A stretch of 64,000 bases of DNA, taken from contig CAMWLG010000009.1 in the NCBI GenBank assembly GCA_947175035.1, positions 1 to 64,000 on the forward strand. The letters are read 5' to 3'. Positions 1-64,000 of this stretch are shown here, piece after piece. This DNA is from an uncultured Lachnospiraceae bacterium (GTDB lineage: Bacteria; Bacillota; Clostridia; Lachnospirales; Lachnospiraceae). The notes beneath the pieces were generated by a model. It did no database searches, was not told the DNA's origin, and worked only from the letters and a program-made list of their open reading frames with translations. Positions within the stretch are counted from its first letter, which is position 1; each line of letters begins with the position of its first letter. Both the position numbers and the translations under genes were made by a program.

Positions 1-62
1 GGATTCGAACCCCCGACAACCTGATTAAAAGTCAGGTGCTCTACCGACTGAGCTAATGCTCC
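1..62 (-). tRNA. tRNA-Lys (TTT), 3' end cut by window edge
   Basis: Minus strand has a GGTTCGAATCC-type T-arm and an anticodon loop ctTTTaa (ctgacttttaatcag). Confidence 0.9.
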
Positions 63-106
63 AAACTCAAATATAAAAGAATCGGGCAAAGCACCTACCC
101 GACAAA

Positions 107-178
107 CAGGGCTAGCTGGATTCGAACCAGCGTCTGCAGCAGTCAAAGTGCTGTGCCTTACCGCTTGGCGATAGCCCT
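107..178 (-). tRNA. tRNA-Gln (TTG)
   Basis: Acceptor AGGGCTA/TAGCCCT; anticodon arm cagca-ctTTGac-tgctg; GGTTCGAATCC T-arm. Confidence 0.93.
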
Positions 179-221
179 ATAAAATGATACCAAGCGTGTC
201 ACTGCGACACATACATCCAAA

Positions 222-295
222 GGTGGATAGAGGGACTCGAACCCTCGGCCTCCAGAGCCACAATCTGGCGCGCTAACCAACTGCGCCATACCCAC
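222..295 (-). tRNA. tRNA-His (GTG)
   Basis: Acceptor GTGGGTA/TATCCAC; anticodon arm ccaga-ttGTGgc-tctgg. Confidence 0.93.
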
Positions 296-341
296 CATAT
301 CATCTTTTGACATCTTTTGTTCAGACAATGACTTGTCCAAA

Positions 342-415
<74 letters not shown>

Positions 416-638
416 ATGTCAATCGGCGACGAATGATATTTTACCTTATTATGAGTGGTTTGTCAACCGTTTGCACAAATTTTTCTATTCCAAACTTTCT
501 ATTCCGAGTGTATTGCATACAAAATGTTCATATAAATGGCTCTAAGAAGGTATATTTTTTCCTCTTTTTCAACTATATTCCTCCTCGTTTATACAGTCCA
601 GAATTATAGGTAAAGACCTTGGCATTCTGATACCATCA

Positions 639-1238
639 TCAATATAATTCAAGAATAGGACAATAGAAATTATCCCTCCATGTGTCCTTTCCAAGGATTT
701 CCACAGTGCGTTGTGCATGTTCATCCAAGTTGTACCCCATCCAGTCCCCGTATTCCTCCAAAAGAATAAATTCTCGTTCTCCGTTATCCGACAGGCGGAC
801 ACCATACAAAAACAATGAGCCCCAATCTGCCATTGCACGTTCTCCAGCCATTTCCGCATCTTTGTCTATTAGATTCAAACTGGCATAACAATCATACAAC
901 TGGGATTTCTTTAGGAAGGGCTTTTTTTCATATTCCTCCATATGCTCGCACAAATACTCATACAGAGTGTCATTCTTATAAAAAACAAGCCGACGATTGC
1001 TGTCTCTGAACGCCTCCGAAACATCAAAATAATATATGTCACCACTATTATCTATAAAGGATCCTGCCAGTTGAGCCGATTCAGTGTACCGTTCTTTGAT
1101 GCACATAATAACAATTTTCTGTTCCGCCATTCTCTGCGTCATTTCCTTTTTTTGATTGGCTTCGCGGAGTATGCCGTACCCGACGCAGAGAATCAGTATT
1201 CCCAGAACAATCACCGCAACAAAACACCTATTTTTCAA
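639..1238 (-). CDS. Hypothetical membrane-anchored protein, 199 aa
   Basis: ORF with an N-terminal hydrophobic segment (VAVIVLGILILCVGYG). Confidence 0.6.
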   Translation of the reverse strand: MKNRCFVAVIVLGILILCVGYGILREANQKKEMTQRMAEQKIVIMCIKERYTESAQLAGSFIDNSGDIYYFDVSEAFRDSNRRLVFYKNDTLYEYLCEHMEEYEKKPFLKKSQLYDCYASLNLIDKDAEMAGERAMADWGSLFLYGVRLSDNGEREFILLEEYGDWMGYNLDEHAQRTVEILGKDTWRDNFYCPILELY

Positions 1239-1251
1239 CTATGTTCCTCCA

Positions 1252-3651
1252 CTACCGATTCTCCTGCACATACATCTGCACACGGCTCTGGATAATCGAC
1301 GCCACATCCTCCGCCTTCTTATCTCCGGCAAAAAAGCTCCCCATCTCCTCACTAATGATATTAAGCACATTGGCATCCTCGAAAGATGTCTGTGTCGTGG
1401 ATTCCACATAGGCAATCAACTCGTCCAACTGCTCCTGTGAAAGTGGGGGAACCACCGCCGCCTCCCCGTTTTGATACAAAGTAAGGTCATACTCCACCTT
1501 TTCCCCATTTTCATCCATATAGTAAGATCGCTTGGTTTCCTCCTTCGCCCATTCCTCAAAGATCCTTTTATTGACAGGCAGGCTGGACTCCAAGCCGCTC
1601 TGATACTCCTCCGTCAGATAAAACCTCGCAAAATCCCATGCGCCGTCCGGATTTTCCGACTGAGCCAAAAGCGCCATCAGATTTTGACCACGTATCAAAG
1701 CGCCAGTTCCGCTTCCTGCCGCCTTCCCGGAATCTCCGGGAAACCCGACAAAGACATAATCCCCGCCCAGATATCCGTTTAGCTTATAATAAAGCCTCTC
1801 ATCCACACTTTGGGAAAAGCTCCAAACACTCAGCTCCATCAGCAATGTCCTTTCCTTCAGATACTGCAGCTCGTATTCCCCTTCGCCGCTCTCCGCAGCA
1901 TACCGTCTCTCCTCCGGCAATGTATACGCATATTTCATGATTTCGATAAATTCCGTAGAATCGAAGCTGCAGCTTCCTGTCTCTGGATCAATAAAGTCAT
2001 TGCCGCGATACTCCATGACCTTCTCCATAAAGACATCCCTGTTCAATCCATCCAACAGCTGGGCATCCGCCTGCATCCCGGCAAGCGCTTCACGCATCCG
2101 CTCCATAGACCAGTTACCGCCTTCTCCCACAATGTCGGTACGTGCTGCCATAATACTCAACGTAAAGGAGGGCACCACATACATGAGCTTCCCGTCCACA
2201 GAGTAAGCGTCAAACACATTTTCCAAAAACTCCGTCTGAGACAACTCTTCATCCCCTTCTATCAGCGGATTCACATCCGCAATCAACCCCTTCGCTATGT
2301 AGCTATTCATGGGAAGCCCCTCCGCCATCAGCAGATCGGGTCGATTGCCTGAAACCATATCAAGATTCAGACGCTCGACGGACTCATACTCTCGAAGCAC
2401 CACCCTGTACCTGTCGCTCTCCCTGTTGTATCGAATCGCCTGCTTTTTGATGCCGCCGTTTACGCCAATTCCCGCCAGCACCACCACCGCTTTATCAGGA
2501 ATGTCCTCCGGTGCTACGTACTCGAACATTCCAGCCTTCATCTCGCTGGTGTAATCCTCCCTGTAAATCATAAAAAAACGTGTCTCATCCAACGCCAACA
2601 GACAATGGGCAGCCGTAATATACTTATCTGAATTAACATAGTTCATTTTCAGTTTTCCATCCACATCGCCCATATCATACGCAAAGACCCCCATACTGTC
2701 CACATAAACCATATCGCTGTCCACCCCTGCAGCAAGCGTGGCACTGTAAGGTGAAAAAAGTTCATCCGGCAGCACAAACACCTCACCCAAGGCATCCGTC
2801 CGAATATCGTATTGTCTCAGGCTATACGTGATCGCCGCCTCCCGACACAACAGCAGACAAACACCGTCCTCTTTCCGTATCAGACTTCGACAACTTCGGA
2901 ATGCCTTGGCGGTCTCCTCGGAGAGCCTCTCCTGTGCCGCTGGAGCGCCATCCTGCCCCAAGGGGAGCCTGTACGCATTTTTTCCCGTCAAAATCAACTC
3001 CGCTGAACCGCCCTCCACGGGAAAAATCGTCCAAGCGGTCAATTCCTCCTTATCATCCCAAGTGTGCAATACACTAGTGATATCCGTTCGCCACAAAAGC
3101 GTGCCGCCAGCATCCCAACAGCACGCATATTGCTGTGACGGGAATGAATCCTCATAAAAATCCTGATAACGGCAGAGCGCATAGACCTTCCCGTCAGCCC
3201 CAATCGTGAAATCACTGTATCGAACGTCTTCTCCCTGTTTCCGCTCCTCAGATGCCGGCAGTTCCATAGGAACTGACTGAAAGGCGCTCTCCCCCTCGTC
3301 CATGGAAAGCAGCGTATAGGTCACCTCAACTTTGTCCCAGTCACGCATACCCATCACCACATAAATCCTGCCGTCCCGGTACGCCGCACACTCCACACTG
3401 TTGCTTACATCATCGTCCAACATGGGAATGGCCACATCGCTGACCCGATACACATTCTCTTTCGCCAGCGCCACATTGTCATTGACTGCTATAAGAGAAG
3501 AATCCGTATCATTGACCGAACCGGCGTCTGAATCCGCAGACAGACTGCCGCCCTCCCCATCCGCTGATTTCCCCCCGCAGGCACACAGCCCGACCACCAG
3601 CGCAAGAGTAAGCCCGACGCTCACTATTCGTTGAAACAAACATTTCCCCAT
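1252..3651 (-). CDS. Lipoprotein with N-terminal sensor/propeller-like region and C-terminal extracellular solute-binding (family 1-like) region
   Basis: Lipobox-like VGLCACGG; C-terminal NRPDLLMAEGLPMNSYIAKGLIADVNPLIE and GAWDFARFYLTEEYQ resemble sugar ABC binding proteins. Confidence 0.7.
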   Translation of the reverse strand: MGKCLFQRIVSVGLTLALVVGLCACGGKSADGEGGSLSADSDAGSVNDTDSSLIAVNDNVALAKENVYRVSDVAIPMLDDDVSNSVECAAYRDGRIYVVMGMRDWDKVEVTYTLLSMDEGESAFQSVPMELPASEERKQGEDVRYSDFTIGADGKVYALCRYQDFYEDSFPSQQYACCWDAGGTLLWRTDITSVLHTWDDKEELTAWTIFPVEGGSAELILTGKNAYRLPLGQDGAPAAQERLSEETAKAFRSCRSLIRKEDGVCLLLCREAAITYSLRQYDIRTDALGEVFVLPDELFSPYSATLAAGVDSDMVYVDSMGVFAYDMGDVDGKLKMNYVNSDKYITAAHCLLALDETRFFMIYREDYTSEMKAGMFEYVAPEDIPDKAVVVLAGIGVNGGIKKQAIRYNRESDRYRVVLREYESVERLNLDMVSGNRPDLLMAEGLPMNSYIAKGLIADVNPLIEGDEELSQTEFLENVFDAYSVDGKLMYVVPSFTLSIMAARTDIVGEGGNWSMERMREALAGMQADAQLLDGLNRDVFMEKVMEYRGNDFIDPETGSCSFDSTEFIEIMKYAYTLPEERRYAAESGEGEYELQYLKERTLLMELSVWSFSQSVDERLYYKLNGYLGGDYVFVGFPGDSGKAAGSGTGALIRGQNLMALLAQSENPDGAWDFARFYLTEEYQSGLESSLPVNKRIFEEWAKEETKRSYYMDENGEKVEYDLTLYQNGEAAVVPPLSQEQLDELIAYVESTTQTSFEDANVLNIISEEMGSFFAGDKKAEDVASIIQSRVQMYVQENR

Positions 3652-3674
3652 AACTCTGTCCCCCCTGTGATATC

Positions 3675-4187
3675 TTATTCTGTGACAAATACCATTTGTT
3701 TCCCATTCTCAAGATATTCCCATGTGCTGTCCGTGAAGGTAAGAACCGCCTGCTCTCCCGAGAATCTAACCTCCGCTATAATGGGATTTCCTGCCGCATC
3801 CGTCCCCGTGACAGTCAAAGTATTGTTTTCATAAGCTCCCGCAAAATCATCTATCATTGTCAGTCCCACAAGCACAAGCTCTGCCCCGTAAGAGCCGTCT
3901 GCATTCGCAGTAACGGAAAACGTGCTGCCGTCATTTTCATACACATACATCCCGACAATGTCGTCTGGCTGCACATCCATCGAGTGTTCGCCTTCCGAAG
4001 CTAATGTGGGAGCGGCATCCTCATTTCCTGCTGCCTCCGTGTCTGTGGTCTCCGGGACTGATTCCAAGCCATTGTCCGGCATCCCCGAAACGGATTCCTC
4101 TTCGAATTCCATAATTTCCACGGCAGGATTCCCACACCCAACCAGCATCAAAACCAATACACAAACCACTAATAAGCGCTTTTTCAT
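3675..4187 (-). CDS. Small lipoprotein, 170 aa
   Basis: Signal peptide with lipobox LVLMLVGCGNP. Confidence 0.65.
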   Translation of the reverse strand: MKKRLLVVCVLVLMLVGCGNPAVEIMEFEEESVSGMPDNGLESVPETTDTEAAGNEDAAPTLASEGEHSMDVQPDDIVGMYVYENDGSTFSVTANADGSYGAELVLVGLTMIDDFAGAYENNTLTVTGTDAAGNPIIAEVRFSGEQAVLTFTDSTWEYLENGKQMVFVTE

Positions 4188-4276
4188 CCTTCAATCCCTT
4201 CTCGCACCCCTGCGCACAAAAGGCGGCATGATATCCCATTGTTGATACCATACCGCCCATTTGTCAAAAAACATTA

Positions 4277-5506
4277 TCACTCTGTAGTAAGCAGTTCCTT
4301 ATACCACTCCATCGCCCCAGTATAAGCCTGCTGCACGGTCTCCATCGAAATATCCTGCAGAATCATCTGGCGGGATACCTCCTGCCAGTTTGCGTCCTCA
4401 TACTGCATGATGAAATCCAGCACCTCCGCCAACGGTCCCGTATGATCCACCAATGCCTTGTAAATATCGTCGGACACCTTCATCATTCCAAGCGCCTGCG
4501 GCAAAGGCTTCTCCAAAATGACATCCAGCACGGAGAATAACCCCATCAGGAACAACTCATCCTTCTTAGCCGCCACATGGAAGCTCTCCGCCAGATTCTC
4601 CGCAAAGCGTCCCCGCAACAGGGAGAGTCTCGTCACCTCACTGGGCTTATCTTCATAAAGTTTCCCCGCCACAGCCGTGTTGATCCAGCGCTTCAGCTCA
4701 TTCTGCCCCAGCATAGCCGCTGCATGCCGAATGGTAGTGATACCGGAATTGACTGTCATACGGTTCACCATGCCCAACAGGGAGATGGTCAACGCCGTAT
4801 CCCTGCTGACAACATCCGCCGCCTTCTGCAAATCGAAATCCGCATCATTCACCGTGCTCAACAGCTGTATGTAGTTGATCTTCAAAGGCGCAATCTTGTT
4901 GTCGCTGCCCTTGGCGAGCGGCATGCGGTAAAAGCTGCCCTCAAAGAGCCGGCATCCGCCCTCCTCTTTCAACCGCTGGAATGTCTCCATATTCTGAATA
5001 TTGCCCGCACAGATTTTGGCATTGGGATAAAGCTTGCCAAAATAAATCTTCGCCTTGTCGATTGCCACCTTCTGGTTATTCAAAAGAACATAATCCATCA
5101 TTGACAGAACGCCCCGATAATTCTCGAACTCCGACACCGCCAGCTTATGGATTGCCAGCTTATACCCTTTCTCTTTTAACTCGCGCAGCCGGTTCAGATA
5201 CATGTCAATGGGCGGAATCGTGTTGTCTATCAGGAACACAATCTTATCGTGGGGTGCATCACACTGACTTTCCACATCCGCAAAAATAGAAACACTCGTC
5301 AAAGGCACAAAGACCTCCTTGCCTTCCGCCAAAGTCTCAATGCCGATATGCTGCACCAACTCCAAACCCGCCACTTGGGAAGCCCCGTCAAACTGCGCCG
5401 TTCCCAGCAGAATCGGGTTCAACAGATAATTATTCTTCTGGGTAAAAATGGAATACGCCCCCACTGCCATATTTTCGTCAAAAAGCGGAATAAGAACAAC
5501 TAACAT
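4277..5506 (-). CDS. EAL-like plus HDOD domain signalling protein
   Basis: YuxH-like architecture; NDADFDLQKAADVVSRDTALTISLLGMVNR is HDOD-like. Confidence 0.75.
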   Translation of the reverse strand: MLVVLIPLFDENMAVGAYSIFTQKNNYLLNPILLGTAQFDGASQVAGLELVQHIGIETLAEGKEVFVPLTSVSIFADVESQCDAPHDKIVFLIDNTIPPIDMYLNRLRELKEKGYKLAIHKLAVSEFENYRGVLSMMDYVLLNNQKVAIDKAKIYFGKLYPNAKICAGNIQNMETFQRLKEEGGCRLFEGSFYRMPLAKGSDNKIAPLKINYIQLLSTVNDADFDLQKAADVVSRDTALTISLLGMVNRMTVNSGITTIRHAAAMLGQNELKRWINTAVAGKLYEDKPSEVTRLSLLRGRFAENLAESFHVAAKKDELFLMGLFSVLDVILEKPLPQALGMMKVSDDIYKALVDHTGPLAEVLDFIMQYEDANWQEVSRQMILQDISMETVQQAYTGAMEWYKELLTTE

Positions 5507-5633
5507 ACACTCACCTCTTTCTCCCTATATTCACACTTGCTCATTTTACTTATTTCCGAATATCCTATGTCTATTGTAACATAAACATCCCATTTTGTCA
5601 GCCCTAATCATCGCTTCAGGCAGATCATTGTTC

Positions 5634-8600
5634 CTATCTGAAATACTCCACTCCAGACTCAAATATCTTCATATCCTGCTCTCCATAGATATTCATTGCC
5701 ACGGCCTCGCCCCTTCTCTCGGAGTGCGCCATCTTGCCCAAACACCTGCCGTCAGGCGAGGTAATTCCCTCAATCGCACAATAGGAACCATTGATATTAA
5801 ATTCCTCGTCCATGCTCACATTGCCATCCGGGTCGGCATACTGCGTAGCCACCTGTCCATTGGCAAAGAGCCTCTCAATCCACTCCTTCGGAGCCACGAA
5901 ACGGCCCTCGCCATGGGAAGCGGGATTACAATAGGTCTCGCCAGGCTTCGCGCCCTGCAGCCAGGGAGATTTGTTGGAAACCACCTTGATATATGCCATC
6001 TTGGAGATATGGCGGTTGATGGTATTATAAGTAAGCGTGGGAGAATCCTCCTTTTGCCCCACAATCTCGCCATAAGGCACAAGCCCCAATTTGATCAATG
6101 CCTGGAAACCGTTGCAGATTCCCAAGGCCAAACCATCTCTCTCGTTTAACAGCTTCATGACCGCTTCCTTCAGTTTCTCGTTCTGGAATGCGGTGGCAAA
6201 AAATTTCGCGCTGCCGTCAGGCTCGTCGCCCGCCGAGAAGCCTCCGGGGAACATGATAATCTGTGCCTGTGCAATGGATTTTTCAAACTCCTCCACAGAC
6301 CCGCGGATATCCTCCGCCGTCAAATTCTTAAACACCCTCGTGATCACGTTTGCACCTGCATTCTCAAACGCCTTGGCAGAATCGTACTCGCAATTCGTGC
6401 CGGGGAATACCGGGATAAACACTGTGGGCTTGGCTATTTTGTGTTTGCAGACATATATATTGTCCGCCTTGTAACAGGTACTCGCCACCGCGTCTTTTCC
6501 CTTCACGGCCTTGGTGGGGAATACCTTCTCCAGCTTGGATGTCCATGCCTCCAACGCCTCGTCCATGGTAATTCTGACGTCACCGTACACAAAGTCAGGG
6601 TTCTCGGTCACTGTACCTACCACATGTCCCTTAAATGGCAGCTCTACCTCCCCCGGGCAGACCTCCACCAGAAGATCTCCCATCGCATTCTCAAACAACT
6701 GATCCACCGTGATCTCATCTGCAAGTCTGACACCCAGTCGATTGCCGAATGCCATCTTGGATAATGCTGCTGCCACACCTCTCGCGTCCAAAGCATAAGC
6801 GGAGACAATCTTACCCTCCTGTATCTGCTCATGAATGTAGTCGTACAGCTCCGCCACGTCATCATACATAGGGATGTCAAAATCATCCTTCTCAATCTGA
6901 TATCTCACCAACACATTTCCGGGTTTTTTCAGCTCCGGCGTGATAATATCGCCGCTCTTTGCCACGTCCACGGCAAAGGACACCAGTGTGGGAGGCACGT
7001 CAATCTCGTTAAAGGTGCCGGACATGCTGTCCTTGCCTCCTATGGAGGGCAGACCAAAGCCAATCTGTGCGTCATAAGCCCCCAGCAGCGCCGCAAAAGG
7101 CTGACTCCAACGATTGGGGTCACTGGTCATCCTGCGGAAATATTCTTGAAATGTAAAACGAATCTTCCGATAATCGCCGCCTGACGCCACAATCTTTGCC
7201 ATGGACTCCACCACCGCGTAAATTGCCCCATGATATGGACTCCATGAGGACAGATAGGGGTCGAAGCCATGTGCCATCATCGTCACGGTGTCCGTCCTGC
7301 CCTGCAGTACCGGAAGTTTGGCAATCATGGACTGGGTCTCGGTAAGCTGATATTTACCGCCATAGGGCATCAGCACGCTCCCCGCACCGATGGAGGAGTC
7401 AAACATCTCCACCAGCCCCTTCTGGGAGCAGACATTCAGGTCTTTCAACAGTGTGAGCCATGCCCCCTTCACATCGCCCTGTTCCAGCTTGTCGCCCACT
7501 GCAGGAACAGCCTGCTTTCTAAAATAATTATCCTCCTCAGAGGGAATATCCACTTTTACAGAAGTCTCCTGATGAGCCCCGTTGGTGTCAAGGAAGGCTC
7601 TCTTTAAATCCACGATTCTTTTGCCTCGCCAATTGAGCACCAGTCTGGGTTCTTCCGTGACCACAGCCACTTCCACGGCCTCCAGATTCTCCTCGGCGGC
7701 ATACCCCAAAAACTCCTGCACGTCCTTCGGGTCAACCACCACGGCCATGCGCTCCTGAGACTCGGAAATAGCAAGCTCCGTGCCATCCAGCCCCGCATAT
7801 TTCTTGGGCACCTTATCCAAATCCACCGTAAGGCCATCCGCCAACTCCCCGATGGCAACCGATACACCACCGGCGCCAAAGTCATTACACTTCTTGATCA
7901 GACGGCTGACCTCCGCCCGGCGAAACAATCTCTGAATCTTTCTCTCTGTGGGAGCATTTCCCTTCTGTACCTCCGCGCCACAGGTCTCGATGGACTGCTC
8001 TGTATGTACCTTGGAGGAACCCGTAGCCCCGCCGCATCCGTCACGGCCGGTACGTCCGCCCAGAAGGATAATGATATCTCCGGGGTCGGAAGTCTCTCTC
8101 TTAACATTTTTCCTGGGAGCGGCGCCCATCACGGCGCCAATCTCCATTCTCTTTGCCACATAATCAGGGTGATAAATCTCTTTCACAAAACCAGTTGCCA
8201 GACCAATCTGGTTGCCATAGGAGGAATAGCCGCTGGCAGCCCCCCGCACCAGTCTCTTCTGGGAAAGCTTCCCCTTCAAGGTCTCGGACACGGGAACCGT
8301 AGGATCCGCCGCCCCCGTCACACGCATCGCCTGATACACATAACCCCGTCCGGATAGGGGATCGCGAATCGCACCGCCCAGACAGGTTGCCGCGCCACCG
8401 AAGGGTTCAATCTCCGTAGGATGATTGTGTGTTTCATTTTTGAAAAACACCAACCACTCCTCCGTCTCCTTGTAATCGCCGTAATCCATCTCCACGGGAA
8501 CCACTACAGAGCAGGCATTAATCTCATCTGACTCCTCCATGTCGTCCAGCTTCCCATCCTTTTTTAACTTTCTCATAGCCATCAGAGCCAAATCCATCAG

Positions 8601-9419
8601 GCAGACAAATTTGTCATCGCGCCCCGCGAAAATCTCCGCCCTGGTATCCAGATAACTCTGGTAGGTGGTCTCAATCGGTGAGCGGAAATATCCCTCGCCA
8701 AACTCCACATCCTTCAGCTCTGTGGAGAAGGTGGTATGGCGGCAGTGGTCAGACCAATAGGTATCCAGCACCCGAATCTCCGTCATGGAGGGGTCTCTCT
8801 TCTCGTCGTCATGGAAATATTTTTGAATATGCAAAAAGTCCTTGAATGTCATTGCCAGCCCAAGAGAATCATAGAGCCTGCGCAGCTCCTCCTCCGGAAG
8901 ATTTGCAAAATCATCAAACACAGCCACATCCGCCGGCTCGTCAAACACAGTGATCAAAGTGTCCGGTTTGACCATGTCAGTCTCTCTGGAATCCACGGGA
9001 TTGATGCAGTATGCCTTCACTCGGGCAAACTCCTCCTCGCTGATATCCCCCTGAATCAGATAAGTGACAGCGGTCTTGATGACTGGATTTTCATTTTCAT
9101 CTAAAAATTGTACGCATTGCACAGCGGAATCCGCCCTCTGGTCAAACTGCCCCGGGAGAAACTCCACGGAGAACACATGCCCGTCCGCGGGAACCTCGAT
9201 ACTCTCCTCATATAAATCATCCACCGGCGGCTCTGAAAACACGGTTTTGCAAGCTCTTGCAAACACCTCGTCCGAAATATTCTCCACATCATACCGGATG
9301 AACACCCGAACACTTCTTGCCATGATCCCCAGATAATTCCTTAATTCCTCATGCAGCTCCTTCGCCTTTACCGCAAAGGGCTCCTTTTTCTCCACATAGA
9401 TACGCCTTACGTTTCCCAT
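5634..9419 (-). CDS. purL: Phosphoribosylformylglycinamidine synthase (single-chain, 1261 aa)
   Basis: FKNETHNHPTEIEPFGGAATCLGGAIRDPLSGRG, SIGGKDSMSGTF and glutaminase motif ALGICNGFQALIKLGLVPYG. Confidence 0.97.
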   Translation of the reverse strand: MGNVRRIYVEKKEPFAVKAKELHEELRNYLGIMARSVRVFIRYDVENISDEVFARACKTVFSEPPVDDLYEESIEVPADGHVFSVEFLPGQFDQRADSAVQCVQFLDENENPVIKTAVTYLIQGDISEEEFARVKAYCINPVDSRETDMVKPDTLITVFDEPADVAVFDDFANLPEEELRRLYDSLGLAMTFKDFLHIQKYFHDDEKRDPSMTEIRVLDTYWSDHCRHTTFSTELKDVEFGEGYFRSPIETTYQSYLDTRAEIFAGRDDKFVCLMDLALMAMRKLKKDGKLDDMEESDEINACSVVVPVEMDYGDYKETEEWLVFFKNETHNHPTEIEPFGGAATCLGGAIRDPLSGRGYVYQAMRVTGAADPTVPVSETLKGKLSQKRLVRGAASGYSSYGNQIGLATGFVKEIYHPDYVAKRMEIGAVMGAAPRKNVKRETSDPGDIIILLGGRTGRDGCGGATGSSKVHTEQSIETCGAEVQKGNAPTERKIQRLFRRAEVSRLIKKCNDFGAGGVSVAIGELADGLTVDLDKVPKKYAGLDGTELAISESQERMAVVVDPKDVQEFLGYAAEENLEAVEVAVVTEEPRLVLNWRGKRIVDLKRAFLDTNGAHQETSVKVDIPSEEDNYFRKQAVPAVGDKLEQGDVKGAWLTLLKDLNVCSQKGLVEMFDSSIGAGSVLMPYGGKYQLTETQSMIAKLPVLQGRTDTVTMMAHGFDPYLSSWSPYHGAIYAVVESMAKIVASGGDYRKIRFTFQEYFRRMTSDPNRWSQPFAALLGAYDAQIGFGLPSIGGKDSMSGTFNEIDVPPTLVSFAVDVAKSGDIITPELKKPGNVLVRYQIEKDDFDIPMYDDVAELYDYIHEQIQEGKIVSAYALDARGVAAALSKMAFGNRLGVRLADEITVDQLFENAMGDLLVEVCPGEVELPFKGHVVGTVTENPDFVYGDVRITMDEALEAWTSKLEKVFPTKAVKGKDAVASTCYKADNIYVCKHKIAKPTVFIPVFPGTNCEYDSAKAFENAGANVITRVFKNLTAEDIRGSVEEFEKSIAQAQIIMFPGGFSAGDEPDGSAKFFATAFQNEKLKEAVMKLLNERDGLALGICNGFQALIKLGLVPYGEIVGQKEDSPTLTYNTINRHISKMAYIKVVSNKSPWLQGAKPGETYCNPASHGEGRFVAPKEWIERLFANGQVATQYADPDGNVSMDEEFNINGSYCAIEGITSPDGRCLGKMAHSERRGEAVAMNIYGEQDMKIFESGVEYFR

Positions 9420-9452
9420 AGCTCTCCTGTTTCCTCCAACTTATTGACTGTA

Positions 9453-10037
9453 TTAGTCATCAGCTCCGATACCGCGCAAAATATAGAGAAGCTCCCTGTC
9501 AACCGTCTCGGCTGTGACACCTATGGTCTGGGCAGAGATCTTAAGCCCCTCCAACACGAACATAATGTTCCTTGCAGTCCCGGCGCAATCTTCACAAATA
9601 AATTCCCCATTCTCCGTTCCAGTCTCTATCAGTTTCTCGATCACCTTCACGGCGGAATCAAACTGCTTTTTCAGCACGTTGTCCTTTTTGGGCAGATTGT
9701 TTTCAAAATAGAACTCATAGATTGCCTGCGTCAATGTATCCTTTTTGCGCAGGATCTCCTTCTTCTGCTCCTTGAGAAAAAGCAAAAGAATATCCGCCGC
9801 GGTCGCATCCTCCGAGATACTTCCAGAGAACACATCATCCGCCTCCTCGCTCTCGAGCTTGAGCACCTCCATGAAAATCTGCTTCGTATTCTCGAAATAG
9901 AGATACAACCCACCCCGGCTGATATCGCATGCCTCCACAATATCCTTCATGGACACCTTCTTAAATCCCTTCTCCATGAAAACCTTTCTGGCTGTCTCCA
10001 CAATATAGCGCTTCTTTTGTACCGATTTATCACCCAT
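9453..10037 (-). CDS. TetR/AcrR family transcriptional regulator
   Basis: N-terminal HTH: IVETARKVFMEKGFKKVSMKDIVEACDISRGGLYLYFENT. Confidence 0.88.
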   Translation of the reverse strand: MGDKSVQKKRYIVETARKVFMEKGFKKVSMKDIVEACDISRGGLYLYFENTKQIFMEVLKLESEEADDVFSGSISEDATAADILLLFLKEQKKEILRKKDTLTQAIYEFYFENNLPKKDNVLKKQFDSAVKVIEKLIETGTENGEFICEDCAGTARNIMFVLEGLKISAQTIGVTAETVDRELLYILRGIGADD

Positions 10038-10070
10038 AGTCTCCAATACCTTTCTCTGCCGTATAAATGT

Positions 10071-10385
10071 TTACACCCCTATCGGCTTGTCCCAAAACTC
10101 AATGATATCACACATTTTCTTGATCACCTGATAAAATATCTGCTCTTTCACCGCCTCGCTCCAGTATGTACCCTTGGTCTGTCCACCCAGCACATACTTG
10201 GACAAGATACCACACAGCAGATCCCACTCCTTGATCCCCGCATTTTGAATCATCTTGCGCTCATCCTCGTGGGTTTGTATGCGGTTGCGGGTGTAGATAT
10301 AACGATAGTTGCGATCCATAAAGGAGGTCTTCTTCGCCTCCTTCACAAAGCTTAGCAATGTGCTCTCATAGACCGGAAAACTCAT
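10071..10385 (-). CDS. Small conserved-looking protein (DUF6508-like, uncertain), C-terminal part of a possibly split gene
   Basis: MSFPVYESTLLSFVKEAKKTSFMDRNYRYIYTRNRIQTHEDERKM...; start overlaps the upstream ORF stop as TAATG. Confidence 0.6.
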   Translation of the reverse strand: MSFPVYESTLLSFVKEAKKTSFMDRNYRYIYTRNRIQTHEDERKMIQNAGIKEWDLLCGILSKYVLGGQTKGTYWSEAVKEQIFYQVIKKMCDIIEFWDKPIGV

Positions 10386-10537
10386 TACTGCCCACCCACA
10401 TCTTCCCCGCTGTAATTCCTGCTGCCGTTGCTGGTTCCCGCATTTTTCTCCAGCCATGGCAGATAGCGCAAAAGCGGCATAAGCTCTTGTTTGTACTTCG
10501 CCAACTGTTGTTGGCGAAATTCTGTCTCTTGTTCCAT
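10385..10537 (-). CDS. 50-aa ORF upstream of and overlapping the 10071..10385 ORF
   Basis: GGAGGAG RBS then ATG; MEQETEFRQQQLAKYKQELMPLLRYLPWLEKNAGTSNGSRNYSGEDVGGQ*. Confidence 0.5.
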   Translation of the reverse strand: MEQETEFRQQQLAKYKQELMPLLRYLPWLEKNAGTSNGSRNYSGEDVGGQ

Positions 10538-10712
10538 ATGACTCCTCCCAAATACACCCTTTCACCAAAACTGACACATATGTATTTTTATTTTAGCACA
10601 TTTTTATCAAAAGTACAGTAGAAAATTTATATCACTTTGTAGTATACTATATACAAGGGGCGAAAAACCCACTGAACGAAAAGCCACCGAAGTGGCGGAA
10701 TAAGAGGAAAAT

Positions 10713-12968
10713 ATGGCTGGAATAACATTAGAAAAAGGGAAAGCAATCTATACGTACGGGCAGCCCATGACCGCCCTGCATCTCATTGCGAGCGGAAAAG
10801 TGCGTGTAGATTACCCTGGTGGTTCTTATCAATTGGGCAAGGGAGGCGTCATTGGAATCTGCGAGATATGCTCCGAGGTTCACTTGCTAAGCTACACTAC
10901 GTTGGAAAACACCACACTTTTCACCTATCCCCTGTCAAGCGTGAATGTATTGAACGATCTGTTACAGCGCAATGCGGACGTGGCAAGATTTTTCCTGCTC
11001 TCCGCCTGCAGTCAGATTAACATCCTGATGAATCGCTGTTCCGTGTCTGAGATCACCTGCAGCGACCTGTATCACGGACTGGTTGACGACTACGAGAAAT
11101 ACAGCTCCCTCTGCGAACGATACCGCATCACGCCAAGACAATTGGACGGCATGAAGGAACTGACTGCCTACTTGGAGACAGAAGCGGAGGAGCCGTGGCT
11201 GAATGGCTTTTATCTGGGGCTTACCCATATTTATTCCGGGGAGCATTTCAAGGATTTTATCCAGGAGCCCTCAGTGTCCCTTGGCATCCTTCAGCGCGGC
11301 AGCATGGATTTTCAACAGGCATGGACGCAGTTGGATGAGCAATTCCGCTATCAACAGCAGATTTCCGATTTCTATTTTAACGAGACAGGCAATGATCTGT
11401 TTGAATTCTATGCTTCTTTGTATCATAAGCTTGACCCGGGCGACGAGGAAACTTCCGCTCTGTTAGACGATATCAGAAGGATGGCAGAACAGTTCAAGGG
11501 CAAGATGGCAATCTCTGACGAACAGTTGGCAAGCCGTATGCAGCAATTTGACAACAAGCCCAGCCGGACAGAGAGCAAACATGAGGACAACTCGACGCTT
11601 CCCCCGGAATTAGTCGGATCGCTGGATACAATTCTGGAATTTGCCGGAAGCAATCTGGAGATTTCCGATGCGTTCCGCAAACATGTGCACGACTATAGAA
11701 TGCTCTCTGACAAAATCTCCATGGAGGACAGCGCCTGCGCCCTGCGAAGACATCTCACCAATGAATTCTATGTGCTTTACACCGCTATTTTTGAGCAGAC
11801 CCTGCATACAAAGGATATCCCTCTGGCTGTGTGGATGTTCTTGTACTTTGGCTATGTTGACGAGGAATTGGCGGGCCTGGACAATGCCATTACCCTTTAC
11901 AATATTGCATCTAATATTACAGACACCGGTTCCCTCGGCCTCTATACCTTTTATCATTGGCTGATGGCTATTTTCGAGGGCAAAAAGGAGCCCAGCCGAA
12001 ATGAATTCGACCAGGATTACACGGATTTCATACACAAACAAAAATTAAACGGCAATGTCACCGAGAAAGATCTCATGACCCTCGAGAGCAACAGCATGGC
12101 AAAGGTAAATTATGAGCTGCAGAATATGTTCCCCTCCGTGAACAAGATCACCTACGGGCGTATCACTACCTTCTGTCCGCTCTTTACCGCCCAAAGCGCC
12201 TTGAAAAATCTCGACTCCACCTATGTGACCGCATCCAAGGCCGCCAAGGTTCTGGAACAGATCCGCAGCGTGGACTATTCCGCATTCTACAGGCCCGGGT
12301 TGGATATGGAGCATATGGATGTCATGGGCAAGATAGAGATTCACACGGAATGCCCGCCCGACATTATCCTGCTGCCCAACGCCGGTATCCGCGGCGCTCT
12401 ATGGCAGGAGATTGAGGGAAAGAAGCGCAACACCCCCGGAAGAATGTGTCTTTCCATCTTCCATATGGAAGATTTGACCAATTCCATACTGCGCATGACA
12501 GGAGAGTTTCGCTGGGAGCTGTGCAAGCGTATTCAGGGAAGCCGCTGGAACGATATCAGCGAGAGTTCACTCACCAGCGAATATTTTGACTATGCCCAGT
12601 TCTACAAGAAGAATCACGACTTAAGCGCCGATGCCAAGGAGCGTGTCCGCATAGCGCTCATACAGGCGAAGAACAGCTTCAAGGAAATGTTCGTGCGGGA
12701 TTACATACAGTGGATTTTGTACGAGGGCAACGGGTCACCCAGATTGAATAAAGTGGCTCGAAAGATATTCTTTACTTACTGTCCCTTCTCTGCTGACATC
12801 TGCGCCAAGCTGGACAGCAATCCTCTCTATTCGGAGATTCTGTCCCGCCACAGACTGCGCAGCGCCCAGAAACGACATCAGCTGGAAATGCTGGCACAGA
12901 AACTCCGGAATTCAAGGACTCCCATTCCAGACACGCTGGAACAGGAGCTTGAATACTTCAGTTTGTAA
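10713..12968 (+). CDS. Cyclic nucleotide-binding (Crp-like) domain protein, 751 aa, C-terminal ~600 aa unassigned
   Basis: N-terminus LEKGKAIYTYGQPMTALHLIASGKVRVDYPGGSYQLGKGGVIG is CNBD-like. Confidence 0.7.
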   Translation: MAGITLEKGKAIYTYGQPMTALHLIASGKVRVDYPGGSYQLGKGGVIGICEICSEVHLLSYTTLENTTLFTYPLSSVNVLNDLLQRNADVARFFLLSACSQINILMNRCSVSEITCSDLYHGLVDDYEKYSSLCERYRITPRQLDGMKELTAYLETEAEEPWLNGFYLGLTHIYSGEHFKDFIQEPSVSLGILQRGSMDFQQAWTQLDEQFRYQQQISDFYFNETGNDLFEFYASLYHKLDPGDEETSALLDDIRRMAEQFKGKMAISDEQLASRMQQFDNKPSRTESKHEDNSTLPPELVGSLDTILEFAGSNLEISDAFRKHVHDYRMLSDKISMEDSACALRRHLTNEFYVLYTAIFEQTLHTKDIPLAVWMFLYFGYVDEELAGLDNAITLYNIASNITDTGSLGLYTFYHWLMAIFEGKKEPSRNEFDQDYTDFIHKQKLNGNVTEKDLMTLESNSMAKVNYELQNMFPSVNKITYGRITTFCPLFTAQSALKNLDSTYVTASKAAKVLEQIRSVDYSAFYRPGLDMEHMDVMGKIEIHTECPPDIILLPNAGIRGALWQEIEGKKRNTPGRMCLSIFHMEDLTNSILRMTGEFRWELCKRIQGSRWNDISESSLTSEYFDYAQFYKKNHDLSADAKERVRIALIQAKNSFKEMFVRDYIQWILYEGNGSPRLNKVARKIFFTYCPFSADICAKLDSNPLYSEILSRHRLRSAQKRHQLEMLAQKLRNSRTPIPDTLEQELEYFSL

Positions 12969-12983
12969 TAGATTGTAATAGAA

Positions 12984-13020
12984 AAAACGCCGCCCGCTTC
13001 GGACGGCGTTTCTTTTATTA
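12984..13020 (+). terminator. Rho-independent terminator
   Basis: AACGCCGcCC-gcttc-GGaCGGCGTT followed by TCTTTTATT. Confidence 0.85.
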
Positions 13021-13022
13021 TG

Positions 13023-14399
13023 TTATGATTTCGCTTTCTTCGCTTCCTTAGCTGCCAGCGCTTTGTCCGTGGGTCTTACCAGGAACAGGCAGATGAGCAG
13101 GGACAGAATATAAAGCACAATCGTGGCATACAGCACATATTGATATCCTGTGGGATTCACTGTGATCATCTCAACGCTACCATCCCCGAGTACATGTTCT
13201 ATCTCTATCGCTTGATCCTTAAAGGCATTTACGATCGCTGCCGCCATCTGATTACCGGTAAGTCCGGCGATACCCCACGCAGACAGCGTCAAACCATGGA
13301 TGGCACTGATATTGCCCATTCCGTAATGGTCGGACAACAGTGTGGGTACGTTGGAGAAACCGCCGCCATAGCCTGCGTTTACCACAAAGATCAGCGCCAG
13401 AACCAGAACCGTCAAAAGTATATTGCCTTGGCCGTTCTTGATACCGCTGGTGAGGATTACAATACCCGTGAAAACAATCGACAATACAAATATCAACTTA
13501 TAAATCGTGTTTCTGTCTTTCATGGTGTCAGCCCATGCAGAGAATCCAAGGCGTCCGCCTGCGTTAAACACAGCCGACACGGTGGAGATAATACCTACAA
13601 AGCTCGCCAATCCCAGACACTTCACAATCATTTTCTCCTGAGAGATCAGTGCCAGTCCACAGGTGATGTTCAGATAAAACATCAGCCAGATACCAATATA
13701 GTTGGTAATCGGTTTGGACTTGATCACCGCCATCATACTCTGGCTCTTGTCCTTTTTCTGGGGCTCATGCCAGCCTTCAGGTTTCTTGAGAAGGAGATGT
13801 CCCACGAACATCATCACAAAGTAAACCATTGCCAAAATAATGAACATCTTGTAGATGCCGCCATCGCCCAGATTGTCAAGCATTGCCTGCATGATAGGGC
13901 TCGCAATCGCCTTCGCGGCACCGAATCCTGCAACAGCAAGACCTGTAGCGAGACCTTTTCTATCCTCGAACCAGAGCATCAGAGTCTTCACCGGAGACAG
14001 ATAACCGGTTCCCAGCCCTACACCCATGATAAATCCATAGCATATGTAGATTCCGATCAAAGCCAGCTTGCTTCCCTGATGAAGCCCGCCGTAGTAGATA
14101 AAGAAACCTGTCCCCGCCATTCCTGCCGCGAAGCAGATCGCCGCGATCAGTGAGGATTTGTGAATATCCTTCTCCACCACATTCCCCAAAAATGCCGCCG
14201 ACATTCCCAAGAAAAAGATGGCGAAGCTGAACGCCCACTCTGTAGCGCCCTTGGAGAAGCCAATGTAATCCGCAATCTCCTGGCTGAAAATTGACCAACA
14301 GTAAACCGTACCAATGCTGCAGTGTAAAAGCAGCGCCGGAATTGCTGCGCGCACCCACTTATTTGTACGCCAGCCGCCCTTTTTTGTCTTCTCGTCCAT
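13023..14399 (-). CDS. OFA-like MFS transporter (oxalate/formate antiporter family)
   Basis: RAAIPALLLHCSIGTVYCWSIFSQEIADYIGFSKGATEWAFSFAIFFLGMSAAF; 12-TM character. Confidence 0.88.
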   Translation of the reverse strand: MDEKTKKGGWRTNKWVRAAIPALLLHCSIGTVYCWSIFSQEIADYIGFSKGATEWAFSFAIFFLGMSAAFLGNVVEKDIHKSSLIAAICFAAGMAGTGFFIYYGGLHQGSKLALIGIYICYGFIMGVGLGTGYLSPVKTLMLWFEDRKGLATGLAVAGFGAAKAIASPIMQAMLDNLGDGGIYKMFIILAMVYFVMMFVGHLLLKKPEGWHEPQKKDKSQSMMAVIKSKPITNYIGIWLMFYLNITCGLALISQEKMIVKCLGLASFVGIISTVSAVFNAGGRLGFSAWADTMKDRNTIYKLIFVLSIVFTGIVILTSGIKNGQGNILLTVLVLALIFVVNAGYGGGFSNVPTLLSDHYGMGNISAIHGLTLSAWGIAGLTGNQMAAAIVNAFKDQAIEIEHVLGDGSVEMITVNPTGYQYVLYATIVLYILSLLICLFLVRPTDKALAAKEAKKAKS

Positions 14400-14544
14400 A
14401 ACTAACTCTTCCTTTGCTATTTTGTTATTCTTATCCTCCCACAGGACTTCAACTGTCCATAGGAAGATTTTGCGGTATCATTATACACCCAATAAAATTG
14501 ACTTTCAACACAAAATTTTAATATTCCATGCATTTCGGGAATAT

Positions 14545-14949
14545 TTATTCTCCGAATTTCCCGACATAATCCGTCCCGGTCTCACCCTGCATCTTCTCAG
14601 TAAACGGCCTGGGGTCAACCTCCATCTGCAGCATCACGTCCAAGGACTGCAAAAGCAATCGCTCCGGATGCCAGCGGTTTACCGCATCATGTCTGTCGAG
14701 ATACGCCTTGAAATGGTCTACCTGCCAGACGAGAATATCCGCCAGGGAATATCCTGCCACCTTGTACTCTCCCCAGAAATCTCCATAATCGTGATAGTAT
14801 GCCAACTCTCTCAACACCCCTGTGGAAGACTGTATCCGCCGCCACAAATCCGCCGCGTATTCCTCGCTCTCCCCCGCAGCAGCCGCCAACTCCCGCACAT
14901 AATTCTCCAAAGTCTGCATGGCAAGCGCCAATTGCTCCTCCTGTGTCAT
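14545..14949 (-). CDS. Hypothetical protein, 134 aa
   Basis: ORF with RBS (aggaggttttt) upstream of ATG. Confidence 0.6.
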   Translation of the reverse strand: MTQEEQLALAMQTLENYVRELAAAAGESEEYAADLWRRIQSSTGVLRELAYYHDYGDFWGEYKVAGYSLADILVWQVDHFKAYLDRHDAVNRWHPERLLLQSLDVMLQMEVDPRPFTEKMQGETGTDYVGKFGE

Positions 14950-14976
14950 AAAAACCTCCTGTTCTACCTCGATCTC

Positions 14977-15504
14977 TCAGTCGCCGGTACTTTTCTGGTA
15001 TGCGATACGCTCACTGCCGTTTGCCAGATAAACGATGCCGCACCGCCGAAATCCCTGCTTTTCCAAGGCATGCTGCATGGTCAGATTATCGCGGTGCGTG
15101 TCCATTCGCAAATTGCCGCAGATGGCAAAGCAATAGCCGACACAGCTTGCCACCACGCCCTTAAGCTGCCCGTCGCTTGCCACTCGATGAATCACCCCAT
15201 AGCGGTCATCGTTTAACCAGTTCCCGCCCTCGATTATGCGATAGGTCGGATCCTCCCCCTCGAAAAACACAAAGGTTCCATGCACATTCCCCTGCTCATC
15301 CTCCAGCACATAACTGATGCCGGTGTTAATATCCTGAACCAAAAGCTCCTCTGGGGGATACGTCCCGCCCCACTGGTTCGGGTTCCCACTCTCCCGCATA
15401 TATGCTCTGGCATGTTCATAGATTGCAAGCATCTGTTCCAAATCCTGCATGTTCGCCTTTCTGATTCTATTTTCACCCATCGTCTGATTCACAGCTCCCC
15501 TCAT
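14977..15504 (-). CDS. GNAT family N-acetyltransferase
   Basis: IRKANMQDLEQMLAIYEHARAYMRESGNPNQW ... IHRVASDGQLKGVVASCVGYC ... LRMDTHRDNLTMQHALEKQGFRRCGIVYL. Confidence 0.85.
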   Translation of the reverse strand: MRGAVNQTMGENRIRKANMQDLEQMLAIYEHARAYMRESGNPNQWGGTYPPEELLVQDINTGISYVLEDEQGNVHGTFVFFEGEDPTYRIIEGGNWLNDDRYGVIHRVASDGQLKGVVASCVGYCFAICGNLRMDTHRDNLTMQHALEKQGFRRCGIVYLANGSERIAYQKSTGD

Positions 15505-15571
15505 GTATCATTCTTATGAAAAGGGTAAAAGAAAACCCGAAACCCTTGCGAGCAAAGGCTTCAGGCCATCG

Positions 15572-15642
15572 CAGAGGAAGAGGGAATCGAACCCCCGTTA
15601 ACGGTTTTGGAGACCGCCGCACTACCGCTGTACTATTCCTCT
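15572..15642 (-). tRNA. tRNA-Trp (CCA)
   Basis: Acceptor AGAGGAA/TTCCTCT; anticodon arm cggtc-tCCAaaa-ccg. Confidence 0.93.
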
Positions 15643-15849
15643 ATCTATGCCGGCAAATCACCAGCGACTTATATTATATCATAAGGTTTCACTCTTAGCA
15701 AGGAGTAAAATAGAAAATTTCTATAGAAATTGTAGTCAGGATTTTTCCTGCCAAATCGCCCTAAAAAATATGGCAAAAAATAAAAATCTATGGTAATATT
15801 TATGTTATGTAACCAGAATATTCAGATTTTTCAAGGGGGTGACCGCATC

Positions 15850-17499
15850 ATGAGTGATATTTTCAACAATGAACTCTTTGAAGCATTTGCGACGGCATCT
15901 GACAATGTATACATATATGTGTGCGACATAAGAACCGACGTCTCCCGGTGGTCTATGGCATCAGTGAACTATTTTAACCTGGAGGGCGAGTACATTAAAA
16001 ATGCCGGTGCCGTCTGGGAGGAACATATTCACCCTGAGGATCGGGCGGTTTATAACGAAGATATCAATGGCGTTTTCTCGGGGACAAAGAGTCGCCATGC
16101 ATGCCAGTACAGAGCCATGAACCGCTACGGCGAGTATGTGTGGTTAGAGTGCAAGGGAAGCATCATCAAGGACGAGTCCGGAAACCCTATCATCTTTGCG
16201 GGGCTGATGACCCGATTGGACGGACAGAATAAATACGATTCCCTCACCGGTCTGCTGACCACTCATGAACTGCATGACTACGACTTTGCCCGGAAAAACG
16301 GGATTGCCCTGTTGATCGGCATTGACGGATTCCGAAATGTGATCGGCAACTATGGATATAATACCGGCGATGAACTATTGATCATATTTTCCAGAAAAAT
16401 AAAAGAGCATTGTGAACCCGACTGGAAATTGTTTCGGTTTAGCGGGGATGAATTTTTGGTCATCACGACCACCACAGACAAGCAAAAGGTGATTGACTTC
16501 TATGAAAAGCTGCGTCAGGAGGCGGATATGACCGAACTGGCAGACGGTCAGAAAATCAGCTTGTCTGCATCCGGCGGCGCGGTACTGTTCCCTGATGACG
16601 CCGATTCCAGAGAGATCTTGATCAACAATTTGGAACATTCCCTGGAATATGCCAAGAATCATCGCAGAGGAACATTAATGTTTTTCTCAGAGGAAATCGT
16701 GGCGCAGCATAAACGGCTTCTGGCTTTGAGAGAGGATTTAAAACGAAGCATAAAGAATGATTATCAGGGCTTCGAGCTTTTCTTCCAGCCCTTTGTCAAT
16801 CCGGAAACCCACCTGATCGCGGGCTGTGAATGTCTGCTCCGCTGGAAGGGTGAGACGATAAAGGACTCCTATCCCATGGAATTCATCAAGGTGTTGGAAG
16901 ATTACGGCGGCATCCGCGAAGTCGGCTTCTGGGTGATGGAGCAGTCTATCAGGCAGCAGGCAGGGTGGCGCGAAAAGTACGGGGAACTACGGGTAAGTTT
17001 TAATGTATCCTATCAACAGTTCATGGATAAGGAATTCGAGGACAGACTGATGTCCTATATTGACAAGTATGGCTGCAACCCATCTTATATGATCATTGAA
17101 TTGACTGAGAGCTGCCAGGTAGACAATCCGGAGGAGCTTGCCTCTATGTTTGACAGGCTGAGGAATCGTGGATTTAAGGTGGCGTTGGACGACTTTGGTA
17201 CGGCGTATGCCTCGTTGGAAATGTTGAAATGCCTCCATGTGGATTATATAAAAGTGGAGCATTCCTTTGTGCGGGAGCTCTCTGAACCGGGGCATGACAT
17301 CGATTACGTCATTATCGAGAACCTTTTGAACATGTGCAAGCGTTTGGGATATGACTCCATTGTGGAGGGTGTTGAAAACGGTAAAGTCGCAGATATCGTG
17401 GGAGACATGGATGCCACATTGCTGCAGGGCTACTACTATTCCCGCCCTGTCTGCCTGACTGATTTTGAAAAGCTTCTGGATGCGGGGCGAATCATATAG
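15850..17499 (+). CDS. PAS-GGDEF-EAL c-di-GMP signalling protein
   Basis: GGDEF-type motif FRFSGDEFLVIT; EAL-type motif ECLLRW and ALDDFGTAYASLEMLK. Confidence 0.88.
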   Translation: MSDIFNNELFEAFATASDNVYIYVCDIRTDVSRWSMASVNYFNLEGEYIKNAGAVWEEHIHPEDRAVYNEDINGVFSGTKSRHACQYRAMNRYGEYVWLECKGSIIKDESGNPIIFAGLMTRLDGQNKYDSLTGLLTTHELHDYDFARKNGIALLIGIDGFRNVIGNYGYNTGDELLIIFSRKIKEHCEPDWKLFRFSGDEFLVITTTTDKQKVIDFYEKLRQEADMTELADGQKISLSASGGAVLFPDDADSREILINNLEHSLEYAKNHRRGTLMFFSEEIVAQHKRLLALREDLKRSIKNDYQGFELFFQPFVNPETHLIAGCECLLRWKGETIKDSYPMEFIKVLEDYGGIREVGFWVMEQSIRQQAGWREKYGELRVSFNVSYQQFMDKEFEDRLMSYIDKYGCNPSYMIIELTESCQVDNPEELASMFDRLRNRGFKVALDDFGTAYASLEMLKCLHVDYIKVEHSFVRELSEPGHDIDYVIIENLLNMCKRLGYDSIVEGVENGKVADIVGDMDATLLQGYYYSRPVCLTDFEKLLDAGRII

Positions 17500-17513
17500 G
17501 ATTCGTCCCCCTT

Positions 17514-18218
17514 TTATCCAACCTTATATCCTGTTCCCCACACCACTCTAAGATACCGTGGCTCCTTGGGATTGCTCTCAATCTTCTCCCTGATATGTCT
17601 GATATGTACGGCGATTGTGTTGTCCGCCCCAATCGCTTTCATATTCCAGATTGCCTCGTAAATCTGGCTGACAGATAATACCCGTCCTCTCTCCTGCACC
17701 AACAGTCTCAAAATCTTATATTCAATGGGGGTAAGCTTTACCTCACGCCCCTCCACAAACACCCTTCTCTGTCCATCGTTGAGTTCCAATCCGTCCACCC
17801 GGTAAATACGGTCGATATTGGCATGCATGTTCACGGTCTGGACGTAACGCCGCAGCTGGGATTTAATGCGGGCCAACAGCTCCAGAGGGTTGCAGTCCGC
17901 ACTGACAAAATCATCTGCCCCGGAGTTCAGCGCCATAATCTTTGCGGTCTCCGTCGCCTGTCTGGACACCACGATAATCGGCATTCTGCTGCGATTGCGG
18001 ATATCTGCAATCAGTCTCATACTGTTGCCCCAGCCCTTATCCTCCAACATGATATCCAACAGGACAAGAGATGCTCCGCCTGCTGCCATCTCCGCCAAAA
18101 GCTTCTCCCAAGAATCAGCCACAGCCACGTGAATACTCTCAGCGGTACATGGCGTTTCTATTCTCGCAGCCACCCCCGTCTGATTGTTGTACACGATCAC
18201 TTTCCTCTCCATAGCCAT
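17514..18218 (-). CDS. OmpR/PhoB-type response regulator
   Basis: Receiver LVLLDIMLEDKGWG...; C-terminal winged helix VKLTPIEYKILRLLVQERGRVLSVSQIYEAIWN. Confidence 0.92.
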   Translation of the reverse strand: MAMERKVIVYNNQTGVAARIETPCTAESIHVAVADSWEKLLAEMAAGGASLVLLDIMLEDKGWGNSMRLIADIRNRSRMPIIVVSRQATETAKIMALNSGADDFVSADCNPLELLARIKSQLRRYVQTVNMHANIDRIYRVDGLELNDGQRRVFVEGREVKLTPIEYKILRLLVQERGRVLSVSQIYEAIWNMKAIGADNTIAVHIRHIREKIESNPKEPRYLRVVWGTGYKVG

Positions 18219-18341
18219 TCGCCTCCCTTCCCACGTTTCCAGTATAAAACAAAAAAGCATAATTTTTGCATCATAACCCACACATTTCTGCATCATTTTT
18301 CTTATTTTACACCAAAAATGTCGAATGACCTCTTTTTCCCC

Positions 18342-19742
18342 CTAAAACAAACTATCAATGGCGTCCTGCACCGTCTTCACCCCAATAATCTGCATATTGT
18401 CCTTCCCATCCCCCGCGCTTCCCCTTGCAATATCCTTGGCATTCACCCAGGGCAGCACGCAGATCTCAAACCCCATCTTTTGTGCCTCGGCAACCCTCTG
18501 TTTTGCCATGCTGACCCCGCGGACCTCACCGGAGAGCCCCACCTCGCCAAAGGCTATCAGCTTCGGATTCAGCACCTGATTGCGAAAGCTTGACAGAATC
18601 GACAATACAATCCCCAAATCAATCGCCGGCTCCATGATTTTCATGCCCCCCGTGATATTCACATAAGCATCACAACCCGCCAGCTGCACCCCCGATCGTT
18701 TCTCAAGCACTGCCATCAAAAGATTTACCCGATTAAAATCCGTGCCCGTGGCCTGCCTGCGGGGAATTCCGAAGTTGCTGTGACATACCAATGCCTGAAT
18801 CTCGATCAAAAGCGGCCTCGTCCCCTCCATGGTACATGCCACCACGGAACCGCTGGCATTCTCCGGACGTCCGGTCAACATATATTCCGATGCATTGACC
18901 ACCTCGGTCAACCCCTGCTCCCGCATCTCAAACACACCAATCTCATTGGTGGAGCCAAAACGATTCTTCACGCTCCGCAATATCCGATAGGAAGCATATC
19001 TGTCGCCCTCAAAGTAGAGCACCGTATCAACCATATGCTCCAACACTCTGGGACCTGCCACGGTTCCTTCCTTAGTCACATGCCCCACAATAAACACGGA
19101 CACGCCAAGGCCCTTTGCAAGCTGCAAAAGCACACCCGTGGATTCCCGCACTTGGGACACGCTTCCCGGCGCGGCAGACACATTATCATTGAACATGGTC
19201 TGAATGGAGTCAATGACTACCACCTCCGGCTTTTCCCGACGAATCACCTCCTCGATATCCTCTAGATTCGTCTCGCACAGCAAAAGCATCTGATCTGTGA
19301 AATCTCCAATACGATCCGCCCGCATCTTGATCTGCACCCGGGATTCCTCCCCCGAGATGTAAAGCACCCTATGGTTTGACTGCGCCAGATTCCTGCACAC
19401 CTGCAAAAGCAAAGTCGATTTGCCAATGCCGGGGTCTCCGCCCACCAATGTAAGCGATCCCTGCACGATACCTCCCCCCAGCACGCGATCCAACTCCCCG
19501 ATTCCCGTGAGGAGCTTGCTCTCCTCTTGAATCATCACCTGTGCAAGCACGCAGGGATCCGCAGATTGTCCGCTCGACACCCTGCCGCCCCCGCTGCCGG
19601 ACGCCTTTGCAGCACTCTTGCTCACTGTCTCCTCCACAAAGGTATTCCATTCCTTACAGGCAGGGCACTGCCCCATCCACTTGGTAGACTCATGTCCGCA
19701 ATTTTGACAGAAAAAAATGGTTGCTGTTTTCCCTTTTGCCAT
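18342..19742 (-). CDS. radA: DNA repair protein RadA
   Basis: Zinc finger FFCQNCGHESTKWMGQCPACKEWN; Walker A GGDPGIGKSTLLLQ; KNRFGSTNEIGVFEM. Confidence 0.97.
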   Translation of the reverse strand: MAKGKTATIFFCQNCGHESTKWMGQCPACKEWNTFVEETVSKSAAKASGSGGGRVSSGQSADPCVLAQVMIQEESKLLTGIGELDRVLGGGIVQGSLTLVGGDPGIGKSTLLLQVCRNLAQSNHRVLYISGEESRVQIKMRADRIGDFTDQMLLLCETNLEDIEEVIRREKPEVVVIDSIQTMFNDNVSAAPGSVSQVRESTGVLLQLAKGLGVSVFIVGHVTKEGTVAGPRVLEHMVDTVLYFEGDRYASYRILRSVKNRFGSTNEIGVFEMREQGLTEVVNASEYMLTGRPENASGSVVACTMEGTRPLLIEIQALVCHSNFGIPRRQATGTDFNRVNLLMAVLEKRSGVQLAGCDAYVNITGGMKIMEPAIDLGIVLSILSSFRNQVLNPKLIAFGEVGLSGEVRGVSMAKQRVAEAQKMGFEICVLPWVNAKDIARGSAGDGKDNMQIIGVKTVQDAIDSLF

Positions 19743-19829
19743 AAATTCGCTCCTTCTCACCTCATTGCTCTGCGCATAGAAAACATCCCGCACTCGGCGG
19801 CACCGAATACGGGATGTCTCAACAATATC

Positions 19830-20243
19830 TTATGCTCGAACCACCTTGACGGTAACCTCCCCGGCATTCTCCAACTCAACGCTCAGAGAAAGCTTGCCGC
19901 CCAAACCGGTCTTCATTGTTCCAACGTTTCTGTCGCCCACGAACACCTCGTATTCCGTCTCATCCGTGAGCCCTATGGTAATCTGCGCATCCGCATCTCC
20001 CGCCACAGTGAACTCCACGCCGTCAGCACGCTCTGTAAAATTCAGGACGCTGGTGCCGGGCACCGACTCATACAAGAACATGCCATTCTTTTCAAGCTTG
20101 GTAATCTCATTGTAGGTCTTCACCTTCAACAAGTCTCCCTGATGCTTAAAATCCTCAACCTTTGCCTTCTGTGCAAGCTTATGATTGCCGAAACTAATTG
20201 ATCCGTCCGACTCGGTGCGAACCAATTCCTCTACTACTGCCAT
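19830..20243 (-). CDS. Small hypothetical protein (resembles proteins annotated 'endosialidase' in Lachnospiraceae)
   Basis: MAVVEELVRTESDGSISFGNHKLAQKAKVEDFKHQGDLLKVKTYNEITKLEKNGMFLYESVPGT. Confidence 0.6.
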   Translation of the reverse strand: MAVVEELVRTESDGSISFGNHKLAQKAKVEDFKHQGDLLKVKTYNEITKLEKNGMFLYESVPGTSVLNFTERADGVEFTVAGDADAQITIGLTDETEYEVFVGDRNVGTMKTGLGGKLSLSVELENAGEVTVKVVRA

Positions 20244-20358
20244 CTCTTTTGTCCTCCTGATTATTGTCATAAACGGGCACTCCCGTCATGCTCATACATC
20301 TACCCTTAGTATAATATAAATCCGGCATTTTTTCCACACAAAAAAACTTTTTTTATTC

Positions 20359-22800
20359 TCAGCGCTTCACCACGAAATTCACTTTGTCATTTTTAAATCC
20401 GGCGCTGACCGTGTCCCCAGGCTGCACCTTTTTCATTAGAATCTCCTCCGCAAGCGAATCCTCAACCACGGACTGAATCGCCCTCTTTAAAGGACGGGCC
20501 CCCATCTTGTTGTCAGCATATTTCTTCACCAAATGCTCCTTCAGAGCAGGTGTCATGCTCAGCCTGATATCCATCTGGGTCTCACAGCGTTTGTAGAGAT
20601 TAGATGCCAGAAGATTCACGATCGCCTTCATATTGTCTTCACCCAGCTGGTGGAACACGATAATATCATCAATTCGATTGATGAATTCGGGCTTGAAGCT
20701 CTTCTTGACCTCCTCCATCACCGCGGACTTCATTTTCTCATAATCTTTCTTCTCGCTGCTTACCGCGGCAAATCCCAGATTCTTGGGATCCACAATACGC
20801 TGCGCCCCCGCGTTGGAGGTCATGATCAGGATCGTGTTCTTAAAGCTCACCTTGCGCCCCTTGGAGTCCGTAATATGCCCATCATCCAACACCTGCAGCA
20901 ATATATTAAACACATCCGGATGCGCCTTCTCGATCTCATCAAAAAGCACAACAGAATAAGGGTTCCTGCGCACCTTCTCCGAGAGTTGTCCGCCCTCCTC
21001 GAAACCCACATACCCGGGCGGTGAGCCAATCATTTTGGAGACGGAATGCCCCTCCATATATTCCGACATATCCACACGAATCATGGCGTCCTCCGAGCCA
21101 AACATCGCTTCCGCCAACGCCTTGGACAACTCTGTTTTGCCCACACCCGTAGGTCCCAGGAAAAGGAAGGAGCCAATGGGGCGGTGAGGGTCTTTCAGTC
21201 CTACCCTGCCCCGGCGCATAGCCTTGGCGACAGCGCTGACCGCCTCCTCCTGACCAATCACGCGCTTATGCAGAATCCCCTCCAGCTTCAGAAGCTTCTC
21301 ACTCTCCTTCTCCGCCAGCTTCTGCACGGGAATCTTCGTCCACATTGCCACAACCTCAGCAATCTCATTCTCTCCGATACTGTAACTGAGATTGTCCTCC
21401 TTCGCCTGCCGGCGCGCCAGCTGCCTCTCGTATTTCTTGGTCAATTCATCCTGATGGTGCTTGATCTCCGCTGCCTGTGTAAATGCCTCCATGCGAATGG
21501 AACGCTCAATCTGCTTATCCATCTTCTTGATCTGTTCCGCCAATTCCTTTAATTTATCCGGCACGTCCATGGCCTTCAATCTCGCGCTGGCAGCCGCCTC
21601 GTCAATCAAATCGATGGCCTTGTCCGGAAGATTCCTGTCGTTGATATAGCGATTGGACAATCGCACCGCTGCCGCCACCGCCTCCCCGGTGATGCGTACC
21701 TTATGGTGTTCCTCGTACCGCCCCTTAATCCCCTCCAGAATGCGGATTGCCTCCTCCTCGGAGGGTTCCTCCACGGTCACGGGCTGGAACCGCCGCTCCA
21801 ACGCGGCATCTTTCTCCACATACTTGCGGTATTCCGCAATGGTGGTAGCGCCAATCAGCTGAATCTCCCCTCTCGCCAAAGAGGGCTTCAATATATTGGA
21901 AGCGTCAATCGCGCCCTCCGCGCCGCCCGCACCAATTATGGTATGCAGTTCGTCGAGAAAGAGAATCACGTTGCCGTCCTCAACAACTTCCTTTACCACT
22001 TTCTTGATGCGTTCCTCAAACTCGCCGCGGTACTTACTGCCTGCCACCATACCGGCCAAATCCAATGTCAGCACACGCTTATTCTGCACGGTAAAAGGCA
22101 CATCCCCCGCCACAATGCGGAGCGCCAATCCCTCCACCACGGCGGTCTTACCCACGCCGGGTTCCCCGATCAGACAAGGATTGTTCTTCGTCCGGCGACT
22201 CAAAATCTGCACCACCCGACGAATCTCATCTCCCCTTCCAATCACGGGATCAAGCTTTCCTTCCCTTGCCAATGCTGTCAAATCTCTGCTGTATTGGTTC
22301 AAAGTCGAAGCCTTGCCCTTACTCTGTCCCCGCTTGCCCAAGTCCTCCTTGTACAGATTGCCATCCTGACCAATGGCGATCAAAGTGTCCACATATACCT
22401 TCTGTACATTAATGCTTAAAGTGTTCAACAGACGCACGGCCACATTCTCGCCCTCCTTGATCAGAGCCAGCAGAATATGCTCCGTTCCAACCTGAGCCTG
22501 CCCGAAACGCTCCGCCTGCCTGTGGGCTTCCTCCAGGATTTTCTGGGCACGGGGAGAATAGCCCTCTCGCTCTCTCAGGGAGATTCCCTTGTCAAAGGCA
22601 ATCAAATCACGGATCATGTCCTTGACATGGTCAATATCCACTCCGTTCTCCTCAAGCACCTTGGCAGCCACTCCGCTCTGCTCCGCCAAAAGTCCCACCA
22701 AAATGTGTTCTGTCCCGATATAGCCCTGTTTTAAGCTTCTCGCACATTTGGCAGCCTGCGCCAGAGCCTCCTTTGCCTTATCCGTATAATCTGACTGCAT
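20359..22800 (-). CDS. clpC: ATP-dependent Clp protease ATP-binding subunit ClpC
   Basis: Clp_N repeat, GEPGVGKTAVVEGLA, GPTGVGKTELSKALAE and UVR-like middle region. Confidence 0.96.
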   Translation of the reverse strand: MQSDYTDKAKEALAQAAKCARSLKQGYIGTEHILVGLLAEQSGVAAKVLEENGVDIDHVKDMIRDLIAFDKGISLREREGYSPRAQKILEEAHRQAERFGQAQVGTEHILLALIKEGENVAVRLLNTLSINVQKVYVDTLIAIGQDGNLYKEDLGKRGQSKGKASTLNQYSRDLTALAREGKLDPVIGRGDEIRRVVQILSRRTKNNPCLIGEPGVGKTAVVEGLALRIVAGDVPFTVQNKRVLTLDLAGMVAGSKYRGEFEERIKKVVKEVVEDGNVILFLDELHTIIGAGGAEGAIDASNILKPSLARGEIQLIGATTIAEYRKYVEKDAALERRFQPVTVEEPSEEEAIRILEGIKGRYEEHHKVRITGEAVAAAVRLSNRYINDRNLPDKAIDLIDEAAASARLKAMDVPDKLKELAEQIKKMDKQIERSIRMEAFTQAAEIKHHQDELTKKYERQLARRQAKEDNLSYSIGENEIAEVVAMWTKIPVQKLAEKESEKLLKLEGILHKRVIGQEEAVSAVAKAMRRGRVGLKDPHRPIGSFLFLGPTGVGKTELSKALAEAMFGSEDAMIRVDMSEYMEGHSVSKMIGSPPGYVGFEEGGQLSEKVRRNPYSVVLFDEIEKAHPDVFNILLQVLDDGHITDSKGRKVSFKNTILIMTSNAGAQRIVDPKNLGFAAVSSEKKDYEKMKSAVMEEVKKSFKPEFINRIDDIIVFHQLGEDNMKAIVNLLASNLYKRCETQMDIRLSMTPALKEHLVKKYADNKMGARPLKRAIQSVVEDSLAEEILMKKVQPGDTVSAGFKNDKVNFVVKR

Positions 22801-22819
22801 CTCTCAGCCCTCCATCATT

Positions 22820-23191
22820 CTAATTTATATAATCCCTGTAAATCTCATCAATCAACTCATGAATCTCTGCCACGGAAATATTTTTGCAGCTGCTCTTAGC
22901 AAGTATGACCTGCAATTCCTTTTTCAATTCCTCCATAGCCTGTATATGATCCACATCCACCGCGATCACGGCGCCCCGCCTGCGATCCACCTTGACATAT
23001 CCCTCCTGCTTCAACACAGTGTATGCCTTATTCACCGTATGCATGTTGATTCCAATCATATCCGCCAGCTGACGCACGCTGGGAAGGGAGTCCCCTTCAT
23101 GAAACTGTGCGGTGGCAATGCCCAGAATAATCTGATTGCGCAGCTGAAGATACAATGCCTCATCACTATTAAAATCTATCTCGATTATCAT
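22820..23191 (-). CDS. GntR family (YtrA-like) transcriptional regulator
   Basis: LYLQLRNQIILGIATAQFHEGDSLPSVRQLADMIGINMHTVNKAYTVLKQEGYVKVDRRRGAVI. Confidence 0.92.
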   Translation of the reverse strand: MIIEIDFNSDEALYLQLRNQIILGIATAQFHEGDSLPSVRQLADMIGINMHTVNKAYTVLKQEGYVKVDRRRGAVIAVDVDHIQAMEELKKELQVILAKSSCKNISVAEIHELIDEIYRDYIN

Positions 23192-23216
23192 CCGGCCACC
23201 TCCCGCGCAACGAAAA

Positions 23217-23255
23217 CACCCACATTGTTATACATATCATATAACAGTGTGGGTG
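23217..23255. promoter_or_regulatory. 16-bp-arm palindrome overlapping the -10 of the GntR-clpC promoter (candidate operator)
   Basis: CACCCACATTGTTATA-catatca-TATAACAGTGTGGGTG (one mismatch). Confidence 0.8.
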
Positions 23256-23264
23256 TGCTGTCAA
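23236..23264 (-). promoter_or_regulatory. SigA-type promoter for gntR-clpC
   Basis: TTGACA (23259-23264), 17-nt spacer, TATGAT (23236-23241). Confidence 0.8.
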
Positions 23265-23298
23265 CCTGAAAAAAGTTTATCAGTTTTTCTTATCCCTT

Positions 23299-24888
23299 TT
23301 ATATTTGGTCATCATCCACGTCGATAAACTGGAATTCAAACTCGTCATCATTGATAAAATTCTTTGCTCTCCATTTCTCTTTCCGCTGAGGCTGGGAGGC
23401 TGTATTCTCCTGCGTCTGAATCTCCTGTTCATATTCAGGCATCTGTCCTCCTGCATAATCCTGACGGGACTGCATCTGCATTTCTGCGGAAGAATCATTT
23501 ATCGGGTGAGGTGCACCATTGCCTGAACCCGCTGGCCTTTGCCCTGCCGGACGCTGCTGGCTGCCTGAACCTGCCGGTCTCTGCCCTGCCGGACGCTGCT
23601 GGCTCCCGGAACCCGCCGGTCTTTGCCCTGCCGGGCGCTGCTCCCCTGAACCTGCCGGTCTCTGTCCCGTCGGACGCTGCTGGCTCCCGGATCCTGCCGG
23701 TCTCTGTCCCGCCGGACGCTGCTGGCTCCCGGATCCTGTCGGTCTCTGCCCTGCCGGGCGCTGCTGGCCGCCTGAGCCGGATGGTCTCTGCCCTGCAGGT
23801 CGCCTTCCGCCTTGCGTCCCCGCCTGCTGCCTCTCCCTTTGACCGGTTCCGCTTCTATCAATCGGTCTGTCTGCTGTTCTGCGGTGCATAGTCTCTTTCT
23901 CGACTTCATCGAAATAAGCAGCATCTGACATATCCTTTAACTTAAAGATCATCAGTGTAAGAATCGTCGCCAACACAATCAGCAGCATCACCAATACGAT
24001 TCGCCAAATCTGCAAACTTTTATTGCTGTCGTTGAGGCTCTCCAAAGTCTCTTTATTCTTTTCCACCGTGGCAAACATATTATCAATATCCCAGCTTTTG
24101 TTCGAGGTATTGTCAATCAGATGCCATTTGCCATCCTCGTAATAAGTATCCCAGTCCTTGAACACATTGGGTTCCGGCTCCTCTGCCCCCGTCTGCTCCG
24201 AATCCCCCGGAGCCTCCGCCGATGTACCTGCAGGAACCAACTCCCCGCTCACTGATATATACCTTGCCTGAATAAATCCTTTTACCTCAGAACCTCCGGA
24301 AGTATAGCTGATCTGTAACCAATCCATACTGTCTGTTCCCACAGCCTGACCGGTGACAGTCAGCTTGGTTCCGCTCTGGGCAGTGTTGACAATACGGCTG
24401 GTGGTGGAAGCATTCTGACGAACGCGCACAGGCGAAGTGCTTGACACGCTGCCTTCCACAGGCTCCACCGGAGTAACCTGCACCACCGTCTCGTCGGGGG
24501 TAGACGTGGTAGGAGTCGAGGAAGTAGCGGAAGTGGTAGAACTCACAATCGTGGAAGGAGTGCTTCCGTCCGTGATCGTCATCAGATCGGAACGGATATA
24601 TCCGGTGATCGTGCCATCCGTGACTTGATACCATATCATTCCGTCACTCCCCGTAATCTGCCCTTTGACATTCACCACCGCATCCTGTAACGCGCTTCCC
24701 ACAGAATCGCTGCTGGTGCTGGGTTCCTTCCGAATCTTCGCGCTGCTCGCCGTCACCTTTCCGCTGCTGTCCGCATGTCCGACAATCGCCAAACCATCCG
24801 CGGTAAGTCCCACCAACAGCGCCGTCAACAACACCAGAGTCCCAAGCAATGCCCTACATCTGTCATGCCATCTGCCAATTTTACTCAT
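23299..24888 (-). CDS. SH3-domain (x2) single-TM protein with repetitive Pro/Gln/Gly/Arg-rich C-terminal tail
   Basis: VTASSAKIRKEPSTSSDSVGSALQDAVVNVKG and SPVRVRQNASTTSRIVNTAQSGTKLTVTGQ; TM IWRIVLVMLLIVLATILTLMIF. Confidence 0.8.
   Translation of the reverse strand: MSKIGRWHDRCRALLGTLVLLTALLVGLTADGLAIVGHADSSGKVTASSAKIRKEPSTSSDSVGSALQDAVVNVKGQITGSDGMIWYQVTDGTITGYIRSDLMTITDGSTPSTIVSSTTSATSSTPTTSTPDETVVQVTPVEPVEGSVSSTSPVRVRQNASTTSRIVNTAQSGTKLTVTGQAVGTDSMDWLQISYTSGGSEVKGFIQARYISVSGELVPAGTSAEAPGDSEQTGAEEPEPNVFKDWDTYYEDGKWHLIDNTSNKSWDIDNMFATVEKNKETLESLNDSNKSLQIWRIVLVMLLIVLATILTLMIFKLKDMSDAAYFDEVEKETMHRRTADRPIDRSGTGQRERQQAGTQGGRRPAGQRPSGSGGQQRPAGQRPTGSGSQQRPAGQRPAGSGSQQRPTGQRPAGSGEQRPAGQRPAGSGSQQRPAGQRPAGSGSQQRPAGQRPAGSGNGAPHPINDSSAEMQMQSRQDYAGGQMPEYEQEIQTQENTASQPQRKEKWRAKNFINDDEFEFQFIDVDDDQI
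23511..23802 (-). repeat. About seven tandem ~42-bp coding repeats (RPAGQRPAGSGSQQ)
   Basis: Units RPAGQRPSGSGGQQ, RPAGQRPTGSGSQQ, RPAGQRPAGSGSQQ, RPTGQRPAGSGEQ, RPAGQRPAGSGSQQ (x2), RPAGQRPAGSGNGA. Confidence 0.9.
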
Positions 24889-24918
24889 TTGTTCATCCTC
24901 TCTGTAGAATAATGTATC

Positions 24919-25368
24919 CTATTCACGATGGAAACGTCTATGTCCCTCGTCACCTTTACCGCCCATGCCAACGCCATGGAGATTCGCGTTAGATAAACGG
25001 CGCTGCTGCTCCTCCAGATTGCGATGTGCCTTCATCTCACATTCCGGACATAATCTGCCGCTTCGTATATCCTTTCCGCAAACCTCACAGCGCATGAATG
25101 TCTTAGACCCTTCTGCCACCTGCAGTCTGGATTCCTTCAACATCTGCCGGATTGACTTTTGGGCAACCCCCGTCTCCTTCTCGACCTCCACCGCGTTCGC
25201 CCCCGGCTTCTTCTCCAGAAACAGTCTCACCTTGCCATAATCATCATATTCAAGCTCTCCACATTCCTCACAGCGGTACTCGCCCACACCCTTAAAAATC
25301 ATCACTCCGCCACATTCCTTGCAGACCCGCGGAATATGATACTCGTCCTCCAAAACTATTCTTTTCAC
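24919..25368 (-). CDS. Zinc-ribbon regulatory protein (YvyF/flagellar-operon-protein-like)
   Basis: CKECGGVMIFKGVGEYRCEECGELEYDDYGKVR and MRCEVCGKDIRSGRLCPECEMK. Confidence 0.65.
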   Translation of the reverse strand: MKRIVLEDEYHIPRVCKECGGVMIFKGVGEYRCEECGELEYDDYGKVRLFLEKKPGANAVEVEKETGVAQKSIRQMLKESRLQVAEGSKTFMRCEVCGKDIRSGRLCPECEMKAHRNLEEQQRRLSNANLHGVGMGGKGDEGHRRFHRE

Positions 25369-25403
25369 AATAATCCCTCATTTCTGCTATACGGCCCTTT
25401 TTA

Positions 25404-26678
25404 CTATGCCTCGTCTATCGCTTTGCCGATATCATGACGCATATATTTATTTTCAAAAGAAATCCATTCCGTCGCCGCATAGGCGTTGGCTCTGGCCTCT
25501 TTCAAATCCTTTCCCTTGGCAGTCACACCCAGCACGCGTCCGCCGTTGGTGACAATCCCCTTCTCTGACTGTTTGGTTCCCGCATGAAAACAATAATAGC
25601 CTTCCGCCTGCTCAAACCGCTCCAATCCCTCGATCACAAACCCCTTCTCATAGGATACCGGATAACCATCGCTGGCAAGCACCACACACACGGCCGCATT
25701 GTCCTCAAACTGCAGATTGATCTGATCCAACGTGCCGTCCACACACGCCTCCATCACCTCGATAATGTCATTTTTCATGCGGGGCAGCACCACCTGCGCC
25801 TCAGGATCACCGAACCTTGCATTGTATTCCAACACCCTGGGCCCGTTTGGCGTGAGCATCAGCCCGAAGAAAATCACTCCCTTGAAAGGTCTGCCCTCCG
25901 CCGCCATGGCATCCACCGTTGCCTGATATATGTATTTTCTGCAATAATCATCCACTTCCTTGGTATAAAAGGGGCTTGGGGAAAATGTTCCCATACCGCC
26001 CGTGTTCAATCCCTGATCTCCGTCCTTTGCCCGCTTATGATCCTGCGCGGAGGTCATGATTCGAATCGTCCTGCCGTCCACAAAGGAGAGCACACTGACC
26101 TCCCGTCCGGTCATGAACTCCTCAATCACCATGCGGTTGCCCGCCTCACCGAATTTCTTATCCTTCATGATAGAAGCGACACCCTCCAGGGCCTCCTCCT
26201 TGGTATTGCAGATCAATACCCCCTTGCCCAGCGCCAGTCCGTCCGCCTTCAACACGATGGGAAAGCTTGCCTTCTCGTTCAAATATCTGACAGCCTCGTC
26301 CGCGTCGTCAAAGTTCTCGTATGCCGCCGTGGGAATATGATACTTCTTCATCAAATCCTTGGAGAAGGCTTTGCTGCCCTCCAAAATCGCCGCATTCTTG
26401 CGAGGACCGAATGTGCGGATTCCCGCTGCCTCCATCTCGTCCACCAGACCGCCCACCAGCGGGTCGTCCATGCCCACGATCACAAAATCTACCGCATTCT
26501 CCTTGGCAAATGCCACCAATTTGTCAAACTCCATGGCGCCGATTGCCACGCACTCTGCAATCTGCCCTATCCCTGCATTGCCGGGAGCACAATAGATTTT
26601 CTCCACCTTGGGGCTCTTGGCCACGGAAGCAGCAATCGCATGTTCGCGTCCACCACTGCCCACAATCAATACTTTCAT
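25404..26678 (-). CDS. purD: Phosphoribosylamine--glycine ligase
   Basis: MKVLIVGSGGREHAIAASVAKSPKVEKIYCAPGNAG ... YNARFGDPEAQVVLPRM. Confidence 0.97.
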   Translation of the reverse strand: MKVLIVGSGGREHAIAASVAKSPKVEKIYCAPGNAGIGQIAECVAIGAMEFDKLVAFAKENAVDFVIVGMDDPLVGGLVDEMEAAGIRTFGPRKNAAILEGSKAFSKDLMKKYHIPTAAYENFDDADEAVRYLNEKASFPIVLKADGLALGKGVLICNTKEEALEGVASIMKDKKFGEAGNRMVIEEFMTGREVSVLSFVDGRTIRIMTSAQDHKRAKDGDQGLNTGGMGTFSPSPFYTKEVDDYCRKYIYQATVDAMAAEGRPFKGVIFFGLMLTPNGPRVLEYNARFGDPEAQVVLPRMKNDIIEVMEACVDGTLDQINLQFEDNAAVCVVLASDGYPVSYEKGFVIEGLERFEQAEGYYCFHAGTKQSEKGIVTNGGRVLGVTAKGKDLKEARANAYAATEWISFENKYMRHDIGKAIDEA

Positions 26679-26732
26679 ATACCAGCACCTCGTTTCTCTC
26701 GCATTTGCCATTCGCTATTCTTTATTCCATAC

Positions 26733-27359
26733 TCATCCCCGACGCACTACGTGTCCGTTTATGACTTCAATGCGTTCGTTTGCAATATCATCAATCGCCC
26801 GGGGCAGCAGTATCCACTCTGCCTGCTCCATGACACGCCTCTGCAGTGTCTCCGGGGTATCCCCCTCCTCCACAGACACACTCTTTTGCGCGATAATCGG
26901 TCCTTCGTCCATTCCGTCCGTCACAAAGTGCACCGTCGCGCCAGTCACCTTCACACCGCGCTCCAACGCCTTTTCATGTACCTTCAACCCATAATATCCC
27001 ACACCGCAAAATGACGGAATCAGCGAAGGGTGAATATTGATGATCCGGTTGGAATACCGCGCCACCATCTTCGGTGGAATCGCCACCAGAAAACCCGCCA
27101 GCACGATCAAATCCGGCTGCAGCTCGTCTATTCCCTTCAAGAGAGCCTCATGAAAAAGCTCTCTGCTCTCATAATCCTTTGGCGAAATACTGATCGCCGG
27201 GATTCCCGCATTCCGCGCCCGTTCTAAGCTCTTTACGGTTTTGTTGTTGCTGATGACACCCACCAGTTCCACATTCGTGATCTCGCCCGCCGCCACGCCA
27301 TCAATAATCGCCTGCAAATTGGTCCCGCCACCGGAGACCAGTACCACTACTCTCAACAT
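26733..27359 (-). CDS. purN: Phosphoribosylglycinamide formyltransferase
   Basis: VLVSGGGTNLQAIID ... RIINIHPSLIPSFCGVGYYG ... GATVHFVTDGMDEGPII. Confidence 0.96.
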   Translation of the reverse strand: MLRVVVLVSGGGTNLQAIIDGVAAGEITNVELVGVISNNKTVKSLERARNAGIPAISISPKDYESRELFHEALLKGIDELQPDLIVLAGFLVAIPPKMVARYSNRIINIHPSLIPSFCGVGYYGLKVHEKALERGVKVTGATVHFVTDGMDEGPIIAQKSVSVEEGDTPETLQRRVMEQAEWILLPRAIDDIANERIEVINGHVVRRG

Positions 27360-27383
27360 AGCCTTTCCAGCATCTCCTCTCGG

Positions 27384-28409
27384 TCAAACCAAAGTAACAC
27401 CCTTTGCTCCTGCCTCGCATTGACCCACCACATAGGCGCTCTCGCCCGCCGCCTGAATCGCCGAGACCGTTTTGTCCACATCAGCGGGAGCCACAGCCAG
27501 CACCATGCCAAGCCCCATATTATATGTATTGTACATCATCTGTTCTGATATATTTCCCTTTTGCTGCAACAGTTTAAAAATCGCCGGCACCTCGTAGCTT
27601 TCCTTCTTGATCACTGCGTTGATGCCGTCAGGGAGCATTCTGGGAATATTCTCATAGAAGCCCCCGCCCGTGATATGGCTGCATCCTTTCACGACCACTC
27701 CCGCATCCTTGATTGACTTCAGTGCCTTCACATAGATTCTGGTAGGTGTGAGCAATGCCTCCCCCAGAGTCTTGCCCAGCTCGTCATAATAAGTGTCAAG
27801 ACTTTCCTTTGTCATCTCAAACACCTTGCGCACCAACGAAAAACCATTGGAATGTACACCCGAGGAAGCGATGCCAATCAGCACATCCCCCTCCTTAATC
27901 CCCTCGCCGGTGATCAAATCCTTTCTGTCAGCCACACCCACGGCAAAACCTGCCAGATCATACTCATCCTCCGGCATAAGTCCCGGATGCTCCGCAGTCT
28001 CTCCGCCAATCAACGCGGCTCCTGCCTGCTTACACCCCTCAGCAACCCCCTTTACAATCGAGGCGATTTTCTCAGGGTAATTCTTCCCACAGGCGATATA
28101 ATCCAGGAAAAACAAAGGTTCACCGCCCGCACATGCCACATCATTCACACACATGGCCACACAGTCGATTCCCACCGTGTCATGCCGATCCATGAGAAAA
28201 GCCAGCTTGATCTTAGTACCCACGCCATCCGTGCCGGACAAGAGAACCGGCTCCTCCATATTTTTGATGGCACTCATGGAGAATGCCCCGGAGAAACCGC
28301 CCAATCCACCCAATACCTCAGGGCGCATGGTTCCCTTCACATGCTCCTTCATCAACTCCACAGCCTGATAACCGGCCTCGATATCTACTCCCGCGTTCTT
28401 ATAATCCAT
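27384..28409 (-). CDS. purM: Phosphoribosylformylglycinamidine cyclo-ligase
   Basis: [13 protein letters not shown] ... [16 protein letters not shown] ... [14 protein letters not shown]. Confidence 0.97.
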
Positions 28410-28473
28410 TGTCGCTCTCCTCAATATTTGCCTGTTTGCTTGTCTTTTGACTCTATTTTCCCACTCTTTTGTA

Positions 28474-29028
28474 TTACTTCTTCTGACTCTCCATATAGGC
28501 CTTATAGCCCACCTCCTGCAGCTTGGCATCCTTATCCATGACCTGTTGCTGCAGCTTGGCACTGTAATCCTTCAACCTCTGCAAAAGTGATTCGTCCGAG
28601 GTCGCAAGAATCTTGGCCGCCAGAAGGCCCGCATTGGCGCCGCCGTTGATCGCCACGGTTGCCACCGGGATACCGGAGGGCATCTGTACTATGGAATAGA
28701 GGGAATCACGGCCTCCCAATGACGTGGTATGCATGGGAATCCCAATCACAGGCATGGGAAATATTGCCGCGCACATCCCCGGCAAATGCGCCGCCATACC
28801 TGCCCCCGCGATAATCACCTTAAACCCCTTCTCCTCCGCGGTCTTTGCATACTCAAAAAATACATCCGGCTCCCTGTGGGCGCTGATAATGGTCATCTCA
28901 TAAGGGACGCCCAGCTCCTCCAGGATATCCGCCGCTTTCGACATAACAGGCATATCCGAGTCACTGCCCATCACGATCCCAACCTTGCCAACGGTTCCGT
29001 TCAAAGCCTTGTTCGCTGAATCCGCCAT
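28474..29028 (-). CDS. purE: 5-(carboxyamino)imidazole ribonucleotide mutase
   Basis: [40 protein letters not shown] ... [11 protein letters not shown]. Confidence 0.97.
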
Positions 29029-29072
29029 GATATCCTCCTCATATTTCTCAATCATATTTTCGTACAAAAATA

Positions 29073-29121
29073 AACCAGATATAATGGTAGGACATCTATA
29101 TCCACACCACTATATCTAGTT
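29073..29121 (-). promoter_or_regulatory. Long stem-loop in the purE leader
   Basis: 16-bp arms AACTAGATATAGTGGT / ACCATTATATCTGGTT (two G.U pairs), 17-nt loop. Confidence 0.7.
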
Positions 29122-29186
29122 TACTAAAAATATATCTTGTATGCAAGGCTTATCTGAAAAAAAATACAGAAAATTAAGTTTTGGGA

Positions 29187-29603
29187 TTAAATTTTTGTAT
29201 TAATCTTTTTTACAATCGTCAAACAATTTTTCCCCTCTATATATTCATACGACACTTTATCCATCGTCTTTCTCACCAGATAGATGCCTAAGCCTCCGGG
29301 AGGACGCTCCCCGGCGGGCAGTGTCACATCGGGTTCTTCCCGCTCCAATGGATTGTAAGGGATGCCATTGTCCACAAAAATCATTCCCACCTGGGAATCG
29401 TCCAGTCCGCATCGAATCTCCACGTTCCGTGCCCCGCTGTGAATACATAGATTGGAATACAATTCATCCACTGCCACCAAGAGCTTTGCCCTGTCCCCCT
29501 CCGCCACGTTCCCTTCTATTAGATAGCGCTCCACCGCTTCCAGCACTTGGGGCATACTGTCAATGTTTGGCTTGCCCGCATAAATCTCTACCGTATTGCC
29601 CAT
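29187..29603 (-). CDS. RsbW-like ATP-binding (HATPase_c) anti-sigma/serine kinase-type protein
   Basis: KLLVAVDELYSNLCIHSGARNVEIRCGLDDSQVGMIFVDNGIPYNPLERE ... GGLGIYLVRKTMDKVSYEYIEGKNCLTIVKK. Confidence 0.9.
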   Translation of the reverse strand: MGNTVEIYAGKPNIDSMPQVLEAVERYLIEGNVAEGDRAKLLVAVDELYSNLCIHSGARNVEIRCGLDDSQVGMIFVDNGIPYNPLEREEPDVTLPAGERPPGGLGIYLVRKTMDKVSYEYIEGKNCLTIVKKINTKI

Positions 29604-29622
29604 ATCCTCCCCCCGTCCATAC

Positions 29623-29922
29623 TCATTCAATTGTCAATATCACATCAAACCCCGTAATCTTGAATACCTCAAGTACCTCCGGCCTGACATTTTGAATCTT
29701 CATATTACCATTCTTTGCCTGCATTTTCTTGGTTGCCGAGAGCAGCACGCGAAGCCCCGCCGACGAAACATACTCCAATTGCTCCATATCTATACTCAAA
29801 TCTGACACATCTGTCAACTCATTGTCTATCACCGCCTGCAGCTCGGGCGCCGTCGTGGTCTCCAATCTGCCGGATGGCTTGACAATCAATGTTGTCCCGT
29901 TTACTTCCCTTTCTATTTTCAT
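29623..29922 (-). CDS. STAS domain anti-sigma factor antagonist
   Basis: MKIEREVNGTTLIVKPSGRLETTTAPELQAVIDNELTDVSDLSIDMEQLEYVSSAGLRVLLSATKKM. Confidence 0.92.
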   Translation of the reverse strand: MKIEREVNGTTLIVKPSGRLETTTAPELQAVIDNELTDVSDLSIDMEQLEYVSSAGLRVLLSATKKMQAKNGNMKIQNVRPEVLEVFKITGFDVILTIE

Positions 29923-29964
29923 AATTCCTCCAATCCACCCGCCTCCCGGGCTGTCTGTTACCAA

Positions 29965-30246
29965 TTACAGACTGTCTCCGTCCTCCCATGCGGGTTTTCT
30001 CACAAACCCGATATGATAAGTCACCTTCTCCATCGTCAATTCATGTTCCCCGATCATATAGCGTCCAATCGTGATATCTTTTCCGAGGATGATCCCCTTC
30101 GGATAGTCATTCAAACAGCGGTTTAAAAGCGCTATCTGCTGTTCTTTTGACTGATCCGAAAGGGGATTGTTCGGATTGACGCTGCCCACGGGGACAAGCT
30201 TGACATAATGGATATCTGTCAATTCTGTCTTCTCCCGTTTATCCAT
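29965..30246 (-). CDS. Hypothetical 93-aa protein of the DUF2589 cassette
   Basis: ORF in a tight co-directional array between DUF2589-B and STAS. Confidence 0.7.
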   Translation of the reverse strand: MDKREKTELTDIHYVKLVPVGSVNPNNPLSDQSKEQQIALLNRCLNDYPKGIILGKDITIGRYMIGEHELTMEKVTYHIGFVRKPAWEDGDSL

Positions 30247-30274
30247 ACTCTCTCCGTCTCCTCATGCCCTGCCG

Positions 30275-31360
30275 TCAGCAGGACAAAGCCGTGCTGTACT
30301 CTTCCCTCTTGTCATAGAGTTCCTTTTCCACTGCATTCACCTTCATCTGCGCCACCACCGCACTGTTCTGCGCGCTTACCATAGCGCTATACTTCGCCCC
30401 GGTTGTGGTGACATAGGAATCCACGGAATTATCATCCTTCAATCCCTGCAATGCAAAATCCTGAGAAAGTGCGGACGCACCGGAAGCGCTTTCTGTACTT
30501 TCGGCGGAGTCCGCAAGCATGGAGATGACATCTCCCACCTGATTCTGGAAATCAGCCCAGCTCTGCATCAGCGAATCATATTCCTGCTGATTCTCCTCGG
30601 TGGCGCTGTCCATCAGGGACGCAACCTTCGTGCTGTACAGATTCTGCTGCGACGCGGCACACTTCTTGAATACCATCAGGCGATCTTCCAGATTACTCTT
30701 CGCCGCGTTCAGTCTGGCCTCGATGCCGGATATCTCGCCGCGCAGTTTCTTGAGTTTCTCCGCCTTTGCGCGCGCTGAATTTGATAGTTCCTGACCGTCT
30801 GCACCCTTCAAAGTGCTGCCCACCAGCTCAGGCGCCACGTTTGCCGCCATCATGTCGAGCACTCTCGCCAGACCTTCCGGCGTGCCGTGGTTGGTCGCTC
30901 TCACATCCACATGGTACTTGGCCGAATTGTCGGAACTTCTGGTGTTCTCCTGATGTACACTGACACTTCCACTGATGCTGACCTTGATAGGGCCGATTCC
31001 CAGAGAGCCGGTCAGGCTTGCGCCGACATCCAGCGACTGCTGGGACTTCTCGCTCTGTTTCACCTCCATATCAAAGAGGATGTTTACCTCATCCACCTGG
31101 ATATTCGGTATCGGAACGATTGCCAGCATAGGTACGGCCACCTTCATCTCGTCGAGATTGCTGGTGCCGTCCTCATTTATGCTGCGCTTCTGGTAAGCAA
31201 ATGCGACTGTTCGCAGTTTTCCATTGCCGTCAAAGCCCACACGGTTGATAAAATCCGCCGTGGAATTGGCCAGCATAGTGCTTGCATCCGCTACTGCAGT
31301 AAGGGGGCCGCCGATCAACTGCCCCATATCCAATCCCGCAAATTGTTCTGCAACTGCCAT
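30275..31360 (-). CDS. DUF2589-like protein B, 361 aa with coiled-coil-like C-terminal extension
   Basis: QLIGGPLTAVADASTMLANSTADFINRVGF; VPMLAIVPIPNIQVDEVNILFDMEVK; shares motif with 31602..32468. Confidence 0.8.
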   Translation of the reverse strand: MAVAEQFAGLDMGQLIGGPLTAVADASTMLANSTADFINRVGFDGNGKLRTVAFAYQKRSINEDGTSNLDEMKVAVPMLAIVPIPNIQVDEVNILFDMEVKQSEKSQQSLDVGASLTGSLGIGPIKVSISGSVSVHQENTRSSDNSAKYHVDVRATNHGTPEGLARVLDMMAANVAPELVGSTLKGADGQELSNSARAKAEKLKKLRGEISGIEARLNAAKSNLEDRLMVFKKCAASQQNLYSTKVASLMDSATEENQQEYDSLMQSWADFQNQVGDVISMLADSAESTESASGASALSQDFALQGLKDDNSVDSYVTTTGAKYSAMVSAQNSAVVAQMKVNAVEKELYDKREEYSTALSC

Positions 31361-31378
31361 AATGCTTCACCTCCTTTC

Positions 31379-31627
31379 CTAATATGATTTATTCTTAAAG
31401 CTTGCCAATTTCCTGGCAAACGCTCTAAGCAAAGTAAATAACCTGCTATGTCTTCGAACGGGCGGCTCCACCTTAGTCAAGGTGATCTTTTCCACCCAGA
31501 GCACATCACCTGTCAATTCGCTCTCCATAAGCAGGCGGTAATTCAGCTCATTCTTTAGACGAGTGACATCCGCCTCCACCAGTTGTTGTATCGTGGACGG
31601 ATCACTTGTAGTCATTCTCAAGTCCAT
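31379..31627 (-). CDS. Hypothetical 82-aa basic protein overlapping the 3' end of DUF2589-A
   Basis: ORF overlaps 31602..32468 by 26 bp in an otherwise contiguous operon. Confidence 0.65.
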   Translation of the reverse strand: MDLRMTTSDPSTIQQLVEADVTRLKNELNYRLLMESELTGDVLWVEKITLTKVEPPVRRHSRLFTLLRAFARKLASFKNKSY

Positions 31628-32468
31628 ACAGAATCTCCTTGTTGATAATCTGCTCCTGATATTCCATAATGCGGTTGATAATATTGGACTGTGCCATCAG
31701 ATATCTCTCCTTGTCAAAGTCATAGGTATCCTCCTCAAAGGCATCCATACTAATCTGATGCAGCCGCTCCTGTTCGGCAATCATATCTGCGATTCTCTGG
31801 TGCAGCTGTTTGAGCTTGCCAATCTTGACCCGAAGCCGCTTGGTCTCCTGTATGAGAGCCTTCTGTTCCTCATTGCCAAGGTCGCCGTTGTCGACAACAG
31901 GCGTGGTATCCAACTTCTTCGTCACCTGATTGGTGCTTAAGCTGTCCGTGAGCCGCATGATCCCCTCTGTCGCCGGAATGGAGGAAACCTTTAGTTTATA
32001 AGAAACCTTGGGCAAAAAGTCACTATCCCGCTGAGAAGGGGAACAGATGCGGGCATTGATCTTGGCTTCTCCCGTCTCCTGATTCGTCACCGCCTTCACT
32101 TCCGTGGAAAAGTCAATCTCCGCCTTCTCCACATTCAGATTGGTCATGGGTACAATCGATAACAGCGGCACCTGTAATTGCAGATTGTCAACGCTATAGC
32201 CCTCCTCCGCCTCCGCCCGCACCTGGTCATAGGCAATATTGATATTGTTCAGGTGAATGATTTCCTCCTGTCCGTTCTGTTTGGAGGTTCCCATGCTCCT
32301 GATCGCCTCCACAATATGCTCCCGCAGCTGTTGATTGGATTTTGCCAATGCGTGCAGCGGTGCAAATACCAAATCATCCAACAGGATAAAATCATTATCC
32401 ACGACACCTTCGCCTTTTACCTCTTCCCCTGACAGATTATCTTCCCTTTTGTCCATTCCGTATGGCAT
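31602..32468 (-). CDS. DUF2589-like protein A
   Basis: LDDLVFAPLHALAKSNQQLREHIVEAIRSMG; VPLLSIVPMTNLNVEKAEIDFSTEVK. Confidence 0.78.
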   Translation of the reverse strand: MPYGMDKREDNLSGEEVKGEGVVDNDFILLDDLVFAPLHALAKSNQQLREHIVEAIRSMGTSKQNGQEEIIHLNNINIAYDQVRAEAEEGYSVDNLQLQVPLLSIVPMTNLNVEKAEIDFSTEVKAVTNQETGEAKINARICSPSQRDSDFLPKVSYKLKVSSIPATEGIMRLTDSLSTNQVTKKLDTTPVVDNGDLGNEEQKALIQETKRLRVKIGKLKQLHQRIADMIAEQERLHQISMDAFEEDTYDFDKERYLMAQSNIINRIMEYQEQIINKEILYGLENDYK

Positions 32469-32503
32469 ATGAGCCTCCTTATATTGCTGTTTTTACATGA
32501 TAC

Positions 32504-33181
32504 TTAACCCAAGAATAATGCTCTTTCCTCTTCTCTTCTTCGAACCAGCCCTGCCAGCACCTTGCCGCCACCCTTGTTGTAGTCCAATATTTTCTCGGCA
32601 ATCTCCGCGGCACTCCTGCCCGTCACCAGCTTTTGAAGGCTCCCCGCCCCACAGTTGTAACAAAAAGAGGTCAGGGCATCAAATTGATTCTGGTTGGGCT
32701 GAAATGTCAATTTTCCATTTTGTATGCATTGGTTGACACTGTCTGCGTACTTTGCGAGATCCTTCTGCAAGAGCTCCTTTGCCGCCTCCTTGGAAGGCAG
32801 GGTATCCCCTGGATTGACGCCCGCGGTATGCCCATATCCGATTGTCCACACACCCGCCGGACATTTGTAGGCCTCCAGACGGCATCCCTCGTATTTTGCC
32901 ACCAATTCCACACCCTTGGCAGATATCTGCATCTTGGTTCCGGGTGGGGGAGTTCCTTGGGCAATGGAAACCGCGTCCTTGCCCACAACCTTCAAATACT
33001 TTACATTGACTGGACTGTTGATGCACCTTGTTCTGTCGGTATTTTCATTGATCACTGCCCTGTCGCCGCTCACCGACTTTACAATCCACCTGTCATTCTT
33101 TACCCAGTCCGGCATCTCTTTTCCCGTGTAGTACACAGCACTTTGGGACAATGTTACAATATCTCCTTCTCTGATCTCCAT
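32504..33181 (-). CDS. GH24 phage-type lysozyme with N-terminal SH3-like segment, no signal peptide
   Basis: LVAKYEGCRLEAYKCPAGVWTIGYGHTAGVNPGD ... NQFDALTSFCYNCGAGSL. Confidence 0.92.
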   Translation of the reverse strand: MEIREGDIVTLSQSAVYYTGKEMPDWVKNDRWIVKSVSGDRAVINENTDRTRCINSPVNVKYLKVVGKDAVSIAQGTPPPGTKMQISAKGVELVAKYEGCRLEAYKCPAGVWTIGYGHTAGVNPGDTLPSKEAAKELLQKDLAKYADSVNQCIQNGKLTFQPNQNQFDALTSFCYNCGAGSLQKLVTGRSAAEIAEKILDYNKGGGKVLAGLVRRREEERALFLG

Positions 33182-33190
33182 AAGCCCCTC

Positions 33191-33769
33191 CTACAACAGA
33201 CCGCCTTGACCGCCCATGTTGCCCAGGCCGCCCATCAGTCCCTTTATCATATCCGCATCCGCTTTCACATAGGACATGCCCAGACTCTCCACACACCCGT
33301 GTTTGTCAGTTATTAAGGCAGTTCCGACAAAACCCGCGAACGCAGCACCCTCGGGGATGGAGATGGAGAACGCCTTACCGCCATATGAACCAAAGGGTCC
33401 GTATTTCTTGCCATTGACAGTCTCGATCACCAATTTGCTGATTACCCGGTTGTCATAGTAATTTGCGTCAGACACTCCGGAGATGCTCTTGATATTGTCC
33501 CCGTCGTCCAACATGATCTTGTGTTCCGTACCGCCCTTGGGATTGCCATACACTGTTCCACTGCCGTCCGCATAAATGACGTATATCGCATCTACAATAC
33601 CGCCGCTGCGAACGGCCACTCCCCTTATCTCCTTATTGGAGACCTGGTCATCCTGTAAAGTGTCAAATTTTTTCTTTGTGGAAGAACCTGCTATCTGTGT
33701 GTACTCCGCCTTAATTCCTCCCAACATGTCACCAATAGCCCCCATTTTGTCCATATTATTCTTTCCCAT
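33191..33769 (-). CDS. Jacalin-like lectin domain protein
   Basis: FDTLQDDQVSNKEIRGVAVRSGGIVDAIYVIYADGSGTVYGNPKGGTEHKIMLDDGDNIKSISG ... YGPFGSYGGKAFSISIPEGAAFAGFVGTA. Confidence 0.72.
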   Translation of the reverse strand: MGKNNMDKMGAIGDMLGGIKAEYTQIAGSSTKKKFDTLQDDQVSNKEIRGVAVRSGGIVDAIYVIYADGSGTVYGNPKGGTEHKIMLDDGDNIKSISGVSDANYYDNRVISKLVIETVNGKKYGPFGSYGGKAFSISIPEGAAFAGFVGTALITDKHGCVESLGMSYVKADADMIKGLMGGLGNMGGQGGLL

Positions 33770-33808
33770 AATCCTATACTCCTTTACTCCTTTCTGAAGT
33801 GTTTCCAT

Positions 33809-34390
33809 TTATTGAGCTGAATCCTTTTCCATGGCCGCTGCAACCGCCTGACGAAAACCGTCCATCGTATAGCCGCATTGCATTCCGTTCCACAGGTGAT
33901 CCGGGTCAGCATGTCCCGACGCCATCCCGCGGTTATGTCCCTCCTTGTGGCTGATAATCACTCCATCCTGCAATGGATTCAGGTGATATTGCCTGCAGAG
34001 CCATGCAAACAATTCCACTGCGGTGTCATAGGTGCGCTTCACCACCGCCATCGCTGCCTCCCTGTCCGAGCAGGTAAATCCGGCGCCGCCTGTATACTTG
34101 ATACATCCGGGCTCACACATCTCCACGCCAATATGGGTATTGTTGCCCGAACCACCACAATGGGGCGCACGATAATCCCACGGCAGGGTTTGAAAGACCA
34201 CCCCACTGTTGCCATCGATGAAGCCGTGAATACAGGCACGAGTGTAATCAGGTTTGTCCCACTGCTTGATAAACACCTGTGCATTGGGCTGCGGACACCC
34301 CACGCTGTGAAGCATCAGTCCTTTGACTTCAATCTTTTTCCCTTTTGTGTAATAGGGATTTTGTGTTAAAAAACTTTGTACAATTTCCAT
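33809..34390 (-). CDS. N-acetylmuramoyl-L-alanine amidase (Amidase_2/PGRP type), no signal peptide
   Basis: KGLMLHSVGCPQPNAQVFIKQWDKPDYTRACIHGFIDGNSGVVFQTLPWDYRAPHCGGSGNNTHIGVEMCEP. Confidence 0.9.
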   Translation of the reverse strand: MEIVQSFLTQNPYYTKGKKIEVKGLMLHSVGCPQPNAQVFIKQWDKPDYTRACIHGFIDGNSGVVFQTLPWDYRAPHCGGSGNNTHIGVEMCEPGCIKYTGGAGFTCSDREAAMAVVKRTYDTAVELFAWLCRQYHLNPLQDGVIISHKEGHNRGMASGHADPDHLWNGMQCGYTMDGFRQAVAAAMEKDSAQ

Positions 34391-34418
34391 GTACTTTCCT
34401 CCTCTTTATTTTTTTATT

Positions 34419-34487
34419 GAAACGCGTAGCGGTTTCAATTTGGAACGCGTAGCAGTTTCAATTTGGAACGCAACGCGGTTTCAATCG
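34419..34487. repeat. Three tandem 23-bp hairpin-forming repeats between lytTR and the amidase
   Basis: GAAACGCGTAGCGGTTTCAATTT / GGAACGCGTAGCAGTTTCAATTT / GGAACGCAACGCGGTTTCAATCG. Confidence 0.9.
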
Positions 34488-35152
34488 ATTTCCTTCGGTG
34501 TGTTCATCAGACGCTCTTTGACCGCCATATACTTTTTCACCGGAATCTGAAGCTGCTCTCCATTGTCTAATTCCACAAAACAACGGGCAACCTTATACAC
34601 ATGAGCTGTATTGATAATAAAGCCCCTATGTATCCTGACGAAGGAATCCGACAACGACTTTTCCCAAGAACTTAGATTACCAACGGTTTCAATTACCTCG
34701 TTTCGGCAATGCCATCTCGTGTGATTATGACCCGCTTCCAGATAGAACACATCCATTTCATCCACCAGGTAACAATGTTCTCTTGCATCCCGCAACTCAT
34801 ATTTCTTCCCTGACAGCTTCTCCGAGATATGAAGCAATGCCACCTTGATCCCTTGTTCCCCACAGGTCAACATCACGGAAGCTACACACATTTTTTCTTT
34901 TTTCCGGAAGCTTTCCGTGGTTGTCAACAATCGAAAGGTTCCCACAACCGTCACATACTGCCCTGACTGTAACGCGACCTTGTACCGGTTATGCACTATT
35001 TGATACTTCTGCCTCTCACGCCTGCTATTCTCATTCGGTCGCAGAACATTGTTCCCCAACACAAAACAAGTCTCCGTGTAGAATTTCTTTTCCTGCTGAT
35101 AATAAAGCTCAATCCCCCTCTTTGCCGATTCAATCATCTTTTCCTGCCGCAT
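34481..35152 (-). CDS. LytTR DNA-binding regulator with non-receiver N-terminal domain
   Basis: C-terminal VDEMDVFYLEAGHNHTRWHCRNEVIETVGNLSSWEKSLSDSFVRIHRGFIINTAHVYKV. Confidence 0.87.
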   Translation of the reverse strand: MRQEKMIESAKRGIELYYQQEKKFYTETCFVLGNNVLRPNENSRRERQKYQIVHNRYKVALQSGQYVTVVGTFRLLTTTESFRKKEKMCVASVMLTCGEQGIKVALLHISEKLSGKKYELRDAREHCYLVDEMDVFYLEAGHNHTRWHCRNEVIETVGNLSSWEKSLSDSFVRIHRGFIINTAHVYKVARCFVELDNGEQLQIPVKKYMAVKERLMNTPKEID

Positions 35153-35200
35153 TTAATATCTCCTCTATTTGGCATTTGCTTTTTCTGTCGTTCTTTGTCA

Positions 35201-35229
35201 AATATAGTGAAATAATATTAATGTCGCAA
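35201..35229 (-). promoter_or_regulatory. Candidate promoter of the lytTR cassette
   Basis: TTGCGA (35224-35229), 17-nt spacer, TATATT (35201-35206). Confidence 0.55.
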
Positions 35230-35315
35230 TATATCCGTCTTTTTGACCACTAAGACGGTTTGATTAACCGATTTTAGAAGCTCCCCTGCCATAAAAGAGG
35301 GCATAAATAGGGCAC

Positions 35316-35371
35316 AAAAAAACAGGGCTAAATTCGAGAACGCATTCGCCTAATCTCTGAATTTAGTCCTG
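35316..35371 (-). terminator. Rho-independent terminator downstream of the SDR gene
   Basis: CAGGaCTAAATTC...GAATTTAGcCCTG followed by TTTTTTTG on the minus strand. Confidence 0.75.
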
Positions 35372-35481
35372 CCATATGATTTTATTTTTGAATTCTTATC
35401 ACTTTACCGCCATGGTGAGTATGCTTACCTCATTCTGCATGCTTACCGTGGTTCACAGCTCACAGCGCAGAAGCCTTGCGC

Positions 35482-36282
35482 TTACGGTCTAAGTCCCATG
35501 CCACCTTCCAATGTGATGGTCTCACCACTCATGAACTTAAAGTCAGGGGAAGCCAGTTGAACACAAGCACGTCCAATCTCCTCTTCCACATCACCATAGT
35601 GTCCCATGGGCGGCATCTTCACATTTGCCTTAAACGCATCGGGATAGGACTGCTCAAATTTCTCCAACTGAGCTGTCCAAGCCAAAGGACATACAATATT
35701 TACATTGATTCCGTCCTTGCCCCATTCTGTAGCAGCCACGCGGGTCAGACCACGAATTCCCTCTTTCGCCGCCGCGTATGCGCACTGTCCAAAGTTGCCG
35801 AAGAGACCTGCTCCTGACGCAAAATTGATCACAGAACCCTTCGTCTTAGCCAAATAAGGATAGCATGCCTTCATATAATAGAAGGTCGCATATAAGCCGG
35901 AGTATATCGCCAGATCAAACTGCTCTGTCGTGTGATCCTCCAAAGTCACGCCGGAAGCAGACGCCTGTGCATTGTTGATCAGCACATGGATATCTCCAAA
36001 AGTATCTATCGCCTGCTTGATCACATTCTGCACCACAGACTCATTGTCCGCACCCGCATTGACATCCGCCTGCACTGTCAGAACCTTGATGCCATACAGT
36101 CTCTCAAGCTCTTCCTTCGCGTCCTCCAACTTCTGTACATTACGTCCGGTGATCACCAGATTTGCACCTTCTTTTGCATATGCAGTAGCGATACCATAAC
36201 CAATAGAACCACATTTCCCATTGCTCAATGTCGCCTTGCCTGCACCGGTAATAATAGCTGTCTTACCTGTTAAAAATCCCAT
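35482..36282 (-). CDS. SDR family oxidoreductase
   Basis: KTAIITGAGKA..SIGYGIATAYAKEGANLVITGR; YAAAKEGIRGLTRVAATEWGKDGINVN. Confidence 0.9.
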   Translation of the reverse strand: MGFLTGKTAIITGAGKATLSNGKCGSIGYGIATAYAKEGANLVITGRNVQKLEDAKEELERLYGIKVLTVQADVNAGADNESVVQNVIKQAIDTFGDIHVLINNAQASASGVTLEDHTTEQFDLAIYSGLYATFYYMKACYPYLAKTKGSVINFASGAGLFGNFGQCAYAAAKEGIRGLTRVAATEWGKDGINVNIVCPLAWTAQLEKFEQSYPDAFKANVKMPPMGHYGDVEEEIGRACVQLASPDFKFMSGETITLEGGMGLRP

Positions 36283-36326
36283 ATTGTACCTCCTCCAAAA
36301 AATTTATCTCGTTTAGTATACCACAC

Positions 36327-36995
36327 TCAAAAGGATTTGTCAGGACAATCTTGAAAAAAATCCTCGTCAAAAGTCGCATCCGCTGTATATTCCCGCAAAA
36401 CACGGCGAATACATGCACCAGAAAAGCCCTTGCGCGCCAGAAACGCCGCCTGCTTCTGTGTCTCCGCGTAATCCGCAGTCTCCGGATCATATTTGCGTTT
36501 CTCCAGAAGCTTTCTGATCATTTCCTCCTCATCCTGTGCACCGCCCTGCTCCGCCCATGCCTCCCACGCAGCCTGAATCGTTTCCCTGGAAATGCCCTTT
36601 CTCTGCAAATCCTGCTCAATTCTTCGGTGGCTGCGGCTCTGCTCATGACCGCAAATATATTCCCTGGCATAACGCAGATCGTCCGTGTAGTGAAAGGAAG
36701 CCACATAGTCAAGAGCATCCTCGATGATTGAATCAGGATAATGCCCCTGTTCCAGCTTGGCTCTAAGCTGGGCGGTGGTATACTCCCTGCCCTTTAGAAG
36801 ATTCATCGCCCTCAGCTTGGCACGTTTCGGCAAAATCTCTGACATAATCGCATGATATGTCTCCTTCGAGAGCTCCTCCCCCTCCCGTATCCGGTAGCGC
36901 CGAAGCTCCCCCTTGTACAAGACAAAGGCAAACTCCCTGTCAATATAAACCCTGCTTCGTGATTTTGTCAGTTCTTCAATCTGTGTGATCTGCAT
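36327..36995 (-). CDS. recX: Regulatory protein RecX
   Basis: DALDYVASFHYTDDLRYAREYICGHEQSRSHRRIEQDLQRKGIS; adjoins recA. Confidence 0.93.
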   Translation of the reverse strand: MQITQIEELTKSRSRVYIDREFAFVLYKGELRRYRIREGEELSKETYHAIMSEILPKRAKLRAMNLLKGREYTTAQLRAKLEQGHYPDSIIEDALDYVASFHYTDDLRYAREYICGHEQSRSHRRIEQDLQRKGISRETIQAAWEAWAEQGGAQDEEEMIRKLLEKRKYDPETADYAETQKQAAFLARKGFSGACIRRVLREYTADATFDEDFFQDCPDKSF

Positions 36996-38110
36996 TACGC
37001 TTCATCCTGACCCTTTTTCGTTCCGCGGGTCTCCGCCTTCACGGTATCCGTTTTCTCTTTACCGGATTTCTCCGCGCCGGAATTTCCCGCTTCAGATGTG
37101 CTGTCCTCCTTGTTGCCATCCAGTCCAAAATGCGCCCTCACCTTTGCGGTGACCTCCTCACACACAGCCGGATTGTCCTTCAAATACTGTTTGGCATTCT
37201 CGCGCCCCTGGCCGATCTTATTCCCCTCGTAAGCATACCACGCACCGGACTTCACAATCACGTCAATGGAGGCAGCCAGATCCAGAATATCTCCCACCAT
37301 GGAGATTCCCTCTCCAAACATAATATCAAACTCTGCCTCCTTGAAGGGAGGTGCAATCTTATTCTTGACCACCTTCACACGGGTTCGGTTGCCAATGACC
37401 TCGCCGCCCTGTTTCAAAGATTCAATGCGGCGCACATCCAAACGCACGGAAGAATAGAATTTCAGCGCCCGCCCGCCGGTTGTGGTCTCGGGATTCCCGA
37501 ACATCACACCGATCTTCTCACGCAATTGGTTGATAAATACTACAGTACAATTGGACTTGCTGATGATCGCTGTCAGCTTGCGCAGCGCCTGGGACATCAA
37601 ACGCGCCTGCAGACCCACATGGCTGTCCCCCATATCTCCGTCGATCTCCGCTTTAGGCACCAATGCCGCCACCGAGTCAACCACCACGATATCGATCGCC
37701 CCGGAGCGCACCATGGTCTCCGCGATCTCCATAGCCTGTTCTCCGTTATCCGGTTGGGAGATGTAGAGATTGTCGATATCCACACCGATATTCTTGGCAT
37801 ATACAGGGTCAAGTGCATGCTCAGCGTCTATGAAGCCTGCGATCCCGCCTCTCTTTTGCACCTCGGCAATCATGTGCAGTGTCACCGTCGTCTTACCACT
37901 GGACTCCGGCCCATAGATCTCCACGATTCTCCCCTTAGGGATACCCCCCAGTCCCAGTGCAATATCCAGGCTAAGCGATCCTGTTGGAATCGTCTCCACA
38001 TTCATCTGGGCGGAAGGATCACCCAACTTCATCACGGTTCCCTTGCCGTACTGCTTCTCCAACTGACTGATCGCCGCTTCCAGCGCTTTAAGCTTTTCTT
38101 CTTTTTCCAT
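36995..38110 (-). CDS. recA: Recombinase A
   Basis: [68 protein letters not shown]. Confidence 0.98.
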
Positions 38111-38132
38111 ATCTTAATCTCCTTTTCTCAAG

Positions 38133-38186
38133 GAACAAATGTTCTTATTTATTCATTAGAATAAAACATTTGTTCGATTTTGTCAA
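38133..38186 (-). promoter_or_regulatory. recA promoter with two SOS (LexA)-like boxes
   Basis: TTGACA (38181-38186), 17 nt, TATTCT (38158-38163); GAACATTTGTTC (38133-38144) and GAACAAATGTTT (38164-38175). Confidence 0.85.
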
Positions 38187-38404
38187 CTGCTTTTTTATTT
38201 CTTTAAAAATAATAGCACAATTAAAGTCCATTAAAATTCCCTCAAAGGCATCCCTCCCAATATTTAAATTTGAAAGTCATGATTAATTTGGTGTTTTCGG
38301 CGAAAAGCCAAGATAATAAAGATATGTCACCAACTGAATTAACCATATCACATTCCTTTGAGTTTTGCAAGCATAATATTGCTTAGCATAATCATGCTTG
38401 AACC

Positions 38405-38929
38405 CTATTCCACGTGCAGCAGCACGACCTCCCCGCCTAGCAGCGAGGCGCGCACATCTATCAACCTTTGATTCTCCGAACCCCGAAAAGCCAGTCGGAG
38501 GTTCTTTTGTTCTTCCACAAAAGCCCCGTCCACCAACACGTCAATCAGCCCCAACATTGCCGAGACGGTCTCGTCCCCCTGGGCTATCCTCGGCAACAGC
38601 TCTCTCTCGTAATCATTTCCCGTGTAACACCAGATATCCTTGTCCGGAAAAGCCGACCGCACCGCCTGCAATATCTCCAGCACCACGCCACAGTTGGCGG
38701 GCTCAAAAGGCTCCCCGCCAAGCACGGAAAACCCTCTGATATAATCCGGTGCAAGCGCCGCAAGCACCTCCGACAGCGCCTGCGCATCCCATGTTTGTCC
38801 ATACTGAAAATCCCATGCCTCCCTGTTAAAACATCCCCTGCACTCCCTGGTGCAGCCGCTGACAAAGAGGGAGACCCTGATGCCTGGCCCGTTTGCCACA
38901 TCCGTCTTTTTGATTTTTGCATAATTCAT
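38405..38929 (-). CDS. nrdG: Anaerobic ribonucleotide reductase activating protein
   Basis: Radical SAM CTRECRGCFNREAWDF; follows nrdD. Confidence 0.94.
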   Translation of the reverse strand: MNYAKIKKTDVANGPGIRVSLFVSGCTRECRGCFNREAWDFQYGQTWDAQALSEVLAALAPDYIRGFSVLGGEPFEPANCGVVLEILQAVRSAFPDKDIWCYTGNDYERELLPRIAQGDETVSAMLGLIDVLVDGAFVEEQKNLRLAFRGSENQRLIDVRASLLGGEVVLLHVE

Positions 38930-41061
38930 AGATGCAATACCCTCGACTTAATCTCCATCGTTTTACCCGCATTCCAGAAGTTCTCCCCGAGATACCCGCA
39001 GGTGCGCCTGATGACATTCATCTTGGCATGATCCTTGTTATGGCATTGGGGGCATTCCCACTCGTTATTCCCGTTCACCTGAATCTCACCGTCATAACCA
39101 CACACATGGCAGTAGTCAGATTTCGTGTTGAACTCCCCATACTGGATATTGTCATAAATATATTTGATCAACTCCTCAAGAGCCTCTGTATTGTGCATTA
39201 GATTGGGAATCTCCACATAGGAGATCGCGCCGCCCAGGGACTTGTGCTGGAACTCGCTCTCGAAAGAAAATTTCGTGAAAGCATCCATCTCCTCCCGCAC
39301 ATCCACATGATAAGAATTGGTATAATACCCCTTGTCCGTCACATTCTCAATCTCACCGAATTTCTCCCTGTCGATCCTGGCAAAACGATAACACAGGGAC
39401 TCCGCAGGGGTTCCATAGAGCGAGAACCCGATACCAGTCTCCTCTTTCCACCTCGCCGCGGCATCTTTCATATAATCCATAACCCGCAGGGCAAACTCTT
39501 TTCCCCCGGGGGCGGTGTGACTGCAGCCCTTCATGAGCCAGGTCAGCTCGTACAGACCGATATATCCCAAAGACATGGTAGAATATCCGCCAAGAAGATA
39601 TTTGTCTATCTTCTCACCCTTTTTCAGTCTGGCAATGGCGCCGTACTGCCAATGGATGGGACTCACATCAGAGGAAATGCCCAAGAGCGCCTTGTGCCTG
39701 CACATCAATGCCTCATAACACAGATCCAGCCGCTCATCCAAGAGTCGCCAGAACGCATCCTCGTCCCCCTTTGCCAAAATGCCAATCTGTGGAAGATTCA
39801 GGCTCACCACCCCTTGGTTAAAGCGTCCCTCCCACTTATAATTCCCGTTTTCATCCTTCCAGGGAGAGAGAAACGACCTGCAGCCCATACAGGAAAATAC
39901 ATTGCCCTCGTAATTCTCCCGCATCTTCTTGGCGGAGATATAGTCGGGGTACATCCTCTTGGCGGAGCACCTCGCCGCCAGCCTGGTGACATAGTCATAC
40001 TTGCCGCCCTTTAGACAATTATTCTCATCCAACACATACACCAGCTTCGGAAAAGCAGGTGTCACATACACCCCTTTTTCATTCTTGGTGCCCTGAATAC
40101 GCTGCTGCAAAATCTCCTCTATGATCATGACTGTCTCGTCGATATAGGGGTCACTCTCATCTATATGCAAAAACAAAGTCACAAAAGGCGATTGGCCGTT
40201 GGTGGTCATCAAAGTGTTGATCTGGTACTGAATCGTCTGCACTCCCGCCCGCAGCTCGTCCCGCAGGCGCAGTTCCACGATCCGGCGTTTCTGCTCCCCG
40301 TCCAGGGAGTCCCCAAATTCCTGTTCCAGCTGCCCCGCAAATTTATCCCTGCTCTTGCTCAGATATTTGCCCAAATGCTTGATATTCACGGACTGTCCGC
40401 CGTATTGATTACTGGCGACGGCGGCGATAATCTGGGTCGTGATGGTACATGCCACCTGAAAGCTCTTTGGGGATTCAATCATTTTCCCGTTGATGGAAGT
40501 GCCATTGTCCAACATATCCTGAATATTAATCAGACAACAATTAAAAATAGGCTGGATAAAGTAGTCCGCGTCATGAAAATGCAGCACACCATTGTCATGG
40601 GCAAGCGCGATATGCTCGGGCAGGAGCAGTCGCCTGGTCACATCCCTGGACACCTCGCCCGCGATGTAATCCCTCTGGGTGGAAGCCAGTCTGGTATTCT
40701 TGTTCGAGTTCTCCTCCGCAAGCTCCTTGTTCTCATTGCGTATTAATTTCAAGATCGACTCATCCGTGGTGTTGGACTTGCGCAGCAGGCTTCTCTGGTA
40801 GCGATAAACAATATATTTCTTCGCCAGCTTATACTTATTCTTCTGCACCAGTCTCGCCTCTATCATATCCTGAACATGCTCCACGGTCAGAGCGTCTGCA
40901 TCCTCCGCACGCACCTCGTCAAGGATCTCATTGATCAACGTCTCGTCCGCGCGATACTGCTCCTCCACCTCGTTGTTGGCCTTACGGATGGCTGAGATGA
41001 TCTTGTCCTCCTCATAGGGCACAATGCGCCCGTCACGTTTCTGAATCTTTGTTATACTCAT
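38926..41061 (-). CDS. nrdD: Anaerobic ribonucleoside-triphosphate reductase
   Basis: ATP-cone N-terminus; C-terminal CHVCGYDGEI...CPQCHNKDHAKMNVIRRTCGYLGENFWNAGK. Confidence 0.97.
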   Translation of the reverse strand: MSITKIQKRDGRIVPYEEDKIISAIRKANNEVEEQYRADETLINEILDEVRAEDADALTVEHVQDMIEARLVQKNKYKLAKKYIVYRYQRSLLRKSNTTDESILKLIRNENKELAEENSNKNTRLASTQRDYIAGEVSRDVTRRLLLPEHIALAHDNGVLHFHDADYFIQPIFNCCLINIQDMLDNGTSINGKMIESPKSFQVACTITTQIIAAVASNQYGGQSVNIKHLGKYLSKSRDKFAGQLEQEFGDSLDGEQKRRIVELRLRDELRAGVQTIQYQINTLMTTNGQSPFVTLFLHIDESDPYIDETVMIIEEILQQRIQGTKNEKGVYVTPAFPKLVYVLDENNCLKGGKYDYVTRLAARCSAKRMYPDYISAKKMRENYEGNVFSCMGCRSFLSPWKDENGNYKWEGRFNQGVVSLNLPQIGILAKGDEDAFWRLLDERLDLCYEALMCRHKALLGISSDVSPIHWQYGAIARLKKGEKIDKYLLGGYSTMSLGYIGLYELTWLMKGCSHTAPGGKEFALRVMDYMKDAAARWKEETGIGFSLYGTPAESLCYRFARIDREKFGEIENVTDKGYYTNSYHVDVREEMDAFTKFSFESEFQHKSLGGAISYVEIPNLMHNTEALEELIKYIYDNIQYGEFNTKSDYCHVCGYDGEIQVNGNNEWECPQCHNKDHAKMNVIRRTCGYLGENFWNAGKTMEIKSRVLHL

Positions 41062-41137
41062 TCTTATACCCATCTGCGCGTTGCGACACGCACTCAAAAC
41101 AATAGTTGAATACGCATTTTATTCAACCTTTACTCTC

Positions 41138-41217
41138 GCACTATATTTTGTACACATATCCACTTTTGTATCAATATGTTGTATTTCTATTATACTTTGC
41201 CTTGGAGTAAAAAACAA
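41138..41217 (-). promoter_or_regulatory. nrdDG promoter with two NrdR-like boxes
   Basis: TTGTTT (41212-41217), 17 nt, TATAAT (41189-41194); ACAACATATTGATA (41169-41182) and ACAAAATATAGTGC (41138-41151), 31 bp apart. Confidence 0.75.
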
Positions 41218-41228
41218 GTACAAAATAA

Positions 41229-41266
41229 CAGTGGTTCAAATCGGACACACCCGACTTGAACCACTG
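41229..41266 (-). terminator. Rho-independent terminator after the 1104-aa surface protein gene
   Basis: CAGTGGTTCAAGTCGG-gtgtgt-CCGATTTGAACCACTG followed by TTATTTTG. Confidence 0.8.
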
Positions 41267-41299
41267 CCGTTTTGATCTTTCTTTATGCTATTTTATCTG

Positions 41300-44200
41300 C
41301 TACTTGATCTTAATTGTTACCTTGGACGTGGCATTCTTAATGCGGGAGAGTCCAAAATAATAACTGTATTTCACATAACCTGTGAGACTCTTACCCTTAA
41401 GCTGTTCCTTCTGCGTCTCTGTCACATCCTCTTTGAACCGGATCACCACACTGGTCTCGTTCGTCTCGGGATTCGTGACATAAGCCAGCTCAAAGTATTT
41501 GTTAAAATCATTTGCCTTGCCCCCCTCGTTCGCATTCAACAGTCTGGTGTCAAAATCAGGCACAAATTCACCGGGGGTACATTTCAATTTCACGCTATCC
41601 GTCTGAGCGGTGTTCAGCGTATAGGCGGAAGTGACCTTCACCTTGGACGCCTTGTTCACCTTGACCGTGATGGTCGCCGGCTTGCACATGAGCGTACCGT
41701 TTCTGTAGAATGCCACCTTAAATTGATAACTGCCCGTCTTGAAATCATTGCCCGCCTTCATTTTGAGCTTGAAAGTTCTATGCTCCGGGTCAAAATCACT
41801 CAGGTACAGATTCGGACTGTCTTTGGTGATTCCCGCGATTTTCACTGCGTCATAACTGCCATACTCGTACCGATAAGTCAACTCCTGTTCAGGAATGATC
41901 AGATTGTTATCCTCGTCATATTCCGTGACGTCGTAAATATTGGTGTATTTATTGCTATACAGCTTACCGCTGACCAGTTTGACACCGGGAGAAGCCTCAT
42001 AGGTCTTCTTCCAGTCCTTGTTGGTAAATTTGACTTTCCACATCCTGCTGGAATCCGACTTCAGCCATACTTTTAACTCAGCGGTCTTGGCGGTGGGGGT
42101 GATCAACCAGTAATCCCCGTCCTTTACAAGTTTGCCATCCTTGAGTTCATAATCCCAATCAAACCAATCATTGTTGTAATATCTGACCCCATTGAGTTTT
42201 GCGCCTTGCTGGAATTTGATCACAGCCCCCTTTGGCGCGCTGTAGGTCACAAGTCCGGATTCTCTGGTAATATTGTCCACGCTGAACCCATCGCTGGTAA
42301 TGTCATGAATATAGTAACATGCGGTCGCAAAGGTTGGCATGAGAATCTTTACCTTGAGGGATTTGGACTTCTTCCCTCCATCCTTCGAGGTGGCCTTGAT
42401 CGTGACTGTGCAAGTCTTTCTCACATTTAAGGTCGCCGAATCACCGGAAGCGGACTGGGTGACATAAGCCTTGGCGGTTCCCTTGGCATTGTCCGCGGGC
42501 GTGATGGTAACATATTGATTCATATTGTTGCCGTTTTGATCCAAAACCACAACCTTCGCACCGTTTGCCTTGTCAATTGACACTTTGGTCCCCAGACTGT
42601 TTCCCTGACTGTTTGCCAGATAAATCTTGGTGGGCACCAGCATAGTATCCACAATCTGCACATACGCAGTGGCCGTGGTCTCGTTTCCGGCATAATCTGC
42701 CGCCTTAATAATGATGGCTATGTGATTCTTGCTTGTGTCAGGATCCACATAATACCCTCTCTTGACAGTGACCTTGCCGCTCTTATTCACAGAGATATTG
42801 TCCCTGACCTTATCCACAGGCTCTGTGATCGTGTATCCCGTGGCAGCATCCTTATCCGGCACCGCCGACTTGATCTCATAGCTGAACTTCTGAGTCTTCG
42901 CCTTCTGTCCGTTGTGATAGGAATACCCCACCGGAACGGCGCTGAAGGTAATATTCTTGTTGTTGACCGCCGCCTGTTTAGTGATACCAGCCGTCTCAAT
43001 ATAATAGATGCCCGCTTGGACGGTCAAGGTAAAGGAGGTGTTTGCCTGATACATACTGCCGCCCTGTGGAGTACCCACCACGTCCTCCTCGCCAATCCCA
43101 GCGTAGACCACCACGCTGTACTGTCCGGGCTTTACTGTAGTATCTGCCGACAGATACAGCTCGTCATTGTCATTCTGAAAAGAACAGGTAATCCCGTTGC
43201 AGACACCTCCCCTGCTATCATAAGCGACAGCAGTGAGATCATGGATATAGCTTGCGTTCTTACTGTATTTGACAACTCCTGCCAGCAGATTCTCCTGTCC
43301 TGAATATATCTTCGCGTTCTTCTTCGTGAAACCAAGCTTATCTTCATAATAGAGATTCTTGGTGGAATAAGTTTTGGTGATTGCATTCCCCGCAAGACTG
43401 TTGGGCAGGGATGATGTCACTGCCACATCCTCCCCCGGCACATTTGTCTCTTTGTCAATCAACACCATCCGAACCGTGAATTCATAAGTACATGCCGTAG
43501 AAGCGGACAAATCTCCATTGTTTACCTGTATTGATTTACTTTGAGTGCTCGCCCCCGCCTGCTTGGGAATATAGAAATATTTGGCAAGGGTGCCGGAACC
43601 TGCCGGAACGGTCTCCCCCTCCTTCGGGGCGGCTTTCACTTTGACCTCATAATATACATCCTCTTCCTCCGTGCCGTCGCTCCCATTCTGCACCGTTGTG
43701 AAATTCAATACAATCTCTTTATATCCCTGAGCGCTGCTTGCCAGACTTTTCAGCCTGATGCCCTCCGTGCCTGTAATCTTCGCCTTTCTGGCATCCCCAT
43801 AGATGATCGCATAGTCCGTGTGATCCGGGTCAGCGACAATAAATTCTGTCCCCTCCGTAGCAGTAAAGACATATTTATTCTCACTGTCCAATTCCATCGC
43901 CATATAAACGGCATTGCCCTGCGCGTCCTCCGTATGCATGGCCAACGTGTAACCGGGCTGCGTGACCTCAATGGAAACCTCGCTGCCAAGCTGTGCCATA
44001 CCATCCTCGTCCAGTCCCTCAACGACTGCGCTGCCGCTCACCTTGACCGGAACCACGTCCTTCACCATCGTGAGCCTTATTTTTAAAGGCTCTTTCTCCG
44101 TGGTGGACAACACTCCGGATGTCAGACCATAGTGATAGACCCATTTGCCTGTCACCAGATTCCTGTCACGCTTCTCAAAGACCTTGTCTGCAAGATCATC

Positions 44201-44554
44201 GGGTATCTCCAGCTTGTATCCATAGCGGACAGCCGCTTCAAACACAAACTCCTCCGCTTCCTCCGTGTCGATCCTATAGACCGTAGACGCCGCCACATTC
44301 TCTAAGGGCAGTACTCCCACCGTCTTGGGCACTGTAATCTCAATATCATCCCTACCATCATGAAAAATCACATATTGATAAGAGACTCCCGTCGTGTCCA
44401 TCCCTTCATGGCTTCCCCAAGTCTCCTCCACGGCCACGCCATAGTCCGCGCCGTCCAGTGCCGCCGCTTTTGCCTGAAAATCAGGCAGGGAGCCTGACAG
44501 CATCACTGCCACCAAGGCTCCCGACATATATTGTTTCCATTTACATTTCCGCAT
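41300..44554 (-). CDS. Large secreted/surface protein with Ig-like character
   Basis: Signal peptide MRKCKWKQYMSGALVAVMLSGSLPDFQAKAAA; beta-rich, K/T/V/Y-rich body ending SKVTIKIK. Confidence 0.75.
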   Translation of the reverse strand: MRKCKWKQYMSGALVAVMLSGSLPDFQAKAAALDGADYGVAVEETWGSHEGMDTTGVSYQYVIFHDGRDDIEITVPKTVGVLPLENVAASTVYRIDTEEAEEFVFEAAVRYGYKLEIPDDLADKVFEKRDRNLVTGKWVYHYGLTSGVLSTTEKEPLKIRLTMVKDVVPVKVSGSAVVEGLDEDGMAQLGSEVSIEVTQPGYTLAMHTEDAQGNAVYMAMELDSENKYVFTATEGTEFIVADPDHTDYAIIYGDARKAKITGTEGIRLKSLASSAQGYKEIVLNFTTVQNGSDGTEEEDVYYEVKVKAAPKEGETVPAGSGTLAKYFYIPKQAGASTQSKSIQVNNGDLSASTACTYEFTVRMVLIDKETNVPGEDVAVTSSLPNSLAGNAITKTYSTKNLYYEDKLGFTKKNAKIYSGQENLLAGVVKYSKNASYIHDLTAVAYDSRGGVCNGITCSFQNDNDELYLSADTTVKPGQYSVVVYAGIGEEDVVGTPQGGSMYQANTSFTLTVQAGIYYIETAGITKQAAVNNKNITFSAVPVGYSYHNGQKAKTQKFSYEIKSAVPDKDAATGYTITEPVDKVRDNISVNKSGKVTVKRGYYVDPDTSKNHIAIIIKAADYAGNETTATAYVQIVDTMLVPTKIYLANSQGNSLGTKVSIDKANGAKVVVLDQNGNNMNQYVTITPADNAKGTAKAYVTQSASGDSATLNVRKTCTVTIKATSKDGGKKSKSLKVKILMPTFATACYYIHDITSDGFSVDNITRESGLVTYSAPKGAVIKFQQGAKLNGVRYYNNDWFDWDYELKDGKLVKDGDYWLITPTAKTAELKVWLKSDSSRMWKVKFTNKDWKKTYEASPGVKLVSGKLYSNKYTNIYDVTEYDEDNNLIIPEQELTYRYEYGSYDAVKIAGITKDSPNLYLSDFDPEHRTFKLKMKAGNDFKTGSYQFKVAFYRNGTLMCKPATITVKVNKASKVKVTSAYTLNTAQTDSVKLKCTPGEFVPDFDTRLLNANEGGKANDFNKYFELAYVTNPETNETSVVIRFKEDVTETQKEQLKGKSLTGYVKYSYYFGLSRIKNATSKVTIKIK

Positions 44555-44597
44555 AACAACACCCCCGCTTACAGGAATCACTCCACGAGCCGCTCCC

Positions 44598-45683
44598 TTA
44601 TCTTTTGATATCATAATTCATATTCATAAGATTGCGGATTGCCTTATCATCATCCGTGATATTAGCATCACCGTGAATCGTGTGCTTAATCACGCTGCTC
44701 GCCACTGCAAAATTGATCATATCCATCGCCTTGTAATCATGCATAATGGCATAAATCAAACCGGATGCAAATGCGTCGCCGCCGCCCACGCGATCCAGAA
44801 TATTAAAGGTAAACAGCTTGCTCTCGAAGGTATGTCCTTCATACCACATATATGCCTTCAAGCTGTTCTCGCTTCCGCTGTGTGCATAGCGCACATGGCG
44901 AGCAATACATTTCAGATTGGGATACCGGCTCACGAACGCGCGGAAAATCTCGTCCTGCTGCTCATAGGTGGGCTGCAGGGGAACGCCGTCCTTGTAATCT
45001 CCCTTGCCGTGGTCTTCCTCATCGCGCCACAGATGATAGGGTTCAATCCCCATCAACACATCCACGTATGGAAGGCATCCGGTACAGAAATCCCTGGCCT
45101 CCTCCCAGCTCCAAAGGCTGCTTCGGAAATTTCCGTCAAAGCTCACGGTAAGCCCCTTCTCCTTAGCCTTTATCAGACAATCCATGATCAGCTTCTTACA
45201 ATTTCCGCCCAATGCCGGGGTGATACCACTCAAATGAAGCCAGTCAAACTCTGCCAACAAAGTATCCAAATCCACGTTAGAAAAGTCATACTCTGTGATC
45301 GCGCTGTTTTTTCTATCATAAGTCACCTTGCTGGCACGGATACCATAACCCGTCTCCAGATAATATGTACCCAAGCGATGTGTCGGAGTCTCCTCCGGCG
45401 TGCTAAGAATCATGGGAGTACAATGCACGTCATTGCTTCGAAGCATCCTGACTGCGCTTTTCCCCAGACTGTTGTTGGGCACCACAGAGAAAAACGTGCT
45501 GTCCACGCCCAAATTCGCCAACGCCAACGCAATATTGGCCTCACTCCCGCCATAGCTGGCTTCAAAAGTATTGGCCATCCGGATTTTCTCATAATTGGGA
45601 GGCGACAAGCGAAGCATGATCTCACCTACCGCTAAAAACTTTGTACCTGCTTTCTCCGCCAACAGAGGATTCCTATGTTCCAT
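44598..45683 (-). CDS. PfkB family sugar kinase (2-keto-3-deoxygluconate kinase-like)
   Basis: VGEIMLRLSPPN; YGGSEANIALALANLG; DRVGGGDAFASGLIYA. Confidence 0.9.
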   Translation of the reverse strand: MEHRNPLLAEKAGTKFLAVGEIMLRLSPPNYEKIRMANTFEASYGGSEANIALALANLGVDSTFFSVVPNNSLGKSAVRMLRSNDVHCTPMILSTPEETPTHRLGTYYLETGYGIRASKVTYDRKNSAITEYDFSNVDLDTLLAEFDWLHLSGITPALGGNCKKLIMDCLIKAKEKGLTVSFDGNFRSSLWSWEEARDFCTGCLPYVDVLMGIEPYHLWRDEEDHGKGDYKDGVPLQPTYEQQDEIFRAFVSRYPNLKCIARHVRYAHSGSENSLKAYMWYEGHTFESKLFTFNILDRVGGGDAFASGLIYAIMHDYKAMDMINFAVASSVIKHTIHGDANITDDDKAIRNLMNMNYDIKR

Positions 45684-45764
45684 AATATTCGCCTTTCTTA
45701 TTTATTTTTATAAATCCATTATACAAAATCCCTCTATCACACGTCAACATAAATTCTGAAAGGT

Positions 45765-47855
45765 TTACTGCTGTGCCACATCCTTCATGGAGAAGCTGAT
45801 TCTCCCCATCTTGTCTTTGCCCAAGCATACCACAGTCACGATGTCGCCCAGTGTCAGCACATCCTCCACGCGATCGATTCTCTCTTTGGCAATCTTGGAG
45901 ATATGAACCATTCCCTCCTTGCCGGGAGCAAACTCGATAAACGCACCAAACTCCTTGATGCTCACGACTTTTCCTTTGAAAATCTGGCCTGCCTCGAAGT
46001 CGGTGACAATCATTTTCACCATCTCCTCCGCCTTGCCCATCATCTCCTTGTCCGTGCCACAGATAGAAACCATGCCATCTTCGGTGATGTCAATCTTCAC
46101 GCCTGTGCGGGCAATGATCTCATTGATCGTCTTGCCACGCTGTCCAACCACGTCGCCAATCTTCTCAGGGTCAATCTGAAGAGAAATGATCTTGGGCGCG
46201 TACTTGCCAACCTCAGGTCTGGGAGCCGCGATCGCGGGCTTCATGCAATTATCCATGATAAACAGTCTCGCCTCCCGGCACCTGGCGATAGCGCCCTCCA
46301 CGATAGGTCTGGTCAAACCATGAATCTTAATATCCATCTGAATTGCCGTGATACCCTCCGTGGTACCGGTCACCTTAAAATCCATATCACCAAAGAAATC
46401 CTCAAGTCCCTGGATATCCGTAAGCAGCACGAAATCATCATCCGTGTCCCCGGTCACCAGACCGCAGGAGATACCCGCCACCATCTTCTTGATCGGCACG
46501 CCTGCTGCCATCAGAGACATACAGGAAGCACAGGTAGATGCCATGGAAGTGGAGCCGTTGGACTCAAAAGTCTCTGACACGGTGCGAATCGCATAGGGGA
46601 ACTCTTCCTCTGAGGGCAGCACGGGAATCAATGCCCGCTCAGCCAACGCGCCGTGACCGATCTCGCGTCTTCCGGGTCCGCGGGAAGGTTTCGTCTCGCC
46701 CACAGAGTAGGAAGGGAAATTATAATGATGCATATAACGCTTGCTCACCTCATTCTCGTCCAAACCGTCAATCCTCTGTGCCTCAGAGAGGGGCGCAAGA
46801 GTACACACGTTACAAATCTGGGTCTGCCCGCGGGTAAACATGGCAGAACCGTGCACGCGGGGAATAATATCAACCTCCGCCGCAAGAGGACGAATCTGTG
46901 TGAGCTCACGGCCATCCGGACGCTTATGATCCTTCAAGATCATCTTGCGCACAGTCTTTTTCTCGTACTGATATACAGCCTCGCCAAGAATCGCCAGCCA
47001 CTCTTCATTCTCCGCAAAAGCCTCCTCCAGCTTCTCGGTAATCTGGCGGATATTTTCCTCGCGAACCTGCTTCTCGTCAGTAAATACTGCCACCTCCATC
47101 TCGGCGGGAGTGACAATACGCTTCATCTCTTCAAACATTTCTGTAGGGATTGCACAGCTGGTATACTCATGCTTAGGCTTGCCCACCTCGCTGACAATTT
47201 TATCGATAAACGCAATGATGGTCTGGTTGATCTCGTGGGCCTTGTAAATCGCCTCAAGCATCTTCGCCTCAGGAACCTCGTTTGCACCGGCCTCGATCAT
47301 GATAACCTTCTCTTTGGTGGATGCCACTGTCAGATTCAAGTCGCCTTCCTTCCACTGCTTCTGGGAAGGATTCACAATCAGCTCCCCGTCCACAAGCCCC
47401 ATCTGGGTCATGGCACAGGGACCATCAAAGGGAATATCCGAGATACAAGTAGCGATCGCGGCGCCGATCATAGCCACAATCTCGGGACGACACTCGGGAT
47501 CCACGCTCATCACCATATTGTTCAATGTAACATCATTTCTGTAATCCTTGGGAAACAGGGGACGCATGGGTCTGTCAATCACGCGGCTGGTGAGAATCGC
47601 GTTCTCGCTCGCCTTCCCCTCACGCTTGTTAAAACCTCCGGGGATTTTGCCCACCGCATACATTTTCTCCTCAAATTCAACACTGAGCGGGAAGAAGTCA
47701 ATTCCCTCCCTGGGTTTCTCGGATGCTGTGGCGGTACAGAGCACAGTGGTATCACCATAATGCATAAACGCACATCCGTTGGCCTGCTTACCCACACGGT
47801 CTACATCCACAACCAGCTTGCGCCCGCCCAGTTCCATTTCATAACTTTTGTACAT
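45765..47855 (-). CDS. pnp: Polyribonucleotide nucleotidyltransferase
   Basis: RNase PH repeats, KH (DVVGQRGKTINEIIARTGVKIDI) and S1 (GKVVSIKEFGAFIEFAPGKEGMVHIS). Confidence 0.98.
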   Translation of the reverse strand: MYKSYEMELGGRKLVVDVDRVGKQANGCAFMHYGDTTVLCTATASEKPREGIDFFPLSVEFEEKMYAVGKIPGGFNKREGKASENAILTSRVIDRPMRPLFPKDYRNDVTLNNMVMSVDPECRPEIVAMIGAAIATCISDIPFDGPCAMTQMGLVDGELIVNPSQKQWKEGDLNLTVASTKEKVIMIEAGANEVPEAKMLEAIYKAHEINQTIIAFIDKIVSEVGKPKHEYTSCAIPTEMFEEMKRIVTPAEMEVAVFTDEKQVREENIRQITEKLEEAFAENEEWLAILGEAVYQYEKKTVRKMILKDHKRPDGRELTQIRPLAAEVDIIPRVHGSAMFTRGQTQICNVCTLAPLSEAQRIDGLDENEVSKRYMHHYNFPSYSVGETKPSRGPGRREIGHGALAERALIPVLPSEEEFPYAIRTVSETFESNGSTSMASTCASCMSLMAAGVPIKKMVAGISCGLVTGDTDDDFVLLTDIQGLEDFFGDMDFKVTGTTEGITAIQMDIKIHGLTRPIVEGAIARCREARLFIMDNCMKPAIAAPRPEVGKYAPKIISLQIDPEKIGDVVGQRGKTINEIIARTGVKIDITEDGMVSICGTDKEMMGKAEEMVKMIVTDFEAGQIFKGKVVSIKEFGAFIEFAPGKEGMVHISKIAKERIDRVEDVLTLGDIVTVVCLGKDKMGRISFSMKDVAQQ

Positions 47856-48033
47856 ACTTTCCTCCATTCCGCCGCTTCTTTGCGACATGTTATAATCTGC
47901 AATCAGCCGAAACAGAGAATCCCGAAACCACTGAAAAAGCCACGCTCCCTGTCATGTCCTTTTCAGCAATCTCGGATAATCTCCCTGTCCCGGACTGTCG
48001 TTTTACCCATTCTTCTGATTCGATTACTCACAC

Positions 48034-48074
48034 AAAAGGAAGCGGAGTGCCCCACCGGACCAGCTCCGCTCCTG
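48034..48074 (-). terminator. Rho-independent terminator after rpsO
   Basis: CAGGAGCGGAG...CTCCGCTTCC followed by TTTTGTG on the minus strand. Confidence 0.75.
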
Positions 48075-48082
48075 CATTTGCA

Positions 48083-48349
48083 TTATTTTCTTAAGCCAAG
48101 TTTCTCGATAAGAGCACGATATCTGTTGATATCCTTTTTCTTCAGGTAGTCAAGAAGCCCGCGTCTCTGACCAACCATTTTCAACATACCACGACGTGAA
48201 TGATGATCCTTGGGGTTGTCCTTCAAATGCTCTGTAAGCTCCTGAATTCTTGCTGTCAGAACTGCCACCTGAACCTCGGGTGAACCGGTATCGCCAGGGG
48301 TTCTGGCATACTCGTTCATAATCGCTGTTTTCTTTTCTTTAGAAATCAT
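48083..48349 (-). CDS. rpsO: 30S ribosomal protein S15
   Basis: [60 protein letters not shown]. Confidence 0.98.
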
Positions 48350-48481
48350 AGTTTTGCCTCCTTCTTTTTTTAACCGCCAGACACTAAGACAGGGTCGGAG
48401 TTTCCCACATCTGGGCATCGGCTGAATCATACCTAATCATCATAACACAAATTCCAGAGATTGTAAATAACGAAATTCAAA

Positions 48482-49525
48482 TCAATCATATAACACTCTT
48501 ACACATTTCTTTGGTGTACGATAGTTGTACTTGCTGATCCTGATACCGCTCGTCGGGTTGCTGGCATGGATTACCTGCCCGCCGCCAATATAGATTGCCA
48601 CATGGTTGATGGTGCCGCTGGAATTGGAATAGAACACCAAATCCCCGGGCAGCAGCTCCGAAGCGCTGATCTTGGTACCCTCGTTGGCCTGCGCTCTGGA
48701 AGAGTGGGTCAGCTTAATGCCATATTTCTTATATACACTGAGCACAAAACCGGAGCAATCCGCTCCCTTGGTCAGACTGGTGCCTCCCCATACATAGGGA
48801 TTACCCAGGAATTGTTTCGCATATTCCACCAAATCCACGCGGACATCCGATACACCCTGACCATACAGCAGCTCAGACATAGTGATCGCTGTGTCCAATT
48901 TCTCCTCCACAGTCACGAACTCCGCTGCAACATATGCTTCCTCGCCGTCCAAGTCCACCATGATCCAATCGCCCAGATCCTCCAGGAAGTCCAATTCCTC
49001 TCCCTTCAAAACCTGTGTCATCACAGCGCTGGATGTGTTCGCCTCATCTCTCACGTTCAAATTATTGGTATTGGCAATCGCCACGGTGCGAACCAATTCA
49101 TTCGCCTTGTGCTTTGCATCGGGGCCGGTGAACAAAAATTCCGTGCTCACATAACCATCCACCTCGCCGGACTGAATATGTGCCCAGCCATCCAACATCT
49201 CCAAAACTTCACAGGCGGAATCCTTGGGCATCTTACCCACCAGCTTCCCATCCAAGGAAGGAAGGGCGCGGACATTCAGATTACCGCTCTCCACATTGGC
49301 AATACCAATGTTCGTGTAACCCCAGTTAGCGCCTTTTGCCTGCTCCGCTATTGTGAGGTATTCCTCAGCGGTCAGGTTCGACTCAAACACGGAACCCACA
49401 CCCGCCGTCAACATAATATTATCAAAGCCCGCCGCACTCGCCTGCATAGGCTCAAGCAACATGCAGCATGCCAAACCTGCCGCAATCAATCGCGCTTTTT
49501 TCATCCGTTTTCTTTCAGCTTTCAT
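48482..49525 (-). CDS. SH3-domain NlpC/P60 cell-wall endopeptidase
   Basis: GNPYVWGGTSLTKGADCSGFVLSVYKKYGIKLTHSSRAQ ... GGGQVIHASNP; two SH3 segments and signal peptide. Confidence 0.95.
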   Translation of the reverse strand: MKAERKRMKKARLIAAGLACCMLLEPMQASAAGFDNIMLTAGVGSVFESNLTAEEYLTIAEQAKGANWGYTNIGIANVESGNLNVRALPSLDGKLVGKMPKDSACEVLEMLDGWAHIQSGEVDGYVSTEFLFTGPDAKHKANELVRTVAIANTNNLNVRDEANTSSAVMTQVLKGEELDFLEDLGDWIMVDLDGEEAYVAAEFVTVEEKLDTAITMSELLYGQGVSDVRVDLVEYAKQFLGNPYVWGGTSLTKGADCSGFVLSVYKKYGIKLTHSSRAQANEGTKISASELLPGDLVFYSNSSGTINHVAIYIGGGQVIHASNPTSGIRISKYNYRTPKKCVRVLYD

Positions 49526-49553
49526 GTATTTTTCTCCATAATCATTACAATTT

Positions 49554-49570
49554 TGTTACAAATTTGTTAC
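49554..49570 (+). promoter_or_regulatory. WalR-like box
   Basis: TGTTAC-AAATT-TGTTAC matches TGTWAH-N5-TGTWAH; lies just downstream of the NlpC/P60 -10. Confidence 0.6.
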
Positions 49571-49581
49571 GCTTTGAGCTT

Positions 49582-49610
49582 ATTATACAGATGTACGCGC
49601 CTACTGTCAA
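49582..49610 (-). promoter_or_regulatory. Consensus SigA promoter of the NlpC/P60 gene
   Basis: TTGACA (49605-49610), 17 nt, TATAAT (49582-49587). Confidence 0.85.
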
Positions 49611-49659
49611 CGTTTTCTTTGTTTTTTCTTAAGAACAAGGGGCTATTTCTTAGGATTTC

Positions 49660-50418
49660 TTAAGAGTTTTTTGACGAAACTTCTCCTAAATCCTTTATCA
49701 CTTCCCCCGCCATGATCAATCCCGCCACGGCAGGCACGAAGGCAACACTTCCCGGGACACCCGCCAATCCCTTCGCTCCCGTGTCCTCTGCAGGCATCCC
49801 GGGCCTGATCGCTTCTTCCGTGGAATACACCACTTTCAAGTGCTCCACGCCCCGCTTGCGCAATTCCCTGCGCATCACCCTTGCCAGCGGACAGATGCTT
49901 GTCTGGTAGATATCCGCCACCTGAAATCTGGCAGGATCCAGCTTATTCCCCGCCCCCATGGAACTGATGACCGGAGTTCCCGCCTCTTTCGCCCTCATAA
50001 TAATATCAATCTTGGCGGTGATTGTGTCCACCGCGTCCACCACATAAGAGTATGCCCCAAAATCAAATTCTTCAGCCATCTCCGGCAAATAAAAACATCT
50101 CCGGACATTCACCTTTGCCCGGGGATTTATGGAGAGAATCCGTTCCCTCATCACGTCAACCTTATATTGTCCCACAGTCTGCCATGTGGCAATGATCTGT
50201 CTGTTGATGTTGCTCGGACTGACCACGTCATTGTCAACGAGCTCAAAGCTCCCGACACCGCTTCTGACCAAAGCTTCCACCACGTGGCCGCCCACGCCGC
50301 CCACGCCAAACACGGCGACTTTGCTTCCCTGCAGGCGTTCCAATGCCTCCCGTCCCAGCAAAAGTTCCGTCCTCGAAAACAGCTCCGCCAAATCCTGCTC
50401 CAATACCTCTTGTGCCAT
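49660..50418 (-). CDS. tcdA: tRNA threonylcarbamoyladenosine dehydratase (TcdA/ThiF family)
   Basis: KVAVFGVGGVGGHVVEALVRSGVGSFELVDNDVVSPSNINRQ. Confidence 0.9.
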   Translation of the reverse strand: MAQEVLEQDLAELFSRTELLLGREALERLQGSKVAVFGVGGVGGHVVEALVRSGVGSFELVDNDVVSPSNINRQIIATWQTVGQYKVDVMRERILSINPRAKVNVRRCFYLPEMAEEFDFGAYSYVVDAVDTITAKIDIIMRAKEAGTPVISSMGAGNKLDPARFQVADIYQTSICPLARVMRRELRKRGVEHLKVVYSTEEAIRPGMPAEDTGAKGLAGVPGSVAFVPAVAGLIMAGEVIKDLGEVSSKNS

Positions 50419-50437
50419 CCGTACCGCCATCCTCCTG

Positions 50438-52108
50438 TCAGACATTGACCTCCAGCTCTCCGTCGGCCTCCTTCTCCGCGTTAATGATCGCAAAAGCGAT
50501 ATTCGTCGCATGATCCGAAACCCTCTCCAAACCAGACACTACGTCGGAGAAGATCATGCCCGCCTCCGGAGAGCACTCGCCTCTGGTCAAACGCTCCACA
50601 TGCTTCATCTGCAGTTCCCGTTCCTTCTCGTCCACGCGATCCTCCAGCCAGATGACATCCTGCATCTTACTGTCATCACTGTGAGCAAACATGGCGATCG
50701 CATACTGAATAATCTTGTTCACCATATCCAGCATCTCGCCCAACTCGCGCTGTGCCTCCTTACTGATGTTCGTGTTGGTCTCTATGCGCTGTCTGGCCGC
50801 GTCCGCCACGTTCTCCGCGTGGTCACCAATCCGCTCGATATCATTCACCACATGGAACAGTGCGCCCAAACTCTTCAAATCTTCAATAGGAAGGGTCGTC
50901 TGATTGATTTTCACCAAATAATCCGTGATGGAGTGGTTCAGGAAATTGATATTCTTCTCCACCTCGTACACTTCCTCGATATCTTCCTCGTCCAAAGTGA
51001 CCAGGGCGTTCATGGCACGATTCAGATTCTCATTTGCCAAATCTGCCATGCGCTCCAACTCCTTGATGACCTCCACCACCGCAGTGGCAGGATTAAACAC
51101 AACCTTCTCGCCGATGTATTTAAGCTGATAATGTTCCCGATAGTTGACACCCTTGTCCTCCCCCGGCACACATGCGGTTGCCAGTTTCACAATCAGACCC
51201 GAGAACGGAAACAACACAATCACCTGAAACACCTTGATCATGATGTGGGCATTCGCCACAAAATGACCGTTATTCGGAGAAATAGCCTGTATCATGCGAA
51301 CAACCGGCTCCATAGCCACCAACAGAACCACGTATATCAATGCCGTGCCAATCACATTGAACCAAAAATGAATCAATGCGGCGCGTTTTGCATCCTTCTT
51401 GCCGGATAGGGATGCCAGCAGCGCAGTGGTGCAGGCGCCAATATTACATCCCAGGATAATATACAGACAGATGGGCAGCGTCAGCAAATCCTGATTTGCC
51501 ATCAACAACACGATGCTGACCGTAACCGATGAACTTTGTATGATGGAAGTAAGCAGCATACCCGTGAGTGTTGCCAAGAACGGATTCGTGAGTGACCCCA
51601 GCAGATCCACCACCTCCGGAACCTCTCTCAGCCCTGCCATCGCCGTGGACATGGATTTCAGCCCTAGGAATAGAATACCGAAACCAATGATTACCTGCGC
51701 CCCTTGCTTGATATTCTGCCTGCTGCAGAACATGGCCACCAAGACCCCTGCCAGCAAGATCACCGGTGCAATCTCCGACAAATTAAAAGACACCAGCAAA
51801 GGAGTGACCGTCGTACCAATATTTGCGCCAAATATCACTCCTGCTGCCTGGTACAGATTCATAAGACCCGCATTTACAAAACTGACCACCATGGCAGTAC
51901 ATGCCGAAGAGGATTGAATGATTCCCGTAAAGACAATCCCCACAATCATCCCCATGAACCGGTTAGTGGTAAAAATTTCCAGAATCCGGCGAAGCTTCGC
52001 GCCCGCCACCTTTTCAATGGACTCGCTCATCAGACTCATCCCGAAGAGGAAAAGCCCAAGTCCTCCCGCCATTGATACTATCATGTTCGTCAATTCTTCT
52101 GCATTCAT
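50438..52108 (-). CDS. Na/Pi cotransporter family protein with PhoU-like C-terminus
   Basis: GLGLFLFGMSLMSESIEKVAGAKLRRILE; QSSSACTAMVVSFVNAGLMNL; GANIGTTVTPLL. Confidence 0.93.
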   Translation of the reverse strand: MNAEELTNMIVSMAGGLGLFLFGMSLMSESIEKVAGAKLRRILEIFTTNRFMGMIVGIVFTGIIQSSSACTAMVVSFVNAGLMNLYQAAGVIFGANIGTTVTPLLVSFNLSEIAPVILLAGVLVAMFCSRQNIKQGAQVIIGFGILFLGLKSMSTAMAGLREVPEVVDLLGSLTNPFLATLTGMLLTSIIQSSSVTVSIVLLMANQDLLTLPICLYIILGCNIGACTTALLASLSGKKDAKRAALIHFWFNVIGTALIYVVLLVAMEPVVRMIQAISPNNGHFVANAHIMIKVFQVIVLFPFSGLIVKLATACVPGEDKGVNYREHYQLKYIGEKVVFNPATAVVEVIKELERMADLANENLNRAMNALVTLDEEDIEEVYEVEKNINFLNHSITDYLVKINQTTLPIEDLKSLGALFHVVNDIERIGDHAENVADAARQRIETNTNISKEAQRELGEMLDMVNKIIQYAIAMFAHSDDSKMQDVIWLEDRVDEKERELQMKHVERLTRGECSPEAGMIFSDVVSGLERVSDHATNIAFAIINAEKEADGELEVNV

Positions 52109-52312
52109 TCTCTTTTCCTTTGCTCTCTGCGGACCGTGCAGGAACCACCGTAGTCATTTTCCGCCAACTCCACAATTTGCTCCAATTATATTTTACGGAA
52201 AAAGAAGGAAAGATACAATAGGTTATTTTTACGTTTCTTTTACTTATATTATCATTTTTTTGCTAATTTTTTACCAAAACAGACACTACGATGTATCGAA
52301 AGGACGTCTGAG

Positions 52313-53236
52313 CTATTGCTTCCTATGATATTGCTCCCCCGCCGCGATATCTTCCTGAAGCTGCTTCTTAAGCGCCTCCACGTCCGCAAACCGCTGTTCC
52401 GGCCTCAAGAATGACAAAAGCTCCACCTTAATCTCCTGTCCATAAATATCACTGTCAAAATCATACAGATAAGACTCCACTCCCACAGTCCCCTCCTTAG
52501 TGACCGTGGGTTTACAGCCCACATTGCTGATGGAAGGATAATACCTTCCCCTATAGTATACCTTGGAATAATAGACTCCATTCGGCGGCAGCAGCTTATT
52601 TTCCGCTGGCAGGAGGTTCACCGTTGGAAAGCCAAGAGTTCTGCCCACACGATTGCCATGCACCACGGTTCCAGCCACTAGGTAAGGCGCCCCGAGCAGC
52701 CGCTCTACAAGTTCCATATTTCCCTGCTCCACCTGTCTTCGGATGTAAGAAGAGCTCACCTCCACGCCATCCGCGCAGACCTTCTCCACAAGCTTGACCT
52801 GAAAACCCAGGTTCCCGCTCATCTCCCGCAAAAGCTCCATATCCCCGGCGCCGCCCGCCCCAAAGGAAATATCCGCTCCCGCCGCGATGAAGCCTGCCTG
52901 CATCCTGTCCGCCAAAATCTCACTCACAAAAACCTCCGGCGCCATGGCCGCCGTCTCCAAGGTCAACGGGAATTCTATCAGCACATCCACCCCCATCAAA
53001 GCAAAAATCTCCCGCTTCACCGGCTTTTCAGTGAGTTCCTTGCCATCCGAGAGCCCGAACAACACCGCCGGCGCGGGGTCGAAGGTGAACACGCAGGCCT
53101 GCATGCCATTTTTCTTCTGTTCGATGATTTCCTCCAGAAGCCGCCTGTGCCCGATATGCACGCCGTCAAATTTTCCGATGGCCACAGCCGATTCCGTATA
53201 CAATTGAAAATCCGTCGTTCCTTGTATCATTTCCAT
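52313..53236 (-). CDS. ribF: Bifunctional riboflavin kinase/FAD synthetase
   Basis: VAIGKFDGVHIGHRRLLEEI; GNRVGRTLGFPTVNL; GVYYSKVYYRGRYYPSISNVGCKPT. Confidence 0.96.
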   Translation of the reverse strand: MEMIQGTTDFQLYTESAVAIGKFDGVHIGHRRLLEEIIEQKKNGMQACVFTFDPAPAVLFGLSDGKELTEKPVKREIFALMGVDVLIEFPLTLETAAMAPEVFVSEILADRMQAGFIAAGADISFGAGGAGDMELLREMSGNLGFQVKLVEKVCADGVEVSSSYIRRQVEQGNMELVERLLGAPYLVAGTVVHGNRVGRTLGFPTVNLLPAENKLLPPNGVYYSKVYYRGRYYPSISNVGCKPTVTKEGTVGVESYLYDFDSDIYGQEIKVELLSFLRPEQRFADVEALKKQLQEDIAAGEQYHRKQ

Positions 53237-53285
53237 AAAACCGCCTTCTTTCCACCGTGTTTTGTCCATTCTCCAACATCAAGCT

Positions 53286-54209
53286 TCAGTCCCGCTCCAA
53301 GAACATCTTCACAGGCGCGTATTGCCTCTCAGACATATCATAGCCATAAATCCCGGCAAAGCTCCCGTCCTCCCGATATACTCGTATCCACTGCCCCGCC
53401 TCAGGGCAAAGGGTATCTGTCCCCGCGTCCATCGCTTCCACAAAATCTTCCCCCAACCGATTGCCGTTTTCCAGCAATCGCGCCCGCTCAGCCTTGACCC
53501 GCATTGCAGGACAGTCCATGAACAGAGAATCCACGGGAACCAACGCCTCCCGCACACGCCCCTCGTCCCGCAGTCGCTCCAACTCGGCCATGGTAATCGC
53601 CTCCGCCAGCCCAAATTGCCCCACCCGGGTGCGCACCAGGCTTTGCATGGCTCCGCCACAGCCCAGCTTCTCCCCGATATCTGCACACAGTGTCCGGATA
53701 TAAGTCCCTTTGGAACAAACCACCCGAAGTCTCACCACCGGCAGAGCCATGTCCAATATCTCTATCTCATGAATGACCACCGGCCGCGCCTTGCGCTCCA
53801 CCTCTTTGCCGGCGCGGGCCAATTCATAAAGCTTCTTGCCATTCACCTTAAGCGCCGAGTACATAGGCGGAACCTGCTCATAATCTCCGATAAAACCAAG
53901 CACCGCCTCCCGCACCTGCTCCCCGGAAACCTCCACGGGGCTCTTCCGCAAGATCTCCCCTGTGGTATCCTGGGTATCCGTGGACACCCCCAGAAGTAGT
54001 TCCGCCACATACTCCTTGTCCCGATCCGTCAGCATATCGCAGAGCTTGGTTCCGCTTCCCAGACAAACCGGAAGCACACCGGTCGCCTGGGGATCCAGAG
54101 TGCCGGTGTGCCCTATTTTCTTCTGCTTTAAAATACCGCGCATTTTTGCAACCACATCATGAGAGGTAAATCCCGCCTCCTTATGAATGTTTATGATTCC
54201 GTTATACAT
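53286..54209 (-). CDS. truB: tRNA pseudouridine(55) synthase
   Basis: GIINIHKEAGFTSHDVVAKMRGILKQKKIGHTGTLDPQATGVLPV. Confidence 0.97.
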   Translation of the reverse strand: MYNGIINIHKEAGFTSHDVVAKMRGILKQKKIGHTGTLDPQATGVLPVCLGSGTKLCDMLTDRDKEYVAELLLGVSTDTQDTTGEILRKSPVEVSGEQVREAVLGFIGDYEQVPPMYSALKVNGKKLYELARAGKEVERKARPVVIHEIEILDMALPVVRLRVVCSKGTYIRTLCADIGEKLGCGGAMQSLVRTRVGQFGLAEAITMAELERLRDEGRVREALVPVDSLFMDCPAMRVKAERARLLENGNRLGEDFVEAMDAGTDTLCPEAGQWIRVYREDGSFAGIYGYDMSERQYAPVKMFLERD

Positions 54210-54214
54210 AAAAA

Positions 54215-55165
54215 CTAATATTCCTCCAATTGTCCGGCAATGTGCAGTGACAGATTATTGACGCAATCGTGAAACGTCCCCCGCATGGTACATCCCGCCG
54301 CGCGCGCATGTCCGCCTCCGCCAAAGCATACCGCCACCTTCGCCACATCCACCTTTTCATCGGAGCGCATACTTACCTTGTACTCCAACACATCCGCCTC
54401 ATACATAAAAATTGCGCAGCTGATTCCCTTGATATTACGCAAATGATTGACAATCCCGTCCAAGTCCTTGGGACCCGCATTGTAGAAGTCCATGGTTTTC
54501 CGGGTAACCACGCTGACAATACATCGGTTGTCCATGAAACGGATACTCTCCATCAAAGCCCTGCCCATAATCTGTGACTGTATATAGGTTCTTTGATAAA
54601 AGGTCTCCTCAATCAGCCTGGCAAAATCAAAACCATAGCTGATGAGATTCGCCCCCTTCCTCATGGTCTCCGGTGTGGTGTTGGAATATTGAAATACTCC
54701 TGTGTCATGGATCATGCCCGTATACAGAGCCTCCGCGATATCTCTGTCCAGATGATCCTCCCCAATCAGGTCATACAATACCTCACAGGTGGATCCAATC
54801 TCCGGGCGTATCAAATTCACATCCCCGCATCCGGTGTTGCTCACGTGATGGTCAATATTGATAGTCTTGACCGCCACCTGAAAATACTTGACAGCATCCC
54901 CGAGACGTTCCTCGTTACAGTCTAACGCAAAATAAACGTCAAAAGTCTCTTCCTCCGGAAAATCGCTGATAATCTTGTCAAACCCTTTCAGATACTGAAA
55001 AATCTCCTGGGGTTCCTCCAAGAGAACCTTCACTTCCGCCTGTGGAACATTTTTATGCAAAAACTGCCACAGAGCCAGACACGCGCCCACACAGTCGCCG
55101 TCCGGCCTTACGTGCCCGCTGATGCCTATCCGTTTTGCGCCGCTCACTTCCTGTAATAAATCCAT
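54215..55165 (-). CDS. nrnA: DHH family phosphoesterase (NrnA-like)
   Basis: RIGISGHVRPDGDCVGACLALWQFL; TINIDHHVSNTGCGDVNLI; GGGGHARAAGCTM. Confidence 0.92.
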   Translation of the reverse strand: MDLLQEVSGAKRIGISGHVRPDGDCVGACLALWQFLHKNVPQAEVKVLLEEPQEIFQYLKGFDKIISDFPEEETFDVYFALDCNEERLGDAVKYFQVAVKTINIDHHVSNTGCGDVNLIRPEIGSTCEVLYDLIGEDHLDRDIAEALYTGMIHDTGVFQYSNTTPETMRKGANLISYGFDFARLIEETFYQRTYIQSQIMGRALMESIRFMDNRCIVSVVTRKTMDFYNAGPKDLDGIVNHLRNIKGISCAIFMYEADVLEYKVSMRSDEKVDVAKVAVCFGGGGHARAAGCTMRGTFHDCVNNLSLHIAGQLEEY

Positions 55166-55172
55166 AGATTCC

Positions 55173-55586
55173 TCACTCTTCTTCATTTTCTTCCTGCTGG
55201 ACTTCCTCGTCCTTTGAGGTGCTGTCCGCGGACATCTGTCCGACCACCTCATCAATCTTATGGGACATATTCACCCCGTACTCAATAGATTGATCCATGA
55301 CAAAGGTGATGTCCGGCGTGTTGCGCAGATTGATGGTCTGTGCCAACTGGCGCTTGATAAACCCTTCCGCGCTCTTAAGCCCCGCCAGCGTCGCTTCCCT
55401 TGCCTCGTCCCCGCCAAGCACGCTGATCCACGCCTTACAACTCTTCAAATCGGGAGCCACCTCCACCGCAACCACACTTGTCAAAGGGCTGATACGCGGA
55501 TCCTTGATCTCCCCCCGGATGATCTCGGCCAACACACGCTGCACCTCCCCGTTCACCCGGGTATTCTTCACACTATTTTTTCTCAT
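55173..55586 (-). CDS. rbfA: 30S ribosome-binding factor
   Basis: [49 protein letters not shown]. Confidence 0.95.
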
Positions 55587-58465
55587 CGTGGCACCTCCAC
55601 CATGATATATGCCTCCACGATATCCAGCTCCTTCATCTGGTCAAAGCCCTCAAACACAAGACCACACTCAAATCCCGCTTTCACTTCCTTCACGTCATCC
55701 TTGAAACGCTTCAGTGATGCCAGGCTGCCTTCATAAATCTGCTCGCCCTCACGGGTGATGCGCACCTTACAGCCTCTCTGGAACTCACCATCCAACACAT
55801 AGGAACCCGCAATATTACCAATCTGAGAGGCTTTGAACAACTGACGCACCTCAGCATGACCAATCACTTTCTCCTCATAGATGGGATCAAGCATTCCCTT
55901 CATAGCCGCCTCGACATCCTCAATCGCCTGATAGATCACCTTGTAGAGACGCACGTCCACGCCTTCCTGCTCCGCAGTGGCCTTGGCTGTGGCATCCGGT
56001 CTGACATTAAAACCAATAATGATCGCGTTGGAAGCGCTTGCCAGCACTACGTCAGACTCATTGATGGCTCCCACGCCGCCATGGATACATTTTACCACAA
56101 TCTCCTCGTTGGACAACTTTAACAGCGACTGCTTCACGGCCTCCACGCTGCCCTGCACGTCCGCCTTGACAATCAGGTTTAACTCCTTCAGATTGCCCTC
56201 CTGGATCTTCGAGAACAAATCATCCAAAGACATTCCCGTCTTGGTGTCCTCCAACATTTTCTCCTTGTTCTGAGCCAGATAAGTCTCTGCAAAGGACTTG
56301 GCAGTCTTATCATTCTCATGGGCAATAAATACCTCGCCCGCGCCGGGCACGTCAGAAAGCCCCAAAATCTCCACGGGAGTGGAAGGACCCGCTTCTTTCA
56401 CTCTTCTGCCCTTGTCATCCACCATGGCGCGCACCTTGCCGTGGCTTGCGCCCGCGGAAATGAAATCTCCTACATGTAAAGTTCCCTTCTGCACCAACAC
56501 CGTCGCCACGGGGCCGCGTCCCTTATCCAGCTCTGCCTCGATGACAAGTCCTCTTGCCCGTCTGTCAGGGTTGGCCTTCAATTCCAAAATATCCGCCGTG
56601 AGCAGAATCGTCTCCAGCAAATCCTCAATACCCTGCCCGGACTTGGCAGACACCGGCACAAACTCTGTATTGCCGCCCCAATCGGTAGCAATCAGCTCGT
56701 ACTCCGTAAGCTCCTGCTTCACACGCTCAATGTTTGCAGAAGGTTTATCAATCTTGTTCACAGCCACAATAATCTCAATGCCTGCCGCCTTAGCATGACT
56801 GATTGCCTCAATCGTCTGGGGCATTACACCATCATCCGCCGCCACAACCAAAATCGCGATATCAGTTGCATTCGCACCACGCATACGCATAGCAGTAAAA
56901 GCCTCATGTCCGGGTGTATCCAAAAATGTAATCTTTCTCTCTCCCAAGGATACCGTGTACGCGCCGATGTGCTGCGTGATCCCTCCGGCCTCCTTGTCAA
57001 TCACATTGGTCTTACGAATCGCGTCCAGAAGGGAAGTTTTACCGTGATCAACGTGTCCCATGACACAGATCACGGGCGGTCTCTCCACCATGGACTCCGC
57101 CGCTTCCTCTTCCTCCTTCAAGAGTTCCTCTATCACGTCAACCTTAATCTCCTTCTCACAGAGAATATCGTACTCCATGGCAATATTTTCCGCATCTTCA
57201 TAGGAGATCTCCTGATTGACAGTCACCACTTTCCCTTCCAGAAAGAGCTTCTTGACAATCGCGGAAGGCTGCAGCTTCATCTTCTCGCCCAAATCCCTGA
57301 TCGTAATTGTCTCCGGAAGCGTGATGACCTTGATAACCTCCTCAACCACTTCCTTTTTCTCCGGCTTGATAAATCTTCCGGGTTTATTTTTCAGCACATC
57401 CTCCTCGTAGATATGATCCTTCTTGGAGCGCTTGTTGTCCTTCTCGCGCCCCATACGCCTCTTGTCGTCATCACGCTTTTTCTCCATATCCTTGGTCGGA
57501 GCCTCACCCGCAAATCCTTTGTGAGCTCCCTGCCCTGCATTGCCTCTGCTGTCGCGACTACCACCGTTAAAACCGCGGCCAGGCCCTGCACCATTACCAG
57601 CACCGCGGCGATCATTCTGACCACCTTCACCGCCTGGACGACCCTGTCTGTTAAATCCTCCCTGCTGCCTGTCAGCGTTTCCTCCCGGTCTGACATTCTG
57701 AGCACCTCCTCGATTCTGGCCGTTCTGAGCGCGTCTCGCGGCTGCCTGCCCGCGATTATCATGATTATCACGGTTATCCTTCACCGGTCTCTCGCCCTGC
57801 GGTCTGTCGTTTTGTCTGGTCTCCGCAACCACACTCTGCTGCTCTGTAGGATTCTGCACCTTCTCGCTTTCCTCCGCGGGCCGCTTTGCCGGCTGTGGCT
57901 TACTGCTGACCATCTGCACGGAAGGCGTGGGAGAGGGAGGGGTCAACGGCTTAATAGGACGGACAGGCGCCTGCCCTCTTCCATTGTTGCCATATCCATT
58001 CTGCCCTCTGCCCTGATTCCCGCCCGGACGCTGTCCATTGCCGCCGGAATGACCACCGGACATCTTGGAATTCTGCTGATTGCTGACAATAATAATATTA
58101 CTCTTTTTCTTTTTGGACTGACCGGATGCCTTTTGTGCCTCGTCAGGTTTCTCCCCTGTCTTTTGCGGCTCCTTTGCGGTCTTCACACCCTCTGCCTTGG
58201 GCTCCTTTGTGGTCTTCTCACCCTCTGCCTTCGGTTCCTTCACGCTCTTCGCATCCTCCGCCTTTGAGTCCTTTACGACCTTCGCCTCCTCCGCCTTGGG
58301 TGTCTCCGCCCTCCCGAAAGATTTCTTGACCATATCAGCCACGTCCTCCTCCACGGAGCTGCTGACCGACGTTACCTCGATTCCCTTCTCCTGCAGGAAG
58401 CTCAATATATCTTTACTATTCTTATCCAATTCCTTTGCGAGCTCATGTACTCTGATTTTCGCCAT
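55583..58465 (-). CDS. infB: Translation initiation factor IF-2
   Basis: [26 protein letters not shown]; low-complexity Gly/Arg/Gln-rich N-terminus. Confidence 0.98.
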
Positions 58466-58511
58466 GCTTTCCTCCATTTCCTGTCACCATCCGCAACCGG
58501 ATCATGCCATA

Positions 58512-58826
58512 CTACATTTCTAATTGTTTGATGACCGCCTCTGCCAGCCCTGCGTCACATACGCCCAGAGATGAGCGCATATCTTTTCCGATCGCCCTGC
58601 CCAATTCATCCTTTAGGCCATATTCACGAACCGGAACCTCATAGAATTTACATTTATTATGAAACAACTTCTTGGTGTTCTCCGACGCATCCTCCGCAAT
58701 GATCACCAGCATGGCAGAACCGTTCTTCACTGCATCCAACGTCTGGAATTCACCGCTCACCAGATTGCGCCCTCTCATCGCGAGCCCTAGTAACGACAAA
58801 ACCTTATTTTGCTTCAAGCTCATCAA
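58512..58826 (-). CDS. L7Ae/YlxQ-family ribosomal-like protein
   Basis: KVLSLLGLAMRGRNLVSGEFQTLDAVKNGSAMLVIIAEDASENTKKLFHNKC; locus. Confidence 0.92.
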   Translation of the reverse strand: MMSLKQNKVLSLLGLAMRGRNLVSGEFQTLDAVKNGSAMLVIIAEDASENTKKLFHNKCKFYEVPVREYGLKDELGRAIGKDMRSSLGVCDAGLAEAVIKQLEM

Positions 58827-59085
58827 ACTCCTTTTCTAAAGCGTCATACACTTCGCTGGGAATCCCCATCTTAAAAGAACGCTCCAGCCCTTTATTCTTG
58901 CGGGCTTTCTGCAGGCATTCCCTACTCTTACAAACGTATGCGCCCCTTCCATTCTTCTTGCCTGTCATGTCCAGACAAATTCTATCATCCTCGGCCGACT
59001 TCAACACGCGCATCATTTCTTTCTTGCCTCGCATCTCCCCACAGCCGACACACTGTCTCAAAGGAATCTTCTTACTCCTCGTCAT
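58804..59085 (-). CDS. rnpM: YlxR/RnpM family RNA-binding protein
   Basis: KIPLRQCVGCGEMRGKKEMMRVLK ... KKNGRGAYVCKSRECLQKARKNKGLERSFK. Confidence 0.93.
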   Translation of the reverse strand: MTRSKKIPLRQCVGCGEMRGKKEMMRVLKSAEDDRICLDMTGKKNGRGAYVCKSRECLQKARKNKGLERSFKMGIPSEVYDALEKEFDELEAK

Positions 59086-60232
59086 AGTCGTTGTATTCCC
59101 CATCCTCACTCTCGTCATCATACTCTTCATCGTAATCTTCATCATACTCGTCATCCAGATAGTCCTCATAGCGGAATCCGGGAGAGTCCTTCGCCTGAGT
59201 CTCAGACTTGATGTCAATCTTATAACCCGTGAGTCTTGCCGCAAGTCTGGCGTTCTGCCCCTCCTTGCCGATAGCGAGGGAGAGCTGATAATCCGGAACC
59301 ACAACCTTCGCAGTCTTCTCGTCCGGATCCGCGAACACCGCTACCACCTTCGCGGGTGACAACGCATTCTGAATCAGATTGCCGGGGTTGTCATCCCATG
59401 GGATAATATCGATTTTCTCGCCCCGAAGTTCCTCCACGATCGCGTTGACCCTGGCGCCATTCATACCCACGCACGCTCCCACGGCGTCCACGTTGGGGTG
59501 ATTGCTCCACACCGCCATCTTGGTACGGCTGCCCGCCTCCCTGGCAATACTCTTAATCTCAACCGTGCCGTCCTTAATCTCCGTCACCTCGGACTCAAAC
59601 AATCTCTTCACCAGCTCCGGATGGGTCCGGCTCACATTGATGCGGGGGCCCTTGGAAGTATTCTTCACCTCCAAAATATATACCTTGATGCGCTCGGTAG
59701 GTCTGAACACCTCGCCCTTCACCTGCTCACTCTCGGCGAGCATCGCATCCGCTTTGCCCAGATTGATGCTGATATTCCTACCGATATTGCGCTGTACCAC
59801 GCCGGTGACCACATCCTTCTCCTTCTCGAAGTACTGGTTGTAGATCACGCTTCTCTCTTCTTCCCGGATCTTCTGCAGAATCACGTTCTTAGCGTTCTGG
59901 GTAGCGATACGTCCAAACTCCTTGGACTTGATCTCCACCTTCAGCATATCGCCGACCTGTGCTTTCTGGGAGAGCGCCTGCGCGTCCTCAAGGGCTATCT
60001 GCAGACAGTCATCAGCCACATCCTCCTTGGCAGCTACCACTTCCTTCTCCGCATATACCAGAAAATCGCAAGTCTCGCGGTCAATCTCCACCTTCACGTT
60101 CTCCACCTTACCAAAATGGTTCTTGCAGGCGGTGAGCAGAGAATTCTCAATGGCATCAAACAATGTCTCCTTGCTGATCTCCTTCTCCTTCTCCAGAATA
60201 TCCAACGCCTCCATTAATTCCTTGTTCATCAT
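59072..60232 (-). CDS. nusA: Transcription termination/antitermination protein NusA
   Basis: NKELMEALDILEKEKEISKETLFDAIENSLLTACK; S1 and KH regions; acidic C-terminus. Confidence 0.97.
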   Translation of the reverse strand: MMNKELMEALDILEKEKEISKETLFDAIENSLLTACKNHFGKVENVKVEIDRETCDFLVYAEKEVVAAKEDVADDCLQIALEDAQALSQKAQVGDMLKVEIKSKEFGRIATQNAKNVILQKIREEERSVIYNQYFEKEKDVVTGVVQRNIGRNISINLGKADAMLAESEQVKGEVFRPTERIKVYILEVKNTSKGPRINVSRTHPELVKRLFESEVTEIKDGTVEIKSIAREAGSRTKMAVWSNHPNVDAVGACVGMNGARVNAIVEELRGEKIDIIPWDDNPGNLIQNALSPAKVVAVFADPDEKTAKVVVPDYQLSLAIGKEGQNARLAARLTGYKIDIKSETQAKDSPGFRYEDYLDDEYDEDYDEEYDDESEDGEYNDYDEE

Positions 60233-60270
60233 TTCCTCCGTTTCCGGCTTTCGCCTTGTTCTCTATTGTT

Positions 60271-60738
60271 TTAAAAATCCAATGCCAGTCGAATCAGGGC
60301 AATCTCCGCTCTTTCAAACGTGCGCCCGCTCCCGTCCTCCTGCCGGATCGTCAATTCCTTCTCGTCAAAGCTCTCCAATGTCCCTGCAAACTCCTTGCAC
60401 TTGTCAATGGGCTTAAACAACTTAATCTCCACATCCTGGCCAATACTTTTCGCAAGATGCTTATCCTTCTTCAGCGTACGCCCGAGCCCTGGGCTGGACA
60501 CCTCCAAAATATACGCCTCTGGAATAAAATCCTCCCTGTCCAACACATCCGACAACGCCCTGCTCACATTCTCACAGTCGTTGATATTCACACCCTCCGG
60601 CTTGTCAATGTAAGCCCTCAGATAATATTCACTGCCCTCCTTCACATACTCCACGTCATAGATTTCCACGCCATTCTCCGCGGCAATCGGAGCAAGCAGC
60701 TCCTCCGTGCGGGCCTCGTACGTTTCTCGTTTCGACAT
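60271..60738 (-). CDS. rimP: Ribosome maturation factor RimP
   Basis: ENGVEIYDVEYVKEGSEYYLRAYIDKPEGVNINDCENVSRALSDVLD. Confidence 0.96.
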   Translation of the reverse strand: MSKRETYEARTEELLAPIAAENGVEIYDVEYVKEGSEYYLRAYIDKPEGVNINDCENVSRALSDVLDREDFIPEAYILEVSSPGLGRTLKKDKHLAKSIGQDVEIKLFKPIDKCKEFAGTLESFDEKELTIRQEDGSGRTFERAEIALIRLALDF

Positions 60739-60914
60739 CCCAATCCTCCTTCAGAAAACCTCCTCATTGCTCACAATCGAGTAGGAAAGGGTTTCCCCTA
60801 CTCGCTGCGCGGGGTGCGTGCTGCAAAGCAGCAATCTATATTGCGCCCCCCTGCGCACAAAGAAGAAAGAGTGGCGCGCGTCCACTCTTACTAAACTAAC
60901 TTTATGCTACTGAA

Positions 60915-60943
60915 AGTATAGACCCAAAACTTGGAAATGTCAA
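60915..60943 (-). promoter_or_regulatory. SigA-type promoter for the rimP-nusA-infB operon
   Basis: TTGACA (60938-60943), 17 nt, TATACT (60915-60920). Confidence 0.75.
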
Positions 60944-60959
60944 CAGTTTTTTTAGCTTC

Positions 60960-61406
60960 CTATTCCCCTAATATCCCCTGCATCCGCTTGATCACTTCCC
61001 GTTCTCCCGCAATCTGCTGCTCCAAACGTTCGATGTTTACCTTGGCTTCCTGACTTCGCTCCCATGCGGCAGCATATTGCAGCGCCCTGTTCAAACCCGC
61101 AAGTTCCATATCCGGGGAAAGCTCCTTGGTGAGTGTCACTTCCACCTCCTTGAGCTGGTAACTGAGCCCGTCACAGGTTCTCCTGTCCTCGCCATACTGT
61201 GGAATAAACCTGGCAAACGCTATTTCCCCAAACTCTTCCGTGTCATACCATAGCTGACAATCATGAACGAAAAAAGGAGGTATGACACAATCCAATCCGG
61301 ATATGGCCTCCTCCACCAACTTTGCGGCGCCTATACTCCTGACATCCTCCCCCGCCAAACCGCTCGCCGCAGTCTGGAGAATCGCCAACAATTCCCCAAT
61401 ATTCAT
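60960..61406 (-). CDS. Hypothetical protein, about 148 aa
   Basis: MNIGELLAILQTAASGLAGEDVRSIGAAKLVEEAISGLDCVIPPFFVHDCQLWYDTEEFGEIAFARFIPQY. Confidence 0.65.
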   Translation of the reverse strand: MNIGELLAILQTAASGLAGEDVRSIGAAKLVEEAISGLDCVIPPFFVHDCQLWYDTEEFGEIAFARFIPQYGEDRRTCDGLSYQLKEVEVTLTKELSPDMELAGLNRALQYAAAWERSQEAKVNIERLEQQIAGEREVIKRMQGILGE

Positions 61407-61531
61407 AGTGTTACCTCCCCGTTTTCTCATTTGTACCAGAATCCAACATGCCCACCATACACTTCATGTTCTCTTCATTGTAACATATGGTTTGCATAAA
61501 ATACACCTTAATCGGATAACACAAATGGAAA

Positions 61532-62549
61532 TTATATATTGCATCCAAGCCCCGCCTGCCGGATAAAAGAAGCGATGCTCTCGGCTTCAGCAGCCGCTTT
61601 CAGCCACTGCCGCAAGACTGCCGGATCGTACTGATCCAAAATATGCCTCCGAAGCGTCTCCGGAACTGTGCCCAGTTCTTCCAGAAGAATAAGAATTGAT
61701 TCCGATTTTCCTTTGGCCATTCCTGCCGACATTCCTTCCGATATTCCTTCCGCCATTCCCCGCTCGTACTCCGTCTTCCGCATGGCTCGCCGGGTCTCCT
61801 CCTCGTCATACTCAAAAATACTCATGTATCTAACCTCCGCCTTGTTGACCAGAAGGAATTCCCGCAGGATCCCCTGATCGATACATTCGTCCACCGCCCG
61901 ATCTACCGCCTCACTGATGGGAAGAGTACTGGCGTACAATCTGACCTTGTCCACATACTGCATATATTCCCCGAGCGTCTGGCACTGTGCCTTCAAAACT
62001 TCGTTGCACCCGGCATTGATGTTGAGCACCTGCACAATAAGTTCCAGTTCCGATGCCGGCATCCCGGCAAGCTCCGCTTCCCCTGCCGCTCTCCCATTCC
62101 CCGCATAGGCATCCGAAAGCCGCAACAGCACCTGCTCTGGACAAGGTGCCGTCCCATTGTAGAACACCATGAAATGAGGCGCCGGAATGGATACCCGCCT
62201 GCCGCCATAGAGATTCTCCCCCACCGTAAGCTTTCCGTACTCCGCAGCCACATACTGCAGAAACCGCAGCGGCATGTTGGGGTTCACAGTGGACTGATGC
62301 TCAAACAGATAGAGGTTCAGGTCAATCAGCAGAGCAATGTCATTCTTGACCCCAAGGTATACGGCGCTCTCCAGCGTGACAATCTCCAACGCCGCAGGAT
62401 CCTGATAATCGTTTCCAGTGACGGCATTGTATAGCCCCAGCAGTCTCGTCCGATCCCGGAAAAGCATCCGAAATACCGTATCCTTGTAACGGCGGTTTGG
62501 GCTCACGGTCTCTGCCGTGAGGCGGATTTTCTTGTGTTTTTTCTTCATA
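61532..62549 (-). CDS. Rpn family recombination-promoting nuclease/putative transposase (PD-(D/E)XK type)
   Basis: RRYKDTVFRMLFRDRTRLLGLYNAVTGNDYQDP ... LGVKNDIALLIDLNLYLFEHQSTVNPNMPLRFLQYVA; C-terminal GM-rich repeat; RBS aggaggt. Confidence 0.85.
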
Positions 62550-62950
62550 AGTACCTCCTTTGCGGGGGCATTATTTCCCAAAAGGAAATACAAGAAAACC
62601 CGGCGTTCCCGTTCCGGCTTCCCTTGACCCCCGTGCGTTTTGATGTGTGGGTAAAGCACAGATTTCGTTTGAAGTCAGACGGGAGAACTCCCCGAGACAC
62701 GGCAAAGCCATGAATGAATCCAAAGAATACATGCTTGTAGAAAAAGTATAACAGAGCTATGCTAAATTGGCAACAAAATTTTTTAATTTTGGGCTCCGAA
62801 CATCTTGCACATAAAAATTTTAATTCAGCGATTTTCGCTGTAAAACCGTGCATTCGTCATAATGTCTACGGGTATGTCGTGCCCAGAGGGGAAGACAGGG
62901 CCTGGTGCATTCGGCAGGCTTTTTGGGGGTGGTCATTTCCGGGGGGCGCA

Positions 62951-62983
62951 GGAACGTCCCGACAGTTGTCCAAGGGACGTTCC
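62951..62983. repeat. Perfect 10-bp inverted repeat
   Basis: GGAACGTCCC-gacagttgtccaa-GGGACGTTCC. Confidence 0.85.
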
Positions 62984-63063
62984 CGGTGCCGTGGGCTGAT
63001 TGAAAATCATTGTTTTTCATGACTTGAAAACGGACTGGAAATTTCTCTGTTTTGCACAAGGGA

Positions 63064-63420
63064 TCATACTGCGCGTTCGGGACTGATCTCCCTGACAGTC
63101 CGGCTGGGCGTGATGGTAAGCCCTTCCATCAGCCAGCGGAATTGCTTTGGTGTCAGAGCTTGTACCTCGGAAGCTGACCGGGGTCATTGGAACTTTCCCT
63201 GTTCCAGTCTCTTGTATAGAAGGAATCCGTTGCCCATCCACAATAAGCCTTTTATTCTGTCGGCTCTGCGGCCGCAGAAAAGGAAGAGCGTACCTTTTTC
63301 AAAGGAGGTCTGATGCTATTTATCACCTATGATCATGGAAAGTCCGTCTATCCCTTTCCGGAGATCGACATAACCGCATGCCAGAACCACACGCCGGATG
63401 CCGGCAGCATCTTCAAGCAT
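63064..63420 (-). pseudogene. IS66-type TnpB (orf2) pseudogene with two in-frame stops
   Basis: MLEDAAGIRRVVLACGYVDLRKGIDGLSMIIGDK*HQTSFEKGTLFLFCGRRADRIKGLLWMGNGFLLYKRLEQGKFQ*PRSASEVQALTPKQFRWLMEGLTI; TAG at 63316-63318, TGA at 63184-63186. Confidence 0.9.
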
Positions 63421-63793
63421 GGGACACCTCCTTCAGAATCCGGGCAAGAACCGTGTTCGAAATGTCATTTGTGATTTCTATGCTCATGCAGGATGTCCGG
63501 ATCACGGTAACGCCGGCAACTGCACTTTCCGTGTCTTCCGGTGCAGACCGAACAAATGATACCTCCACAAAAGCAACGTCTGTCTTTTCAGACACTGCAG
63601 GAAGGGCGGTCTTTTCCTGTATCAGGTCATATGCCTGTTGCCGGAATTTTCGTTGCCAATGATAGTAACTTTACTCGCATATGCCATTTTCGTCCAGCCA
63701 GCTTTTGGCCGACTGGCCTGCGGGACGCTGCCCGCAGGCTCTGATGATGCCTGTCCAATACTCGGCACGTATTTCATGAGTGCATTGATCCAT
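63413..63793 (-). pseudogene. IS66-type TnpA (orf1) pseudogene with one in-frame stop
   Basis: MDQCTHEIRAEYWTGIIRACGQRPAGQSAKSWLDENGICE*SYYHWQRKFRQQAYDLIQ...; TAA at 63671-63673; overlaps tnpB by 8 bp. Confidence 0.82.
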
Positions 63794-63883
63794 AGTGTTT
63801 AGTACCTCCTTGAAAAAATCTGTTGTTTTTTCAAGGATGCACTAAAAATGCTTTTAGAGAAAGGCGGGGGATTTGACGTTTAC

Positions 63884-64000
63884 TCTCAGAAACAGCAAAG
63901 CTTAACAATTTGAGACCTTATTATTATTTCAAGCATCTGCTCACAGAGCTGCCAAACCTTTGTGATGATAATGGAAATATAGAACCTGCAGAGCTGGATC
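63884..64000 (+). pseudogene. C-terminal fragment of an IS66-type transposase (TnpC), running off the window
   Basis: Plus-strand frame SETAKLNNLRPYYYFKHLLTELPNLCDDNGNIEPAELD from 63886; stop TGA immediately upstream at 63874-63876. Confidence 0.65.

Follow-up and report, generated by a model that had tools for sequence, protein, structure and literature searches.

A recurring chromosomal cassette joins DUF2589 proteins to endolysins and a phospho-switch in Lachnospiraceae: a possible system for controlled lysis and release

What could bring phage-type peptidoglycan hydrolases, a lectin, two DUF2589 proteins and a set of bacterial regulators together on a Lachnospiraceae chromosome? In the window (the whole 64,000-nucleotide stretch of DNA analysed) they form a ten-gene minus-strand cassette with ORFs at 29187-35152, transcribed in the order LytTR, Amidase_2, jacalin, GH24, DUF2589-A, an 82-aa protein, DUF2589-B, a 93-aa protein, STAS and an RsbW-like kinase, with intergenic gaps of 0-110 bp and otherwise short overlaps. 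All ten tightly packed ORFs listed in the first-pass annotation are present, eight of them assigned by Pfam profile search, with no Pfam match for the 82-aa or 93-aa protein; the span given there, 29187-35229, is right at its start but not at its end, coding stopping at 35152. The cassette is flanked by purD/N/M/E on one side and by an SDR gene, recX, recA and a 4Fe-4S protein gene on the other, and no phage structural gene lies near it.

The gene order recurs in other genomes and the cluster is therefore more than chance. A search with DUF2589-B returned 61 loci, 35 of them with full flanks; among these 35 an Amidase_2/GH24 gene lies directly upstream of DUF2589-A in 27, the 93-aa gene directly follows DUF2589-B in 30, and STAS and SpoIIE are found in 27 and 29, respectively. 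The parts that stay constant are the endolysin, DUF2589-A, the small protein, DUF2589-B, the 93-aa protein and STAS, to which relatives add a SpoIIE sensor phosphatase, while lectins and proteases differ from locus to locus. The first-pass annotation had suggested a candidate undescribed system, to be given up if its families did not occur together in other genomes; they do so over the fully flanked loci, so that the proposal is not refuted on this ground and the system can be described as real, recurring and undescribed. Its list of parts stands for the hydrolases and DUF2589, but the jacalin (3/35) and LytTR (6/35) genes are optional. DUF2589 loci elsewhere contain Peptidase_M15_4 in Chitinispirillales, Amidase_2 in Treponema, a PF11860 muramidase in a deltaproteobacterial plasmid, GH24 in Burkholderia and a muramidase-like protein on a gut scaffold with a phage label; with endolysin families varying between phyla and DUF2589 constant, endolysins appear to have been recruited independently beside DUF2589. 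In Brachyspira-like spirochaetes and on Vibrio plasmids, DUF2589 and the 93-aa protein also occur with no hydrolase nearby, so a lytic role cannot be central in every case. Within the genus the distribution is patchy (6 of 37 members, including the window genome), and carriers have the cassette at different chromosomal places. A shared insertion site at purE was considered and rejected: relatives keep purE-purM together, and the cassette adjoins it in none of them; as the carriers among them hold the cassette elsewhere, there is no clean empty-site comparison.

The two DUF2589 proteins, A (288 aa, 31602..32468, minus strand; PF11655, 2.1e-17) and B (361 aa, 30275..31360, minus strand; PF11655, 6.2e-39), are paralogous (hhalign probability 98.8). 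The AlphaFold2 model of DUF2589-B (pLDDT 76) consists of an N-terminal helix, a beta region with an alternating S/G-rich segment (residues about 103-137) and a C-terminal coiled coil; DUF2589-A is without the S/G-rich hairpin. Foldseek found no significant PDB match for DUF2589-B (best E 0.047, TM ~0.12), and because of this membrane breaching by DUF2589 is speculative. Many of the weak matches were beta-pore toxins (lysenin, aerolysin, the PA pore), but at E of at least 0.047 and TM ~0.12 they were given no weight. The viral library gave one match, to an unnamed protein (E 4.4e-8). A PDB sequence search returned no match. The family is present in several bacterial phyla and an archaeon, and a search of 5.39 million papers yielded one incidental mention, in keeping with the earlier statement that the function of this essentially unstudied family was not known. 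The 82-aa gene (31379..31627, minus strand) overlaps DUF2589-A by 26 bp, and most relatives have a small gene at its position. The 93-aa protein (29965..30246, minus strand), encoded directly next to DUF2589 in relatives, is 57-83% identical to its counterparts, including those of Treponema and Chitinispirillales; its model (pLDDT 85) has a beta-alpha-beta-beta topology, for which Foldseek found no significant match.

The catalytic motifs of the hydrolases are intact, both in Amidase_2 (193 aa, 33809..34390, minus strand; Pfam Amidase_2, 4e-17; LMLHSVG...HADPDHLW) and in the GH24 lysozyme (225 aa, 32504..33181, minus strand; PF00959 Phage_lysozyme, 4.9e-38, residues 96-219; E-x8-C-x5-T), the N-terminal ~80-95 residues of which are outside the GH24 domain. 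In relatives the two are mostly one fused endolysin, such as the 368-aa protein of L079, and in the window the endolysin sits in a non-prophage locus. A hydropathy scan, rather than a dedicated signal-peptide predictor, revealed no signal-peptide-like N-terminus and no TM-grade segment in the ten cassette proteins (maximum 19-residue hydropathy 1.36), in agreement with the first-pass observations that both hydrolases lack a signal peptide and that there is no holin-like transmembrane ORF. The optional jacalin-like lectin (205 aa, 33191..33808, minus strand; PF01419, 4.2e-16), which neighbourhood analysis located also in L019, L050 and L066, is the sole support for the original description of the assembly as "envelope- or glycan-targeting".

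The LytTR-domain regulator (223 aa, no receiver domain, 34481..35152, minus strand; PF04397, 8.7e-15, residues 128-215) is probably the transcriptional head of the window cassette. The leader (34391..34480, minus strand) contains two direct copies of GCGTTCCAAATTGAAAC, which are both of the matches found in the window (0.04 expected) and possibly represent an operator. At the other end are a STAS-domain anti-sigma-antagonist-like protein (29623..29964, minus strand; PF01740, 9.6e-18, with TIGR00377 above cut-off), carrying the phospho-site motif YVSSAG, and a stand-alone RsbW/SpoIIAB-like HATPase kinase (147 aa, 29187..29630, minus strand; PF13581 HATPase_c_2, 4e-18) with the motif DELYSN, their true starts likely being internal ATGs near 29922 and 29603. 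At the motif level they match a partner-switch pair, with a phosphorylatable serine in STAS and an RsbW-type kinase. In most relatives the kinase forms the C-terminal part of a dCache-HAMP-SpoIIE protein (the fusion is demonstrated for L018). The window cassette contains no PP2C phosphatase; the same genome (G000:C19) encodes a SpoIIE protein that shares 64% identity over 1,109 aa with the cassette SpoIIE of L022 and is a candidate phosphatase in trans. There is no sigma factor or other obvious STAS target in the window cassette, and in L061 a weak Sigma70_r4 match, below cut-off, adjoins the core.

A different arrangement is found at the head of the cassette in 27 loci of relatives, where the DNA preceding the first cassette gene contains AWAATACGATATTWT/AWAATATCGTATTWT inverted repeats with 136-484 bp between them. 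In 27/27 segments a promoter with at most 2 mismatches from TTGACA-N17-TATAAT is directed away from the cassette, and in 0/27 is one directed toward it (shuffles, 97/5400); a terminator-like hairpin faces the cassette in 14 of the 27 (shuffles, 15/1080). Of these loci, 18 encode a Xer-type recombinase no more than 6 kb upstream. Of the genus members to which both queries were applied, only G013, G015 and G017 yielded recombinase orthologues at E<1e-90. Each of these genomes carries the cassette and has inverted-repeat pairs; there are three such pairs in G015, whose recombinase adjoins one other than the cassette's. Single recombination sites are at background level in genus members lacking the cassette, so that sites are informative only where they form an inverted pair with close spacing. 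We consider the system well supported, including the inferred switch with the segment as an invertible promoter. No such switch is present at the window's own cassette or at the others headed by the same LytTR gene (L013, L024, L031, L041, L059, L062 and L066), and it looks as though relatives use the apparent invertible promoter in place of LytTR. All 27 segments are in the OFF orientation in the assembled sequences, with none seen ON, which fits a costly ON state and also a switch that flips rarely or never.

The DUF2589-A/small protein/DUF2589-B/93-aa core is thus bundled in sequence with signal-less endolysins and a STAS/HATPase/SpoIIE phospho-switch, and is headed either by a LytTR regulator, as in the window, or by a promoter segment that inverted repeats enclose and a Xer-type recombinase accompanies. 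From this we infer lysis and the function of DUF2589, and propose, with a probability of about 0.4, a chromosomal system that spreads horizontally and serves controlled lysis and release; release by lysis, one of the routes put forward in the first-pass annotation, is thus our preferred reading as well. Flipping of the segment would turn rare cells ON, a gating role that LytTR would play in the window cassette. ON cells would build up cytoplasmic DUF2589/93-aa assemblies along with endolysin, kept inactive via the STAS phospho-switch, and the sensor phosphatase (in trans in the window genome) would lift the STAS brake. DUF2589-B may breach the membrane instead of a holin, or may be a cytoplasmic product freed by lysis; the endolysin would then open the cell wall, and the optional lectin could be cargo or a targeting part. 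In this tightly repressed system the DUF2589/93-aa core would be the new machinery, as pore or released product. A more specific version, in which DUF2589-A/B and the 93-aa protein constitute an undescribed multi-protein membrane-breaching machine that replaces the holin, serves suicidal release under flip-switch control in gut Lachnospiraceae and has relatives in several other phyla, is tentative and, in our opinion, rather doubtful.

The enzymes by themselves would be accounted for by a domesticated phage lysis module, in which captured endolysin genes are kept for autolysis and DUF2589 and the rest are incidental neighbours. Amidase_2 and GH24 do match phage endolysin families, and DUF2589 genes are found with a muramidase-like protein on a 4-kb gut scaffold that bears the label Bacteriophage. 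However, there is no holin, and no head or tail family is found among the 25 listed of 33 PHROG families for flank proteins of 8 loci, which together with the window's flank genes upholds the earlier remark that no phage structural gene is present; nor is there a prophage module. Of the 50,697 phage records through which viruses were sampled, one matched DUF2589-B and none matched the 93-aa protein. The conserved gene order moreover takes in a bacterial partner-switch module, the endolysins belong to different families in different phyla while DUF2589 stays, and the core persists with no adjoining lysin in spirochaetes, all of which makes this origin improbable. A stable Brachyspira-like locus with DUF2589 and no hydrolase, the soluble proteins and the coiled coil would rather suit an intracellular structural or stress system of cytoplasmic DUF2589 assemblies, with hydrolases for wall turnover; this is also an improbable account, as it leaves unexplained the recurrent recruitment of unrelated endolysins and the inferred ON/OFF switch.

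Trans-envelope machines are in general accompanied by dedicated hydrolases. An export or envelope apparatus that works without lysis would have DUF2589-A/B and the 93-aa protein as a membrane-linked complex, for which the hydrolases open peptidoglycan locally. The coiled coil and alternating beta segment of the DUF2589-B model and the variable lectins and proteases are consistent with such an apparatus, but the hydrolases are without signal peptides, the window cassette encodes no exporter or TM protein, and the uniform OFF orientation suggests a costlier output, so that we regard it as unlikely. Anti-phage abortive infection, with infection triggering endolysin-mediated suicide, would agree with the patchy occurrence at different chromosomal places (6/37 genus members). 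It is very improbable: PADLOC returned no match for the nine cassette proteins other than LytTR or for the L018 sensor phosphatase, the dCache-HAMP-SpoIIE architecture of that sensor suggests an extracellular small-molecule ligand, and flip-switch control is, to our knowledge, not typical of Abi systems.

Controlled lysis and release has a precedent in YenLC of Yersinia entomophaga (Type 10 secretion system or soldier-cell lysis cassette), expressed in a subset of cells and releasing signal-less proteins (PMC10847048). Like YenLC, the DUF2589 cassette is a chromosomal non-prophage endolysin cassette with an adjoining regulator gene; subset expression and release of signal-less proteins would be shared features, with which the switch in relatives is compatible. 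It differs in lacking a holin (by hydropathy scan) and a spanin, in its core of two DUF2589 proteins and the 93-aa protein, and in its putative control by promoter inversion or LytTR plus the STAS phospho-switch. Holin-endolysin phage lysis modules share the phage-type Amidase_2 and GH24 endolysins, whereas here there is no holin or phage gene, and bacterial regulatory genes and cargo-like lectins are found instead. The STAS protein with its phospho-serine motif, together with the single polypeptide that unites an RsbW-type kinase with a PP2C phosphatase in relatives, resembles SypE-SypA of Vibrio fischeri (PMC3610818) and SpoIIE/SpoIIAA/SpoIIAB; in contrast to both, the relatives have an extracellular dCache sensor and endolysin linkage, and the window cassette is without a sigma factor. 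As in gut-bacterial invertons, the relatives' inverted repeats bound a promoter next to a tyrosine recombinase, but the gene set is an endolysin/DUF2589 cassette, and the main text of an inverton paper (PMC11892184) makes no mention of lysozyme, amidase, endolysin, DUF2589 or SpoIIE.

The association of DUF2589 with endolysins, with a phospho-switch and with what looks like an invertible promoter provides a first testable idea of its role, and the inverted-repeat motif, if required as two copies close together, is sufficiently specific for searching existing long-read and metagenomic data. If ON cells do lyse, promoter inversion would here govern lysis of an altruistic or weaponised kind in gut bacteria, with no known holin.

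All ten ORFs of the cassette lie on the minus strand at 29187–35152, where the first-pass annotation had placed them, with gaps of less than about 110 bp or short overlaps. Its domain calls were borne out by Pfam (LytTR, Amidase_2, Jacalin, Phage_lysozyme (GH24), two DUF2589, STAS and HATPase_c_2), and the 82-aa and 93-aa products had no Pfam match. The absence of signal peptides reported for the two hydrolases extends to all ten proteins, none of which shows a signal-peptide-like N-terminus or a TM-grade segment in hydropathy analysis. Catalytic motifs are intact in both hydrolases, the STAS protein keeps YVSSAG and the kinase keeps DELYSN. The cassette is flanked by purD/N/M/E on one side and by SDR, recX and recA on the other; elsewhere in the window, 23299–24888 encodes an SH3-domain protein with a long repetitive tail of RPAGSGSQQ type.

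As judged from sequence, the ten-gene cluster is not a chance association. The distribution of DUF2589 is rare and patchy (6 of 37 genomes in the window's genus, its own included, 9 of 348 in the family sample and 2 of 399 in the phylum sample). A DUF2589-B query returned 61 loci, mostly titled Lachnospiraceae or related genera and some Treponema, Chitinispirillales or Anaeroplasmataceae, with a conserved order of hydrolase, DUF2589-A, small protein, DUF2589-B, 93-aa protein, STAS, often a GNAT-like protein, and a dCache-HAMP-SpoIIE-HATPase sensor. The proposed co-occurrence with hydrolases held in these neighbourhoods: among 35 fully flanked loci an Amidase_2/GH24 gene is found directly 5' of DUF2589-A in 27, the 93-aa gene directly 3' of DUF2589-B in 30, SpoIIE in 29 and STAS in 27, these counts being non-independent events since the loci share ancestry. 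In relatives the two hydrolase domains are mostly fused in a single protein (residues 21–150 and 239–362 in locus L079), and both catalytic motifs are present in 36 of the 61 hydrolase ORFs; in the window they are separate genes with the jacalin gene between them.

Several loci carry additional genes. C39-like cysteine peptidase genes directly follow the core, 3' of the 93-aa gene, at L045:11638–12093 and L043:11450–11929 (the latter below cut-off); they occupy the position held by STAS in other loci and are possible cargo. L043 also has a GH3-type acyl-adenylating enzyme between STAS and the SpoIIE gene (3400–5046). DUF261 is found with a ricin-B lectin at the DUF2589 locus L086 (2012–5725) and after the core in L054, while L089 (4896–6497) contains within the core a protein with DUF4135, a domain known from lanthionine synthetases.

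The 93-aa family reaches beyond Lachnospiraceae, with 57–83% identity to the window protein across 40 aligned sequences, including Treponema and Chitinispirillales, and at most one copy per genome or plasmid among those searched. Its plasmid matches (one deltaproteobacterial, two Vibrio) lie beside DUF2589, and no record in the phage collection searched matched it. On Vibrio plasmid pVDT1 (L146, 1–944 and 6359–8132) the DUF2589/93-aa pair is found a few kb from an ABC peptidase-transporter and a gene whose annotation is a TcdA/TcdB-type glycosyltransferase-domain protein. The endolysins beside DUF2589 in other loci belong, by their sequences, to unrelated families: Peptidase_M15_4 adjoining it in L067, Amidase_2 adjoining on the opposite strand in L070, a PF11860 muramidase about 2 kb downstream in L074, GH24 adjoining in L076, and a muramidase-like protein in L148, a 4-kb gut scaffold labelled phage. 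In the spirochaete sample 14 of 298 genomes have DUF2589, mostly in tandem, and loci that we read as Brachyspira-like combine two DUF2589-type genes with a 113-aa protein and the 93-aa protein, with no hydrolase found at the locus. Given these unrelated endolysins and hydrolase-free loci, what stays constant is the DUF2589/93-aa core, which is often joined by a hydrolase that was apparently recruited independently.

Upstream of the cassette, relatives often carry a gene for a tyrosine recombinase of Xer type (Phage_integrase 1.4e-23), XerA/XerD-like yet below NCBI cut-offs. In 27 loci (L018 and L081 being identical in sequence) the inverted repeats AWAATACGATATTWT/AWAATATCGTATTWT surround 136–484 bp upstream of the first cassette gene, and the recombinase is within 6 kb upstream in 18 of them. 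A promoter (≤2 mismatches to TTGACA-N17-TATAAT), its -10 element inside the repeat, is directed away from the cassette (OFF) in 27/27 segments and toward it in 0/27; in-silico inversion turns it toward the cassette in 27/27, and shuffled controls gave a promoter of this quality in 97/5400. Terminator-like hairpins face the cassette in 14/27 segments and away in 6/27 (shuffles 15/1080). Of the genus members searched for both recombinase and repeats, three have strong recombinase orthologues, and each of these three also carries the cassette and a pair of inverted repeats. One of them, G015, has three such pairs and its recombinase in trans to the cassette: the recombinase gene adjoins a second segment, which precedes an uncharacterised 237-aa gene (L132, G015:C10, 6853–9032), and the third pair heads an operon for two coiled-coil proteins, of 562 and 279 aa, and a protein of 394 aa that bears a HEIGH-type metalloprotease-like motif (L131, G015:C3, 8302–12012). 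We infer that the segment would act as a promoter flip-switch.

Recombinase and repeats are both absent from LytTR-headed loci and from the window cassette, so that LytTR looks like an alternative head in place of the switch. Between the LytTR and amidase genes (34391–34480), GCGTTCCAAATTGAAAC is present in two direct copies, perhaps as an operator. The window cassette has STAS and a stand-alone kinase without a phosphatase. Contig C19 of the same genome (L152, G000:C19, 2894–7131) encodes a SpoIIE phosphatase with 64% identity over 1,109 aa to that inside L022, another cassette with LytTR and a stand-alone kinase. At its N-terminus the C19 phosphatase matches dicarboxylate/glutamate symporters, and a solute-binding protein gene precedes it; this fusion would be an unusual transporter-phosphatase receptor. 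In relatives, the way in which kinase and phosphatase are arranged is similar to that of SypE, which acts on SypA (PMC3610818).

The AlphaFold2 model of DUF2589-B (pLDDT 76, pTM 0.56) combines beta strands with an N-terminal helix and a long C-terminal coiled coil, confidence being low in the stretch 103–145; fold searches with it gave no significant match. The stretch is S/G/A/T/N-rich (mean 51%), with hydropathy alternation at p<0.05 in 32/55 sequences (0.08 in the window's own), and is missing from DUF2589-A, a clear paralogue. It would fit a membrane hairpin and also ordinary beta strands.

In the literature search DUF2589 appeared by name only in a transcriptome note, and its Pfam and InterPro identifiers were not found. 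The enzymes and regulators around the core are of known kinds; we rate the DUF2589/93-aa core as a new kind of system because no part of it could be assigned to any described system found. Among described cases, the one that comes closest to the proposed working of the cassette is the lysis-based T10SS in soldier cells of Yersinia entomophaga: part of the population is emptied there by a cassette of holin, endolysin and spanin genes that has a regulator beside it (PMC10847048). The holin, a T10SS feature, is absent from the window cassette, which therefore falls outside the T10SS. Endolysins without signal peptides must either await a membrane breach or work after lysis. The recurrent pairing with DUF2589, the lack of a TM protein, the heavy restraint and the uniformly OFF switch lead us to favour a lysis-and-release system, in which DUF2589 would either breach the membrane or be the product that lysis releases.
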